This document shows, piece after piece, positions 1-48,648 of a DNA stretch of 48,648 nucleotides. The stretch covers positions 1 through 48,648 of the forward strand of contig JAMOTK010000019.1 of the NCBI GenBank assembly GCA_027062365.1. Direction: 5' to 3'. Source of the stretch: Sulfurovum sp. (GTDB lineage Bacteria; Campylobacterota; Campylobacteria; Campylobacterales; Sulfurovaceae). Made by a program: the position numbers and the translations under genes. Every line of letters starts with the position of its first letter. Position 1 is the stretch's first letter. Under the pieces are notes generated by a model that ran no database searches, was not told the origin of the DNA, and was given only the letters and a program-made list of their open reading frames with translations.

Positions 1-108
1 GGTCTTTGGGTTTTTATGAAGATGATGAATGTTTTAAGTATTTACGATGTTGAATCACTTTTTACCTTTAAAGAACAAATCGGGGATATGATGGGTATGG
101 AACTTTGA
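1..108 (+). CDS. Possible C-terminal end of an unknown protein (partial at window edge)
   Basis: Frame 1 is open from the first base to a TGA at 106-108 and encodes about 35 residues ending in GDMMGMEL. The gene would begin before the window. I do not recognise the fragment. The 232 bases after it, up to 340, hold no ORF I can support; a short stem of AGCTTA and TAAGCT lies near 144-160. Such a short open frame could be chance, so the call is weak. Confidence 0.3.
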   Translation, partial: GLWVFMKMMNVLSIYDVESLFTFKEQIGDMMGMEL

Positions 109-340
109 GTTGTGTAGAAAGGTATGCTATTAATATAGAAAAAGCTTATTGTTTAAGCTAAAAAGTACATAAATATACTCTAATTAGAGGTTTTTTGGAG
201 TGATGCTGAATGGTTACGAATTATAATAGTGTTTACTATGAGTCTTGGATTATGTGAGGTTTTTTACCTTCTAGTATTCTTGGGCATCAAAAATACTATA
301 TCAATCCAAAACTATGCTAAAATAACCCAAAGGAAAAATC

Positions 341-1177
341 ATGCCAACTTACATAGACCCATTTACAGATTTTGGATTTAAACGCATATTTGGAAGCGAA
401 GAATCAAAGCCTTTACTTATGAGCTTTCTGAATGACTTACTGCCCATACAAGACAAAATCGTTTCGCTACAATTTAACAAAAACGAATATTCAGGAATGC
501 TCAAAGAAGACAGAAAAGCCATTTTTGACATCACTTGCACCGATGAAAAAGACAATATTTTTATCGTAGAACTCCAAAGAGCAGGACAAACCTATTTTCA
601 AGATAGAGCCTTATATTACACAAGTTTCCCCATTCAAGAACAAGCCACAAGAGGTAATTGGAATTTTCAACTAAGACCTATTTATTTTGTGAGGATTTTA
701 AACTTCGCAGTCAGTGATTTTGATGATGAAAACTACCTACATTACGGACAAATTACTGATAGAGACACCAATAAAGTCATGTATGATAAACTCTCTTTCA
801 TCTATATAGAACTTCCAAAATTCAAGAAAACAGAAAAAGAACTCTCCAATCATTTAGAAAAATGGCTATGGTTTTTTAATGAACTTAGCGAACTAGATGA
901 AATCCCTGAAAGCTTTAGAGGAGATATTATCAAAGATGCTTTTTCTCTTTCTAAACTTGCGAATATGAAACCTGAAAAAAGAAAAGAATATGAGCTGAGT
1001 TTGAAGCATTATAGAGATTGGAAAAATACTTTGGATACGGCTGAAGCAAAGGGCGTTATGAAAGGTTTAGAACGAGGTAAAATTGAAATAGCAAAAAACC
1101 TCTTAAAAGCAAAAGTAAATATAGAAACGATTCAAATTTCTACGGGATTAACTAGAGAGGTAATAGTGGGGTTGTGA
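341..1177 (+). CDS. Rpn/PDDEXK_2 family nuclease (putative transposase-associated)
   Basis: This 278-residue protein matches the Rpn/PD-(D/E)XK nuclease family, often labelled 'putative transposase'. It starts with the family-typical PFTDFGFKRIFG stretch (residues 7-18). The catalytic core is visible as D63 (in FDIT) followed by E77-L-Q79 in strand context (FIVELQ), the ExQ variant of the ExK motif. Known Rpn members are DNA endonucleases that promote RecA-independent recombination; the family is usually present in many divergent copies. The C-terminus ends in a small helical GLTREVI segment common in the family. AAAGGA at 329-334 supports the ATG at 341. It stands alone, converging with the regulator at 1305. 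Confidence 0.85.
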   Translation: MPTYIDPFTDFGFKRIFGSEESKPLLMSFLNDLLPIQDKIVSLQFNKNEYSGMLKEDRKAIFDITCTDEKDNIFIVELQRAGQTYFQDRALYYTSFPIQEQATRGNWNFQLRPIYFVRILNFAVSDFDDENYLHYGQITDRDTNKVMYDKLSFIYIELPKFKKTEKELSNHLEKWLWFFNELSELDEIPESFRGDIIKDAFSLSKLANMKPEKRKEYELSLKHYRDWKNTLDTAEAKGVMKGLERGKIEIAKNLLKAKVNIETIQISTGLTREVIVGL

Positions 1178-1258
1178 TTTTTCCTCGTTCCTATCCGTCC
1201 TAAAACTGTGAAAGAACACTACCCCTATTACCGAAATTAGTAAATTTAGAACTGTAAT

Positions 1259-1279
1259 TTTAGCCTTGGCGAGGCTAAA
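1259..1279. terminator. Hairpin between convergent genes (weak terminator or REP-like repeat)
   Basis: TTTAGCCT (1259-1266) and AGGCTAAA (1272-1279) form a perfect 8-bp stem with a 5-base loop between the convergent Rpn and regulator genes. No T-run follows on either strand, so it is not a classic intrinsic terminator. Around it are imperfect mirrored pieces (TCCTATCCG near 1190, CCGATAGG near 1289), which looks more like a larger palindromic intergenic repeat. Confidence 0.35.
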
Positions 1280-1304
1280 GCCATCGTTTCCGATAGGTAC
1301 TTAT

Positions 1305-1964
1305 CTAATAAGAAAACTTATAGCCACGTCTTCTTACAGTATGTATCACTTGAAAGCCCAAAATGCTTTTGAGGCGTTTACGGATTTGGTTGATGGCTAC
1401 TTCTACGGTGTTGTCGCTGACGTATTCAGGTTCTTCCCATAATGCGTTTATGATTTCATCTTTAGAAAATACACGTTGTTTACGTAGTGCTAGATAGGCT
1501 AAGATGTCAAATGTTTTGCCGTTGAGTGAGACGATTTTTTCATCATATTCTATCTTTTTATTGGCGATGTCTATGACTAGCTTTTCGATATGAACGTGCG
1601 TACCAAAAAGATGTCTCATATTGGCTAATACACGTGCAGCGATAAGGTCTGGGTGGTCACAATGGTGATAGATAACATCATCTACACCCAAATCAAAAAA
1701 TTCGGACTGTGCTTTGATATTTTCGGTCAAGATGATAATTTTGGTTTCGCTTTTTTTCTTTTTGACTTCATTGACATATCTTTCTAAAGAAAACTTAATC
1801 CCCTCATCTACGATAATGACCAATTCATAGTGCCTAAAGTCTGTAAAATTTGTCGCATCATACATATCTTTTGCATTATCTACAATACAAATAAAATATT
1901 TACCTAACTCTTTTTCAAGCTCTTTTACATATTCGTCACTGAACCCTACTGTTAATATTCTCAT
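1305..1964 (-). CDS. CosR/HsrA-like orphan response regulator with degenerate receiver
   Basis: OmpR-type two-domain regulator of 219 residues. The C-terminal winged helix carries the stretch EVAINQIRKRL and ends in TVRRRGYKFSY, which matches the essential epsilonproteobacterial orphan regulators HsrA (Helicobacter HP1043) and CosR (Campylobacter). The receiver is not phosphorylation-competent by sequence: the acidic pair near residues 6-9 is missing (VGFS), the phosphoacceptor position at the end of beta-3 is V52 (IIVDEG), and the conserved KP is replaced by HH (100-101). HsrA and CosR are also atypical, but this receiver is further degenerated, so it may be a paralogue rather than the core regulator. 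No histidine kinase is adjacent. TAGGAATAAA precedes the ATG. Confidence 0.8.
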   Translation of the reverse strand: MRILTVGFSDEYVKELEKELGKYFICIVDNAKDMYDATNFTDFRHYELVIIVDEGIKFSLERYVNEVKKKKSETKIIILTENIKAQSEFFDLGVDDVIYHHCDHPDLIAARVLANMRHLFGTHVHIEKLVIDIANKKIEYDEKIVSLNGKTFDILAYLALRKQRVFSKDEIINALWEEPEYVSDNTVEVAINQIRKRLKSILGFQVIHTVRRRGYKFSY

Positions 1965-2083
1965 TTTATTCCTATCAATAGTTGATGCCTAAGCTTAAAG
2001 TTTTTCTACTTTTGGCATTTGTTAACGTATTTATAACTAAATCTACCTTATTTAAAAATAAAAGTAGTGCTAAATTGAGGATA

Positions 2084-2989
2084 TTACAGTGATTTTATCG
2101 CTTTTATATAAACTCTTTTAGGTGCAGGGTAGCCTTCGACTGTTTTAGACGTATCATTTGGGTCTAAAAAGTCTTCTAAGCTTTGTCCATCTATCCACTG
2201 GGTTTTGCGTTGTTCATTGGCATCGGTAATGCTAGTCTCTAGTACTTCTACACTTTCAAACCCTGCTCTATGACACCAGTTAGACAAGGCATTGATGGTA
2301 GGTACAAAATAGATATTGGGTATCTTAGAATAACGCCCTTTAGGGGTAAGACACATCTCACCCTCTCCTTCTATCATAAAAGTATCTAAAATAAGCTCTC
2401 CACCCTTTTGTAAGCCCTTAAAAAGTGACTTTAACATTGCCACAGGGTCAGAACGGTGGTAGAGTACGCCTAAACAAAATAGGGTATCAAACTTATATTC
2501 ATAAAACTCTACATGCTCCACACCTAGTAACTCATATGTAATATCAGACTGTACAAAGTGATTGATAAACTCAAATTGAGAATAATAGAGTGCTGAGGGG
2601 TCAAACCCTATTAGTTTTTTGGGTGCATGGGTGAGCATACGAAAGAGATAATAGCCATTATTACATCCAATATCGCCGACTACTTTATCTTTGAGGTTAA
2701 AATGAGGTTCGAGTAAATTATACTTGATTTGGCTTTGCCATTCGGAGTCGATAAAGAGGCTTCCTATATGAAAAGGTCCTTTTCTCCACGGCTTCATGAG
2801 TACTGCCGTATCAAGTATCTGTTTGGCTTGTGTAGCAGAAAGAGAAGCTAAGATTATCTCTACACTGTCTCCTAATTTGACCTCAATATCTTCATACTGA
2901 GGTAAGTTCTTAATTGCTTCTTGTAAGGGTAAAATGTTTTTCCATTGAAGCCATTTTTGACGTTCTTCACGTAAATATTCTAAATCCAT
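2084..2989 (-). CDS. cmoB: tRNA U34 carboxymethyltransferase CmoB
   Basis: CmoB uses carboxy-SAM to turn 5-hydroxyuridine at position 34 into 5-oxyacetyluridine (cmo5U), widening wobble decoding. The 301-residue protein shows the family hallmarks: KPWRKGPF (66-73), the SAM-type loop [15 protein letters not shown] (104-118), FDPS (129-132) and the [10 protein letters not shown] stretch. Length is close to that of E. coli CmoB. Its start abuts the stop codon of the upstream cyclophilin with no gap, so the two are probably co-translated. The carboxy-SAM synthase CmoA was not found in the window. Confidence 0.95.
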
Positions 2990-3532
2990 CTATTTTTTGA
3001 TATACGCTTTTTTTATCTTTTGCTCAAAAAGTGGTTTATTACTTCCCATAGAGACAGAAACATTTTCTATCTTTTGAGCTACTTCTTTACCTTTAATCAC
3101 TTCACCAAAGATAGTATGCTTACCATTGAGCCATCCCGTAGGTGCTAAAGTAATAAAAAATTGACTCCCATTGGTCACGGGTCCACGGTTTGCCATAGCT
3201 AGTAGATAAGGCTTATCAAAGACAACATTAGGTGCAAATTCATCTTTAAAATCTTTTTTCCAAATAGACTCACCACCCGTACCTGTACCTGTTGGGTCTC
3301 CACCTTGTATCATAAACCCTTTAATCACTCTATGAAAAATGAGTCCATTATAGTAACCATTTTTGACATGTGTCATGAAGTTTTCCACAGCAAGTGGTGC
3401 TACTTTTGGGTAAAGCTTTAGCTCTATCTTACCAACATTGGTCTCTAATACCACGATAGGCGACTTATCTTCAGCTTGTATCCCTACACTCAATCCTACA
3501 AATAGCATACATGCTAATAACTTTTTATACAT
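2990..3532 (-). CDS. Exported cyclophilin-type peptidyl-prolyl cis-trans isomerase
   Basis: Cyclophilin fold of 180 residues after a Sec signal peptide (about residues 1-20, cleavage after IQA), so it acts in the periplasm. The active-site block is intact: FHRVIKGFMIQGGDP with the catalytic Arg of FHR, followed by GTGTGG and the MANRGPVTNGSQFFI block and LNGKHTIFGEV. It catalyses cis-trans isomerisation of prolyl bonds during folding of exported proteins. It lies 46 bases after the small gene at 3579 and directly before cmoB in one minus-strand run. Confidence 0.93.
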   Translation of the reverse strand: MYKKLLACMLFVGLSVGIQAEDKSPIVVLETNVGKIELKLYPKVAPLAVENFMTHVKNGYYNGLIFHRVIKGFMIQGGDPTGTGTGGESIWKKDFKDEFAPNVVFDKPYLLAMANRGPVTNGSQFFITLAPTGWLNGKHTIFGEVIKGKEVAQKIENVSVSMGSNKPLFEQKIKKAYIKK

Positions 3533-3578
3533 TTTTGTCCTTTTTTAATTTATATTTTTTAATTTATATTTTTATCTT

Positions 3579-3881
3579 TTAATCTCTAATCACATCATTC
3601 ACACATTTATCTATGTGAAGTTCTTTTAAAACTTTTTCAAAAAAAGCCCCACTATCTCTTTGAACCTCATCTGAAAACTCAATATAAAATGCTGGTTTTG
3701 CACCTTTTGTATCTTGTGAGTTATCAAAGATAAGAGGGGTCATCTTTTGTACTTTTGATACATTGTCTATCGCATTACCAATCTCAACTCTCAAATCTTC
3801 ACTACCATCAAACGTAAGGCTCAAACCTGCATAACATTCTTCCATCTTGACATTCGCAATAATCTCTTCACATCTAGTCAT
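3579..3881 (-). CDS. Conserved small protein of unknown function
   Basis: A 100-residue soluble acidic protein without signal peptide or membrane segment, framed by rny upstream (46 bases) and the cyclophilin downstream (46 bases). It has three cysteines (C4, C16 and C93), and the middle reads as alternating strands and helices. I do not recognise a family. AAGGAT sits a few bases before the ATG. Placement inside a tight operon and normal codon use support a real gene. Confidence 0.7.
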   Translation of the reverse strand: MTRCEEIIANVKMEECYAGLSLTFDGSEDLRVEIGNAIDNVSKVQKMTPLIFDNSQDTKGAKPAFYIEFSDEVQRDSGAFFEKVLKELHIDKCVNDVIRD

Positions 3882-3927
3882 TTCTATCCTTATAATTTCT
3901 ATAAGTAGATTATATCGTGATTAAGGT

Positions 3928-5457
3928 TTATTTCGCATAAGAAGTGGCTCTCATTTCACGAATGACATTGACCTTTATATCTCCAGGGTATTGGACTTTG
4001 GATTGTATCTCTTTGGCTATCTCTTTGCTTAGAAGTACGGCTTCATTGTCGGACATTTTTTTGGCATTGACGATGACACGTATTTCTCTACCTGCATTGA
4101 TAGCATACGCTTTGGTCACATAGCTTCTTGATGTGGCGATGGATTCTAACTCTTTGACACGTTTGGTAAAAGTCTCTTGTACTTCTCTTCTCGCCCCAGG
4201 ACGAGCGGCTGAGAGTTTATCGGCACTACACACAGCAGCTGACTCTACAGAATCAGGTTCTTCATGCCCATGATGTGCATAAATGGCATTAATAACGGTA
4301 GGATGTTCTCCATGTTTACGACAGAGTTCCACCCCTATATCTACATGAGAACCTCCCCTATCTTGGGTCAATGCCTTACCAATATCATGTAAAATTCCTG
4401 CACGAAGTGCTAGTTTTTCATCTCCACCCATTTCAGCGGCCATAACCCCTGCGAGTTTGGCTACTTCCAAAGTATGAGCCAAAGCATTTTGACCATAACT
4501 AGCACGGTATTTCATACGACCCAAGAGCTGTACCAACTCCTCTGCCATAGGGAAAAGACCCAATTCTATGAGGATGTCTTCTCCCTCTGTGTAGGTCTTG
4601 TCTTCAAACTCTTCTAATACCTTTTCATGTACCTCTTCGATACGCCCAGGATGAATACGACCATCTTCTATCAGCACTTCTATCACCCGTGTAGCAATAG
4701 CCCTTCTATAGAGATTGAACGAGCTTACAAGTATCACACCAGGGGTTTCATCTATGACAATATCCACACCAAGTAACATCTCTAAACTTTTGATATTTCT
4801 GCCCTCTTTACCAATAATACGTCCTTTATGTTCATCACTAGGAAGATTGATAAAATTAATCAAACGCTCTCCTGCAAACTCTCCTGCAAAACGTGTGGTT
4901 GCTTGGGCTAAGATATAATTGGCTTTACGTTGCCCTTCTATTTTGGCTTCTTGTTCATATTTACGTACTATACTCGCTACATCAGCACGGCTTTGTGCTT
5001 CTACCTTATCTAAGATATAGGCTTTGGCTTCTTCTTTGGTAAATGAAGCGATATTTTGCATTGCATCCACTACGAGGGCTATTTCTTCTTTTTTCTGCTC
5101 TTCAAGCTCTTGTATATTTTTTTCTTCTTCACGTACTTCTAATTCTAAGCGTTTTAAAGATTTTTCTTTAGTAGTCATCTCTTTGCTTTGCAAAATTAAT
5201 GCACGATTACGCTCTTCTACTTTGGCTATACGTGCTTGTATTTGCACCTCTTGTTCTATCCTATGCTCTTTTATCTGTATTTCAGATGCTTTGAGTAATA
5301 ATGCCGATTCTTTCTCTATGGCATTGGCTTTTGCCCTTGCTTCTCTTTCTAAGTGTATGAAATTCTTTTTCATACTTTTACTTAACCATACGTAACTTAA
5401 TCCTATGCCTATGGCTACTCCTGCGACAGCAGAAGTAGCGATGCTTATCCCTAACAT
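3928..5457 (-). CDS. rny: Ribonuclease Y
   Basis: Membrane-anchored endoribonuclease that starts mRNA decay. Domains in order: an N-terminal transmembrane segment (about 5-25), a long charged coiled coil (about 35-180), a KH domain with the IIGKEGRNIKSLE loop (214-226), then the HD hydrolase domain with H328 (in LAHTLEV), the HD pair H357-D358 (LHDIGK) and a later D413 in the CSADK segment. Length 509 fits the family (about 500-520). It sits 17 bases behind the 5-FCL gene and is probably co-transcribed with it. Confidence 0.96.
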   Translation of the reverse strand: MLGISIATSAVAGVAIGIGLSYVWLSKSMKKNFIHLEREARAKANAIEKESALLLKASEIQIKEHRIEQEVQIQARIAKVEERNRALILQSKEMTTKEKSLKRLELEVREEEKNIQELEEQKKEEIALVVDAMQNIASFTKEEAKAYILDKVEAQSRADVASIVRKYEQEAKIEGQRKANYILAQATTRFAGEFAGERLINFINLPSDEHKGRIIGKEGRNIKSLEMLLGVDIVIDETPGVILVSSFNLYRRAIATRVIEVLIEDGRIHPGRIEEVHEKVLEEFEDKTYTEGEDILIELGLFPMAEELVQLLGRMKYRASYGQNALAHTLEVAKLAGVMAAEMGGDEKLALRAGILHDIGKALTQDRGGSHVDIGVELCRKHGEHPTVINAIYAHHGHEEPDSVESAAVCSADKLSAARPGARREVQETFTKRVKELESIATSRSYVTKAYAINAGREIRVIVNAKKMSDNEAVLLSKEIAKEIQSKVQYPGDIKVNVIREMRATSYAK

Positions 5458-5474
5458 TTATTATCCTTACACGT

Positions 5475-6020
5475 TTAGGGCGTGAATATCATATCTGCTT
5501 TTACATCATAATGGTCAGTGATGACCTCTTTTGAGTAACACAATTCACGCGCTACAAAAACGACTTGTTTTATATTTTTATTATTTTTTTCAAAAAAACG
5601 GTCATACATACCCTTGCCAAACCCCACACGTCTACGTGTAACATCTAACCCAACGATAGGTACAATCGCTATATCTATACTTTTTAATTTATATTGTCTT
5701 GAATAGTTTGGTTCTTTTATACCAAAGCGTTTTTTTTGCAATGGTAGTCTATATTTTACCAATCTAAAACTTTTACCTTCCATAAAGGGGACATAAAGAC
5801 TCTTATTTTCTCTACGTAGTTTCGCAATGAGTGGATAAAGGTTCACTTCCATGACCAAAGGGAGATAAAGCATGATATGTCTTGCATCACTTTTGATGAT
5901 ATATTGATAGAGTGCTTCTCGTACAAGATGGTCTTTTTTGTATGCACCCACACCTATATTGGCTCGTAATATAGCGATAGATTCTTTTCTAAATGCTCTT
6001 TTTTGTTCTTCTTTTGTCAT
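5475..6020 (-). CDS. 5-formyltetrahydrofolate cyclo-ligase
   Basis: 5-FCL (methenyl-THF synthetase) converts 5-formyl-THF to 5,10-methenyl-THF with ATP, returning stored folate to one-carbon metabolism. The 181-residue length is typical. Near the C-terminus lies the conserved RRRVGFGKGMYDRFF block, the nucleotide-binding signature of the family, preceded by IAIVPIVGLD. N-terminal basic helices with RKES also fit. The gene heads a minus-strand run with rny and faces the lipoprotein at 6088 across a very short shared promoter region. Confidence 0.93.
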   Translation of the reverse strand: MTKEEQKRAFRKESIAILRANIGVGAYKKDHLVREALYQYIIKSDARHIMLYLPLVMEVNLYPLIAKLRRENKSLYVPFMEGKSFRLVKYRLPLQKKRFGIKEPNYSRQYKLKSIDIAIVPIVGLDVTRRRVGFGKGMYDRFFEKNNKNIKQVVFVARELCYSKEVITDHYDVKADMIFTP

Positions 6021-6040
6021 AGTTATTCACCTAATTTAAT

Positions 6041-6056
6041 GCTCTTTTGCTATAAT
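6041..6056 (+). promoter_or_regulatory. Extended -10 promoter for the thioredoxin-like lipoprotein
   Basis: GCTCTTTTGCTATAAT ends in TATAAT at 6051-6056 with the TGn extension, a near-perfect match to the TTTTGnTATAAT consensus known for epsilonproteobacterial sigma-70. The predicted transcript start near 6063 lies upstream of the chosen GTG start at 6088. Confidence 0.75.
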
Positions 6057-6087
6057 TTTGGACTTAATTATATCTCAAAGGTGCTGT

Positions 6088-6684
6088 GTGCATAAAATTT
6101 ATACTTTTTTTCTGCTCATATTTTTTCTGTTTTTGACAGGATGTGAAGATAAAAAATCTGATACTCCCCCTACAAAAAAAGAGATTACCACCGAAGTATT
6201 TAACTCAAATATGCCTCCCCTCAATGATTTATTTCATCTTAGAGACCTGAACAATGAGCCATATACCGTGACTATTTCTAATAAAAAGGTCACATTCAGA
6301 GAAAATACAAAAGCTATTACTTTGCTTTCATTTTTTGCCTCATGGTGTCTGCCTTGTCGAAATGAAATTCCTTATCTAAATGATTTACATGATAGATATA
6401 AAGATAATTTATTTATCGCTTCTATTTTGATACATGACCATATTAACGATACTAATTTGCAAAATTTTATAGACAAATATCAGATAAAATACACTCTTTT
6501 TAATACCATACACAACAATGACTTCGCAAGTCTCATAGCAAAGACCCTGCATCTACCTACTGTTTATTCTATCCCTCTTACTGTCATGTATGTAGAGGGG
6601 AACTACTTTACACACTATGAGGGCAATGTTCCTATAGAGATGATACAGTATGATATAGACCAAGCACTAGAGACGTTAAAATAA
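6088..6684 (+). CDS. TlpA/thioredoxin-fold lipoprotein
   Basis: A 198-residue lipid-anchored thiol-disulfide protein. The chosen start is GTG 6088, preceded by CAAAGG (6076-6081) at good spacing. An upstream TTG at 6058 is in frame but sits 2 bases after the TATAAT box, so it cannot lie in the transcript. The signal peptide ends in the lipobox LTGC. The redoxin domain carries FFASWCLPCRNEIPYL, i.e. the WCxPC active site, and the cis-Pro region appears as YSIPLTVMY. Probably a periplasmic reductant or cytochrome-maturation type oxidoreductase; the substrate is not evident. It precedes ftsY by 58 bases. Confidence 0.88.
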   Translation: MHKIYTFFLLIFFLFLTGCEDKKSDTPPTKKEITTEVFNSNMPPLNDLFHLRDLNNEPYTVTISNKKVTFRENTKAITLLSFFASWCLPCRNEIPYLNDLHDRYKDNLFIASILIHDHINDTNLQNFIDKYQIKYTLFNTIHNNDFASLIAKTLHLPTVYSIPLTVMYVEGNYFTHYEGNVPIEMIQYDIDQALETLK

Positions 6685-6742
6685 ACATGCTAAAATACGT
6701 TCAATAAAATTCACGCTTACTAAAACGAAGGTATACAAATAT

Positions 6743-7609
6743 ATGTTTAATCTACTAAAAAAAGTATTGGGTAAAACCAATGACGCTATCAAAGAAGTAG
6801 CACCCAAAAAACGCAAAAAAGTCTCCAAAGAAGAATTTGAAGATATTTTACTCGAAGCAGATGTCAATTATGACCTCATAGAACGCCTCTTAGAGACCCT
6901 CCCTGAGACGATTAATAAAGTACAAGCCTTTAACTCGCTCATCTCTGTATTTCAATACAAAGCTGACTTCAAACACTCAAAAGAGACACCTTTTGTAGAA
7001 ATGATTATCGGTGTCAATGGGGCAGGAAAAACAACCACTATTTCTAAACTAGCCTATCTCTATCAGCGTCAAGGCAAAAAAGTTATTTTAGGTGCTGGGG
7101 ATACCTTTAGGGCAGCAGCGATTGAACAGCTTACACGCTGGGCAAATAAATTAGAGATTCCTATCATTGCTACCCAACAAGGGCATGACCCCTCTGCTGT
7201 GGTGTATGATACGATAGAGTCTGCCATTGCCAAAAACTATGACCATGTCATCATAGACACAGCAGGAAGACTACATACCCAAGTCAACCTCAGTGAAGAA
7301 CTCAAAAAGATGATACGCATAGCCAACAAAGCCAAAGAAGGCTCACCCCATAGAAAGATGCTCATCCTAGATGGTACACAAGGAAGCTCTTCTATCAATC
7401 AAGCCAAAGCATTTAATGAGATGATAGGCATAGACGGCATCATTATCACAAAGCTAGACGGCACAGCCAAAGGTGGTTCGGTATTGAGTATCGCAGATGA
7501 GTTAAAAATGCCCATTTTTTACATCGGTACAGGCGAACAACCCGAAGACCTCATCCCGTTCAAAGCCAACGAATACATCAATACTATTTTAGATGAGATT
7601 TTTATTTAG
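6743..7609 (+). CDS. ftsY: Signal recognition particle receptor FtsY
   Basis: SRP receptor GTPase that docks ribosome-nascent chain complexes at the membrane. The 288 residues contain a short N domain and the G domain: G1 GVNGAGKTT (90-98), the DTFRAAA block, G3 DTAGRLH, and TKLDGTAKGG. As in other Campylobacterota it lacks the long acidic A domain of E. coli FtsY and starts with a short basic amphipathic helix. One oddity is the DGTQGSSSINQA stretch, where many FtsY have DAxxGQNA; the substitution looks tolerated. The Shine-Dalgarno AAGG lies about 12 bases from the ATG, which is long. Confidence 0.96.
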   Translation: MFNLLKKVLGKTNDAIKEVAPKKRKKVSKEEFEDILLEADVNYDLIERLLETLPETINKVQAFNSLISVFQYKADFKHSKETPFVEMIIGVNGAGKTTTISKLAYLYQRQGKKVILGAGDTFRAAAIEQLTRWANKLEIPIIATQQGHDPSAVVYDTIESAIAKNYDHVIIDTAGRLHTQVNLSEELKKMIRIANKAKEGSPHRKMLILDGTQGSSSINQAKAFNEMIGIDGIIITKLDGTAKGGSVLSIADELKMPIFYIGTGEQPEDLIPFKANEYINTILDEIFI

Positions 7610-7634
7610 TAGGGATAAAATAGATAAATATATT

Positions 7635-8324
7635 TTAATTTTCTTCTAGTCCAAACATTTCTCGATACACTTCTTCGAGATTTCGTTTGTCTTTATATGC
7701 TATTAAATCGCCTACTACGAGTGTCACTTCTTGCTTTAAGTTTTTATCATTTAAGGCATTGGAGAGTACCTCATTTGCATGGGTTTTGATATACAAAGGC
7801 AAAATAGGAATACGATTTTTCAAAGCAATAATACGTGCACCCTCTTTAAAAGGTGTCAACATCTTGCCTGTCTTGTTTCTCGTCCCCTCAGGGAAGATAA
7901 AAATAGATTCTCCTCTTTTAACTGCTTTTTTGGTATCAGCAAAAAAGCTAGACATTTGACTTTTTTCTCTATCGAGTAAAATAGAGCCACCATTACGTAC
8001 AAAAAGCCCAAAGAAAAAAGAGTTATAAAGCTCCTTTTTAGAAATCCAAGAACCAAAAAGATTGGTCTTAGTCAATGCCACTTCTACAAGAGGAGGGTCA
8101 ATAATACTTTTGTGATTAATCACAATAAGATACTGCCCATCCATAGGCAATTTTTCTTCATTTTCTAGTTTCACGCTAATATTGAGTGCATTCAGCTGTG
8201 CCACAGAATACCCCAAACGCAACTTTTTCTTTTGTGTAGCATCGCTTGTCCTCTTTAAACGAAGCCCAAAACTGTTCGTAAGATACAAACCATGAATAGC
8301 CTGTTTTATTGCATTAAAAGTCAT
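7635..8324 (-). CDS. Lysophospholipid acyltransferase family protein (PlsC-like)
   Basis: Acyltransferase of 229 residues in the LPLAT/AGPAT family: block I NHKSIID (70-76, H71 and D76 as the HX4D catalytic pair), block II near ILLDR (115-119) and block III FPEGTR (144-149). It transfers an acyl chain to a lysophospholipid-type acceptor at the inner membrane. A second member is encoded at 12546, and I cannot tell which one is the housekeeping 1-acylglycerol-3-phosphate acyltransferase. It converges with ftsY (25-base gap) and is divergent from the ctp protease gene. Confidence 0.88.
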   Translation of the reverse strand: MTFNAIKQAIHGLYLTNSFGLRLKRTSDATQKKKLRLGYSVAQLNALNISVKLENEEKLPMDGQYLIVINHKSIIDPPLVEVALTKTNLFGSWISKKELYNSFFFGLFVRNGGSILLDREKSQMSSFFADTKKAVKRGESIFIFPEGTRNKTGKMLTPFKEGARIIALKNRIPILPLYIKTHANEVLSNALNDKNLKQEVTLVVGDLIAYKDKRNLEEVYREMFGLEEN

Positions 8325-8350
8325 TCTACATCCTCAAATCATTTAAGGCT

Positions 8351-8359
8351 TATTATAAC
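8351..8359 (-). promoter_or_regulatory. Putative -10 box for the acyltransferase gene
   Basis: Read on minus, the bases give GTTATAATA, containing TATAAT about 28 bases before the ATG at 8324. TGAGGAT provides the ribosome site. No clear -35 is seen, as usual for this group. Confidence 0.5.
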
Positions 8360-8498
8360 GAAAAGATATAGTCATGTAAAGCTTCTTATTTAAACTTGTC
8401 TAAAAGAGAATGTTTTTAGAGAATGTGGGTAGTAAAAAGCAACTCTTTAGATGTTTTTTAATAAGATTATAAACTAATTTGGGAGAGTGTGATATATT

Positions 8499-9881
8499 AT
8501 GATTAAAAAAAGTAAAAAAATTATCCTTGCAGGACTTTTATCGACTGTAACCACTGCGTATTTATTTGGCTCTTTTGCACAAGTAAACAATAATAATACA
8601 CAAGGTGCTGATACAAGCACTAAAGTATATCAAGCATCAACAGCAAAAGAGAAGCTAGAAGCGTATATTAAGTTTACACAAATTCTCTCTGTGATAGAGA
8701 GTCAATATGTTGATGAAGTCAATACCACTGACCTTGTAGATAAAGCACTCAAAGGGCTTATGGCAAACCTTGATGCCCATTCTAGTTTTATGGATACCAA
8801 GTCATTTAAAGACCTTTCGGTACAGACCAAAGGTGAATTTGGTGGACTTGGTATCTCTATAGGTATGAAAGAAGGTGCTTTAACAGTTATCGCCCCTATT
8901 GATGGAACACCTGCTTTTAGGGCTGGTGTCAAATCTGGGGATATTATCTTAAAGATTAATGAAGTCATTACATTAGGCATGACTATTGATGAGTCTGTGA
9001 AGATGATGAGAGGCAAACCCAAGACAAGTTTGGTTTTAACTATTATCCGAAAAAAAGAGCCAAAACCCCTCAAAATAAAAATTACAAGAGATATTATCAA
9101 GATTCAATCGGTCTATGCTAAGACGATAGAAGATACCGTATTGTATTTACATGTCACTTCTTTTGACCAAAAAGTGGTAAAAGGTGTAAAGACAGCTATT
9201 TTAGAGCATAACAATACACAAGGTATTGTATTGGATTTACGTAATAACCCTGGGGGACTACTAGACCAAGCCGTAGGACTTGTAGATATTTTTATAGATA
9301 AAGGGGTAATCGTCAGTCAAAAAGGTAAAGTTGATACTGAAAATATGAGCTATGAAGCACACGCTGAAAATAGTGATATACAAACACCCATGGTGGTATT
9401 GGTCAATGGTGGCTCTGCTTCAGCTTCTGAGATTGTCTCTGGTGCTTTACAAGATTTTAATCGTTCCATCATTATAGGTGAAAAAACTTTTGGGAAAGGC
9501 TCGGTACAAGTCGTGATGCCTATTGGCGAAGATGAAGCGTTGAAGCTTACAGTAGCACGGTATTATCTCCCTAGTGGTCGTACGATTCAGGCATTGGGTG
9601 TGACACCAGATATTACTGTACATTTGGGTTCTATTGAATTAAAAGAAGACCCTCTCATGCTCAAAGAAAAAGACCTCAAAAAACATTTAGAGAGTGAATT
9701 GGAAAAAATGGAGAACAATATCACCATAGCTGTAGATCTCAATGTGACTATCAGTGATACGAATGAAAGCCAAATAGATGAAACGATTATTACCCAAGAC
9801 CAACTCTATAAAGATGCACAACTTAAGTCTGCTGTAGATATACTCAAAGCACTTATCATCACAAACAAAGGAAAAAGATAA
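8499..9881 (+). CDS. S41 family C-terminal processing protease (CtpA/Prc type)
   Basis: Periplasmic serine protease of 460 residues that trims C-termini of exported proteins. After an N-terminal signal or anchor segment come the CTP N-terminal region, a PDZ domain (about 100-185, with [11 protein letters not shown] and [10 protein letters not shown]), and the S41 domain. The catalytic Ser-Lys dyad is S308 in GSASASEI and K333 in FGKGS, 25 residues apart as in E. coli Prc. The C-terminal tail after residue 390 is acidic and low in complexity. The stop codon overlaps the purC start by one base. Confidence 0.93.
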
Positions 9882-10600
9882 TGGAAAAAACAGAACTTCT
9901 TTATGAGGGAAAAGCAAAGAAAATTTGGAAAACATCTGATAAAAATCTATTGATATCTGAATTTAAGGATTCACTAACAGCATTTAATGGTGAGAAAAAA
10001 TCATCAGAAGAAGGCAAAGGTGCATTAAACAACCAAATTTCTACAGAACTTTTTCGCTATTTGGAAGAAAAAGGTATCCCTACACACTATGTAAAAACCC
10101 TTGATGATAACAATATGTTACATAAAACAGCAGAAGTTATCTATATTGAAGTGATTGTAAGAAACATCGCTACAGGAAGTTTGAGTAAAAATTTAGGTAT
10201 TGCAGATAAAACCGTATTGCCTTTTACTTTGGTTGAATTTGATTATAAAAATGATGAGTTAGGTGACCCTAAACTCAATGACCAACATTGTCTAATATTG
10301 AACTTAGTAAACAATACAGATGAGCTAGATTATATGAGATTTATGGCAAGACGTATCAATACCTTGCTTACAGAATTTTATGCCCAACTTGATATTAAAG
10401 TGGTTGACTTCAAATTAGAGTTTGGTAGAGATAAAAATGGTAACATTATTCTTATTGATGAACTCAGTCCTGATAACTTTAGACTTTGGGATGCCAAAAC
10501 AGATGAAAAGCTAGACAAAGATAGATTTAGACAAGGCTTAGGTGGGCTTACTGAAGCGTATAAGCAAGTACTAGATAGAATTAGAAATAGAAACAAATAA
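9881..10600 (+). CDS. purC: SAICAR synthase PurC
   Basis: Phosphoribosylaminoimidazole-succinocarboxamide synthase joins CAIR and aspartate with ATP. At 239 residues it has normal bacterial length, starting with the signature [11 protein letters not shown], then [23 protein letters not shown] and [23 protein letters not shown] precedes the ATG, which overlaps the protease stop by one base. It heads a purC-purS-purQ trio; purL is not in this window. Confidence 0.97.
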
Positions 10601-10609
10601 GGAATAACA

Positions 10610-10849
10610 ATGACAGCGATAATAAATGTATTTTTAAAAGAAGGTGTACTTGACCCACAAGGTAAAGCGGCACACCATGCACTTGATTCTTTGGGTTTTG
10701 ATGGGGTATCTGATGTACGTATCGGTAAACAAATTATTATCAATCTTGACATAGAAGATAAAAATGAAGCTAAAGCCCAAGCCAAAGAGATGTGTGAGAC
10801 ACTTCTTGCCAATACTGTCATCGAAGACTATACGATAGAGATAGCCTAA
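10610..10849 (+). CDS. purS: FGAM synthase subunit PurS
   Basis: Small subunit of the three-part formylglycinamidine synthase (PurL-PurQ-PurS) that bridges the glutaminase and synthase subunits. The 79 residues include the family patterns LKEGVLDPQGKA (near the N-terminus) and ALDSLGFDGVSDVRIGK. It lies nine bases after purC and one base before purQ, as expected for obligate partners. Confidence 0.95.
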   Translation: MTAIINVFLKEGVLDPQGKAAHHALDSLGFDGVSDVRIGKQIIINLDIEDKNEAKAQAKEMCETLLANTVIEDYTIEIA

Positions 10850-10850
10850 T

Positions 10851-11522
10851 ATGAAAGTCGCAGTATTAAGGTTTCCTGGTACAAACTGTGAGTTTGATAC
10901 CCAGTATGCATTTGAAAAGCTAGGACATAGCACAGAGATTGTATGGCATGAAGAAGTCACACTTCCTAAAGAGATTGACTTAGTCGTAGTACCAGGTGGA
11001 TTTTCTTATGGTGACTACTTACGTTCAGGCTCTATTGCACGGTTTTCTCCTGTTATGAAAGCAGTGATACGCTTTGCCAATGAGGGAGGAAAGGTACTAG
11101 GTATTTGTAATGGATTTCAAATCCTTACAGAAGCAGGTCTTCTCCCTGGTGCATTAAAACGTAACAATAATTTACATTTCATCTCTAAACATCAAACCCT
11201 TTGTGTAGTCAACAATGACAATGCATTTTTAAATAAATGTACCCAAGGTGAGATACTCAATATCCCTATCGCCCATGCTGATGGTAACTACTATATAGAT
11301 GAATCAGGATTTAAAGCACTAGAAGAAAATAATCAAATTTTACTTCGATACTGTGATGCTAAAGGTAAACCTATGGTAGTCAATGGTTCGGTAACCTCTA
11401 TCGCAGGGGTTTGTAATGCCTCTAAAAATGTTTTTGGTCTTATGCCTCATCCTGAACGTGCTTTAGAAGCTATCTTAGGTTCAGAAGATGGTATTCGTAT
11501 GCTTCAAGGTTTTGAAGTATAA
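10851..11522 (+). CDS. purQ: FGAM synthase glutaminase subunit PurQ
   Basis: Class I glutamine amidotransferase (223 residues) supplying ammonia to PurL. The catalytic triad is visible: C86 in GICNGFQ, H200 and E202 in MPHPERA. The oxyanion-region motif PGGFSYGDYLRSG (48-60) is typical of PurQ. The stop overlaps the start of the next, unrelated membrane protein gene by one base. Confidence 0.96.
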   Translation: MKVAVLRFPGTNCEFDTQYAFEKLGHSTEIVWHEEVTLPKEIDLVVVPGGFSYGDYLRSGSIARFSPVMKAVIRFANEGGKVLGICNGFQILTEAGLLPGALKRNNNLHFISKHQTLCVVNNDNAFLNKCTQGEILNIPIAHADGNYYIDESGFKALEENNQILLRYCDAKGKPMVVNGSVTSIAGVCNASKNVFGLMPHPERALEAILGSEDGIRMLQGFEV

Positions 11523-12568
11523 TGAAAAACCTACCTGTTGTTTCGTTATTATTAGTATTTTTATGGTTATTTACTAGCATACTCAACGCAACACAGATAG
11601 AATATAAATACTCATATATTCCCAAAAAAATCTATGAAAATCAACTTTTCCCTGTCACTATCATTGGGATAGGGGTGAGTAGTCGTAGTCATCCTAGTTT
11701 TAGTTTTGATAAGACAAGTCATATCAAACCTATGGATAAAAAACCTCTTGTGATTCGTAATGGGAATGATAGTTTTTTTACTTTTTATTTTAAAGCAGAA
11801 AACAAAAATATTAAACTACCTGCATTAAATATCTCATCAAAAAACTTAAATACCATACTTCCCTCACAAAACATTTTGATTAATACATTAAAGAAACGAA
11901 AAGATTTTTGTGCTGTACTTGCTGCTGATATGAAAGTGAAAAATTCTCAAGTCTCTAACTATGATGAAAAAAACAACATGGTGATACTTAATATTGAAGC
12001 CTTTGAAGCCAATCTTGAAAATATGAAAATCTATGGGGCTATAGAATCTGGGGTAGATACGCTATCACGAAAGTTTGCCAAAGTTTCTGCTGAATTTTAT
12101 ATCGTCGTACCTGCTAAGACCAAAAAACTTAGATTTACGTATTTTAATACGATTAAAAAGCAGTATGTTTTTATCAATATTTCTACCACGCTTAAAGATG
12201 CTAGTATCGCTACACATTCTGAACTCAATCCAAAAGAAGATAGTTTTGAAAAACTAAAAAAATATGCTATGATTATGTTATCTTTATTTTTTGCTATAAT
12301 GTTTTTATTTAAACGAGATTTGTTTTATCTAGTATTGGCTACCATTTCAGTTATTACATTCCTAAGCCTTTTTATCCCTCATAAAAAAGTCTGTGTCTCA
12401 CAAGGAACACCTCTTTATATCCTCCCTACGCAAACTAGTACAGTGGGTACTAAAATAGACAAAGAGATGCATACCTCTTTGCTAGGGACACGTGGGGTGT
12501 ATAGCAAGATAGAATATAAAGATGGATTGATAGGATGGATAAAAAATGAAAATATTTGTAAAAATTAG
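11522..12568 (+). CDS. Membrane-anchored protein of unknown function with C-terminal SH3-like tail
   Basis: A 348-residue protein with a signal peptide (about 1-23), a roughly 220-residue periplasmic beta-rich region (stretch FPVTIIGIG and later domains reminiscent of BatD-like beta-sandwiches, but not assigned), two adjacent transmembrane segments (about 247-286, with charged KRDL between them), and a C-terminal piece (about 292-348) with the look of a bacterial SH3 domain: PLYILPTQTST, then GVYSKIEYKDGLIGWI. I do not recognise a named family. It overlaps purQ by one base and plsC by 23, so translation is coupled. Confidence 0.75.
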   Translation: MKNLPVVSLLLVFLWLFTSILNATQIEYKYSYIPKKIYENQLFPVTIIGIGVSSRSHPSFSFDKTSHIKPMDKKPLVIRNGNDSFFTFYFKAENKNIKLPALNISSKNLNTILPSQNILINTLKKRKDFCAVLAADMKVKNSQVSNYDEKNNMVILNIEAFEANLENMKIYGAIESGVDTLSRKFAKVSAEFYIVVPAKTKKLRFTYFNTIKKQYVFINISTTLKDASIATHSELNPKEDSFEKLKKYAMIMLSLFFAIMFLFKRDLFYLVLATISVITFLSLFIPHKKVCVSQGTPLYILPTQTSTVGTKIDKEMHTSLLGTRGVYSKIEYKDGLIGWIKNENICKN

Positions 12569-13256
12569 ATTTTATTGGGGTGCTTTTATCATCTCCTTTA
12601 ATACAGCTGTCTTTATGATACCTGCCTTAATGCTTTTTGGCAAATACAAAAGCACCATTGTCCATCATATCAATCGTATGACACTTTTTATGATAGGTGG
12701 AAAACTAAAACAAATAGGTGAAATGGATAAAACAGCAGACTTATATGTGATGAACCATCAAGGTATCATTGATATTATAGGATTAGAAGCTTTACAAAAT
12801 AATCATATTCGTTGGATTGCAAAAAAAGAGCTTTTTGATGCATTTTGGTTTGGTAACCTTTTACGCTATGGAGAGATGATTTCATTAGATAGAAGCAATA
12901 AAGCAGGACTACGTAAACTTATCAAAGATGTACAAATCTCTAAAGAAGAGCTACAGCGTCCTGTTGCAATTTTTCCAGAGGGGACAAGGACAGATAAACA
13001 AGCCCTTTTAAGCTTCAAACAAGGCACAAATATTATCGCTAAAAAGTTGGCATTACGTGTCCAACCTATCGTGATTACAGGAAGTAAAAAGATACTCAAT
13101 GAGCATGATTATACAGCACATTCAGGTACAGTACATTATATATTTTTACCTAGTATTGAAGTAGATTCAAGCAATGAAGCGTGGTTTGATACCCTCCAAA
13201 AAGATATGCAAGAGGTAATAGATGCTGAATTACATGACCATCATCGCAGTCGCTAG
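12546..13256 (+). CDS. plsC: 1-acyl-sn-glycerol-3-phosphate acyltransferase (PlsC family)
   Basis: A 236-residue LPLAT protein with a hydrophobic N-terminus and the blocks NHQGIID (HX4D catalytic pair), GEMISLDR and FPEGTR. PlsC makes phosphatidic acid from lysophosphatidic acid and acyl donor. This one looks closer to classical PlsC than the paralogue at 7635, including the MTLFMIGGKLKQIGE lead-in. The start overlaps the upstream membrane protein gene by 23 bases and its end overlaps crcB by 35. Confidence 0.85.
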   Translation: MKIFVKIRFYWGAFIISFNTAVFMIPALMLFGKYKSTIVHHINRMTLFMIGGKLKQIGEMDKTADLYVMNHQGIIDIIGLEALQNNHIRWIAKKELFDAFWFGNLLRYGEMISLDRSNKAGLRKLIKDVQISKEELQRPVAIFPEGTRTDKQALLSFKQGTNIIAKKLALRVQPIVITGSKKILNEHDYTAHSGTVHYIFLPSIEVDSSNEAWFDTLQKDMQEVIDAELHDHHRSR

Positions 13257-13611
13257 TGGTGGTGCTATTGGGGCGACACTAAGATTAATTATCAATGGAT
13301 TTGTCAATAAACATTTTGTGCATGGCTTACCGTTGGGTACTTTAGGTGTAAATTTATTAGGCTCTTTACTTATTGGTGTTTTATTTGCGTATTTTCATCT
13401 AAACACAACGCTCTCACCCCACCTAAGAACATTTATGGTAACAGGGATACTAGGAGCATTAACCACCTACTCTACCTTTGCGATAGAGAGCTTTTTTTTA
13501 CTTGAATCAGGACAGTACCTCTATGCTTTTGCCAATATGGCACTCAACCTTTTTGGAACTATTCTCTTTGCAGGGATAGGCTACTTCCTTATCATGCAAT
13601 TATCTAAATAA
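13222..13611 (+). CDS. crcB: Fluoride ion channel CrcB/Fluc
   Basis: Small four-helix membrane protein (129 residues) exporting fluoride as a dual-topology dimer. Signatures: SGGAIGATLRLIING near the N-terminus, PLGTLGVNLLGSLLIG with the conserved Asn, and TGILGALTTYSTFAIE with the Phe-box region. AGAGG at 13211-13215 supports the ATG at 13222 inside the plsC end. The start lies inside plsC and the surrounding sequence is coding, so there is no room for the fluoride riboswitch often found before crcB; expression is probably constitutive from the operon. Confidence 0.94.
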   Translation: MLNYMTIIAVASGGAIGATLRLIINGFVNKHFVHGLPLGTLGVNLLGSLLIGVLFAYFHLNTTLSPHLRTFMVTGILGALTTYSTFAIESFFLLESGQYLYAFANMALNLFGTILFAGIGYFLIMQLSK

Positions 13612-13623
13612 TTAGGAAAAATA

Positions 13624-13884
13624 TTGTTAACACTTAATAAAGAAATAGAAAAACACATTAAAAAGCTCGTAAATCCTCTCAAAGAAGAAGATGAATTACT
13701 TCAAGTATTGAAAAGAAAACTCACAAAAAAAGAGTTAAAACTACTGAGTGGCTGGGCTAAAAATGTACCTACAGAAACGATTCAAAAAGAATTAAGTCTT
13801 GATGAAGAGCAGTATGCTACACTCTCTACAAAATTAATTAAAAAGCTTAACCAAGAAAAATTAAAACAAGAAATATGTATTTAA
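13624..13884 (+). CDS. Small charged helical protein, function unknown
   Basis: An 86-residue, lysine- and glutamate-rich protein predicted to be almost all helical, with an internal helix-turn-helix-like stretch (about 47-75, TETIQKELSLDEEQYATL). It starts at TTG 13624 with AGGA at 13613-13616. It sits between crcB and the hybrid kinase with 12- and 24-base gaps. It could be a sigma-factor-like or small DNA-binding accessory; I do not recognise the family. Confidence 0.65.
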   Translation: MLTLNKEIEKHIKKLVNPLKEEDELLQVLKRKLTKKELKLLSGWAKNVPTETIQKELSLDEEQYATLSTKLIKKLNQEKLKQEICI

Positions 13885-13908
13885 ATTAAATATAAGAGGA
13901 AAGATATA

Positions 13909-15912
13909 ATGTTAAATTCATCTCAATTGATAGAGACACTTACTAAAGTCATGCACCAAATATCTAAAATAGATGATAAAAAAGAGATTTTTCTTATCAT
14001 TGAACAACTTTTAATAGACTTTAGTGATTCTAATACAGCTACACTCTTTGTCTACAATAAAGAAAAACATCAGTTATGTAGCTTCACCAATGAGGAAGAA
14101 ACTTTTTTTCATAGCAATGAAGAAAAAAGTTTATTAGGCAATGCATTTTTATTGAAACAACAAAATTATTATAACCATGTTATTAGTGAAAAACACTATA
14201 ATAGTGATGTAGATAATCCATATAGCCTTAAAGTAAAAGCCCAAATTTTGATACCAATTGTAGAAAAAGATGAACTTATCGCCATTATACGCACCAATCG
14301 TATACTTCCTAATTCTAAACCTTATCATAAATTTGAAATGGACATGCTGCACTCCTTACAAGAATTTTTAGTTAAAATCATTATGATGGCACACACTAAT
14401 AAGAAAGATATGGATAGGATTATTGATACCGAACAGATCAACACTGATATTGAAAAAGCAACGCATCTTAAAAATATGCCAGTAATACCAAAAGACACCA
14501 TGCTCTTTTTATCAAATATCGTCCATGACATTCGTACACCTGCCAATGCTTTATATGGGTTTTTGGAACTCATCGAAGAGTACAGTACAGATACACGTAT
14601 CAAAGACTTTGTCTCCAATGCCAAAGAGAGTGCCTTATTTATCAATACCTTAACCGATGCTATTTTAGATACAAATAAACAAGAGTATAGAGAAGATAAT
14701 GACACAAATACGATTACAAGTACTGTCAAGTTCTTTGCAAATATTGCCAATCTTTTCTCAGCAAATATGTCTGATAAAAAGATAGAATATATCATTTATT
14801 TAGACCCATCTTTACCCAAAGAGATTAAAATTGATGTATTAAAACTCAAACGTATTTTGGTCAATCTCATCGGAAATGCTTATAAATTTACACCTATTCA
14901 TAAAAAAATATCTTTTGAAGTAAACTATAATAAACATAAACGTACTTTAGATATTTCTATTGAAGATGAAGGTATTGGTATTGCTAAAGACAAACAAGAA
15001 AAGATTTTTCAAGCCTTTGAACAAGCTGAAGATGATACCACACAAAAGTATGGAGGTACAGGGTTAGGACTCTCTATCTGTTCTAACTATGTCCATGAAT
15101 TAAAAGGTGAGTTAAAAGTAGAAAGTCACTTGGGAAAAGGTAGTAAATTTTATTTTACAATACCTATAGAGATTATTAATGCTGATATGACTTTAAAACC
15201 CTTTGTAGACCTTGATAAAAAAATAACCATATTAGATGATGGTACACATAAATCTGATGCTCAAAATATCTATGCCTATCTTATTAGTTTTGGACTTAGT
15301 TCCCATCATATCACTATTGCCAATACATTTTCTTCGCAGAGTACACATATTTTTTGTTTCCAAAATCAATTATCAGATAGCCTTATGAAGGAGATAAAAG
15401 AGAAGAAGATAAAACTTCTCATTATAGAAGAATCCATACTCTCATTGTCACAAGACAAACGCTATAAAGATGAAACAATTATATCACTCAATACCTATTA
15501 TGGTGATGCGATTAATGACTTTACTTATTTTAAACCTAGACATAAAATCCTTATCGCAGATGATAATAAAATAAATGTGATGCTTTTAGAATCTATGTTA
15601 GAAGTAGAATATGTCACCATAGAAAGTGTCGTAGATGGAGAGTTAGCTTTAGCAAAACTGTATGCAGCACAAGAAAAAGATGAACCTTTTGATATTGTAT
15701 TTATAGACCAACATATGCCTTATTTATCGGGTTCTGAAGTCATTAAACGCTATAAAGCATCAGAACAAGAGTATCAAAGTAAACCTATTTATGCTATTTC
15801 TATTACAGGTGATCCTTATTTGAGTCAAGATGATAAGTCTCTATTTGATTTACATATTCCTAAACCATTTAACAAACAAATAGTACGAGATGCTATCATA
15901 CAACTTAAATAA
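13909..15912 (+). CDS. Hybrid sensor histidine kinase/response regulator with GAF-like sensor
   Basis: A 667-residue cytoplasmic hybrid kinase with no membrane segment. Order: GAF-like sensor domain (about 10-165), HisKA with H206 in IVHDIRTPANAL, HATPase_c with the N-box LIGNAYKFTP, G1 DEGIGIA and G2 GGTGLGLSI, a short degenerate receiver-like spacer (about 435-535, beginning KKITILDDG), and a C-terminal receiver with the DD pair (LIADDN), phosphoacceptor D600 in FIDQHMPYLSG and the KPF lysine near the end. The first receiver-like spacer lacks a clear phosphoacceptor. The signal is presumably soluble or redox. SD AGAGGAAAG fits the ATG. Confidence 0.9.
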   Translation: MLNSSQLIETLTKVMHQISKIDDKKEIFLIIEQLLIDFSDSNTATLFVYNKEKHQLCSFTNEEETFFHSNEEKSLLGNAFLLKQQNYYNHVISEKHYNSDVDNPYSLKVKAQILIPIVEKDELIAIIRTNRILPNSKPYHKFEMDMLHSLQEFLVKIIMMAHTNKKDMDRIIDTEQINTDIEKATHLKNMPVIPKDTMLFLSNIVHDIRTPANALYGFLELIEEYSTDTRIKDFVSNAKESALFINTLTDAILDTNKQEYREDNDTNTITSTVKFFANIANLFSANMSDKKIEYIIYLDPSLPKEIKIDVLKLKRILVNLIGNAYKFTPIHKKISFEVNYNKHKRTLDISIEDEGIGIAKDKQEKIFQAFEQAEDDTTQKYGGTGLGLSICSNYVHELKGELKVESHLGKGSKFYFTIPIEIINADMTLKPFVDLDKKITILDDGTHKSDAQNIYAYLISFGLSSHHITIANTFSSQSTHIFCFQNQLSDSLMKEIKEKKIKLLIIEESILSLSQDKRYKDETIISLNTYYGDAINDFTYFKPRHKILIADDNKINVMLLESMLEVEYVTIESVVDGELALAKLYAAQEKDEPFDIVFIDQHMPYLSGSEVIKRYKASEQEYQSKPIYAISITGDPYLSQDDKSLFDLHIPKPFNKQIVRDAIIQLK

Positions 15913-15929
15913 TATTAAAGGATATAATT

Positions 15930-17003
15930 ATGGAAATACTACACTTTTTTGAAGCATTATGGCAACTTACCTTAGCTATGGCTCCATATATACTCTTTGG
16001 ACTTCTCTTTGCAGGTATTTTACATGAGATAGTCCCAGATAGTATAGTGACCAAGCATTTAGGTAAAGATAATATTCTCTCCGTACTCAAATCAACCCTT
16101 TTTGGTATCCCTCTGCCTGTATGTTCTTGTGGTGTCATTCCCTTAGCTACCTCCATCAAAAAATCAGGAGCATCCAAAGGAGCTACACTCTCTTTTCTTA
16201 TCTCTACACCTATTACAGGGGTAGATTCTATCATGGCTACTTATGGTATCTTTGGATGGATATTTACGCTTTATCGTGTACTTACTTCAAGCATTATTGC
16301 CATCATAGCAGGGATACTAAGCAATATCTTTGACAAAGAAGAGATACCTAGTGTAAAGAAATTTTCTTTCTCAACACAAGTACCCAAAGTAGACACTTCA
16401 TGTGGTACAGGTGTAGGTTCATGCTGTAGTAGCACACAAACATCTAAAAAGTTTTCTTTCCTCGCAGCCTATCAGTATGCCTTTGGTACTTTACTCAAAG
16501 ATATTAGTACAGCCCTCTTTTGGGGTTTGATTTTAGGTGCATTGATTAGCGTAGCCATACCTGAAAATCTATCTAATATACTTCACACCTATACATGGCT
16601 CTCCTATCTTATCGTGATTATCATTGCCATACCCATGTATGTCTGTGCCACAGCTTCACTGCCTATCGCTGCTGGGCTAATGCTCTCTGGTGTGAGTGCT
16701 GGGGCAGCTTTTGTCTTCTTATTGGCAGGACCTGCTACCAATACTGTGACCATTGGAGTGGTCAAAAAGATGTTAGGTATGAAATCACTTATTATCTATC
16801 TTGGGACAATTACTATAGGTAGTATCTTTTTTGGGATAGGGCTTGATGCTATCTTTGACATTTCACAAATAGACCCCAAGACTTTGATACATTTGCATGA
16901 TGAAAGTACCCTTTTGGCTGTGCTTTCTGCTATTGTTTTGTGGGGCTTTATACTCTATTATCTTAGCAAACCCTATCTAATCAAACTCAAATCAAATGCC
17001 TAG
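15930..17003 (+). CDS. SO_0444-type Cu/Zn efflux permease
   Basis: A 357-residue polytopic membrane protein of the DUF318/permease (YraQ-like) superfamily, subgroup SO_0444. The first half carries FGIPLPVCSCGVIPLA followed by KKSGASKGATLSFLISTP, and the second half carries YVCATASLPIAAGLMLSG and AGPATNTVTIG, an internal two-fold repeat. A central hydrophilic loop has Cys-rich SCGTGVGSCCSS, a plausible metal-binding site. Members are reported to export copper or zinc; the specificity here is inferred only from family. It lies between the hybrid kinase and thiD, and its end overlaps thiD by 8 bases. Confidence 0.85.
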   Translation: MEILHFFEALWQLTLAMAPYILFGLLFAGILHEIVPDSIVTKHLGKDNILSVLKSTLFGIPLPVCSCGVIPLATSIKKSGASKGATLSFLISTPITGVDSIMATYGIFGWIFTLYRVLTSSIIAIIAGILSNIFDKEEIPSVKKFSFSTQVPKVDTSCGTGVGSCCSSTQTSKKFSFLAAYQYAFGTLLKDISTALFWGLILGALISVAIPENLSNILHTYTWLSYLIVIIIAIPMYVCATASLPIAAGLMLSGVSAGAAFVFLLAGPATNTVTIGVVKKMLGMKSLIIYLGTITIGSIFFGIGLDAIFDISQIDPKTLIHLHDESTLLAVLSAIVLWGFILYYLSKPYLIKLKSNA

Positions 17004-17796
17004 TCCCTACATCACAGTATTGAGTATCGCAGGGTCAGATTCTTCAGGGGGTGCTGGGATACAAGCTGATATTAAAAGTATCTCTGCCAATGGTGGCTAT
17101 GCCTCTTCTGTTATCACAGCAACCACAGCACAAAATACCCAAGGGATACGTGATATACACCCTATTCCCATAGCACATCTTATCGCTCAAATGGAAGCTG
17201 TTTTTGAAGATATAGACTTTTTGGCTGTCAAAATAGGAATGCTTCACTCTAGTGAACTGATAGAAGCTGTAGAAAATACGCTAAAAAAGTATCAGCCCAA
17301 AAATATCGTCTTAGACCCTGTGATGGTCGCTTCATCAGGGGATAATCTCATCGACCATCACGCCATCGAACGATTGAAACAATTTTTACCCCATGTCACA
17401 CTTATTACCCCCAATATTCCAGAAGCCCAAATACTCATAGGACACAGTATAAACCTAGAAAATGTAAAAGCCTCAAGCCAAGAGATAGCAGAAAAATATA
17501 AAGTCTCTGTCTTACTAAAAGGGGGGCATCTGGATTTTATTGAGGAGATGACAGATACGTTGTACAACTATCAAAGTAAGCAAATAACATCTATTCACAA
17601 CAAAGCCATCAAGACTAGACATACCCATGGTACGGGATGTGCTTTATCTTCTAGTATCGCTACCTTTTTAGCCCATGGAGAGTGTTTAGAAGTCGCTGTA
17701 AACAAAGCATGTACCTATCTCAACCATGCTATCTACGAGGGAAAAGACAAAGTCTTAGGTAAAGGACATAATCCTATTAACCATTTTGGACTTTAG
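16996..17796 (+). CDS. thiD: Hydroxymethylpyrimidine/phosphomethylpyrimidine kinase ThiD
   Basis: Phosphorylates HMP and HMP-P in thiamine biosynthesis. Of 266 residues, the N-terminal AGSDSSGGAGIQADIKS (12-28), the TAQNTQG block, the VLDPVMVASSGD block and the C-terminal THGTGCALSSSIA anion hole are all intact. It is coupled to the permease by an 8-base overlap. The upstream bases are coding, so no TPP riboswitch can be placed directly before it. The other thi genes are not in the window. Confidence 0.95.
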   Translation: MPSPYITVLSIAGSDSSGGAGIQADIKSISANGGYASSVITATTAQNTQGIRDIHPIPIAHLIAQMEAVFEDIDFLAVKIGMLHSSELIEAVENTLKKYQPKNIVLDPVMVASSGDNLIDHHAIERLKQFLPHVTLITPNIPEAQILIGHSINLENVKASSQEIAEKYKVSVLLKGGHLDFIEEMTDTLYNYQSKQITSIHNKAIKTRHTHGTGCALSSSIATFLAHGECLEVAVNKACTYLNHAIYEGKDKVLGKGHNPINHFGL

Positions 17797-17797
17797 T

Positions 17798-18967
17798 TTA
17801 TATCCCCTCTACTCTAAGAAGTTTTGTTTTTCCTACCATGAGGTCAATGGTCATAAATACACGTTTAAATACTGATTCTTGTCTGTATTCAAGATTGTGC
17901 TTTTTACAAATATCTTTGACGATAGGTTGCATCTTTTGATAATAGCTTAACGGCATATTTGGGAAAAGATGATGCTCTATTTGATAATTGAGAAACCCAT
18001 GCAAAAAATCTATTTTATCTGAACCTGTATTATAATTGACCGACCCCATAATCTGTCTAAGATAAAACTCTCCCGTACTTTTACTAGGCTCTGAAAACAT
18101 ATAAATATCTTCTGCTGAGTGATTGGGAACGATAACCGTAAATGAATGTAAATTAGTAAAAAATTCAGCCATAAGCATAATGATAAAAGCATTAAATACA
18201 GCCGTAAGTCCCAAAGGCAAAAATAAAGCAGGAAAAACAACAAATTTTAAAAGTGCATAAGGAAGTAGATATTCCATCCAAAGCTCCAACCCACCCTTTG
18301 TACGAGGATTAAGTTCAAAGTCTGTAATCTCTTTTTTATCCTCTTCTTTGAGCTTTTTATTGGCTAATATTCTAAGGGTATTGGGTGCATAATAGGTATA
18401 TTTCCACGTCCCTGCAAAGAAATAAACTATCATATAACGCAAAAACATTGGTGTCTTAGACTGAATAAGCCACTGAAGATTTCGCTCTACTTGGTCAGGG
18501 TCATCTTCTTCACCCAAATGATAATGGTGCATGATATTATGTTCATAACTCCATGCATCAGGCTTAATCCAATCCATCCAATCGATATAACGTCTAGGTC
18601 CTTTTGCAAAATGCTTTTTTGTATAGCGTTCTGGAATATTTGGTACTTTGTCATACCCTCCATGAAGGATAGGGTGTGTCGTATTTGCCCATCGTGACAC
18701 ATTACCTGTACTAATAAAAAAAGCAGATAAAATAGCAAAAGACCAAAAAAGAAGGCTATTGAGTCCACCTAAGGCAAATTCAGCAATATTCAATACAAGT
18801 ATCAACGCAAGACCTGAAAAAGTAAACATCCTACCCCAACGCTCTAACTTCAATAAATGCTGAAAATCTTCTTCATTTACAGCAGGCATTGTCTCTTTAA
18901 TCGCATCAATATCTTTTGCAAGTTGTTCTTTGTCTATATCTTCATAGCGTGTATAGCTTGTATTCAT
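17798..18967 (-). CDS. Membrane fatty acid desaturase
   Basis: A 389-residue integral membrane diiron desaturase. Three histidine boxes are visible: HPILH (98-102), EHNIMHHYH (142-150) and QIEHHLFP (329-336), plus additional His in NLHSFTV. It introduces a double bond into acyl chains of lipids and probably adjusts membrane fluidity in the cold. The hydrophobic segments are arranged as two hairpins. It converges with thiD, one base apart. The start is supported by GGGGAT some 10 bases before the ATG. Confidence 0.87.
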   Translation of the reverse strand: MNTSYTRYEDIDKEQLAKDIDAIKETMPAVNEEDFQHLLKLERWGRMFTFSGLALILVLNIAEFALGGLNSLLFWSFAILSAFFISTGNVSRWANTTHPILHGGYDKVPNIPERYTKKHFAKGPRRYIDWMDWIKPDAWSYEHNIMHHYHLGEEDDPDQVERNLQWLIQSKTPMFLRYMIVYFFAGTWKYTYYAPNTLRILANKKLKEEDKKEITDFELNPRTKGGLELWMEYLLPYALLKFVVFPALFLPLGLTAVFNAFIIMLMAEFFTNLHSFTVIVPNHSAEDIYMFSEPSKSTGEFYLRQIMGSVNYNTGSDKIDFLHGFLNYQIEHHLFPNMPLSYYQKMQPIVKDICKKHNLEYRQESVFKRVFMTIDLMVGKTKLLRVEGI

Positions 18968-19030
18968 ATCGTATCCCCATTCATTATAATAATTATAATT
19001 ATAATAGAAAATAGATTAATTTTAGATATA

Positions 19031-19039
19031 TGGTATAAT
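19031..19039 (+). promoter_or_regulatory. Extended -10 promoter of the 19071-20224 gene trio
   Basis: TGGTATAAT (TATAAT at 19034-19039 with TGn) lies 32 bases before the ATG at 19071. The upstream 18985-19010 stretch is a run of ATTATA-like AT-rich DNA, which could act as an UP element and serve the divergent desaturase gene too. Confidence 0.6.
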
Positions 19040-19070
19040 GCTAACAACTTAATACAAAGAAATAATAAAT

Positions 19071-19568
19071 ATGTGTGATTTTAATACCCTAAATGATGAA
19101 GATAAAATGATTCATCACCAAAAACTGTTAGACTGTGCCAATAAATTTGGTGGAAAAAACTTTTTTCTACACCTTTTAGAAGCAATTAGAGAAACTAAGC
19201 CTCATCCTCTTACTGCTGGTAATAGTGCTTTTGAGATAGAATTGGGAAGTATTGTATGGAATAAAGTGATTTTTAATGACAAACTTCAACTTCTCATCAA
19301 AGCACGTATCAATGAGAGTACACAAAACAACCTTTTGCCTCTTAAAGATGCTAAAAATTATAAAAAGATACTCAATGTAATTCGTACACTCAAACCGATT
19401 GTCTTTCATGTCAAACCTGCCCATGTAGAAGATGGTTCTGGATTTTTCTTTCAAGCTTTTGATATTATTGATAAAGATACTACCAAACTCAACCCTGTTT
19501 TTGATGCCGTATTTTTCTGTTCTGTGGCTACAGTCAAAAAAGTACTCAATTACGAAGCGAGGAAATAA
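19071..19568 (+). CDS. Conserved hypothetical cytosolic protein
   Basis: A 165-residue soluble protein with no signal peptide or membrane segment. It has conserved-looking GGKNFFLHLLEAIRE and HVKPAHVEDGSGFFF stretches, the latter strand-rich. I cannot assign a family. It is followed after 5 bases by a YwbE gene and then a UPF0178 gene, forming a three-gene run. Confidence 0.65.
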   Translation: MCDFNTLNDEDKMIHHQKLLDCANKFGGKNFFLHLLEAIRETKPHPLTAGNSAFEIELGSIVWNKVIFNDKLQLLIKARINESTQNNLLPLKDAKNYKKILNVIRTLKPIVFHVKPAHVEDGSGFFFQAFDIIDKDTTKLNPVFDAVFFCSVATVKKVLNYEARK

Positions 19569-19573
19569 AGCCT

Positions 19574-19768
19574 ATGGATGGTCAAAAAAGAGTAGAGATT
19601 AAATATGCTATGAATGTAGGTATTGTCCTCAAAGAAGACCAATCTACAGGCTATATCACCTATGGTAAAGTCCAAAAGATATTGACAAGTTCGGCTACGC
19701 ATCCTCATGGTATCAAAGTACGTTTGAGTTCTGGTGAGGTTGGGCGAGTCAAAGAGTTTGTACGGTAG
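19574..19768 (+). CDS. YwbE family protein (DUF2196)
   Basis: A 64-residue protein matching the YwbE family over its whole length: QKRVEIK near the start, then IVLKEDQSTG, VQKILTSSATHPHGIKVRL and the C-terminal GEVGRVKEF. The fold is predicted as a small beta-barrel; the function is unknown. The family is widespread in bacteria and often found near RNA-related genes. Confidence 0.88.
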   Translation: MDGQKRVEIKYAMNVGIVLKEDQSTGYITYGKVQKILTSSATHPHGIKVRLSSGEVGRVKEFVR

Positions 19769-19774
19769 TATGAT

Positions 19775-20224
19775 ATGACACTCTTTATAGATGGCGATGC
19801 TTTCCCTAACTTACTCAAACCCATTATCCTACGAAGCATAGAACGTCTCAAACTTCCTACTAAAGTCATCGCCAATAAAAAGATACATATTGGTACATCT
19901 AAGTATATTGAATACATCATCGTCTCACAAGGTGCTGATGAAGCAGACCACCATATCGTAGAACTATGTAAATCTGGGGATTTGGTCATCACAGCAGACA
20001 TCCCTCTAGCAGACCGTATCATAAGCAAAGATGCCCACGCTATAGACCATAGAGGAGAGCTTTACTCTGTGGATAATATCAAACAATATCTAGCCATGAG
20101 AAATCTGATGGAGAGTATAAGAGAGAGTGGAGAAATGACAGGTGGACCTAAAGCCTTTGGACAAAAAGATGCTCATGCCTTTGCTTCTCAACTTAATGCC
20201 TTTTTTACAAAGCATTTGCGTTAA
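19775..20224 (+). CDS. YaiI/YqxD family protein (UPF0178, DUF188)
   Basis: A 149-residue protein of the UPF0178 family, thought to be PIN-like nucleases of unknown role. Motifs: FIDGDAFPN at the N-terminus (most members have DADACP, so the Cys is replaced by Phe), then QGADEADHHIVE, GDLVITADIPLADR and GPKAFGQKD. The DADA-like and TADIPLA acidic residues needed for a metal site are present. Six bases separate it from the YwbE gene. Confidence 0.85.
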   Translation: MTLFIDGDAFPNLLKPIILRSIERLKLPTKVIANKKIHIGTSKYIEYIIVSQGADEADHHIVELCKSGDLVITADIPLADRIISKDAHAIDHRGELYSVDNIKQYLAMRNLMESIRESGEMTGGPKAFGQKDAHAFASQLNAFFTKHLR

Positions 20225-20230
20225 AAGTTA

Positions 20231-20239
20231 TGTTATAAT
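20231..20239 (+). promoter_or_regulatory. Extended -10 promoter of the glycine-zipper lipoprotein
   Basis: TGTTATAAT (TATAAT 20234-20239) lies 38 bases before the ATG at 20278. AAAGG at 20266-20270 is the ribosome site. Confidence 0.65.
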
Positions 20240-20277
20240 AAAACTTGATAAACAAAATATACCTCAAAGGATAAAAA

Positions 20278-20517
20278 ATGAAAAAATTAAATTTACTTGT
20301 ATTGGCTGTAGCTAGTATTGGGTTCCTCACATTCACAGGATGTGCTAGTAAAGCAGAAAATGGTGCATTAATTGGTGCAGGTACAGGTGCATTAATCGGT
20401 CAAGCTATCGGTGGAAATACAGGTGCTACTGTTATCGGTGCTGGTGTAGGAGCAATCGCAGGAGCAGCTATCGGTGAAAATGAAGATAAAAAAGACGCAA
20501 TGAGAAGAGGATACTAA
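20278..20517 (+). CDS. Glycine-zipper 2TM domain lipoprotein
   Basis: A 79-residue lipoprotein: the signal peptide ends in the lipobox FTGC (Cys 22), followed by two glycine-zipper hairpin segments (ALIGAGTGALIGQAIGG and ATVIGAGVGAIAGAAIG) and a short charged tail. It resembles small OsmB/SlyB-like envelope stress lipoproteins. The zipper likely inserts in or packs against the outer membrane. It has its own promoter and ends inside a strong hairpin that it shares with clpB as a convergent boundary. Confidence 0.85.
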   Translation: MKKLNLLVLAVASIGFLTFTGCASKAENGALIGAGTGALIGQAIGGNTGATVIGAGVGAIAGAAIGENEDKKDAMRRGY

Positions 20518-20532
20518 ACCTTAGTATCCTCT
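20506..20532. terminator. Perfect 12-bp stem containing the lipoprotein stop codon
   Basis: AGAGGATACTAA (20506-20517) and TTAGTATCCTCT (20521-20532) form a 12-bp stem with a 3-base loop between the convergent lipoprotein and clpB genes. The lipoprotein stop TAA lies in the stem. No long T-run follows on plus, so termination efficiency is uncertain. Confidence 0.6.
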
Positions 20533-20538
20533 TAGTAG

Positions 20539-20566
20539 AGTACAAGTATCTTAGGATACTTGTACT
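20539..20566. terminator. Second perfect 12-bp stem overlapping the clpB stop
   Basis: AGTACAAGTATC (20539-20550) pairs with GATACTTGTACT (20555-20566) around a TTAG loop. It includes the last clpB codons and the stop. Together with the stem at 20506 it makes a double hairpin boundary between convergent genes. Confidence 0.55.
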
Positions 20567-23124
20567 TCTATCTCTCCCCCTACCTCATCAAATGCTACAT
20601 TCGACCCTTCTACTACTTTATCTTCTAAGATAAGTTCTGCCAATCTATCTTCTACAACTTCATATAAAGCACGTTTAAGTGGTCTAGCTCCATACACTGG
20701 GTCGAACCCTGCTTCGGCAATATAGGCTTTGGCTGAGGGGCTAAGCGTAATAGAGATGTCACGTTCTGCCAACTTAGCTTGAATACCCTCAAACAATATA
20801 TCTACTATACTCGTAATCGCTTCTAAATCAAGTGGATTAAAAATCACTTGGTCATCCAAACGGTTAAGAAACTCTGGCTTGAAGTGACGTTTAAGTTCTT
20901 CATTGACGGCTTCTTTTCTCGCTTCTTTGTCTGTGATAGTCATAATCTTATCTGAAGCGATATTAGAAGTCATGATAATAATCGTATTTTTAAAATCTAC
21001 TGTAACCCCTTTATTGTCGGTGAGTCGTCCATCATCAAGTACTTGAAGTAGTGTATTAAAGACATCAGGATGTGCCTTTTCTATCTCATCAAAGAGTACC
21101 ACCGAATAAGGCTTTCTTCTGACTGCTTCGGTCAGTTGTCCACCCTCATCATAGCCCACATACCCAGGAGGTGCCCCTACGAGACGTGAAGCTGCATGTT
21201 TTTCCATGTATTCAGACATATCTATACGAATCAACGCTTTTTCAGAGTCAAAGAGAAACTTTGCTAGGGTTTTCGCTACTTGTGTTTTACCCACTCCCGT
21301 AGGACCTAAGAACATAAAGCTCCCTATAGGTCTGTTCATATCACTAAGCCCTGCTTTGTTACGCTTGATAGCACGTGCTACGGCTTTGAGTGCTTCATTT
21401 TGTCCTACGACTTCTTCTTGTAAGATACTCTCAATGGCTAAAATTTTCTCTTTTTCACCTTGAAGCATTTTTGATACTGAGATACCTGTCCAACGGCTAA
21501 CAATACTAGCAATCATCTCTTCATCCACAGAATTTTTGAGTAATGTACCCTCAGACATCATTTGTGTCCATTTATTTTCAAAGCTTTTAAGCTTAGATTC
21601 TTGCTCTGGTATCTGCCCATACTCTATCTCTGCCGCTTTATTGAAATCACCCTCACGCTTGACCATCTCAGCTTGTGTTTTGAGAGTATCTATCGTAGAT
21701 TTTACTTCTGCTATTTCATTAAATACATTTTTTTCATTGTCAAATTGACTCTGTAATGCCATACGATTCTCATCAAGATTGGCTATCTCTTTTTCTATCT
21801 CTTCTAAGCGTATGGCATTTTTATCACTCACTTCCATTTTGAGTGCTTCACGTTCTACTTGTAAAGTGCTTATCTCTCTTTTGGCTTTAGAGAGGTCTTT
21901 TGGTTCAGATTCTATTTGCATCTTTAGCTCTGCTGCTGCTTCATCAATAAGGTCTATGGCTTTATCTGGCAAAAATCTATCACTGATATATCTATCAGAC
22001 AATTTTGCAGCAGACACCAACGCAGCATCTGTGATATTGACATTATGATGTGCCTCTAGCTTACCTTTAATCCCTCTAAGGATTTGTAAGGCTTCGTTGA
22101 TACTAGGTTCGTCTACTTTAACAGGCTGAAAACGACGCTGTAATGCTGTGTCTTTTTCAAAATATTTTCTATACTCTTTGAGTGTAGTAGCCCCTATCGT
22201 ATGCAACTCTCCACGTGCCAAAGCAGGTTTTAATATATTGGCAGCATCATTACCACCTTCTGATGCCCCTGCCCCTATAATAGTATGAATTTCATCGATA
22301 AATAAGATGATATTTCCTGATGACTTCACTTCATCTATCACTGCTTTGAGCCTGTCTTCAAACTCTCCTCTATATTTTGCCCCTGCGATGAGTCTGTTCA
22401 TATCTAGGCTTATGACACGCATATTTTGTAAGCTAAGTGGGACTTCTTTATTGACGATACGTTGTGCCAATCCCTCTACTATCGCCGTCTTACCCGTACC
22501 AGGTTCACCGATGAGGATAGGATTATTTTTGGTCTTTCGTATGAGGATTTGCATCATACGTTGTACCTCTTCATCACGCCCTATCACAGGGTCAAGCGTA
22601 CCATCTAATGCTTTTTGATTGAGATCATCACCATATTTAGACAAAGCTTCTAGTGTCTCATCCCCTGATTGAGAATCAATACTTTTACCACCTCGTATAC
22701 TCTCTAATGTCTTTTTGTATTCACTTATATCCAGATATTTACCCAAAGTATCTGTGACAAAACGCTCTTGTACATTACCCAAAAGCCACGCATCCACAGC
22801 TAAATATTGGTCACCATTAAGAGCCATGATACCCTCAGCATTTTCTAAGGTACGTACCAAATTTTGTCCTAACTTGATATTTTCTTTGGTCACAGAGGAT
22901 ACAGTAGGCAATTTATTTGCCATACTTTTTGTCTCTAACTCTATCGCAGACTTATCAATATTCATTTTGGTTAGTGCTTGGTGCAATATACTTCCTGAGT
23001 TACTTAACAATGCCCAGATAAGATGTATAGGGTCAACTTCTTGATTTTTATTGTGTAAAGCCAATGAAACACCTGATTCAATCGTGCCTTGCATTTGGTT
23101 CGTCAATTTTTCTAATATACTCAT
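20551..23124 (-). CDS. clpB: ATP-dependent disaggregase ClpB
   Basis: Hsp104-family chaperone (857 residues) that rescues aggregated proteins with DnaK. Clp N domain at the start ([15 protein letters not shown] and [13 protein letters not shown]), NBD1 with Walker [10 protein letters not shown], the coiled-coil middle domain (about 390-530) that identifies ClpB rather than ClpA or ClpC, NBD2 with GPTGVGKTQ and the [14 protein letters not shown] pore loop, and the C-terminal domain. Length and domain order are normal. A sigma-70 type promoter lies upstream. Confidence 0.97.
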
Positions 23125-23155
23125 ACCGTACTCCTAAAATAATTTAATATCAGTT

Positions 23156-23185
23156 ATTATACAACCTTTAGTCACTTCTTGTCAA
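23156..23185 (-). promoter_or_regulatory. Sigma-70 promoter of clpB with full -35
   Basis: On minus, TTGACA (23180-23185) and TATAAT (23156-23161) are separated by 18 bases, one of the few consensus -35 boxes in this window. The -35 lies within the short near-palindrome CTTGACAAG. That could be half of a repressor site, but I find no full HAIR or CIRCE element. Confidence 0.65.
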
Positions 23186-23254
23186 GTTTACTTAGTATTA
23201 TTACATAGAGATAAAGTATATTTTAGTTACAATAACCCTCACTAAGGATTTTAA

Positions 23255-24001
23255 ATGAATAAAAAAGAAGACCATATCGCACTCTTTATAGACTGTGACA
23301 ATATTTCACACCGTTCCATAGGTGGCATTATCAATGAATTGAGTAAATTTGGTATTGTCAATATTCGCCAAGCCTACGGTAATTGGACAAAAGACAATCT
23401 CAAAAACTGGGAAGATAAACTCTTAGAATACGCTATCAAGCCCATACAACAATTTGACTACTCCAAAAACAAAAATGCAACCGATATACTCATGACCATT
23501 GATGCCATTGATTTACTACATACCAAAGATATAGATGCCTTTGCTTTTGCTACATCTGATTCTGATTTTACCCCTGTAGTGATGCGTGTCCAAGCTGAGG
23601 GTATCAAAGTATTTGGCTTTGGAGAAAAGAAGACACCTAAACCTTTTATGGCTGCTTGTTCGCAGTTTATATTTACAGAAAAACTTCTAGGAACAGACAG
23701 ACAAGACAAAAAAAATCCTAAAGAAGAAAGAGAAAAACCTATAAAACAATCAGGACAAGAGATGCGTCAAGATACATGGCTTGTCAATCTTCTACACACC
23801 TCCCTAGAACAAACCATGGACGAAGATGGCTGGGCAAACCTAGCAAGTATAGGTCAATATATAAATAATTCCACCTCTTTTTCTCCTATCAATTTTGGCT
23901 ATAAAAAACTATCTAACCTCATAGACGAGATAGACTTATTTGATATTTATCTAGATAAAGAGAGTAAAATGATGAGCATTAGAGAAAAAGAAGCGTATTA
24001 A
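23255..24001 (+). CDS. NYN domain protein with C-terminal OST-HTH/LOTUS domain
   Basis: A 248-residue protein of the LabA/DUF88 type. The N-terminal NYN (PIN-like) nuclease domain shows acidic metal-binding residues in FIDCDNIS, NATDILMTIDAIDLL and ATSDSDFTPVV. After a charged linker (about 148-170) the C-terminal 75 residues look like an OST-HTH (LOTUS) RNA-binding fold (WANLASIGQYINN and YKKLSNLIDEI). A regulatory RNase is the best guess. The AAGGA site precedes the ATG. It converges with the methyltransferase gene with a 4-base overlap. Confidence 0.85.
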   Translation: MNKKEDHIALFIDCDNISHRSIGGIINELSKFGIVNIRQAYGNWTKDNLKNWEDKLLEYAIKPIQQFDYSKNKNATDILMTIDAIDLLHTKDIDAFAFATSDSDFTPVVMRVQAEGIKVFGFGEKKTPKPFMAACSQFIFTEKLLGTDRQDKKNPKEEREKPIKQSGQEMRQDTWLVNLLHTSLEQTMDEDGWANLASIGQYINNSTSFSPINFGYKKLSNLIDEIDLFDIYLDKESKMMSIREKEAY

Positions 24002-24993
24002 AGATGTAAATCTTCATAAATCTTCTTCGCCAAATGATACGCCAAAGTCACAGGCACAGCATTCCCCACCATCTTGTACCCTGCTGTAAGATTTTTATAA
24101 TAAAAAATATGCTCATCAGGAAACGATTGTACCCTAGCACACTCTCTAATACTCAATCGCCGATATAAATCCTCTTTACTAGGCACAAATCGTCTTTTGT
24201 CTTTCTCTACCAATTCCATCTTGGGAGCTTGTGGGTGCAAAGGTGCGTGTCGCCCTCCTGCTTGGATAGTAAAAGAATGCTCATCCCATGCCCTCACACG
24301 ATTACGAGACATATACATAGACGAAAACCCACCTGTCATATATTCATGATTTTCTAGCCTACACGCCGACCCATTGGTATAAGTCTTCTCCTTAGCAGGA
24401 AGAGCCGAGTCTTTCAAATCCCAAATAATATCTTTCAAAAAGTATTTTTTGTCTAAAGGCTTAGGAAATTCAAATTTTATCCCCAAATCCTTTCTAAAGC
24501 CCACAAAAAATATCCTCTTTCTATCTTGTGCCACCCCATAATCACGAGCATTCAACAGCTCAAAAGACAAATCATACCCACTCTCAATAAAATGATTTTT
24601 GATATTTCCCAAAGCCTCAGTATGACGAGAAGCCATCATACCCGATACATTCTCAGCCAAAAAGAACAAAGGCTTTTTATCACGAAGCACCCGAATAAAT
24701 TCAAAAAACAACTGCCCCCTATCATCATCAATCCCCCGAGACTTCCCTGCCTCACTCCAACTCTGACAAGGAGGCCCACCAATCAACCCCAAAGTATCAG
24801 GAATATCCTCCGATGGAATTTTTGTAATACTCCGTCTATCTAAAACCGTCTTAGAAAAATTCTTCTCAAAAGTTTCCCAAATTTCTTTATCATACTCATT
24901 TGCCCAAATAGTATTAAACCCTGCTTGTTTGAAGCCTAGGTCTAAGCCACCTGCTCCTGAGAAAAGGGAGATTATATGAGTATTATTATTCAA
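23998..24993 (-). CDS. DNA (cytosine-5) methyltransferase, HaeIII/NgoPII type (predicted GGCC)
   Basis: A complete 331-residue C5 methyltransferase: motif I FSGAGGLDLG (11-20), IV GGPPCQSWS with catalytic C76, VI AENVSG (113-118), VIII QDRKR (156-160), IX RECARVQ and X GNAVPV (310-315). The target-recognition region with NHEY and MSRNRVRAW, and HPQAP, follows M.HaeIII closely as I recall it, hence predicted specificity GGCC; this is inference. The start is TTG 24993, overlapping the stop of the upstream nuclease gene (TTGA), and no other start exists because a stop codon precedes it in frame. Confidence 0.92.
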   Translation of the reverse strand: MNNNTHIISLFSGAGGLDLGFKQAGFNTIWANEYDKEIWETFEKNFSKTVLDRRSITKIPSEDIPDTLGLIGGPPCQSWSEAGKSRGIDDDRGQLFFEFIRVLRDKKPLFFLAENVSGMMASRHTEALGNIKNHFIESGYDLSFELLNARDYGVAQDRKRIFFVGFRKDLGIKFEFPKPLDKKYFLKDIIWDLKDSALPAKEKTYTNGSACRLENHEYMTGGFSSMYMSRNRVRAWDEHSFTIQAGGRHAPLHPQAPKMELVEKDKRRFVPSKEDLYRRLSIRECARVQSFPDEHIFYYKNLTAGYKMVGNAVPVTLAYHLAKKIYEDLHL

Positions 24994-26219
24994 TTATTAA
25001 TATCTTCAAATGAAGCTGAATATACATTTTGAAATTTTTCTCTTACCTCTTTAAATTTTTCTATAACACTTGAAATAAAGTCATCTTGATTAAATTCAAA
25101 TGTATCTAACTTCAAGTTTTTATCAAAAGTATCCCATTCTAATGATATATTTGTTTTAGCCTTAATGCCTTTTAGTTTATCAAATTTATTTCGGATATCT
25201 TCTAAATTAGTATTATCATCATTTTTTGCAAATCTCCAATAAATAGCTTTCATATTATTAGACTTAAATTGAATATTAAATTCATACTTCCATCCATCCT
25301 GAAATATTCTTATTCGTCCATCATATTTTTTTAATGGATTTCCAGCTCCTTTTATTATCCAATTTTCATCTTTTAAACTAGTATCTTCATTAAATTTATC
25401 TAAAATTTTTGATGCTAATTCATCTGTAAAAAAATCTTTATTGTTTTCAACTCTTATTTTTTCTGCTTCAGCATAAGCTTTACTAATTTCCTTTGCTAAT
25501 TCAAAATCTTCTTTATTTTTAAGTAATTCTTCCCCTAAACTCATTATCTTTCCTTTATAATTATAATTTAACATATTTACAACATCAATATATTGTCTAA
25601 ATACTTCATTTAAATTAGTAATATTTTGTATTTCATATTGAGATTTTTTTAACCAGTTTAATATCTCATCTTTATAATGAATTGATTTAAATAAAGCTAT
25701 TTTTATATCATTTCTTTTTATAAAATCATCATTAATGATCATGTCTCCTAAAGATTTTTCTGATGGTTTATCTTTATTCAATGAAAGATAAATTACTAAT
25801 ATATTTTTATAATCCAAGCTTTCATCTTTGCCCATAATTAATTCAACATAGCGTTTAATCTGTTTTGGTTGGTCACCAGCATAAACTTTATTTTCTATAA
25901 TTATATGATTAGAACCATCGGTTATATATAAGTCAATATTTTTATATTCTCTAAAAACAGAACACTTTTCAATATTAATATTAAAATCTTTTACATTTAA
26001 TGTTTCAACAAATTTTTCTAAAAATAATGTATCTTGGAAATGTTCTCCTTTTGGATTAATTAACGAATATATCATTTTAGAATGTAAATTAACTTCATCA
26101 TGCTTTTTTAAAACAGTTGTCAATAGATTATAATTATTTAGCCCTCTTTGTTTTTGTAAATTTTGCTTTTTAATTAGTTCTTTGAATTTATCAAAAAGTA
26201 TTTCATATTTTGTATCCAT
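24990..26219 (-). CDS. PD-(D/E)XK nuclease superfamily protein (PDDEXK_4 type)
   Basis: A 409-residue protein. The N-terminal third matches the PDDEXK_4 family: the helical NLHSKMIYSLINPKGEHFQ region, E100, D105 in NIDLYITD, E118-N-K120 in IIIENKVYAGDQPKQIKRY, and Q126 nearby. The rest is helical with a beta-rich C-terminal part (WKYEFNIQF, IYWRFAK) of unknown role. ATG 26219 is chosen because AAGGAG (26230-26235) precedes it; a TTG at 26246 in the same frame overlaps that site and is unlikely. It is coupled to the methyltransferase by a 4-base overlap, suggesting a restriction or accessory nuclease. Base composition is more AT-rich than the flanks. Confidence 0.8.
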   Translation of the reverse strand: MDTKYEILFDKFKELIKKQNLQKQRGLNNYNLLTTVLKKHDEVNLHSKMIYSLINPKGEHFQDTLFLEKFVETLNVKDFNINIEKCSVFREYKNIDLYITDGSNHIIIENKVYAGDQPKQIKRYVELIMGKDESLDYKNILVIYLSLNKDKPSEKSLGDMIINDDFIKRNDIKIALFKSIHYKDEILNWLKKSQYEIQNITNLNEVFRQYIDVVNMLNYNYKGKIMSLGEELLKNKEDFELAKEISKAYAEAEKIRVENNKDFFTDELASKILDKFNEDTSLKDENWIIKGAGNPLKKYDGRIRIFQDGWKYEFNIQFKSNNMKAIYWRFAKNDDNTNLEDIRNKFDKLKGIKAKTNISLEWDTFDKNLKLDTFEFNQDDFISSVIEKFKEVREKFQNVYSASFEDINN

Positions 26220-26235
26220 TTTAAATATTCTCCTT

Positions 26236-26313
26236 TTATATTCCAAACACCAAAATCACCCCATCAATCAAATCCACAGGATTATTAGGGTTTTTAATCT
26301 CAACACTATTCAT
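26236..26313 (-). pseudogene. C-terminal tail remnant A of an NgoPII-type restriction endonuclease
   Basis: A 25-codon frame reading EIKNPNNPVDLIDGV and ending FGI-stop. It resembles remnant B at 26840 (SPNNPVVLIDGV... FGE-stop), and KIKNPNNP near the C-terminus is what I recall for R.NgoPII. The frame begins within the last codons of the toxin gene, so it is a leftover, not a gene. Differences between the two copies conserve the peptide better than random drift would. Confidence 0.55.
26242..26300. repeat. Direct repeat copy A flanking the RelE-type module
   Basis: About 59 bases that match 26846-26904 without gaps at roughly 49 of 59 positions by eye, sharing CCCCATCAATCAA and CCACAGGATTATTAGG. 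It lies on the downstream side of the toxin-antitoxin pair. Confidence 0.75.
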
Positions 26314-26551
26314 ACACTTTACTTCTATGCTTGACTCTATAAACAATGATAATATCGTCTCTTAACTCAAATAAAACTCTATAATTTCCTACTCTCAATC
26401 TATAAGGTGGCTCAAAATTAGTCAGTCTTTTAATATTTGCTACTTGTGGAAAATCTTGTAAATTTTCTATTTTATTCAAAATCTTAATTGCTTCTTTTTT
26501 ATCTATTTTAGAGAGGTCTTTGATTGCTTTATCATCAATTTTAACTTTCAT
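26306..26551 (-). CDS. RelE/ParE superfamily mRNA interferase toxin
   Basis: An 81-residue RelE-fold toxin. The pattern is typical: N-terminal helical KAIKDLSKIDKKEAIKILNKI, then KRLTNFEPPYRLRVGNYRVLFEL with the central Arg residues, then IIIVYRVKHRSKVYE with the catalytic-site K-H-R-S-K-x-Y cluster. RelE-type toxins cut mRNA in the ribosome. It follows the antitoxin gene with no gap. Its downstream end runs into the C-terminal tail remnant of a restriction endonuclease. Confidence 0.87.
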   Translation of the reverse strand: MKVKIDDKAIKDLSKIDKKEAIKILNKIENLQDFPQVANIKRLTNFEPPYRLRVGNYRVLFELRDDIIIVYRVKHRSKVYE

Positions 26552-26779
26552 TTATAGCCCTAATTTGGCTCTAGCTTCATCAATGCTATATTGTCTGTTA
26601 TTCTCTTTTTTAGTTGCTTCAATAGTATAAAAATCTTCTGTATCTTTTTTAACTTCTTCAACATCTAAAGTATCTTTTTCAAAGCGTATTTGTTCCACAA
26701 TACCACCTTTTAGATTATTAATAATTGTTAAAAATGTATTTAGTTTATCATCTTGAATGTCTAAATGTATTGTTTGCAC
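26552..26779 (-). CDS. Antitoxin of the RelE-type pair
   Basis: A 75-residue partner directly upstream of the toxin, starting at GTG 26779 with AAAGGA 6-8 bases before. The C-terminus (IDEARAKLGL) is a charged helix suited to wrapping a RelE toxin. The first 35 residues share about half their positions with the antitoxin at 38416, which faces a PIN toxin (MQTI, DD/DN, LN, LT, NLK, GIV). No named DNA-binding fold is obvious from sequence. Confidence 0.82.
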   Translation of the reverse strand: MQTIHLDIQDDKLNTFLTIINNLKGGIVEQIRFEKDTLDVEEVKKDTEDFYTIEATKKENNRQYSIDEARAKLGL

Positions 26780-26839
26780 TCTTTATCCTTTTATTGAAAA
26801 TATACTCTATTATATCTATTTAAACTAGCAAATAAAATA

Positions 26840-27251
26840 TCACTCTCCAAATCCCAACAAAACCCCATCAATCAATACCACAGGATTATTAGGACTCTTA
26901 ATCTTCACTTCTCTATCATGCTTAGGCATAGAGTTTGTCTTTGGGATAGGAGCTGTTTAGGGCTATGGCTGAATTTTTGCCCTCTAGCTTTTTTATCTCT
27001 ATGGCATCGCCATTTTTAAGCATCAAATCAGGTGGGTTATTTTTGTTTCCTTGGTAGGAGAATATCTCTTCAAATTTTCTTAATTTATGCTCAATATTAG
27101 CATCAGAAAAGATATTGGCAAAGGCACTTTGAATATAGTGTTCTAATCCCTCACCCATATTGTTGGCTCTGTTGTTGCCACTTTTGACGGTTTTTATATG
27201 ATGGCGATAGTTGTTTGAGATGTTTATGAATGCTTTTAGTGTATTTGACAT
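26840..27251 (-). pseudogene. NgoPII-type type II restriction endonuclease, internally deleted and frameshifted
   Basis: The first 109 codons (27251-26922) carry the start of an NgoPII-family enzyme: NNRANNMGEGLEHYIQSAF, then FSYQGNKNNPPDLMLKNGD followed by AIEIKK (the PD...D-x-ExK-like active site, D and E-x-K present), and ALNSSYPKDKLY. Full members are about 275 residues. Here it stops at TAA 26922-26924, and a different frame continues MPKHDREVKIKSPNNPVVLIDGV to TGA at 26840, resembling the end of R.NgoPII as I recall it. About 150 middle residues are missing, so no active dimeric enzyme is expected. R.NgoPII cuts GGCC, matching the neighbouring methyltransferase. Confidence 0.8.
26846..26904. 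repeat. Direct repeat copy B flanking the RelE-type module
   Basis: Partner of 26242-26300 (spacing 604 bases). It lies upstream of the antitoxin and encodes the tail of the decayed NgoPII-type endonuclease. Confidence 0.75.
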
Positions 27252-27273
27252 TCTCTTTTACCTTTTCTTTTAT

Positions 27274-27514
27274 TAAAATATCTTAACTTTCGCACCTCAT
27301 AATATATCTGAAAGTACCGTATAATAAGGGTTTCCATAGCATTTCTCATATATCTTGACATATCATTTTTGCATTTAGAAGCCCCGTATATAGGGGCTTG
27401 TTAAATCTAGGAACAGCGTGTCAAGGGATATGAGAATTATCTAACAAAGCCCGTAGGTACAGATACTATACAGAACTATTCATTATTTTAAGGTGCGAAA
27501 GTTAAGTAAAATAT
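27274..27514. mobile_element. MITE-like element, 225 bp, with 8-bp target duplication
   Basis: The element spans 27282-27506. Its ends are perfect 16-bp inverted repeats CTTAACTTTCGCACCT (27282-27297) and AGGTGCGAAAGTTAAG (27491-27506). Both are directly bordered by the same 8 bases TAAAATAT (27274-27281 and 27507-27514), a target-site duplication. No ORF is inside. The interior is itself folded: TTCTCATATATCTTGACA (27343-27360) pairs with 27419-27436 with two mismatches, and AAGCCCC/GGGGCTT (27379-27385/27393-27399) make the central hairpin. It lies 30 bases before the restriction remnant. No parent transposase is in the window. An 8-bp duplication occurs in several IS families, so I assign none. 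Confidence 0.85.
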
Positions 27515-27627
27515 ATTATATCGTGTTTCATATCTATCTTGATAAAGAGTGTAAAAAGTACTTCTAAAGTAAAGTTTAGATGAATATAAGTAATTTTTAT
27601 ATATACTCTTTAAAAAAGAGTCCTCAC

Positions 27628-28308
27628 ATGAAAAACATTACCTTTGCATTATTACTTATGGCTAACCTTATCCTTATAGGGTGTGGTGAAACATCAACTA
27701 CTACGAATCAAGACGATACAATAACATCTACGGAATCTAGGCGTGTAGCATGTGTTGGGGATAGTATTACTCAAGGTGTTGGTACTTCTAATCCTGCTAA
27801 ATTTTCTTACCCTTCTCAACTAGCAAAAGCTTTAGGTACGGGATGGACTATAGGGAACTTTGGGAAATCAAGATCAACACTTATCGAGACAGGAGACTAT
27901 CCCTATACACATACAATAGAGTTTATATCTTCACAAGACTTTAATCCCAATATTGTTGTCATTATGCTTGGAACAAATGATTTGAAATTTACAAATATTG
28001 CAGAAATAGATAGGTATATCAGTGACTACACAGCACTTATCAATACGTATAAAAATCTTGTTAATAAGCCAAAAATTTATGTGGCTTATCCTACCCCTTC
28101 TTATGGTAACTTAGCTGGTATTACAAATGATAATATCGTAAATGTTCTTTTACCCAAAATCCAAGTTGTAAGCCAAACTAATAATGTCGGTATTATCAAT
28201 GTTTATAATGCCCTGCTAAATAAAAAAGAACTATTTCCAGATACCTTACACCCCAATGATGAAGGTGCAAAAATTATCGCAGATACAGTAAAGAAGATAC
28301 TCAATTAG
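27628..28308 (+). CDS. SGNH/GDSL hydrolase lipoprotein
   Basis: A 226-residue lipoprotein. Start ATG 27628 is chosen over an in-frame ATG at 27580 because it puts the signal peptide and lipobox LIGC at the N-terminus, and AAGAG precedes it. The SGNH blocks are visible: I VGDSITQGVG with nucleophile Ser, III MLGTNDLK with the oxyanion Asn, and V PDTLHPNDEGAKII with the catalytic Asp-His. It is likely an esterase, lipase or acyl-hydrolase on the periplasmic face or cell surface; the substrate is unknown. Confidence 0.88.
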   Translation: MKNITFALLLMANLILIGCGETSTTTNQDDTITSTESRRVACVGDSITQGVGTSNPAKFSYPSQLAKALGTGWTIGNFGKSRSTLIETGDYPYTHTIEFISSQDFNPNIVVIMLGTNDLKFTNIAEIDRYISDYTALINTYKNLVNKPKIYVAYPTPSYGNLAGITNDNIVNVLLPKIQVVSQTNNVGIINVYNALLNKKELFPDTLHPNDEGAKIIADTVKKILN

Positions 28309-28350
28309 TCTAATATGACATATATCAATGTTATATATTTTTATTTTTAT

Positions 28351-28356
28351 TATAAT
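28351..28356 (+). promoter_or_regulatory. -10 box before nnrS
   Basis: TATAAT (28351-28356) follows a T-rich run and lies 20 bases before the ATG at 28377, with AAAAAAGG at 28362-28369. The upstream region is too close to the preceding gene to assign a -35. Confidence 0.55.
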
Positions 28357-28376
28357 ACGAGAAAAAAGGTCTATAT

Positions 28377-29567
28377 ATGCACATGCAGTTTTCGGAAGAC
28401 TCTCAACATAGTTATTTTTTCTCTCAGCCTCATCAACCCTTTTTTGTATTGGCTTTTGTCAATGCTATTGTGACGATGTTACTTTTTATGCTTAGCTATA
28501 ACGGTGTGATACAGATGCGTTTGTCTGCTACCTATTTTCATGCTTATAGTTTTACCTATCTTTTATTTACGCCTGTATTTTTTGGTTTTTTGTTTACAAC
28601 TTTTCCTAGGTTTAGCTCGACTGAGGCTATCAAGAAATCACTCTATATGCGTATTTTTAGCTTTTATTATATCGGTTCTACGCTCTTTCTTTTGGGTAGT
28701 ATATTTAGTCCTTTGCTCTATAGCTTGGGGATGATCATCATCTTTGCAGGACATATACAAGGCTATCGTGTCTTAGCCAATATCAAAAAGATAACAACCA
28801 TGCAAGATACCCATGATATTTCGTGGATTTCTTTTGCTATGTTGATGGGGATTGTCGCACATCTTATTTTTATTGTGGGGGATTTATTCTTTGCTTCGAT
28901 GATTGGGTTTTCTACAGAGATTGCTATTTATCTGTATCTCTTTTTACTTACTTTTACTGTAGCCCAAAGAATGATACCTTTTTTCTCTCACTGTATGGTA
29001 GAAAAAAACACAAAACTACTCAAACAGATTTTTGTATTATTACTACTTCATATCCTCTTAGAGGGTATCATTACCAATAGCTCGTTTATCGTAGATATAC
29101 TTATTGCTTATCTTATTGGCAAAGAGTTACTACGTTGGAAACTCCCATTTCCCAATCCAAACCCCCTACTATGGATACTGCATATTGCACTCTATTGGAT
29201 ACCTGTAGCCTTTGTATTCTCAGCAGTGGCAAACTTGATAAGCCTTAGTAGTGACGTGTATCTCTTGGCTATTGATACGCATGTGATACTCTTAGGATTT
29301 GTCTTTACTGTACTTATTGGTTTTGGGACGCGTGTTACCATTGGACACTCTGGCAATCAAATGATGGCTGACAAGTGGACGACATCTCTTTTTGTATGGA
29401 CACAAGTTGTGGTACTCGCACGGATACTTACCTCTTTTGCTTCTGGTTTTGGTGTAGATTTTATGGTACTTTTTGATATGACAGGCATGGCATGGATTTT
29501 GATGTTTGTGGCATGGTCTGTACGTTTTTTAGCTGTACTTGTGAATGGTAAAAAGTTAAATCAATAA
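28377..29567 (+). CDS. nnrS: NnrS family haem-copper membrane protein
   Basis: A 396-residue protein with about twelve transmembrane segments, typical of NnrS, which in other bacteria protects against nitrosative stress and is linked to NO metabolism. The His- and Met-containing SYFFSQPHQPFFVLAF start and the GFGTRVTIGHSG stretch near residues 320-330 fit the family. The next plus-strand gene begins 10 bases after the stop. AAAAAAGG at 28362-28369 supports the ATG at 28377. Confidence 0.9.
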   Translation: MHMQFSEDSQHSYFFSQPHQPFFVLAFVNAIVTMLLFMLSYNGVIQMRLSATYFHAYSFTYLLFTPVFFGFLFTTFPRFSSTEAIKKSLYMRIFSFYYIGSTLFLLGSIFSPLLYSLGMIIIFAGHIQGYRVLANIKKITTMQDTHDISWISFAMLMGIVAHLIFIVGDLFFASMIGFSTEIAIYLYLFLLTFTVAQRMIPFFSHCMVEKNTKLLKQIFVLLLLHILLEGIITNSSFIVDILIAYLIGKELLRWKLPFPNPNPLLWILHIALYWIPVAFVFSAVANLISLSSDVYLLAIDTHVILLGFVFTVLIGFGTRVTIGHSGNQMMADKWTTSLFVWTQVVVLARILTSFASGFGVDFMVLFDMTGMAWILMFVAWSVRFLAVLVNGKKLNQ

Positions 29568-29569
29568 TC

Positions 29570-29578
29570 TGCTATAAT
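29570..29578 (+). promoter_or_regulatory. Extended -10 implying a leaderless transcript
   Basis: TGCTATAAT (TATAAT 29573-29578, TGn extension) is 7 bases before an ATG at 29586 that begins a clear signal peptide. The predicted transcript start falls at or one base before that ATG. Confidence 0.5.
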
Positions 29579-29585
29579 GGCAGGT

Positions 29586-30323
29586 ATGAAAATAATACTC
29601 TTTACACTCCTTACCCTCAACCTTCTGTTTTCGGCTACTGCCGAACAAATAGAACAGTATATTGCTGTCTCTAATGCTGAAGAAAGGTTACTACAATTAG
29701 AAGCTTCTTTTTCTATCATGCAAAGTGGCTTTTCTGAAGATGCCAATGGTTCTAAAAGTAACTATGATATGGAGCTTCTTAGCATTCGTTTTAAAGAGTA
29801 CCTCCAAACACATCTAAGTGATAATGAAATAGCAGAAATATTAGATACCTATAGAAATGTTGTCTTTTTACAGTTTAAATCTTATAGTACCACCTCTTCT
29901 ACAGAAAAAGAACAAAAAGCCTATCTCAACTCTTTGACAAATGATGAAGAAAATGAAGCCTCTACACGATTGGCCATTTTGGATGATATAGCCAAATACC
30001 TTAAACATAAAGAGTATATAGGTAACATGTTTGACGAATTGATAAAACCTTTACTTCAAACAGGTAAAAATTCTGGGAATATGAATGAGAAAAATATAAA
30101 AAAACGTCGAGATTCTTATGTCAAATCCATGACTAAAGGGCAAAGAGAACAGACATTTTATAATCTCAGAGAGTTTACACTAGAAGATTTAGAAACGGTG
30201 CTTCGTATTATAAAATCAACAGAGATACAACGTGAAATGAAAATCCAACATGAAGCTACTTTTTATGCCTTAAAAGAATTTTTTCTCTCGATGGCTAGTC
30301 GCTATGATGTTTCCAAACATTAA
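29586..30323 (+). CDS. Secreted helical protein of unknown function
   Basis: A 245-residue exported protein with a signal peptide (MKIILFTLLTLNLLFSATA). The mature part is mostly alpha-helical and rich in Glu and Lys (AEERLLQLEASFSIM and REQTFYNLREFTLEDLETVLRI). The ATG at 29586 is chosen; an ATG at 29577 lies inside the -10 box and cannot be transcribed if that box is used. Between nnrS and ygiQ with short gaps. I do not recognise a family. Confidence 0.7.
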   Translation: MKIILFTLLTLNLLFSATAEQIEQYIAVSNAEERLLQLEASFSIMQSGFSEDANGSKSNYDMELLSIRFKEYLQTHLSDNEIAEILDTYRNVVFLQFKSYSTTSSTEKEQKAYLNSLTNDEENEASTRLAILDDIAKYLKHKEYIGNMFDELIKPLLQTGKNSGNMNEKNIKKRRDSYVKSMTKGQREQTFYNLREFTLEDLETVLRIIKSTEIQREMKIQHEATFYALKEFFLSMASRYDVSKH

Positions 30324-30343
30324 CCCATAACAAGTGATATAAG

Positions 30344-32107
30344 ATGAATAAAAAAACAAAAAGTAACCCCAATGTAAACTTTGAAGTAAAAGATTTTTTG
30401 CCTACTACTAGAGCAGAGATGGATGCACGAGGTTGGAAACAATGTGATGTTATCTTGGTCTTTGGGGATGCCTATATCGACTCTCCTTTTATCGGTGTGG
30501 CAATGGTAGGACGGATGCTTGAACGTATGGGGTACAAAGTAGGTATGATAGGACAACCTGACATTAAATCAGACATAGACATCAAACGCTTAGGAGAACC
30601 TAGACTCTATTGGGGTATCAGTGGGGGTTCGGTTGATTCGATGGTCTCAAACTATACAGCTACCAAAAAGTTTAGAAACTCCGATGACTACACCCCAGGG
30701 GGCAAAAATACCAAACGTCCAGACCGTGCATTGTCTGTTTATTGTAATCTCATACGGCGATATTTTAAAAATACTGTACCCTTGGTACTAGGGGGGATAG
30801 AAGCCTCTTTACGCCGTGTAAGTCACTACGACTACTGGTCAAATAAGCTCAAAAAACCTATACTCTTTGACTCTAAAGCTGATATACTCATCTATGGTAT
30901 GGGTGAGATAGCCATCGAGCAACTGACCAAAGCCATAGCAGGGGGATATGACTATAGAGATATACGTGGGGTTTGCTATATAGCAAAAGAGCCAAACCAT
31001 GCCTATCTACAACTCCCCTCTCATGCCCAATGCCTAGAAGACAAAGAGAAGTATATAGACCTTTTTGATGACTTTTATGACCACAATGACCCTATCTCAG
31101 CACGTGGGCTTTGTCAGCCAGTTGATACACGTTTTCTTATCCAAAATCCTCCTTGTGACTATCTCAATGAAGTAGAAATGGATGCCAACTCCAATCTACC
31201 CTTTACCAGAGAGCTACATCCATACTATGCAAAAGATGGTAAAGTCAAGTGCTTGGAGACGATTAAGTTTTCTATCATGACACACCATGGCTGTTGGGGT
31301 GAGTGTAACTTTTGTGCTATTGGTGTGCATCAAGGGCGTACCATTCGTACACGTTCAGAGAGTAATATCTTAGCAGAAGCCAAAGATTTCAATCAGTACA
31401 AGGATTACAAAGGTATCATCTCCGATGTAGGAGGCCCTACTGCCAATATGTATGGCTATGAGTGTAACAAAAAACTCAAATTAGGGACTTGTGACCATCA
31501 GCGTTGTGTCGATGCTACCCATCTATGTAGCTCTATGAAACCAGACCATAGCCGAAATATCAATCTACTGCGTCAAGTACGCCAAGTAGAGGGTGTACGC
31601 AAAGCATTTGTCGCCTCTGGTGTACGCTATGACCTTATTACAGAAGACAAAAAGTATGGATACTCTTACCTCAAAGAGATGGTAAAACACCATATCTCAG
31701 GACAGATGAAAGTTGCTCCAGAACACACAGAACAACACGTTTTAGAACTCATGGGAAAGCCTGGTAAACAGACCCTTATAGACTTCAAAAAGCTTTATGA
31801 CAAGCTCAACAAAGACATGGGTAAAAAACAATTTTTGACCTACTATCTCATCGCAGCCCATCCTGGATGTACAGAAAAAGATATGCACTCACTCAAAGAT
31901 TTTACCACCAATGAACTCAAAATGAATCCCGAACAAGCCCAAGTTTTTACCCCTACGCCTAGTACCTATTCTGCTGTGATGTACTACACAGAGATGGATC
32001 CCAAAACACGCAAAAAAATATTTGTCGAGAAAGACACCAAAAGAAAAGAAAAACAAAAAGCCATTGTACAAAAAACAAACAGCTTTTCATCAGGATTTTC
32101 AAGTTGA
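30344..32107 (+). CDS. ygiQ: YgiQ family radical SAM protein
   Basis: A 587-residue radical SAM enzyme of unassigned reaction, well conserved as YgiQ. N-terminal family block RAEMDARGWKQCDVILVFGD, then a B12-like domain region, and the radical SAM cluster CWGECNFCAIGVHQGRTI with C317, C321 and C324 (CxxxCxxC). Downstream SDVGGPTANMYG and APEHTEQHVLELMGKP are YgiQ hallmarks. It is a little shorter than many (about 600-700), lacking the extended C-terminus. TTGA overlap couples it to the following HAD gene. Confidence 0.93.
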   Translation: MNKKTKSNPNVNFEVKDFLPTTRAEMDARGWKQCDVILVFGDAYIDSPFIGVAMVGRMLERMGYKVGMIGQPDIKSDIDIKRLGEPRLYWGISGGSVDSMVSNYTATKKFRNSDDYTPGGKNTKRPDRALSVYCNLIRRYFKNTVPLVLGGIEASLRRVSHYDYWSNKLKKPILFDSKADILIYGMGEIAIEQLTKAIAGGYDYRDIRGVCYIAKEPNHAYLQLPSHAQCLEDKEKYIDLFDDFYDHNDPISARGLCQPVDTRFLIQNPPCDYLNEVEMDANSNLPFTRELHPYYAKDGKVKCLETIKFSIMTHHGCWGECNFCAIGVHQGRTIRTRSESNILAEAKDFNQYKDYKGIISDVGGPTANMYGYECNKKLKLGTCDHQRCVDATHLCSSMKPDHSRNINLLRQVRQVEGVRKAFVASGVRYDLITEDKKYGYSYLKEMVKHHISGQMKVAPEHTEQHVLELMGKPGKQTLIDFKKLYDKLNKDMGKKQFLTYYLIAAHPGCTEKDMHSLKDFTTNELKMNPEQAQVFTPTPSTYSAVMYYTEMDPKTRKKIFVEKDTKRKEKQKAIVQKTNSFSSGFSS

Positions 32108-32922
32108 CAAAACCTATTTATATCACTGATTTAGACCATACATTTTTACGTTCAGATTTGAGTATTAGTGCCTATAGTACCAAAGTATGGAATGAAAAAG
32201 CCAAAACCTCCATCATGAGTATCGCTACAGCAAGAAGCTTTACCAAAGCCCAAGAATTTTTATCTAAACTTACTATCAATGCCCCTATGATACTACTTGA
32301 TGGGGCTATCATCATTTCTCCCAATAAAGAAATCATAGATATAAAAATCTTAAAAAAAGAGATAGGGGATGCCATCGTAGATATAGGCTCAAAGCATGGG
32401 ATAGACCCTTTTATCATCGGTATCAAAGATGCAAATATCAATGAATCTTTTTTATACCCACGTAGGCTCAATAGCTACCAAAAAAAGGTACTCACAGGCT
32501 ACAAAGATGACCCACGAATGCAGTTCAATCCAAGCAATAAAACCATGGCACAAAATCTAAAAATCGTCTATTTTGGCTATGAAAATCAACTACGTCCTCT
32601 CTATGAAGAGCTAGTGCAAACCTTTGGTAACACCATAGAAGCCAAACTCTCTCCAGAAAACTATGGAGGAGGCTACTTCCTTACCCTACTCCACCCCCAA
32701 GGAGACAAAGCCCATGCCCTAGCTAAAGTGATGGAGTACCTAAAACGTGACAGCCAAGACATCACTGTATTTGGAGACTCAGTCAATGATATAGGGATGT
32801 TCAAACTAGCAGGTACTTCTGTAGCCGTATCCAATGCACTAGAAGAAGTCAAAGCTGTAGCCACTGTGATACTCCCTCATAGTAACGATGAAGATGGAGT
32901 CGCTAGGTATTTACAGTCTTAG
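32104..32922 (+). CDS. HAD-superfamily hydrolase, Cof-type (subfamily IIB)
   Basis: A 272-residue Cof-like phosphatase starting at TTG 32104, whose TTGA overlaps the ygiQ stop. Motif I is TDLDHTFLRSD (D9 and D11), motif II lies in SIATARSF, and the C-terminal motif IV is VFGDSVNDIGMFKLAG with the following AVSNALEEVKAVA typical of Cof proteins. It probably dephosphorylates sugar phosphates or phosphorylated metabolites. It converges with the terminal gene of the ter operon, overlapping stops by 4 bases. Confidence 0.9.
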   Translation: MTKPIYITDLDHTFLRSDLSISAYSTKVWNEKAKTSIMSIATARSFTKAQEFLSKLTINAPMILLDGAIIISPNKEIIDIKILKKEIGDAIVDIGSKHGIDPFIIGIKDANINESFLYPRRLNSYQKKVLTGYKDDPRMQFNPSNKTMAQNLKIVYFGYENQLRPLYEELVQTFGNTIEAKLSPENYGGGYFLTLLHPQGDKAHALAKVMEYLKRDSQDITVFGDSVNDIGMFKLAGTSVAVSNALEEVKAVATVILPHSNDEDGVARYLQS

Positions 32923-33635
32923 ATAAAACACTTATCGGGCAAAAATTTAAAATCTGCCACTTGCATAAAATCCAAATCAGAAATATTATCTCCTGCTCCA
33001 ATTGTTAGTAAAGGTTTATGTATTTTAATCAAATGTTCTACGGCAAATTTCTTATTTAAAAAGTTTGGCAAAAGAGCAAAGGAATTGCCGTTTTCGTAGA
33101 GATAAAAATCTTTCTCTTCGCACAAAAATCTCTCTAAACTTTCTCTTATTTTTGTTATCATCTCTTGATTATCTAGGTCAAATTTATTATAAATACTAAT
33201 ATAATAAGAGTCTATAATTTTGACTTGAAGTTTTAAATTATCTTTTTCAAAATGTTCTAATAAATTAGAATTTAAAGTATCTAAAGAAGTGACTTTAGCA
33301 TAATTATCTTGCATGGTTTTTGTCCATGCTTCGTCTTCTTTGTTATCTATAAGCAATAGTCCTCCAAAGTTTAAAATCACATATTTAATCTTGGGATTAT
33401 CATAAAAAACTGTGCGTTGATAAGAGGCTAAGTTTCTAGCAGTTGTGGGGATAAAGGTCATACCTGAGTCTATAATCGTATCTACAAAAAGTTTAATTCC
33501 TTCATAGAAAAACGAGTTTTCTTCTCCCTCTTTGGTATAAGATGCAACGATAGTATTTTTGCTAAAATCTGTTTTTCTTTTGGTTTGAATTAGTGTGTCG
33601 TCTATATCACTAAAAAAAAATATTCTCTTTGGCAT
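32919..33635 (-). CDS. HAD phosphatase of the ter biosynthetic module
   Basis: A 238-residue HAD protein with motif I FFSDIDDTLIQT, motif II TTARNLASYQ and the C-terminal IGAGDNISDLDFM motif. In ter (tellurite/stress) operons a HAD phosphatase regularly accompanies StiP and TRSP-domain phosphoribosyltransferases, and its proposed role is a nucleotide-like metabolite step. ATG 33635 is chosen because AAAGGA precedes it in good spacing; an upstream in-frame start at 33668 overlaps the StiP coding end. Confidence 0.83.
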   Translation of the reverse strand: MPKRIFFFSDIDDTLIQTKRKTDFSKNTIVASYTKEGEENSFFYEGIKLFVDTIIDSGMTFIPTTARNLASYQRTVFYDNPKIKYVILNFGGLLLIDNKEDEAWTKTMQDNYAKVTSLDTLNSNLLEHFEKDNLKLQVKIIDSYYISIYNKFDLDNQEMITKIRESLERFLCEEKDFYLYENGNSFALLPNFLNKKFAVEHLIKIHKPLLTIGAGDNISDLDFMQVADFKFLPDKCFI

Positions 33636-33636
33636 T

Positions 33637-34710
33637 TTAGTCCTTTTGCACATTTTTGATAATAGCAAGTGCCGTATAAGGCAATGTGTTATCTTCTACG
33701 ATTTTAACTTGCTTTTCTTTGGCAAGATGCAAAAGATGTTCTATATCTTCACAAGCTAAATCTTTGACCAATATAATATAAGGAATGCGTCTCAAAAGCA
33801 CACGTGTACTCTCACCAATCCCTGGTTTGATATGGTTAATGTCTGTGACTTCATATTTTTGCATGATTTTAGCGATATATGCTTCTATGTTTTGATTTAA
33901 AGTTATATCTTTTGTGGCTAGGGGTTTTGTATCGGGTTTTAGGTCTTGGATTAGCGTTAGAATATCTTCTACAAACCAAAGGCTCATATCGCTTTTTGCA
34001 TATTCTTTATAATATTTACAACCGTGAAAATCGCCTTTTTGAATATATTCTTTATTTAAAATACTACGACTAACTAAGCCTGATATAGTAGAATTTAAAG
34101 CAGATGAAGGAATAAGATAGTCTTCATGCGTGACGCTAAAGTCTGAGACTCCTGCGATGTCTGAAATCACATAGAGCTTATCACTAATACTCTGATTATG
34201 CTTCTTGTTAAATTCTCCTACAAAGAGTTTGAGTTCACGGTTAATCACGCCTTTACCTGTCCAACCATCAAGAAAAATCATCTCTGATTGAGGATAATTT
34301 TTGTTTATATGTGCCAAGGCGATATTATCTATTTCTCTGTCTCTGATAATAGAGATAGAATAGTGCTTGACCTCGCGATTAAAGACTTCTTTTAATACTC
34401 TTTTGAGCAATACACCAATAGGTGTTCCTGCACGAACCAAAGAGACTAAGACTATATCTTCTTTTTGATTGAGATGATAGGCAAGAGATAAAATATCCTT
34501 TGCAAAACGCATTTTATTTAAATTATATACCTCATGAAATGTCTTCAAATATGATGGGGTTGGTTCATATTCTTGGTTAATCATCTCCGAATAATGTGAT
34601 TTTCCTGATTGTATGAGCTTCTCTTTTTCTTCAATAGAGGTAAAATCTATGTCAATCACTTTGAGCAAAAATTCTACATCGTCTTCTAAATAACTACCAC
34701 TAAATATCAA
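33637..34710 (-). CDS. StiP family protein with PRTase-like domain and C-terminal Pelota RNA-binding domain
   Basis: A 357-residue protein of the 'cysteine protease StiP' group in ter operons. It starts at TTG 34710 with a perfect AGGAG (34718-34722) 7 bases before, giving the family-typical N-terminus MIFSGSYLEDDVEFLLK. Then come YEPTPSYLKTF, LVSLVRAGTPIGVLLKR, YSISIIRDREID and FLDGWTGKGVI, features of the PRTase_1/StiP domain, and a C-terminal part (about 265-357) assigned to the Pelota-like RNA-binding domain by position and similarity (IKPGIGESTRVLLRRIPYI). It overlaps the PRTase gene end by 11 bases. The enzymatic role is not established. Confidence 0.82.
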   Translation of the reverse strand: MIFSGSYLEDDVEFLLKVIDIDFTSIEEKEKLIQSGKSHYSEMINQEYEPTPSYLKTFHEVYNLNKMRFAKDILSLAYHLNQKEDIVLVSLVRAGTPIGVLLKRVLKEVFNREVKHYSISIIRDREIDNIALAHINKNYPQSEMIFLDGWTGKGVINRELKLFVGEFNKKHNQSISDKLYVISDIAGVSDFSVTHEDYLIPSSALNSTISGLVSRSILNKEYIQKGDFHGCKYYKEYAKSDMSLWFVEDILTLIQDLKPDTKPLATKDITLNQNIEAYIAKIMQKYEVTDINHIKPGIGESTRVLLRRIPYIILVKDLACEDIEHLLHLAKEKQVKIVEDNTLPYTALAIIKNVQKD

Positions 34711-35782
34711 AAAAAATCTCCTGTGTTTCAAACTTTGTTTCAAGTTGTGCTTTTAAATCAAAATCTTTGGGAAGTGAAATACTTTCATAACAAACGATGA
34801 CTTTATCATACTCTCTATCCATAACATTATAGAGAAAATTATCAATATTTTCAAAATAATTGTCTTTAAAAGTAATTTGAGAAGTGATAGTACCATCTAT
34901 ATTAATAGGACTTCTAGTTGTGGCTTGAAAGTAGGTTTCAATGCCATTGTCTTCTAAATATTTTGCTAAAAGATAAGGTGCATACATAAATTCTGCTGTG
35001 CCTAATACTAAGACTTTTTTATTTCTAAAATCTTCTAGCTTAATATATTTTTTGACATCTATATTAAGTTTTTTTGTACCATATCTAGCAAAATTATAAG
35101 GAATAATCTTTTCTATAGAAAGAATATTTTGGGCTTCTGATTTGATATTTGAAGAGAATTCTTTATCATTTTTTTCAAAGCTAAACTTGCCTTTGTAGAG
35201 AGAATAAATATCAAAATTATCATATTTTTTGCTTGACCAATCTAAGATAGTAATCAGCGTATAAGTCTTCACCTTAGGCAGAATTTCTTTGAATTCTTCT
35301 ATCAAATTATTGGCTGTATTTCCTGTGGTCACTTCATCATCAATAAGGACTATTCTTGTGATATTTTCTAATAATTCTTGAAGTGATTTGTTTTGGGGAG
35401 CATAGAAAATATGGCTGGGTGCATGAGAATGTTCTTCTTTGAAAGAGAGTAAGACTTTATGAGAGGTTTTAAATCTTGAAGAGTGCATATAGAAAGCATT
35501 GCTAGAGTTAAAGACTTCAAAGACACCTTGACCCAAAGCCGTTGCTGCTTCTGCAAACCCCACAAAAAGTGTTTTTTCATCGCTTTTTGGAATAAGATTT
35601 GCCAATTCTTGATAAGTGCTTTTCATGAGAGATGGTGTCGTAGGAATATGTTTTCCCAATACTTTACTTACAAAGAAAAAGCCTCTTTTTTTGTTGATAC
35701 GAGAACTATAGTCTACTAAACGCTCTAAGGCTTGGCTTTTTTCAACGCTCAAGATACCTGTTTTTAATTCTATTCTATTCAT
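34700..35782 (-). CDS. Ter-operon phosphoribosyltransferase with TRSP domain
   Basis: A 360-residue PRTase_2/TRSP-type protein. The phosphoribosyl binding loop is visible as IVLIDDEVTTGNTANNLI (about 145-162), with a hood region GFAEAATALGQG upstream. The C-terminal TRSP half (about 230-360) contains VLVLGTAEFMYAPYLLAKYL and TTRSPINIDG. In ter systems it is proposed to make a ribosylated nucleoside-like compound together with StiP and HAD. GGAG precedes the ATG. Confidence 0.85.
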   Translation of the reverse strand: MNRIELKTGILSVEKSQALERLVDYSSRINKKRGFFFVSKVLGKHIPTTPSLMKSTYQELANLIPKSDEKTLFVGFAEAATALGQGVFEVFNSSNAFYMHSSRFKTSHKVLLSFKEEHSHAPSHIFYAPQNKSLQELLENITRIVLIDDEVTTGNTANNLIEEFKEILPKVKTYTLITILDWSSKKYDNFDIYSLYKGKFSFEKNDKEFSSNIKSEAQNILSIEKIIPYNFARYGTKKLNIDVKKYIKLEDFRNKKVLVLGTAEFMYAPYLLAKYLEDNGIETYFQATTRSPINIDGTITSQITFKDNYFENIDNFLYNVMDREYDKVIVCYESISLPKDFDLKAQLETKFETQEIFFDI

Positions 35783-35790
35783 TCTACTCC

Positions 35791-36537
35791 CTAAAGAAAC
35801 GATGTATCACTATTGTTATCTGTACTAATACTACTATTATTGCTTGTTAAGCTAGAAATAAAAGATTTAAATGTACCTAAATTTCTACTTGCTACATAAA
35901 TTTTACCCGTACCACTTAGACGCATGACCATACCTTCACCAGAAGTAATGGAGTTTATGGCTCGACTAAAAAATCCACTTGAACCATTGTTTATCATCTC
36001 TGCTTGATAGCTAATGCCCTCTTCCCAAGCCAAAAGATGACCATTATCAACAATAAGCTCTCCTCCGTCATGGCTCATTTCAATCTCTTCAATAGAGCCT
36101 AACCCATTAATCACCAATGTACCATCACCACCTGCATGAAGTACAAAAAAACCATCACCACCAAAAAGTGAACTTCCAATATTTTGATTACGTCTAGTCT
36201 CCAATTTAATTCCATCTTCTGCCGTAAAAAAAGCATAATCATTTAGAAAGTAGCCTTTGTTACTCGTAAGTGTCAAAATTTTAATATCACCGGGGATAGA
36301 AGGAGAGAGCATAACTACAGCATCTTTTTTCGCCGTAATACTTTGTTGAAATAAATCTTCACCACTCGTTATGGCTCGACCAAGAGAAGCCAAAAAGCCA
36401 CCTCTTGCCTCTCCTTTTATCTCAATACCATCTTGCATCGCCATCATACTATCAGATTCAGCAAAAATCTTTTCCCCTTGTTTTAATTGCACAATTAAAA
36501 AAGGTTCTTTTTCTCCGTTAATATCAAAAGTTGCCAT
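35791..36537 (-). CDS. AIM24/TIGR00266 family protein
   Basis: A 248-residue beta-rich protein matching TIGR00266/AIM24: SMMAMQDGIEIKGEARGG at 30-47, then GGDGFFVLHAGGDGTLVINGLG (central), and FSRAINSITSGEGMVMRLSGTGKIY at the C-terminus. The repeated acidic-glycine loops form a TRAP-like beta-barrel. Homologues co-occur with ter genes and stress operons; the biochemical function is unknown. The C-terminal tail is Ser/Asn-rich and low in complexity. Confidence 0.85.
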   Translation of the reverse strand: MATFDINGEKEPFLIVQLKQGEKIFAESDSMMAMQDGIEIKGEARGGFLASLGRAITSGEDLFQQSITAKKDAVVMLSPSIPGDIKILTLTSNKGYFLNDYAFFTAEDGIKLETRRNQNIGSSLFGGDGFFVLHAGGDGTLVINGLGSIEEIEMSHDGGELIVDNGHLLAWEEGISYQAEMINNGSSGFFSRAINSITSGEGMVMRLSGTGKIYVASRNLGTFKSFISSLTSNNSSISTDNNSDTSFL

Positions 36538-36539
36538 GC

Positions 36540-37526
36540 TTACTCCTTATTCATATTTTCTTTTTTGTTCGCTTGTAGAGAGTGATAAGTGGCAATCGCA
36601 ATAAATGTGATACCGATTGTCCCCACAATAATTTCGTTGATATGTACAAACATCTTGGCAAACATCACCAAAGAAAGTGCTAAAATTGCATAATGAGCAC
36701 CATGTTCAAGATAACGATATTCTGTTAGGGTTTTTTCCTCTACAAAATAAAGTGTAAGACTTCTTACAAACATTGCACCAATTCCTAAACCTATCATAAT
36801 AATAAAGATATTAGAACTCAAAGCAAACGCACCGATGACTCCATCAAAAGAAAATGACGCATCTAAGACTTCAAGATATAAGAAGCCCATAATCCCAGAA
36901 CGCACACCATCTGTGCTAAGAAGTTCATCTAAAGAGGCAATCAAGGAATGCAAGAATACCCCACCAAAATATGCCAAAGCAACTCCTGCATCAGATGTCA
37001 AATAAACCAAAGAAAGCCCAATAGCTATGGCAAATATCATCTCAATATTATTAATGCTTCCTGCTTTATTGAGAACTTTACTTCCCTCAATCATTTTAAT
37101 CCACTTCTCTTCTCTGTCTGTATCAAAGATAAAATCAAAAAAGACCATCAATAAAAATGCCCCACCAAAGGCATAAATTAGAGTCTCAACAGACTCTAAA
37201 GTGCTTTGATATTCATCAGGCTTATTCAGTGCAAGATTGAAGGTTTCCATCACACCCAAATTACCTGCAATGGCAACAATAAGCACAGGAAACACAAAAC
37301 GCATACCAAATACGGCAATAGGAATACCAAAAGTGATAAATCTTTTCTGCCATTTTGGCTCCATCGTCTCCAATACTTTCGCATTGACCACAGCATTATC
37401 AAAGGAGAGAGAAACTTCCAAAATTGCCAAAAGAGCCGTGATATAAAGTGCATACCAACTTCCCAAATAAAAGGCAATCGCTAAACCAATAATGGTAATA
37501 ACGATAGAAGCATGAAAATGCTTCAT
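36540..37526 (-). CDS. DUF475 (TerC-like) integral membrane protein
   Basis: A 328-residue polytopic membrane protein with about 8-9 segments. LEVSLSFDNAVVNAKVLETM (N-terminal) and LEVLDASFSFDGVIGAFALS (C-terminal) form a repeated LE-x-S-x-SFDxxV pattern with membrane-embedded acidic residues typical of the TerC-like transporters, likely a metal-ion path. It occupies the place of TerC in the operon: right after terB with a one-base overlap. I assign it to DUF475 from overall pattern. Confidence 0.85.
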   Translation of the reverse strand: MKHFHASIVITIIGLAIAFYLGSWYALYITALLAILEVSLSFDNAVVNAKVLETMEPKWQKRFITFGIPIAVFGMRFVFPVLIVAIAGNLGVMETFNLALNKPDEYQSTLESVETLIYAFGGAFLLMVFFDFIFDTDREEKWIKMIEGSKVLNKAGSINNIEMIFAIAIGLSLVYLTSDAGVALAYFGGVFLHSLIASLDELLSTDGVRSGIMGFLYLEVLDASFSFDGVIGAFALSSNIFIIMIGLGIGAMFVRSLTLYFVEEKTLTEYRYLEHGAHYAILALSLVMFAKMFVHINEIIVGTIGITFIAIATYHSLQANKKENMNKE

Positions 37527-37996
37527 TATTTAATAGCTCTTAAAATTTTATCTTGCATCTCTACTTCTAATGGGTCTAAATTACCATCACTTTGTGCGAT
37601 GTGGGCAATCAGTGCTTCTATCATGGGTGGATATTCAGGATAAGCTTTCATCTTTCCTAACTCAGAAAGTAGTTTGGCTTCCATAAGTATCCATTTTGTA
37701 GGACTCTCCACAGCCTTTGACATCTCTTCTATATGAAACTCATAAAGTTCAATCGCTTCTGTTGTAAGGTTTAAATCATTAATTTCATCAATATCATTAA
37801 TCAATTCAAGCGCTGCAATAATCTCTTGTGTATCTGCTTTTTTGTCTGCCATTGTCATCAAAGCCATACTTACAACCAATGAATTTACAAACTTTTTTTC
37901 TTTGGAAAAACTCTCAGGTGTATATTGTCTAAACTTCTTACCTGCTTCACCATAAAGCTCACTCGTTTTACTTTTTATCTTATTCCAATCTAACAT
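37526..37996 (-). CDS. terB: TerB family protein
   Basis: A 156-residue helical protein of the TerB family, thought to bind divalent metals and contact TerC at the membrane. Signature acidic helices: LMTMADKKADTQEIIAALELI and IAHIAQSDGNLDPLEVEM, the two DxxxxxxE-type metal sites. AAAGGAC lies before the ATG; a PIN-type toxin-antitoxin module separates it from the upstream terD. Confidence 0.9.
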   Translation of the reverse strand: MLDWNKIKSKTSELYGEAGKKFRQYTPESFSKEKKFVNSLVVSMALMTMADKKADTQEIIAALELINDIDEINDLNLTTEAIELYEFHIEEMSKAVESPTKWILMEAKLLSELGKMKAYPEYPPMIEALIAHIAQSDGNLDPLEVEMQDKILRAIK

Positions 37997-38047
37997 ATTT
38001 GTCCTTTTTTTATTTTTATTTTTATTTTTTTAATTATCAAAAATTTA

Positions 38048-38413
38048 TTACTCATAAATATTCAAAATATCCAATTCCATATTCTTAAAATCATCAACAT
38101 TCCTAGTAACCAATGTCAAGTCATAAAGTTTTGCAGTAGAACCAATGAGATTATCAGCCATTTTAACTTTCTTTTTTCGATAAATCTTAATTGCTATATC
38201 TAAAATTTTTCTTTCAACATCATAAATTTTAAAAATCTCTAAAAATTCTCTGACTTTCTTATCTTCCTCATCATCATAAGAAAAAACCAATATTTCCAAA
38301 TAAGTTATACTTGATATTGCTGATTTATTTAGGTTCTTATCTATAAAATCTATAGCTTTTTTATCTCCATTAAGGTAATAAATGATTATATTTGTATCTA
38401 AAAGATATTGCAT
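38048..38413 (-). CDS. PIN domain (VapC-like) toxin
   Basis: A 121-residue PIN-domain RNase. Acidic active-site residues: D6 in YLLDTNIIIYYL, the ITYLEILV Glu and the KKVKMADNLIGSTAKLYD aspartate region, ending in TRNVDDFKNM. ATG 38413 is used: a GTG at 38431 lies within the antitoxin coding end and would add only six residues, while AAAGAG sits before the ATG. VapC-like toxins cleave tRNA or rRNA. It is transcribed inside the ter operon. Confidence 0.85.
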   Translation of the reverse strand: MQYLLDTNIIIYYLNGDKKAIDFIDKNLNKSAISSITYLEILVFSYDDEEDKKVREFLEIFKIYDVERKILDIAIKIYRKKKVKMADNLIGSTAKLYDLTLVTRNVDDFKNMELDILNIYE

Positions 38414-38415
38414 AT

Positions 38416-38658
38416 TTATTCTCTTTCCCACTCGTCTCTCAAACTTCTTTGATACTCCATAGGGTCATTAATTCTATTTTTTAAAATACCTTTTACTCGG
38501 TCAAGTTTTATCTGTTCATCACTTTTTGATATTGTATTTTCTTCTTTATTATCTTTTATCACTTTTAACTCTTTTACTATACCTAGTTTTAGGTTATCAA
38601 GTAAAGTTAAAATAATATTCAAATAATTATCATCAATTTTAAACTGTATCGTTTGCAT
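38416..38658 (-). CDS. Antitoxin of the PIN-type pair
   Basis: An 80-residue protein one gene before the PIN toxin, with AAGGA before the ATG. The first 35 residues resemble the antitoxin at 26552 (MQTI..., LN, LT, NLK, GIV), but the C-terminal half differs (DPMEYQRSLRDEWERE), as would suit a different toxin. The common part could be a dimerisation or DNA-binding module. It lies 18 bases after terD. Confidence 0.82.
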   Translation of the reverse strand: MQTIQFKIDDNYLNIILTLLDNLKLGIVKELKVIKDNKEENTISKSDEQIKLDRVKGILKNRINDPMEYQRSLRDEWERE

Positions 38659-38676
38659 ATTTTATCCTTTTTGAAT

Positions 38677-39252
38677 TTAATTCTCAAAAAACTTGTCTAC
38701 AAAGCCTTGAAGTCCTGAATTAAATCCTGTACCTACTGCCTTAAATCTCCAGTTTCCAGATTTTTTATACAGTCGTCCAAACTCTATCGCCGTTTCTGTA
38801 GAAAAGTCCTCGTCCAAATCATATTTGGCAAGTTCTTTGTTGCTATCTATATCATAAATACGAATAAAGGCATTGCTTACTTGTCCGAAGTTTTGATTAC
38901 GTTGTTGTGCTTCATCTATCGTCACCACAAAGACCAATTCTTCTATTTGAGCATCAAGAGAAGAAAGTTTGATAGCTAAACTCTCATCATCACCTTCTCC
39001 CTCACCCGTACGATTGTCTCCGTTATGCGTCACAGCCCCATCAGGAGAAGTGAGATTATTATAAAAGACAAAAAACTTTTCATTGGGAATTTTGCTACTA
39101 GAGTTTATCATAAAAAGTGAAGCGTCCAAATCAAAATCAACGCCTGTATCACTATCATTCGTATCCCAACCTAAGCCAACACCTACATTTTGTAAACTTG
39201 GTGCTTCTTTGGATAAATCTATACGTCCACCCTTACTTAAATTAATTCCCAT
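38677..39252 (-). CDS. terD: TerD family protein
   Basis: A 191-residue calcium-binding stress protein of the TerD family. The start at ATG 39252 has AAGGA before it; an upstream in-frame ATG (39294) has no family sequence. Signature: [38 protein letters not shown] (acidic Ca site), [11 protein letters not shown] (second acidic site), and the C-terminal GRLYKKSGNWRFKAVGTGF. TerD and TerE proteins associate with TerC/TerB membrane complexes. It precedes the antitoxin gene. Confidence 0.92.
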   Translation of the reverse strand: MGINLSKGGRIDLSKEAPSLQNVGVGLGWDTNDSDTGVDFDLDASLFMINSSSKIPNEKFFVFYNNLTSPDGAVTHNGDNRTGEGEGDDESLAIKLSSLDAQIEELVFVVTIDEAQQRNQNFGQVSNAFIRIYDIDSNKELAKYDLDEDFSTETAIEFGRLYKKSGNWRFKAVGTGFNSGLQGFVDKFFEN

Positions 39253-39318
39253 TTTTTTTCCTTTATAATAAACATAAAAGGTAGCAAAAGCCACCTCTTA
39301 AGATATTCTTAAAATATT

Positions 39319-39924
39319 TTATAGATATTTTGCTTGTACTGTTTGTAGCGTTTGTTCTAACTTTTTATCTCTTGTTGGTTCACCAATTGCAGAAAATTTC
39401 CATTCTCCATTTCTTCTATAAAGTTTACCTAAAATCATAGAAACAAATCCAGAAAACTGTGCATCACTTGCTACATTATAAGTTGCTACGATGTTATTTA
39501 CACGCTCAGGTGTACCTTCATAAAGTCTAATGGATGCAAAAGGAATCGTTGCAAAATCTTGACCTTGAAATGAGTTAAGTACAAAAACAACATTGTCAAT
39601 ATTGGCAGGAATCTGAGAAAGATTGATTTGAATTACTTCATTATCAAGTCCATCATCACCATCAACATCACCTGTTGTATCATCCCCTGAATGAGAAATA
39701 CCAGCTGTTTTTAAATTACCAAAATAAAGCATATCTACCAAGTTTTTATTGCTATCAAAAGTACCTGCTGATAAATCTAAATCTACAGCTTTTTTCTTTT
39801 TACCACCAAAAAGACCTTTAGTCTCAATTGCTCCCCAGTTTGCACCAATACAAAAAGAAGTTAAATCACTTCCATTTTCTTTTTTAAGGTTTATCTTTTG
39901 ACCTTTAGATAAATTAATAGCCAT
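39319..39924 (-). CDS. TerD superfamily protein, TerZ/TerF-like
   Basis: A 201-residue TerD-superfamily member. It keeps [15 protein letters not shown] and the acidic VDLDLSAGTFD and GDDTTGDVDGDDG segments, then ASIRLYEGT, LGKLYRRNGEWKFSAIGEP. It differs from its neighbours by the glycine-lysine insert GLFGGKKKKA and by an extended C-terminus, resembling TerZ. It starts one base after the upstream terE coding end, so translation is coupled. Confidence 0.9.
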   Translation of the reverse strand: MAINLSKGQKINLKKENGSDLTSFCIGANWGAIETKGLFGGKKKKAVDLDLSAGTFDSNKNLVDMLYFGNLKTAGISHSGDDTTGDVDGDDGLDNEVIQINLSQIPANIDNVVFVLNSFQGQDFATIPFASIRLYEGTPERVNNIVATYNVASDAQFSGFVSMILGKLYRRNGEWKFSAIGEPTRDKKLEQTLQTVQAKYL

Positions 39925-40502
39925 TATACGCTTACTCCATACGTTTTACAAAAGCCCATAAGTCCTTCGTTAAATCCTGCTCCAACTGCTTTGAAGTTCC
40001 ACGAACCATTTTTACGGTAAAGCTCACCAAAGTTAATCGCTGTTTCACTTGAATAATCTTCGTCAAGCTCATACTTTGCAATTTCAGCTTCACCATCTTG
40101 ATTAAGAATTCTAATAAATGAATTGTTTACTTGTCCAAAGTTTTGACCTCTGCTCTCTGCTTCGTCAATCGTTACTGTAAAGATAATTTTATCTACTTCT
40201 GGAGCAATTTTTGATAAATCAATCATCACTTCTTCATCATCGCCTTCACCCTCACCTGTTTGGTTGTCACCTTGATGTACGACTGCACCATCTGGAGAAG
40301 TTGCGTTGTTATAAAAAATAAAGTGTGCATCACTGACTACTTTACCATCAGCACCCAACATAAAAAGAGACGCATCTAAGTCAAATTGTCCTCCAGTATC
40401 AGTTGCATTTGCATCCCAACCTAAACCTACTTTGATATTTTTGAGTCCTGGTGCTTCTTTGCTTAGTGAAACGCGTCCACCTTTACTTAAACTTACTGCC
40501 AT
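39924..40502 (-). CDS. terE: TerD/TerE family protein, first gene of the ter operon
   Basis: A 192-residue TerD-family protein. Acidic motifs GQFDLDAS and [10 protein letters not shown] and the C-terminal [23 protein letters not shown] are intact. It is much closer to the protein at 38677 than to the one at 39319; terE versus terD naming is not certain. It heads the operon that runs to 32919 and sits behind a promoter with a tandem repeat. Confidence 0.85.
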
Positions 40503-40540
40503 ATTGAATCCTTCAATGATTTTTTATTTAATACTTTTTA

Positions 40541-40580
40541 AGTATAACATCAATTGGTTAATGTATTTGTTAATGTATTT
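40541..40580 (-). promoter_or_regulatory. ter promoter with 12-bp tandem direct repeat (putative operator)
   Basis: On minus, TATACT at 40541-40546 is a good -10 for terE. Immediately upstream is a perfect tandem repeat of GTTAATGTATTT at 40557-40568 and 40569-40580 (plus-strand sense), followed by a further GTTA. It covers the -35 zone, a position typical for an activator or repressor site. No ter regulator is identified in the window. Confidence 0.6.
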
Positions 40581-40656
40581 GTTATCTCATGTTACGCAAA
40601 AAAAAATTTGTTTGTTCACTTAAGAAGAATAGAAAAGTGGCATGGACTTACTAGAG

Positions 40657-41787
40657 TCACGAGGACATACACCCTCTCATCATATCCATCGTTTGTGCTT
40701 TTTCTATACAGGGTATCGCTTTTTCAAAGCTTTTGATATCTTCTCTCATCTCTTCTTTATCTTCTGCTGTCCAACTTTGTAGATACTCTTCGTCACTGTT
40801 AAATTTTTGATTTTCTATATCAACACATTTGTTGGCTTCTTTAAGTGTATTAGCAGCACCATAACACTCTTTGCTAAACTCTATGATACCAGAATGTGCA
40901 TCTTTAAGTATCTCATTTTTTGATTGTTCTAACATACTTTGTTCTCCACCCATAGCTTGCATCATTGAGGCTAACATGGCTTCTTCTTGGGCTTTACTAG
41001 GGCTTTGTCCTTCTTGGATACCTGCATCTTTTTGGGCTTTCATGTAGGCTTCTCTTTTGACCGATAATTCGTCCATATCTTTTGTATTATCAACGTTTAC
41101 CTTGGCATCCATAGCATCAAGATTGTTTTTATCCAAGACATTTCCCTGCATATCATAGATAGGAAAATCGGGCAATTTAAAATCGTCTTTTGAGAGCGTA
41201 AGGTCAAACGTAGCTTTGGTTGCTATCTCTGTAGATTTTATACCCATCACATTTATCTCTATTTTAAGAGGTATACCTTTGTAGATACACTGTTTTGAAC
41301 CCATTAAATCCCACACATCACAGGTATAGCCCAGTACTTTATCTGTACCAATCTTCTTTCCACCCATACTTTTCATTATAGATTCGCCTGACTCTTTAAG
41401 GTTTTTACCCCCACCAAACATCGCAGCTATTTGAGCACCACTATTTCTCATTCTAGTGATATGCTTCTTTTTGAAATCTACACTATAGACTATGGCATTG
41501 TTCATATAGACTAAAGTATGATTTTTATTTACTTTTGTCTCTCCCATCGTTGTCTCTTTTTTTACCTTATTCTCTTCTTCTAAGTTTGTTACACCATAGT
41601 CATCAAATATCACTCTTTTTTTACCTACAGATTTTATCTGTACCATTCCCATAATATTTCCAGAACCTTTAAGGGTATACTCTATCTTTCCAGATTTCAC
41701 ATCATATCTTTTCATCTCATTTGCACCCATTGCTAGTACACTGCTACCCATTAATGCTATCATTGAAATTTTAAGTATCTTTATCAT
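40657..41787 (-). CDS. Secreted protein of unknown function, partner of the VWA gene
   Basis: A 376-residue exported protein (signal peptide about 1-22). A beta-rich first half (SGKIEYTLKGSGNIMG and KKRVIFDDYGV; DUF4412-like in appearance but not assigned) is followed by Met- and Lys-rich helices with a MMQAMGG stretch. Cysteines are paired late (C312, C327 and others). It lies 25 bases after the VWA gene and is probably co-transcribed with it. Its end is 154 bases from terE. Confidence 0.7.
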   Translation of the reverse strand: MIKILKISMIALMGSSVLAMGANEMKRYDVKSGKIEYTLKGSGNIMGMVQIKSVGKKRVIFDDYGVTNLEEENKVKKETTMGETKVNKNHTLVYMNNAIVYSVDFKKKHITRMRNSGAQIAAMFGGGKNLKESGESIMKSMGGKKIGTDKVLGYTCDVWDLMGSKQCIYKGIPLKIEINVMGIKSTEIATKATFDLTLSKDDFKLPDFPIYDMQGNVLDKNNLDAMDAKVNVDNTKDMDELSVKREAYMKAQKDAGIQEGQSPSKAQEEAMLASMMQAMGGEQSMLEQSKNEILKDAHSGIIEFSKECYGAANTLKEANKCVDIENQKFNSDEEYLQSWTAEDKEEMREDIKSFEKAIPCIEKAQTMDMMRGCMSS

Positions 41788-41812
41788 TTTTTTCCTTTTT
41801 CATTTTTTATTT

Positions 41813-43537
41813 TTAGTTGCTAAACATTTCAAGCTCTTGACTCATCTCATCGAACTCTTTATCTGACTTAGCATTCTCTGCACTTTGTTTTATATTTTTA
41901 TCTTTTTGTACTTCAGGATTCAAGCCTTTTACCAGACCACCAAATGCCCCAAGGAAAGCTCCTAGCTCTTTGATATTGGCTGTATCCTTTGAATTTAGAC
42001 CATGTATTTCTATCTGCTTATCGCCTATAGTGATTTTTTCACTTTTTTGTACCGTAAGCGTATCTTGAGTATCGGCTTGAATAAGCTCTTCTTTAGTAGA
42101 TTCTTTTAGAATAGGCTCTTTGTTAATATCTGTCATATCTATCATTACTTTAGATTGATTGCCACCGATACTAAAATTAACACTTTTTATCTTACTACCT
42201 ACTTTAGCTTCTATACTATAATTACCGTTATCAAGTGTAACTTTAAAAGTATCAGAACATTTCATTTCTTTTTCATAAACCAGTCGTCCATTACTAGCAT
42301 AGATTTCATAATTTATAGTATCACTTGTATTTGTACATTTACTTTCTACAATAAATTGAGAAAAGACAATATGTAGTTTAGTAACTTCTCCTGCTTTTAT
42401 CTCAAATGGCACAAGCTTTTTAAAGCTTTTATAACTTGTTCTTGTGAGATATTTACCTACAGGTATTTTAGCTGTTCCTGCTGATTTTTTACTTGTATGT
42501 GCAGAAGTTACAGAGTCTCCTTCTTCACCATTTTCATCTATTGAGATATAGTTTCCTGCTCTGACCCACTTTCCACCTTCTTTTTCTGATGCAGTGATTT
42601 CTACCGTACCCGTCTCACCAAAAATGATATGTAGTTTAGTAACTTCTCCTGCTTTTATCTCAAATGGCACAAGCTTTTTAAATTTATTATAACTTGTTCT
42701 TGTAAGATATTTACCTACAAGTAATTTGGCTGTTCCTGCTGATTTTTTACTGCTATGTGCAGAAGTTACAGAGTCTCCTTCTTCACCATTTTCATCTATT
42801 GAGATATAGTTTCCTGCTCTGACCCACTTTCCACCTTCTTTTTCTGATGCAGTGATTTCTAAATTAACTTTAAGTTCTTTTATCACAGGCTTTGGTTTAG
42901 GCTTTACTACCTCAACTTTTTTAACAATGCTCTTCATCGCTTTGTTAAGTGCTGTTGCATTCTTAGCAGAAAAGTACTCTCCACCCGTAGCAGAAGCGAT
43001 ACATTCCAACTGTTTGTCTGTATTTGCATCTACATTAAATCCGATGACATGTGTCACAAAATCTATACCTTGTTTCTCTAATGCTTTGGCAGTACCACAA
43101 GGGTCAGGGTCACAAGTCTCTTTACCATCAGAGATGAGGATAATCGTTGCTTTCTCTTCTGTGTATTTAATCTCTTCGGCTACTTTACGTAAAGAACGAG
43201 CAATAGGTGTTTTGCCTTTGGGCTTGATAGCCATGACCGTTTTTATGACATTATTTTTGTTTATTTTAGCCACAGGAATAACCGTTTCTATATCATTACA
43301 GTCACCCTTACTTCGATGTCCATACACAGTCAATCCCAACTCGACAGAAGGATTCCACTCTTTGACCACACTTTTTAGTGCATTTTTAGCAATTTCTATC
43401 TTGCTCACACCATTTATCTGCCCCCACATACTCCCACTTGCATCAAAGATAATAACGGCACGAGGATTGTCTTGTGCGAGTATATTTGTAAACAGTGTTA
43501 GCCATACCAACACAAAACCCAATACTATTTTTTTCAT
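41813..43537 (-). CDS. Secreted VWA domain protein with 86-residue tandem duplication
   Basis: A 574-residue protein. After a signal peptide (about 1-21, LTLFTNILA) comes a von Willebrand A domain (about 25-200) with MIDAS motif FDASGSMWG, then T and D residues of GKTPIARSL and ISDGKETCD. A Lys/Pro-rich linker (PKPKPVIKEL) leads to two near-identical beta-sandwich-type modules of 86-residue period (starting ITASEKEGGKWVRAGNYIS, about residues 226-303 and 312-389), and a C-terminal domain with VEIHGLN-like strands and an acidic tail. Probably adhesion or complex assembly at the cell surface. Upstream SD AGGAGA. Confidence 0.85.
   Translation of the reverse strand: MKKIVLGFVLVWLTLFTNILAQDNPRAVIIFDASGSMWGQINGVSKIEIAKNALKSVVKEWNPSVELGLTVYGHRSKGDCNDIETVIPVAKINKNNVIKTVMAIKPKGKTPIARSLRKVAEEIKYTEEKATIILISDGKETCDPDPCGTAKALEKQGIDFVTHVIGFNVDANTDKQLECIASATGGEYFSAKNATALNKAMKSIVKKVEVVKPKPKPVIKELKVNLEITASEKEGGKWVRAGNYISIDENGEEGDSVTSAHSSKKSAGTAKLLVGKYLTRTSYNKFKKLVPFEIKAGEVTKLHIIFGETGTVEITASEKEGGKWVRAGNYISIDENGEEGDSVTSAHTSKKSAGTAKIPVGKYLTRTSYKSFKKLVPFEIKAGEVTKLHIVFSQFIVESKCTNTSDTINYEIYASNGRLVYEKEMKCSDTFKVTLDNGNYSIEAKVGSKIKSVNFSIGGNQSKVMIDMTDINKEPILKESTKEELIQADTQDTLTVQKSEKITIGDKQIEIHGLNSKDTANIKELGAFLGAFGGLVKGLNPEVQKDKNIKQSAENAKSDKEFDEMSQELEMFSN
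42369..42860. repeat. In-frame tandem duplication, 258-bp period
   Basis: 42369-42602 and 42627-42860 are almost identical and 258 bases apart (86 codons), so two copies of the same module of the VWA protein. The few differences are mostly single-base substitutions (for example SSKK versus TSKK, LLVG versus IPVG), pointing to a recent or gene-conversion-maintained duplication. Confidence 0.85.
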
Positions 43538-43636
43538 TTTTTCTCCTTTTGGTTTAAATAGTTACCCTTTATTTAGTTTAACATAAAAATATATCAAGAA
43601 AATTAATGTATAACAAATCTTGCTATTAGTAATTTT

Positions 43637-43759
43637 TTATAAGCAAAAGACAAAGTGTCCATTCTTTTTTAATGACATACACACGGTAAGCTAACCACCA
43701 TTAATAATCTTAGCTCTTCTAAAACCACTTCCTATTTTTTCAAGTAAATATTTTGTCAT
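43637..43759 (-). pseudogene. Possible remnant of a GSG-type (AlbA_2/RecG-like) C-terminal region
   Basis: A short frame reads MTKYLLEKIGSGFRRAKIINGG then TAG, then continues in the same frame to LKKNGHFVFCL and TAA at 43637. EKIGSGFRR fits the C-terminus of AlbA_2/ATP-dependent helicase-type proteins (E-K/R-xGSGxxR). It is very short and has no ribosome site, so I treat it as a decayed fragment at best. The rest of the gap between 43538 and 43771 shows no other gene. Confidence 0.3.
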
Positions 43760-43771
43760 ATCATTCTACTG

Positions 43772-44941
43772 CTATTTTAAATCTATTACTTTTGACCAAA
43801 CTTGATTGCCACTTTTGTCAAACTTGACTAACAATGCACCCATATACCTATCCGTATTGCCACATTCTTCTTGTATCACATCTTCTTTTATAATATTTTC
43901 TATCTCAGAACCTACAGCATAGATATTGCCATCTTTACTACCCACTTGTACTACAAAATATATCTCATGACCACTTGTGTCTCTATAATAAGGAGCTTTT
44001 TTTATTTTGTTTAAACTAGACTTTTTATAGATAGCTTCAAATTGTTTCTTATCCTCTGCGTCAAATGCTTTATTTGATATAAGTGTACCCTCTAATGAAT
44101 ATTGTAAAATAAACTCGTAACGGTTTGAAGTATCAATAAGGTAAAGGTACTTACTATCAAATGCCAACATTTTTGCAGATGCCATATAAGCATTACGTAT
44201 GATTTTTTGCCATATTTTTTTACCATGTTTATCATATTTATCGATAGTAAAAACTTCACTATTATTAGATTTAGTATCTATGGCACTGCCCAATAGATAG
44301 ATATTTTCTTTTGCATCCATGACTATATCATCAAATCTTTGGTATTTGATAATATTGTGTGTAATATGCTTCTTTTGGGCTATTTTTTGACAATCTTGCT
44401 TTAGACTTACCGTAGTAAGTATCGCTTTTTTACTTATCAAAACCTTAGCGAGATAACACTTTTTGTTTTTGTAGCTTTCCACACGGAGAATATAGCCTTC
44501 AGAAGTCTTCTTATAGTCTTTTGCATTTTTACCTTGATGTAACCATAGCAAAAGTTGAGCCTCAAAAGGGGTGTCTATATTGCCCATCAAGCTTATTACA
44601 TCTTCCACCATATCCATCTGCCATATCTTACCCTTGTTATCTATTAAAAATGCGTTTCCCATATATTTCATATTTGCTTTTGGGCTATATTTTGATTTGA
44701 TATGATTAAACTGTTTTATGATACTCTCATCAAATGTACCAAGCGATACTGTGGCTATATCCATTTGCTCACGGTATCCTTTTTCTTGCCAAGTTATTTT
44801 CATAACCTTTACATCAGTTTCAAAATTAAAACTTTCACTAGAAACACTAGCACCAATCGGCTCTAAAGTTTGCCATGTACTAGCTTTGGCATGAATCCAC
44901 ACTGTCAACACTATCATCAAGATTATTTTAAATAATTTCAT
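43772..44941 (-). CDS. Secreted beta-propeller-like protein
   Basis: A 389-residue exported protein (signal peptide MKLFKIILMIVLTVWIHAKA). It contains several strand repeats of the type IDKYDKHGKKIWQKII, DAKENIYLLGSAIDTK and VKFDKSGNQVWSKVI, the SBBP/propeller-like pattern 'D..GN.Y..G' with W in the last strand. I do not know its ligand. Eleven bases separate it from the lipoprotein gene upstream, and the two are probably one transcript. Confidence 0.7.
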   Translation of the reverse strand: MKLFKIILMIVLTVWIHAKASTWQTLEPIGASVSSESFNFETDVKVMKITWQEKGYREQMDIATVSLGTFDESIIKQFNHIKSKYSPKANMKYMGNAFLIDNKGKIWQMDMVEDVISLMGNIDTPFEAQLLLWLHQGKNAKDYKKTSEGYILRVESYKNKKCYLAKVLISKKAILTTVSLKQDCQKIAQKKHITHNIIKYQRFDDIVMDAKENIYLLGSAIDTKSNNSEVFTIDKYDKHGKKIWQKIIRNAYMASAKMLAFDSKYLYLIDTSNRYEFILQYSLEGTLISNKAFDAEDKKQFEAIYKKSSLNKIKKAPYYRDTSGHEIYFVVQVGSKDGNIYAVGSEIENIIKEDVIQEECGNTDRYMGALLVKFDKSGNQVWSKVIDLK

Positions 44942-44951
44942 AATGAGTTAC

Positions 44952-45380
44952 CTACTCTTTACGATGCTTAAACGCATGACATGTATTTTCAATCTCATCA
45001 CGATTTAACAAATTATATTCTCCACGTAAGAGTACTTCTTTTTCTACATTATAATAGGTAATAGAATAACCTCCACTTCCATCAGGATTAGGCAATCCTC
45101 CGACCACCTGTATCCAAACAAATAAGGCTACTTCTTTGCCTATATATTTTGGATTTATATGTACGATATTTTTGCCATCTAGTAGTACGGGTTCACCTAT
45201 CGTTCCATCCTCTCTTTGATATCCCTCTGGTATACCATAGTAGACATCGTAACTTCCACACGTTTTAGGAAGTGTACTTGTATCCAACATAGTGTGATTT
45301 GGAACACGTACACAGCCACTAAGTAAAACAAATAATATTCCCCACATAATTCTATACTTTGATGCACCCTCTCGTTTCAT
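44952..45380 (-). CDS. Small lipoprotein of unknown function
   Basis: A 142-residue lipoprotein: start ATG 45380 with AAGGAAC before it puts the signal peptide at the N-terminus; an upstream in-frame ATG (45410) would add ten non-signal residues. Lipobox LLSGC. The mature domain is small and strand-rich (SYDVYYGIPEGYQRE, then VWIQVVGGLPNPDGSGG). No family recognised. It precedes the propeller-like gene. Confidence 0.7.
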   Translation of the reverse strand: MKREGASKYRIMWGILFVLLSGCVRVPNHTMLDTSTLPKTCGSYDVYYGIPEGYQREDGTIGEPVLLDGKNIVHINPKYIGKEVALFVWIQVVGGLPNPDGSGGYSITYYNVEKEVLLRGEYNLLNRDEIENTCHAFKHRKE

Positions 45381-45442
45381 ATAAGTTCCTTTTTTAACTA
45401 TTATATCCAAAGAATCTAATAAAAATTATAACCAGTCAACTG

Positions 45443-46153
45443 TTATTTATTTGAATTACCTTTTTCATTTTGTGGATATTCTGGATGACAATAGGTAGAA
45501 CCTAAAGAACAACACCCTTCTGAAATACCTTTATTTTTCAAACCTTTATCAAAAGACCAATAGTGATTGTAGCTTCCATCTCGTAAGAAATTAAAAACTT
45601 CTATAACATCTGTTGCATTAGAGCGTTGGGCTTGATAAATGTACTTGTCCAAGTCTTCTACATCTACAACTTCTACGATACATCCTACTTCTAAGGCATC
45701 TTGTTCAGACTGTATGCCTTTGTCATAAAGTTCATTATAGAGTACATTTATAGGTTCTACTGGATATTGACCACTGCCATAACGGACAAGGTCATCTGTA
45801 CTATAAGGGCTATCTGTATCTGGGTATTTAGTGATATTGAGGTCATATTTTTGTGCAAGTTGATTGACGGCTTCTATATGCTTAACTTCTGATTTACTTG
45901 CAATGTTTTGTAACTGTTCAACAGCTTGTATTTTATAGATATTGAGATAGACATCATGAGCCAAACCCTCTTCGCTATACATATAAGTCAAAGAATCTTT
46001 CACATCTTGTGAAAGTGCTGACATAGGTGCCGAGATGGCTGATTGGACATTTGCAGGAAGTTCAGAGCTTTCAGAACCTCCACTACTACCACATGCTACT
46101 AAAAATAGGACTGAACTTAACGCCGTGACACTTTTTATTATATTATTATTCAT
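45443..46153 (-). CDS. DUF2202 ferritin-like lipoprotein
   Basis: A 236-residue lipoprotein with lipobox VACG and a helical DUF2202 domain (about 45-225) of ferritin-like appearance: YMYSEEGLAHDVYLNIY, SEVKHIEAVNQLAQ, EVVDVEDLDKY, and FLRDGSYNHYWSFDKGL. The E, H and D residues could bind a diiron or other metal site. Cysteines near the end (CCSLGSTYC) are unusual. Homologues occur in sulfur-oxidising and metal-exposed bacteria; a redox or metal role is inferred. Confidence 0.83.
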   Translation of the reverse strand: MNNNIIKSVTALSSVLFLVACGSSGGSESSELPANVQSAISAPMSALSQDVKDSLTYMYSEEGLAHDVYLNIYKIQAVEQLQNIASKSEVKHIEAVNQLAQKYDLNITKYPDTDSPYSTDDLVRYGSGQYPVEPINVLYNELYDKGIQSEQDALEVGCIVEVVDVEDLDKYIYQAQRSNATDVIEVFNFLRDGSYNHYWSFDKGLKNKGISEGCCSLGSTYCHPEYPQNEKGNSNK

Positions 46154-46210
46154 TTTTTATTCCTTATATTTATTAATAATTATAGCACCTATCTATGAAT
46201 TGAAAGTGAA

Positions 46211-46570
46211 TTATTTTTGAATCCTAAGATACTGTTTCACATCAAAATGTTTGATATACGCTTTGATATTTACTTTGAGTACCTCATCAGCTACCATAGA
46301 TTTTTCTTTCATTGGAAATTTTAGAAAAAACTGTGGAGGCATAATAGAGTTAGAAATAAGGGGGTGGGTCAGATAGTTAAACATCGCTTTTTCTATCGCT
46401 TTTTCCGTACTGTATTGCATCAAATAGCGTTTATAAATGAGATTACTAGGTATCTGCTGGTTTTGATGGCACTGTAGACAATCATTTTCTAAACTAGGGT
46501 TTAGTAAAAGGTGTGTCTCAGCAAAGCCTAAAGAGAAGCCCAACAAAATCCATATTATTATTTTTTCCAT
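46211..46570 (-). CDS. Mini cytochrome c-like protein
   Basis: A 119-residue exported protein with a signal peptide (residues 1-16) and one CxxCH haem site (DCLQCHQNQ) at about 32-36, followed by about 85 residues of helices with a MPPQFF stretch in which Met could be the distal ligand. It overlaps the histidine kinase gene end by 13 bases, so it is in one operon with the two-component pair. It may be the redox output or sensing partner. Confidence 0.78.
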   Translation of the reverse strand: MEKIIIWILLGFSLGFAETHLLLNPSLENDCLQCHQNQQIPSNLIYKRYLMQYSTEKAIEKAMFNYLTHPLISNSIMPPQFFLKFPMKEKSMVADEVLKVNIKAYIKHFDVKQYLRIQK

Positions 46571-47712
46571 TTTATTTCTACCTCCGTACCTTTGTCTATT
46601 TTGGATTTTATTTTGAGTATATAGCCATAGCTCTGTATCACTTGATTGACAATATCAAGCCCTATCCCAAAACCACCCTCACTTTTGTTGGCACGTTTAA
46701 AGCGATGGAGTATGACAGCTAAATCTTTTTCATCTATCCCAATCCCTGTATCTTTGACAATAAGCGACATCTTTGTGAGAGTAATTTCCAACACTCCATG
46801 GTGTTTGTTGTATTTAATCGCATTTGAGATAAGATTATCGACCAAACGCATCGCATCATTTTTGTCTATCTGGCGTATAATATTTTCTTCTATATCTGTC
46901 CTGATAGTTAGGTTTTTGGCTTCTATCATACCTGTAAAGTACAGTATGCGTTCTTCTACAAAAGTACTCATATTCAAAGTGATGATATTTCTATGGTATT
47001 GATGGTTTAAGTTTAGATAGGTCAAATCATCATAGATACGGCTCAATGTCTTAGAGGCAATCTCTATGCGTTTAAGTTCCAAATGATTTGCTTCATGTTT
47101 GCCAAAGGTTTCTATCAATTCTATATTGGTCAAGATAGTACTAATAGGTGTATTCAGTTCATGCGTGGTATCTTGTATAAAATGATTCATCTGCTTAATC
47201 GAGTCTCGCATAGGTGCGATAAATAAGTGACCCAAATAGTACGCAAGGATAGAAAAAAATATCCCAGCCCCTAACATAAATAAAAATATATTCTTTTTAA
47301 GGTCTGTAATCACATCATAATCTATCATCTGTGAGGTCAATACATACCCAGCCCCAAGATAATAAGGCTCAACTTTAGCCATATAATAGAGTCTATTAGG
47401 ATGGGATTGACTCTCTTCCCATGATGTTTTCGCTAATGTACCAAAGATATAATGTTTATCTTTATCAAATATCATAGAGTCTATCATATCATGTTTTGGG
47501 TACAAAAGAGGTATTGTATTGGACTGATGTAAGACACGTAGTTTTGATTTTATAATCTCAGATTCATAGCGAAGTGTGTCTCTTTGCGTGTCCAATAGAT
47601 GATGCTTGGTAAATAAAAAAAATATCCCTGAAGCCAAAGTAAAAAGCAAGAGTGTAGAGGTTAGATAGATAACCAAAAAGCGTAATAAACTTCTTTTTTC
47701 ACTATTTAACAA
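46558..47712 (-). CDS. Membrane sensor histidine kinase
   Basis: A 384-residue kinase with two transmembrane segments (about 12-34 and 141-164) around a 105-residue periplasmic sensor (LHQSNTIPLLYPKHDM and LGAGYVLTSQMIDY), then HisKA with H184 in DTTHELNTPIST and the HATPase domain with the N-box LVDNLISNAIKYN, G1 VKDTGIGID and G2 GGFGIGLDIV. No HAMP domain is obvious between TM2 and HisKA. It overlaps the response regulator by 11 bases and the cytochrome gene by 13. Confidence 0.92.
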   Translation of the reverse strand: MLNSEKRSLLRFLVIYLTSTLLLFTLASGIFFLFTKHHLLDTQRDTLRYESEIIKSKLRVLHQSNTIPLLYPKHDMIDSMIFDKDKHYIFGTLAKTSWEESQSHPNRLYYMAKVEPYYLGAGYVLTSQMIDYDVITDLKKNIFLFMLGAGIFFSILAYYLGHLFIAPMRDSIKQMNHFIQDTTHELNTPISTILTNIELIETFGKHEANHLELKRIEIASKTLSRIYDDLTYLNLNHQYHRNIITLNMSTFVEERILYFTGMIEAKNLTIRTDIEENIIRQIDKNDAMRLVDNLISNAIKYNKHHGVLEITLTKMSLIVKDTGIGIDEKDLAVILHRFKRANKSEGGFGIGLDIVNQVIQSYGYILKIKSKIDKGTEVEIKWKK

Positions 47713-48373
47713 AACGATAGCCTACATTTTTGACCGTCTCTATCTTTTCTTTGCCTATATTGGCACGTAGGGTTTTGATATAGGTACGCAAAGAACCTGC
47801 ACTAGGTTCTTCATCATATTCCCATAATGCTTCATTGATTTTACTGTATCCTAAAAGGGTATTACTATGTTGCAAAAAAAGTGCCAAAAGTTTAACTTCT
47901 TTGGTCTTAAGAGGTACTTTTTTGTTTTCTTTGGTTAATATAAGCTCTTTGAGATCAAAAATAAGCCCCTCCTCTAAAATAATCTTATCTTCATACGTAC
48001 CAAAAGAGCGTTTGACCAATGACTCCACACGTACAAGTAATTCTTTTAACGCAAAAGGCTTACGTATATAGTCATCACAGCCCAAAGCAAAGCCTCTCTC
48101 CACATCTTCTACACTGTTCAAAGAAGTAATAAATATCGCAGGTATCTCTTTGCCTTCTTCTCTTATACCTTTGAGAAAATCAAAGCCACTAATGTGAGGT
48201 ACTTTTACATCAAGCAACATCAAGTCTATATGCTTTTCATACGCTATCTCTTCTGCTTGTATCCCATCATACGCTGTGAGTACCTCATAGCCTTTGAGTG
48301 TCAAAAACTGCTTCACAGTATCACTCAATTGAATATCATCTTCAAGTAGTAAAATTGTTGTTGTCATCACCAT
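47702..48373 (-). CDS. OmpR family response regulator
   Basis: A 223-residue response regulator. Receiver: ILLLEDDIQL acidic pair, phosphoacceptor D in LMLLDVKVP, ITS and RKPF switch residues. Output: winged helix ending TVKNVGYRFVK. ATG 48373 is used since AAAAGG is 5 bases before it; a GTG at 48379 in the same frame overlaps that site and an ATG at 48367 is also possible. It leads the operon with the kinase and mini cytochrome. Confidence 0.93.
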   Translation of the reverse strand: MVMTTTILLLEDDIQLSDTVKQFLTLKGYEVLTAYDGIQAEEIAYEKHIDLMLLDVKVPHISGFDFLKGIREEGKEIPAIFITSLNSVEDVERGFALGCDDYIRKPFALKELLVRVESLVKRSFGTYEDKIILEEGLIFDLKELILTKENKKVPLKTKEVKLLALFLQHSNTLLGYSKINEALWEYDEEPSAGSLRTYIKTLRANIGKEKIETVKNVGYRFVK

Positions 48374-48397
48374 ACGCACCTTTTATAAGTATAAGAA

Positions 48398-48406
48398 ATA
48401 ATAGCA
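48398..48406 (-). promoter_or_regulatory. Extended -10 before the response regulator gene
   Basis: On minus, TGCTATTAT (TATTAT at 48398-48403) gives a transcript start about 18 bases before the ATG at 48373. It is divergent from the promoter at 48421. Confidence 0.5.
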
Positions 48407-48420
48407 TAGTAAAATGAATT

Positions 48421-48448
48421 TTGTGTGAATTATGAATTATGCTATACT
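48421..48448 (+). promoter_or_regulatory. Strong plus-strand promoter at the window end
   Basis: TTGTGT (48421-48426) and TATACT (48443-48448) with TGC before it, 16 bases apart, read to the right. The only plus-strand reading frame downstream within the window is a 25-residue ORF at 48502; the transcript may also be a small RNA. Confidence 0.6.
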
Positions 48449-48501
48449 ACCCCAACCCTTTTAGTCTTAAGGTGCTTAATTGAAATAAAGGAAAGTACAA
48501 G

Positions 48502-48579
48502 ATGAAACAATTTAGTATGATACAACACCATAGCCAAAAAAACCCAAAAATCATCAAGCACTATCCCTATAAATCATAG
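48502..48579 (+). CDS. Possible 25-residue peptide gene
   Basis: ATG 48502 follows AAAGGA (48487-48492) and a good promoter at 48421. The product is basic and rich in His, Lys and Gln (MKQFSMIQHHSQKNP...). It overlaps the coding tail of a gene on the other strand, so it may be chance. Codon evidence is too small to judge. Confidence 0.3.
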   Translation: MKQFSMIQHHSQKNPKIIKHYPYKS

Positions 48580-48648
48580 AGAACTGGGCGATATGATTAA
48601 TAGCCTTGCTAATTAAAATATCATCCACTTTTTGCCCATAGAATTTTA
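48554..48648 (-). CDS. Unknown protein, C-terminal end only (window edge)
   Basis: On minus a frame enters the window at its right edge and runs 30 codons to a TGA at 48554-48556, reading ...QKVDDILISKAINHIAQ and ending MIYRDSA. The gene would begin beyond the window. I do not recognise it; the stretch resembles a helical C-terminus. Confidence 0.4.
   Translation of the reverse strand, partial: KFYGQKVDDILISKAINHIAQFSMIYRDSA

Follow-up and report, generated by a model that had tools for sequence, protein, structure and literature searches.

A palindromic MITE of Sulfurovum with the ends of an ISPepr1-type insertion sequence and an interior that resembles two inverted left ends

Insertion sequences (ISs) of the ISPepr1 subgroup of the IS4 family have ends of the form YT-AA-YTT---A, a size of 1500-1600 bp and direct repeats of 7-8 bp (De Palmenaer et al. 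2008, PMC2266710), and they prefer AT-rich targets (PMC2266710). Bacterial MITEs, for example those of Coxiella burnetii (PMC5896051), are thought to be derived from an IS whose transposase has been lost. In the present study, we analyzed a MITE in a window of 48,648 nucleotides (the whole stretch of DNA under analysis), which is contig JAMOTK010000019.1 of the Sulfurovum sp. assembly GCA_027062365.1. We found that it is very probably a MITE of an IS of the IS4 family, ISPepr1 subgroup, which consists of two inverted left ends and has been moved in trans.

The initial annotation had described a 225-bp non-coding element with perfect 16-bp inverted ends and an 8-bp duplication, TAAAATAT, and the coordinates bear this out (Table 1). 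It had also described a palindromic interior with an 18-base arm pair and a central 7-bp stem, and both are seen in the predicted fold: the inner arms form 18 pairs, with G-U pairs among them, and the stem of 7 bp is made by 27379-27385 and 27393-27399. No perfect 16-bp inverted repeat other than the ends of the MITE is found in the window at spans of up to 600 bp. No ORF of at least 80 aa lies inside the element, and a transposase gene is absent from it. The fold of the whole MITE has a predicted energy of -80.7 kcal/mol (z = -8.9), which none of 200 shuffles equals, and that of the opposite strand has -78.7 kcal/mol (z = -8.6); each strand gives a single long imperfect hairpin.

Table 1. Positions in the window of the parts of the MITE and of its broken neighbour gene
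Feature	Position	Strand	Remark
Target-site duplication, left copy, TAAAATAT	27274..27281	.	Identical to right copy
MITE, 225 bp, non-coding	27282..27506	.	Second copy in genome
Left terminal inverted repeat, CTTAACTTTCGCACCT	27282..27297	+	Identical to ISPepr1-type IS ends
Right terminal inverted repeat, AGGTGCGAAAGTTAAG	27491..27506	-	Perfect partner of left repeat
Target-site duplication, right copy, TAAAATAT	27507..27514	.	Exact 8-bp direct repeat
Inner palindrome arm	27343..27361	+	Pairs with 27418-27436
Inner palindrome arm	27418..27436	-	Pairs with 27343-27361
Subterminal box, CATATATCTTGACA	27347..27360	+	TTGACA at position 74 from left end
Subterminal box, CATATCCCTTGACA	27419..27432	-	TTGACA at position 83 from right end
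Central hairpin, AAGCCCC-GTATATA-GGGGCTT	27379..27399	.	Reverse complement matches leader hairpin of IS left end
NgoPII-type restriction gene, broken, neighbour outside MITE	26922..27251	-	Match to RE_NgoPII

The source genome (2.3 Mb in 77 contigs) contains a second copy of the MITE at positions 1042-1266 of another contig, C38. The two copies are identical at 224 of the 225 positions, and the single difference is at 27411, where the window copy has G and the C38 copy has A. The second copy lies at an unrelated intergenic site within a 7-bp direct repeat of its own, TACTTAT. The target duplication differs by insertion; the length of 8 bp given by the initial annotation is right for the window copy (TAAAATAT) and is not a fixed length of the element. 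Each copy is flanked by divergently transcribed genes, which are the remnant of an NgoPII-type restriction gene and a GDSL lipase gene for the window copy, and a leftward ORF and an ORF of 255 aa for the C38 copy. From the look of its sequence, we take the leftward ORF to be riboflavin synthase. These results show that the MITE has moved. The element had been called MITE-like and recently mobile, with the proviso that the same bases at the same place in all relatives, together with a lack of other copies and of an empty site, would speak against recent mobility; a near-identical copy with a different duplication is present, and an autonomous IS with the same ends was found (see below).

An old, fixed and immobile chromosomal palindrome that resembles a transposon by chance has next to no probability as an explanation. 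It is refuted by the C38 copy, since the two near-identical copies occupy unrelated sites and have separate duplications; furthermore, the ends of the MITE are identical to those of an IS. The one point in its favour is that an orthologous empty site could not be demonstrated. A search with the joined flanks in 78 congeners gave no empty site that has both of them, because the order of the flanking genes is not shared; one side only aligns, namely the ribE side for the C38 copy and the restriction-gene side for the window copy. None of nine ribE loci inspected in congeners has such ends.

The search for the element in other genomes covered 399 genomes from the order and 175 genomes from the family. 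Among the 399 genomes, exact pairs of the terminal repeats at the spacing of the MITE occur in the source genome only. A half copy, 76% identical and cut by a contig end, was found in a Sulfurovum bin (G352; L144 is identical with L075), and another genome (G099) has two relics of the MITE sequence. Sequence identity (L012 and L087) shows that a further genome of the same genus as the window (G044) is Sulfurovum sp. SZUA-1390. The plasmid collection contains no match to the MITE. The description of the element as novel is right in that this MITE has no plasmid match and has, elsewhere in the searched Campylobacterota, only the half copy and the two relics, but elements of its kind are known, and so is the parent family. 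Thus, it is a new representative of a known kind.

The initial annotation suggested a search of the genome and its relatives for the 16-bp ends and for a transposase gene with the same ends. This search found pieces of an IS in the source genome and full ISs in relatives. The exact 16-bp end occurs at C76:65415, where it is the right end of an IS and a DDE transposase reads out to it over 129 aa, and at C61:16006, where it belongs to a short IS remnant. At C12:56630, a left end with one mismatch is followed by the N-terminus of the transposase. The two large pieces (C76 and C12) stop at contig ends, which is expected for a multi-copy IS in a draft assembly, and no complete copy is present in the assembly of the source genome, just end pieces at contig ends. 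In relatives, full copies with the same kind of ends are about 1.55 kb long (1485-1577 bp), with 1536-1577 bp in the closest clade and 1485-1505 bp in a sister clade, and in many of them a reading frame of about 460 codons is open. Their target duplications include TAAGTTA, TAGGATTA and TAAAATA, and another is 10 bp long; around most of the full ISs, a repeat of at least 5 bp is absent. The transposase scores 302 bits against the NCBIfam model NF049925 (IS4 family; cut-off, 250). At the place of the Y-(2)-R-(3)-E-(6)-K signature of the IS4 family, the transposases have YKRRWDIEQGYKELR and variants, with R for the final K in all copies. The end sequence CTTAACTTTCGCA agrees with YT-AA-YTT---A at each conserved position. 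By its sequence, the parent is an IS4-family IS of Campylobacterota that probably belongs to the ISPepr1 subgroup.

Several other observations were made on these ISs. Two genomes of the same genus (G019 and G021) contain 54 and 41 copies of a 14-bp end, mostly near contig ends, which represent large IS expansions. Those in G019 that lie about 130-180 bp from contig ends were considered as palindromes that break the assembly, but their sequences are ordinary IS ends that have been cut off. At two places in one Sulfurospirillum MAG (L035 and L037, 1704-3391), IS copies carry a tandem pair of left ends at a distance of 111 bp; it seems that one IS copy inserted into the left end of a second one. 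Two viral contigs from IMG/VR (L185 and L186) have one exact 16-bp end each.

A simple internal deletion of an IS would retain one left and one right end. To compare the interior of the MITE with both, we made one profile from the left ends (22) and one from the right ends (17) of these ISs, and the arms of the MITE were scored against both without the terminal repeat. The arms match the left-end profile with 7.4 bits (reached by none of 500 dinucleotide shuffles) and 4.2 bits (reached by 1 of 500), which are modest bit scores, and neither of them matches the right-end profile. When the middles of the arms were scored without the hairpin, 0 and 2 of 1000 shuffles were as good. In both arms, the match to the IS left end is in register and includes the spaced TTGACA box and the hairpin of the transposase leader. 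The central hairpin alone matches the leader hairpin in the orientation of the right arm only (0 of 1000); the sequence is ACAAAGCCCTATATACGGGGCTTTTA in the IS and ACAAGCCCCTATATACGGGGCTTCTA in the MITE, the latter read from the right arm. Thus, the MITE looks like two IS left ends placed head to head. An ordinary MITE formed by internal deletion of the IS, with a left and a right end kept and a palindrome that is due to chance or is secondary, is improbable. MITEs are usually ascribed to deletion, and relatives do contain true deletion derivatives of the IS, of 410, 607, 893, 936 and 1106 bp. However, beyond the 16-bp repeat it is the left-end profile that the arms follow in register, and never the right-end profile, and the left-end character of both arms argues that the element is not a derivative of this type and largely refutes such an origin.

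For a MITE with two left ends, the simplest account of the sequence would be that the left end was duplicated in inverted orientation around the leader hairpin. The two inverted left ends would be joined at this hairpin, and a duplication templated there may produce exactly such a palindrome; drift after the duplication would then include the 10-base gap between the two arms. Two separate left ends may possibly have been joined instead. The arm-to-arm score is 36, and the best scores of the arms against the 22 IS left ends are 34.5 and 30; the lead of 36 over 34.5 is small. Such a duplication would suggest that transposase-leader hairpins can seed palindromic MITEs. As for mobility, a transposase of the ISPepr1 type most likely acted in trans: it would recognise the 16-bp ends shared by the MITE and move the element into AT-rich targets of 7-8 bp, which would be duplicated on insertion.

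The initial annotation noted that the folding of the interior goes beyond what a simple deletion derivative would require, and two inverted left ends agree with this; no signals were found for its further proposal of a structured RNA or regulation. A search of Rfam gave no match to the MITE at E up to 1 (one match at chance level lies outside it), promoter-like sites in the element are at the level of shuffled sequences, and terminator-like sites are absent. Selection of the interior as a structured RNA or as a regulatory element for the neighbours (a terminator, an RNase III target or an insulator) might be read from the very stable fold (z = -8.9) and from the position of both copies between divergently transcribed genes. 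However, the strong fold may be a by-product of the left-end duplication, and the inverted repeat of the left end accounts for it. The preference for AT-rich targets likewise places insertions between divergent genes, and relatives keep the interior just as a half copy and relics. With Rfam blank and no excess of promoter or terminator signals, such selection is very improbable, even more so than an origin by deletion, and the reading as a structured RNA is not supported. The folded element is tied to its parent IS, and there is no need to pursue it as a new RNA.

The MITE was also said to lie 30 bases upstream of a broken restriction gene, and this distance is correct, as counted from the start codon (ATG at 27251, minus strand). 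The gene matches positions 1-107 of the 262 of RE_NgoPII, followed by a stop and a frame shift. Judged by position, loss of the promoter or another effect of the MITE on this neighbour is possible but unsupported; because the gene is broken within its own reading frame, its loss does not need the insertion. The gene is part of a defence patch (23998-27251) with a C5 cytosine methylase, a PDDEXK_4 nuclease (PADLOC candidate PDC-S26), a ParE-like toxin and the NgoPII remnant. At 23255-24001, the window encodes an OST-HTH/LOTUS domain fused to an NYN ribonuclease-like domain.

A TTGACA box inside both ends of the IS is new to us. Of the 22 left ends, 17 have TTGACA with one mismatch at most at position 84 or 85, and 14 of the 17 right ends have it at position 84; the background elsewhere in the IS ends is about 0.2 sequences per position. 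Examples with the box at both ends are L025 (1847-3391) and L187 (298-1860). Three ISs on complete Aliarcobacter plasmids, two of them near-identical, were outside these counts; two have the box at 85 (left) and 84 (right), and the third has it at 84 on the right only. The box is absent from a distant Alicyclobacillus relative. The MITE has the box at 74 and 83, the half copy of G352 has it at 83 and a relic of G099 at 74, and in all of these it stands within CAT-N5-TTGACA. The positions 74 and 84 are one helical turn apart, which, with four arms, is only a hint. We considered a -35 promoter box as the main role of TTGACA and rejected it. The box keeps a constant spacing from the IS end (84-85), whereas its spacing from the leader hairpin and from TATAAT varies, and the box of the right end falls in coding sequence; thus, a role at the ends is likelier, although coding constraint may add to the conservation at the right end. 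The box could possibly be a second recognition site that is bound. Tentatively, and with slightly less than even confidence, we propose that the ISPepr1-type ISs of Campylobacterota have a two-part end that consists of the 16-bp repeat and a TTGACA box about 8 helical turns inside, to which the transposase or a protein of the host would bind, and that the MITE, with its boxes at about 7 and about 8 turns, is a natural minimal substrate for which two left ends suffice. Such a substrate would belong to a little-studied subgroup of the IS4 family, and it would point to a second site in the ends.

A second family of foldback MITEs was found in the draft genome of a relative (G448), in which several copies are present (L142 1130-1514 and L171-L175); the element is 385 bp long, with shorter derivatives, and has the target duplication TTTATAT. 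It resembles the window MITE in that it has the same IS ends, is non-coding, folds strongly and has TTGACA at position 83 of one end. However, its interior is unlike that of the window MITE, and therefore such foldback elements probably arose more than once. Compared with the ISPepr1 subgroup (PMC2266710), the ends, the duplications of 7-8 bp and the AT-rich targets agree, and the full partners of the MITE, at 1485-1577 bp, encode a DDE transposase of the IS4 family (NF049925); the MITE differs in that it is geneless and appears to have two left ends in place of a left and a right one. The MITEs of bacteria such as Coxiella burnetii (PMC5896051) are also short and non-coding with inverted ends, whereas the long palindrome of the window MITE would be derived from one end of the parent and not from an internal deletion.
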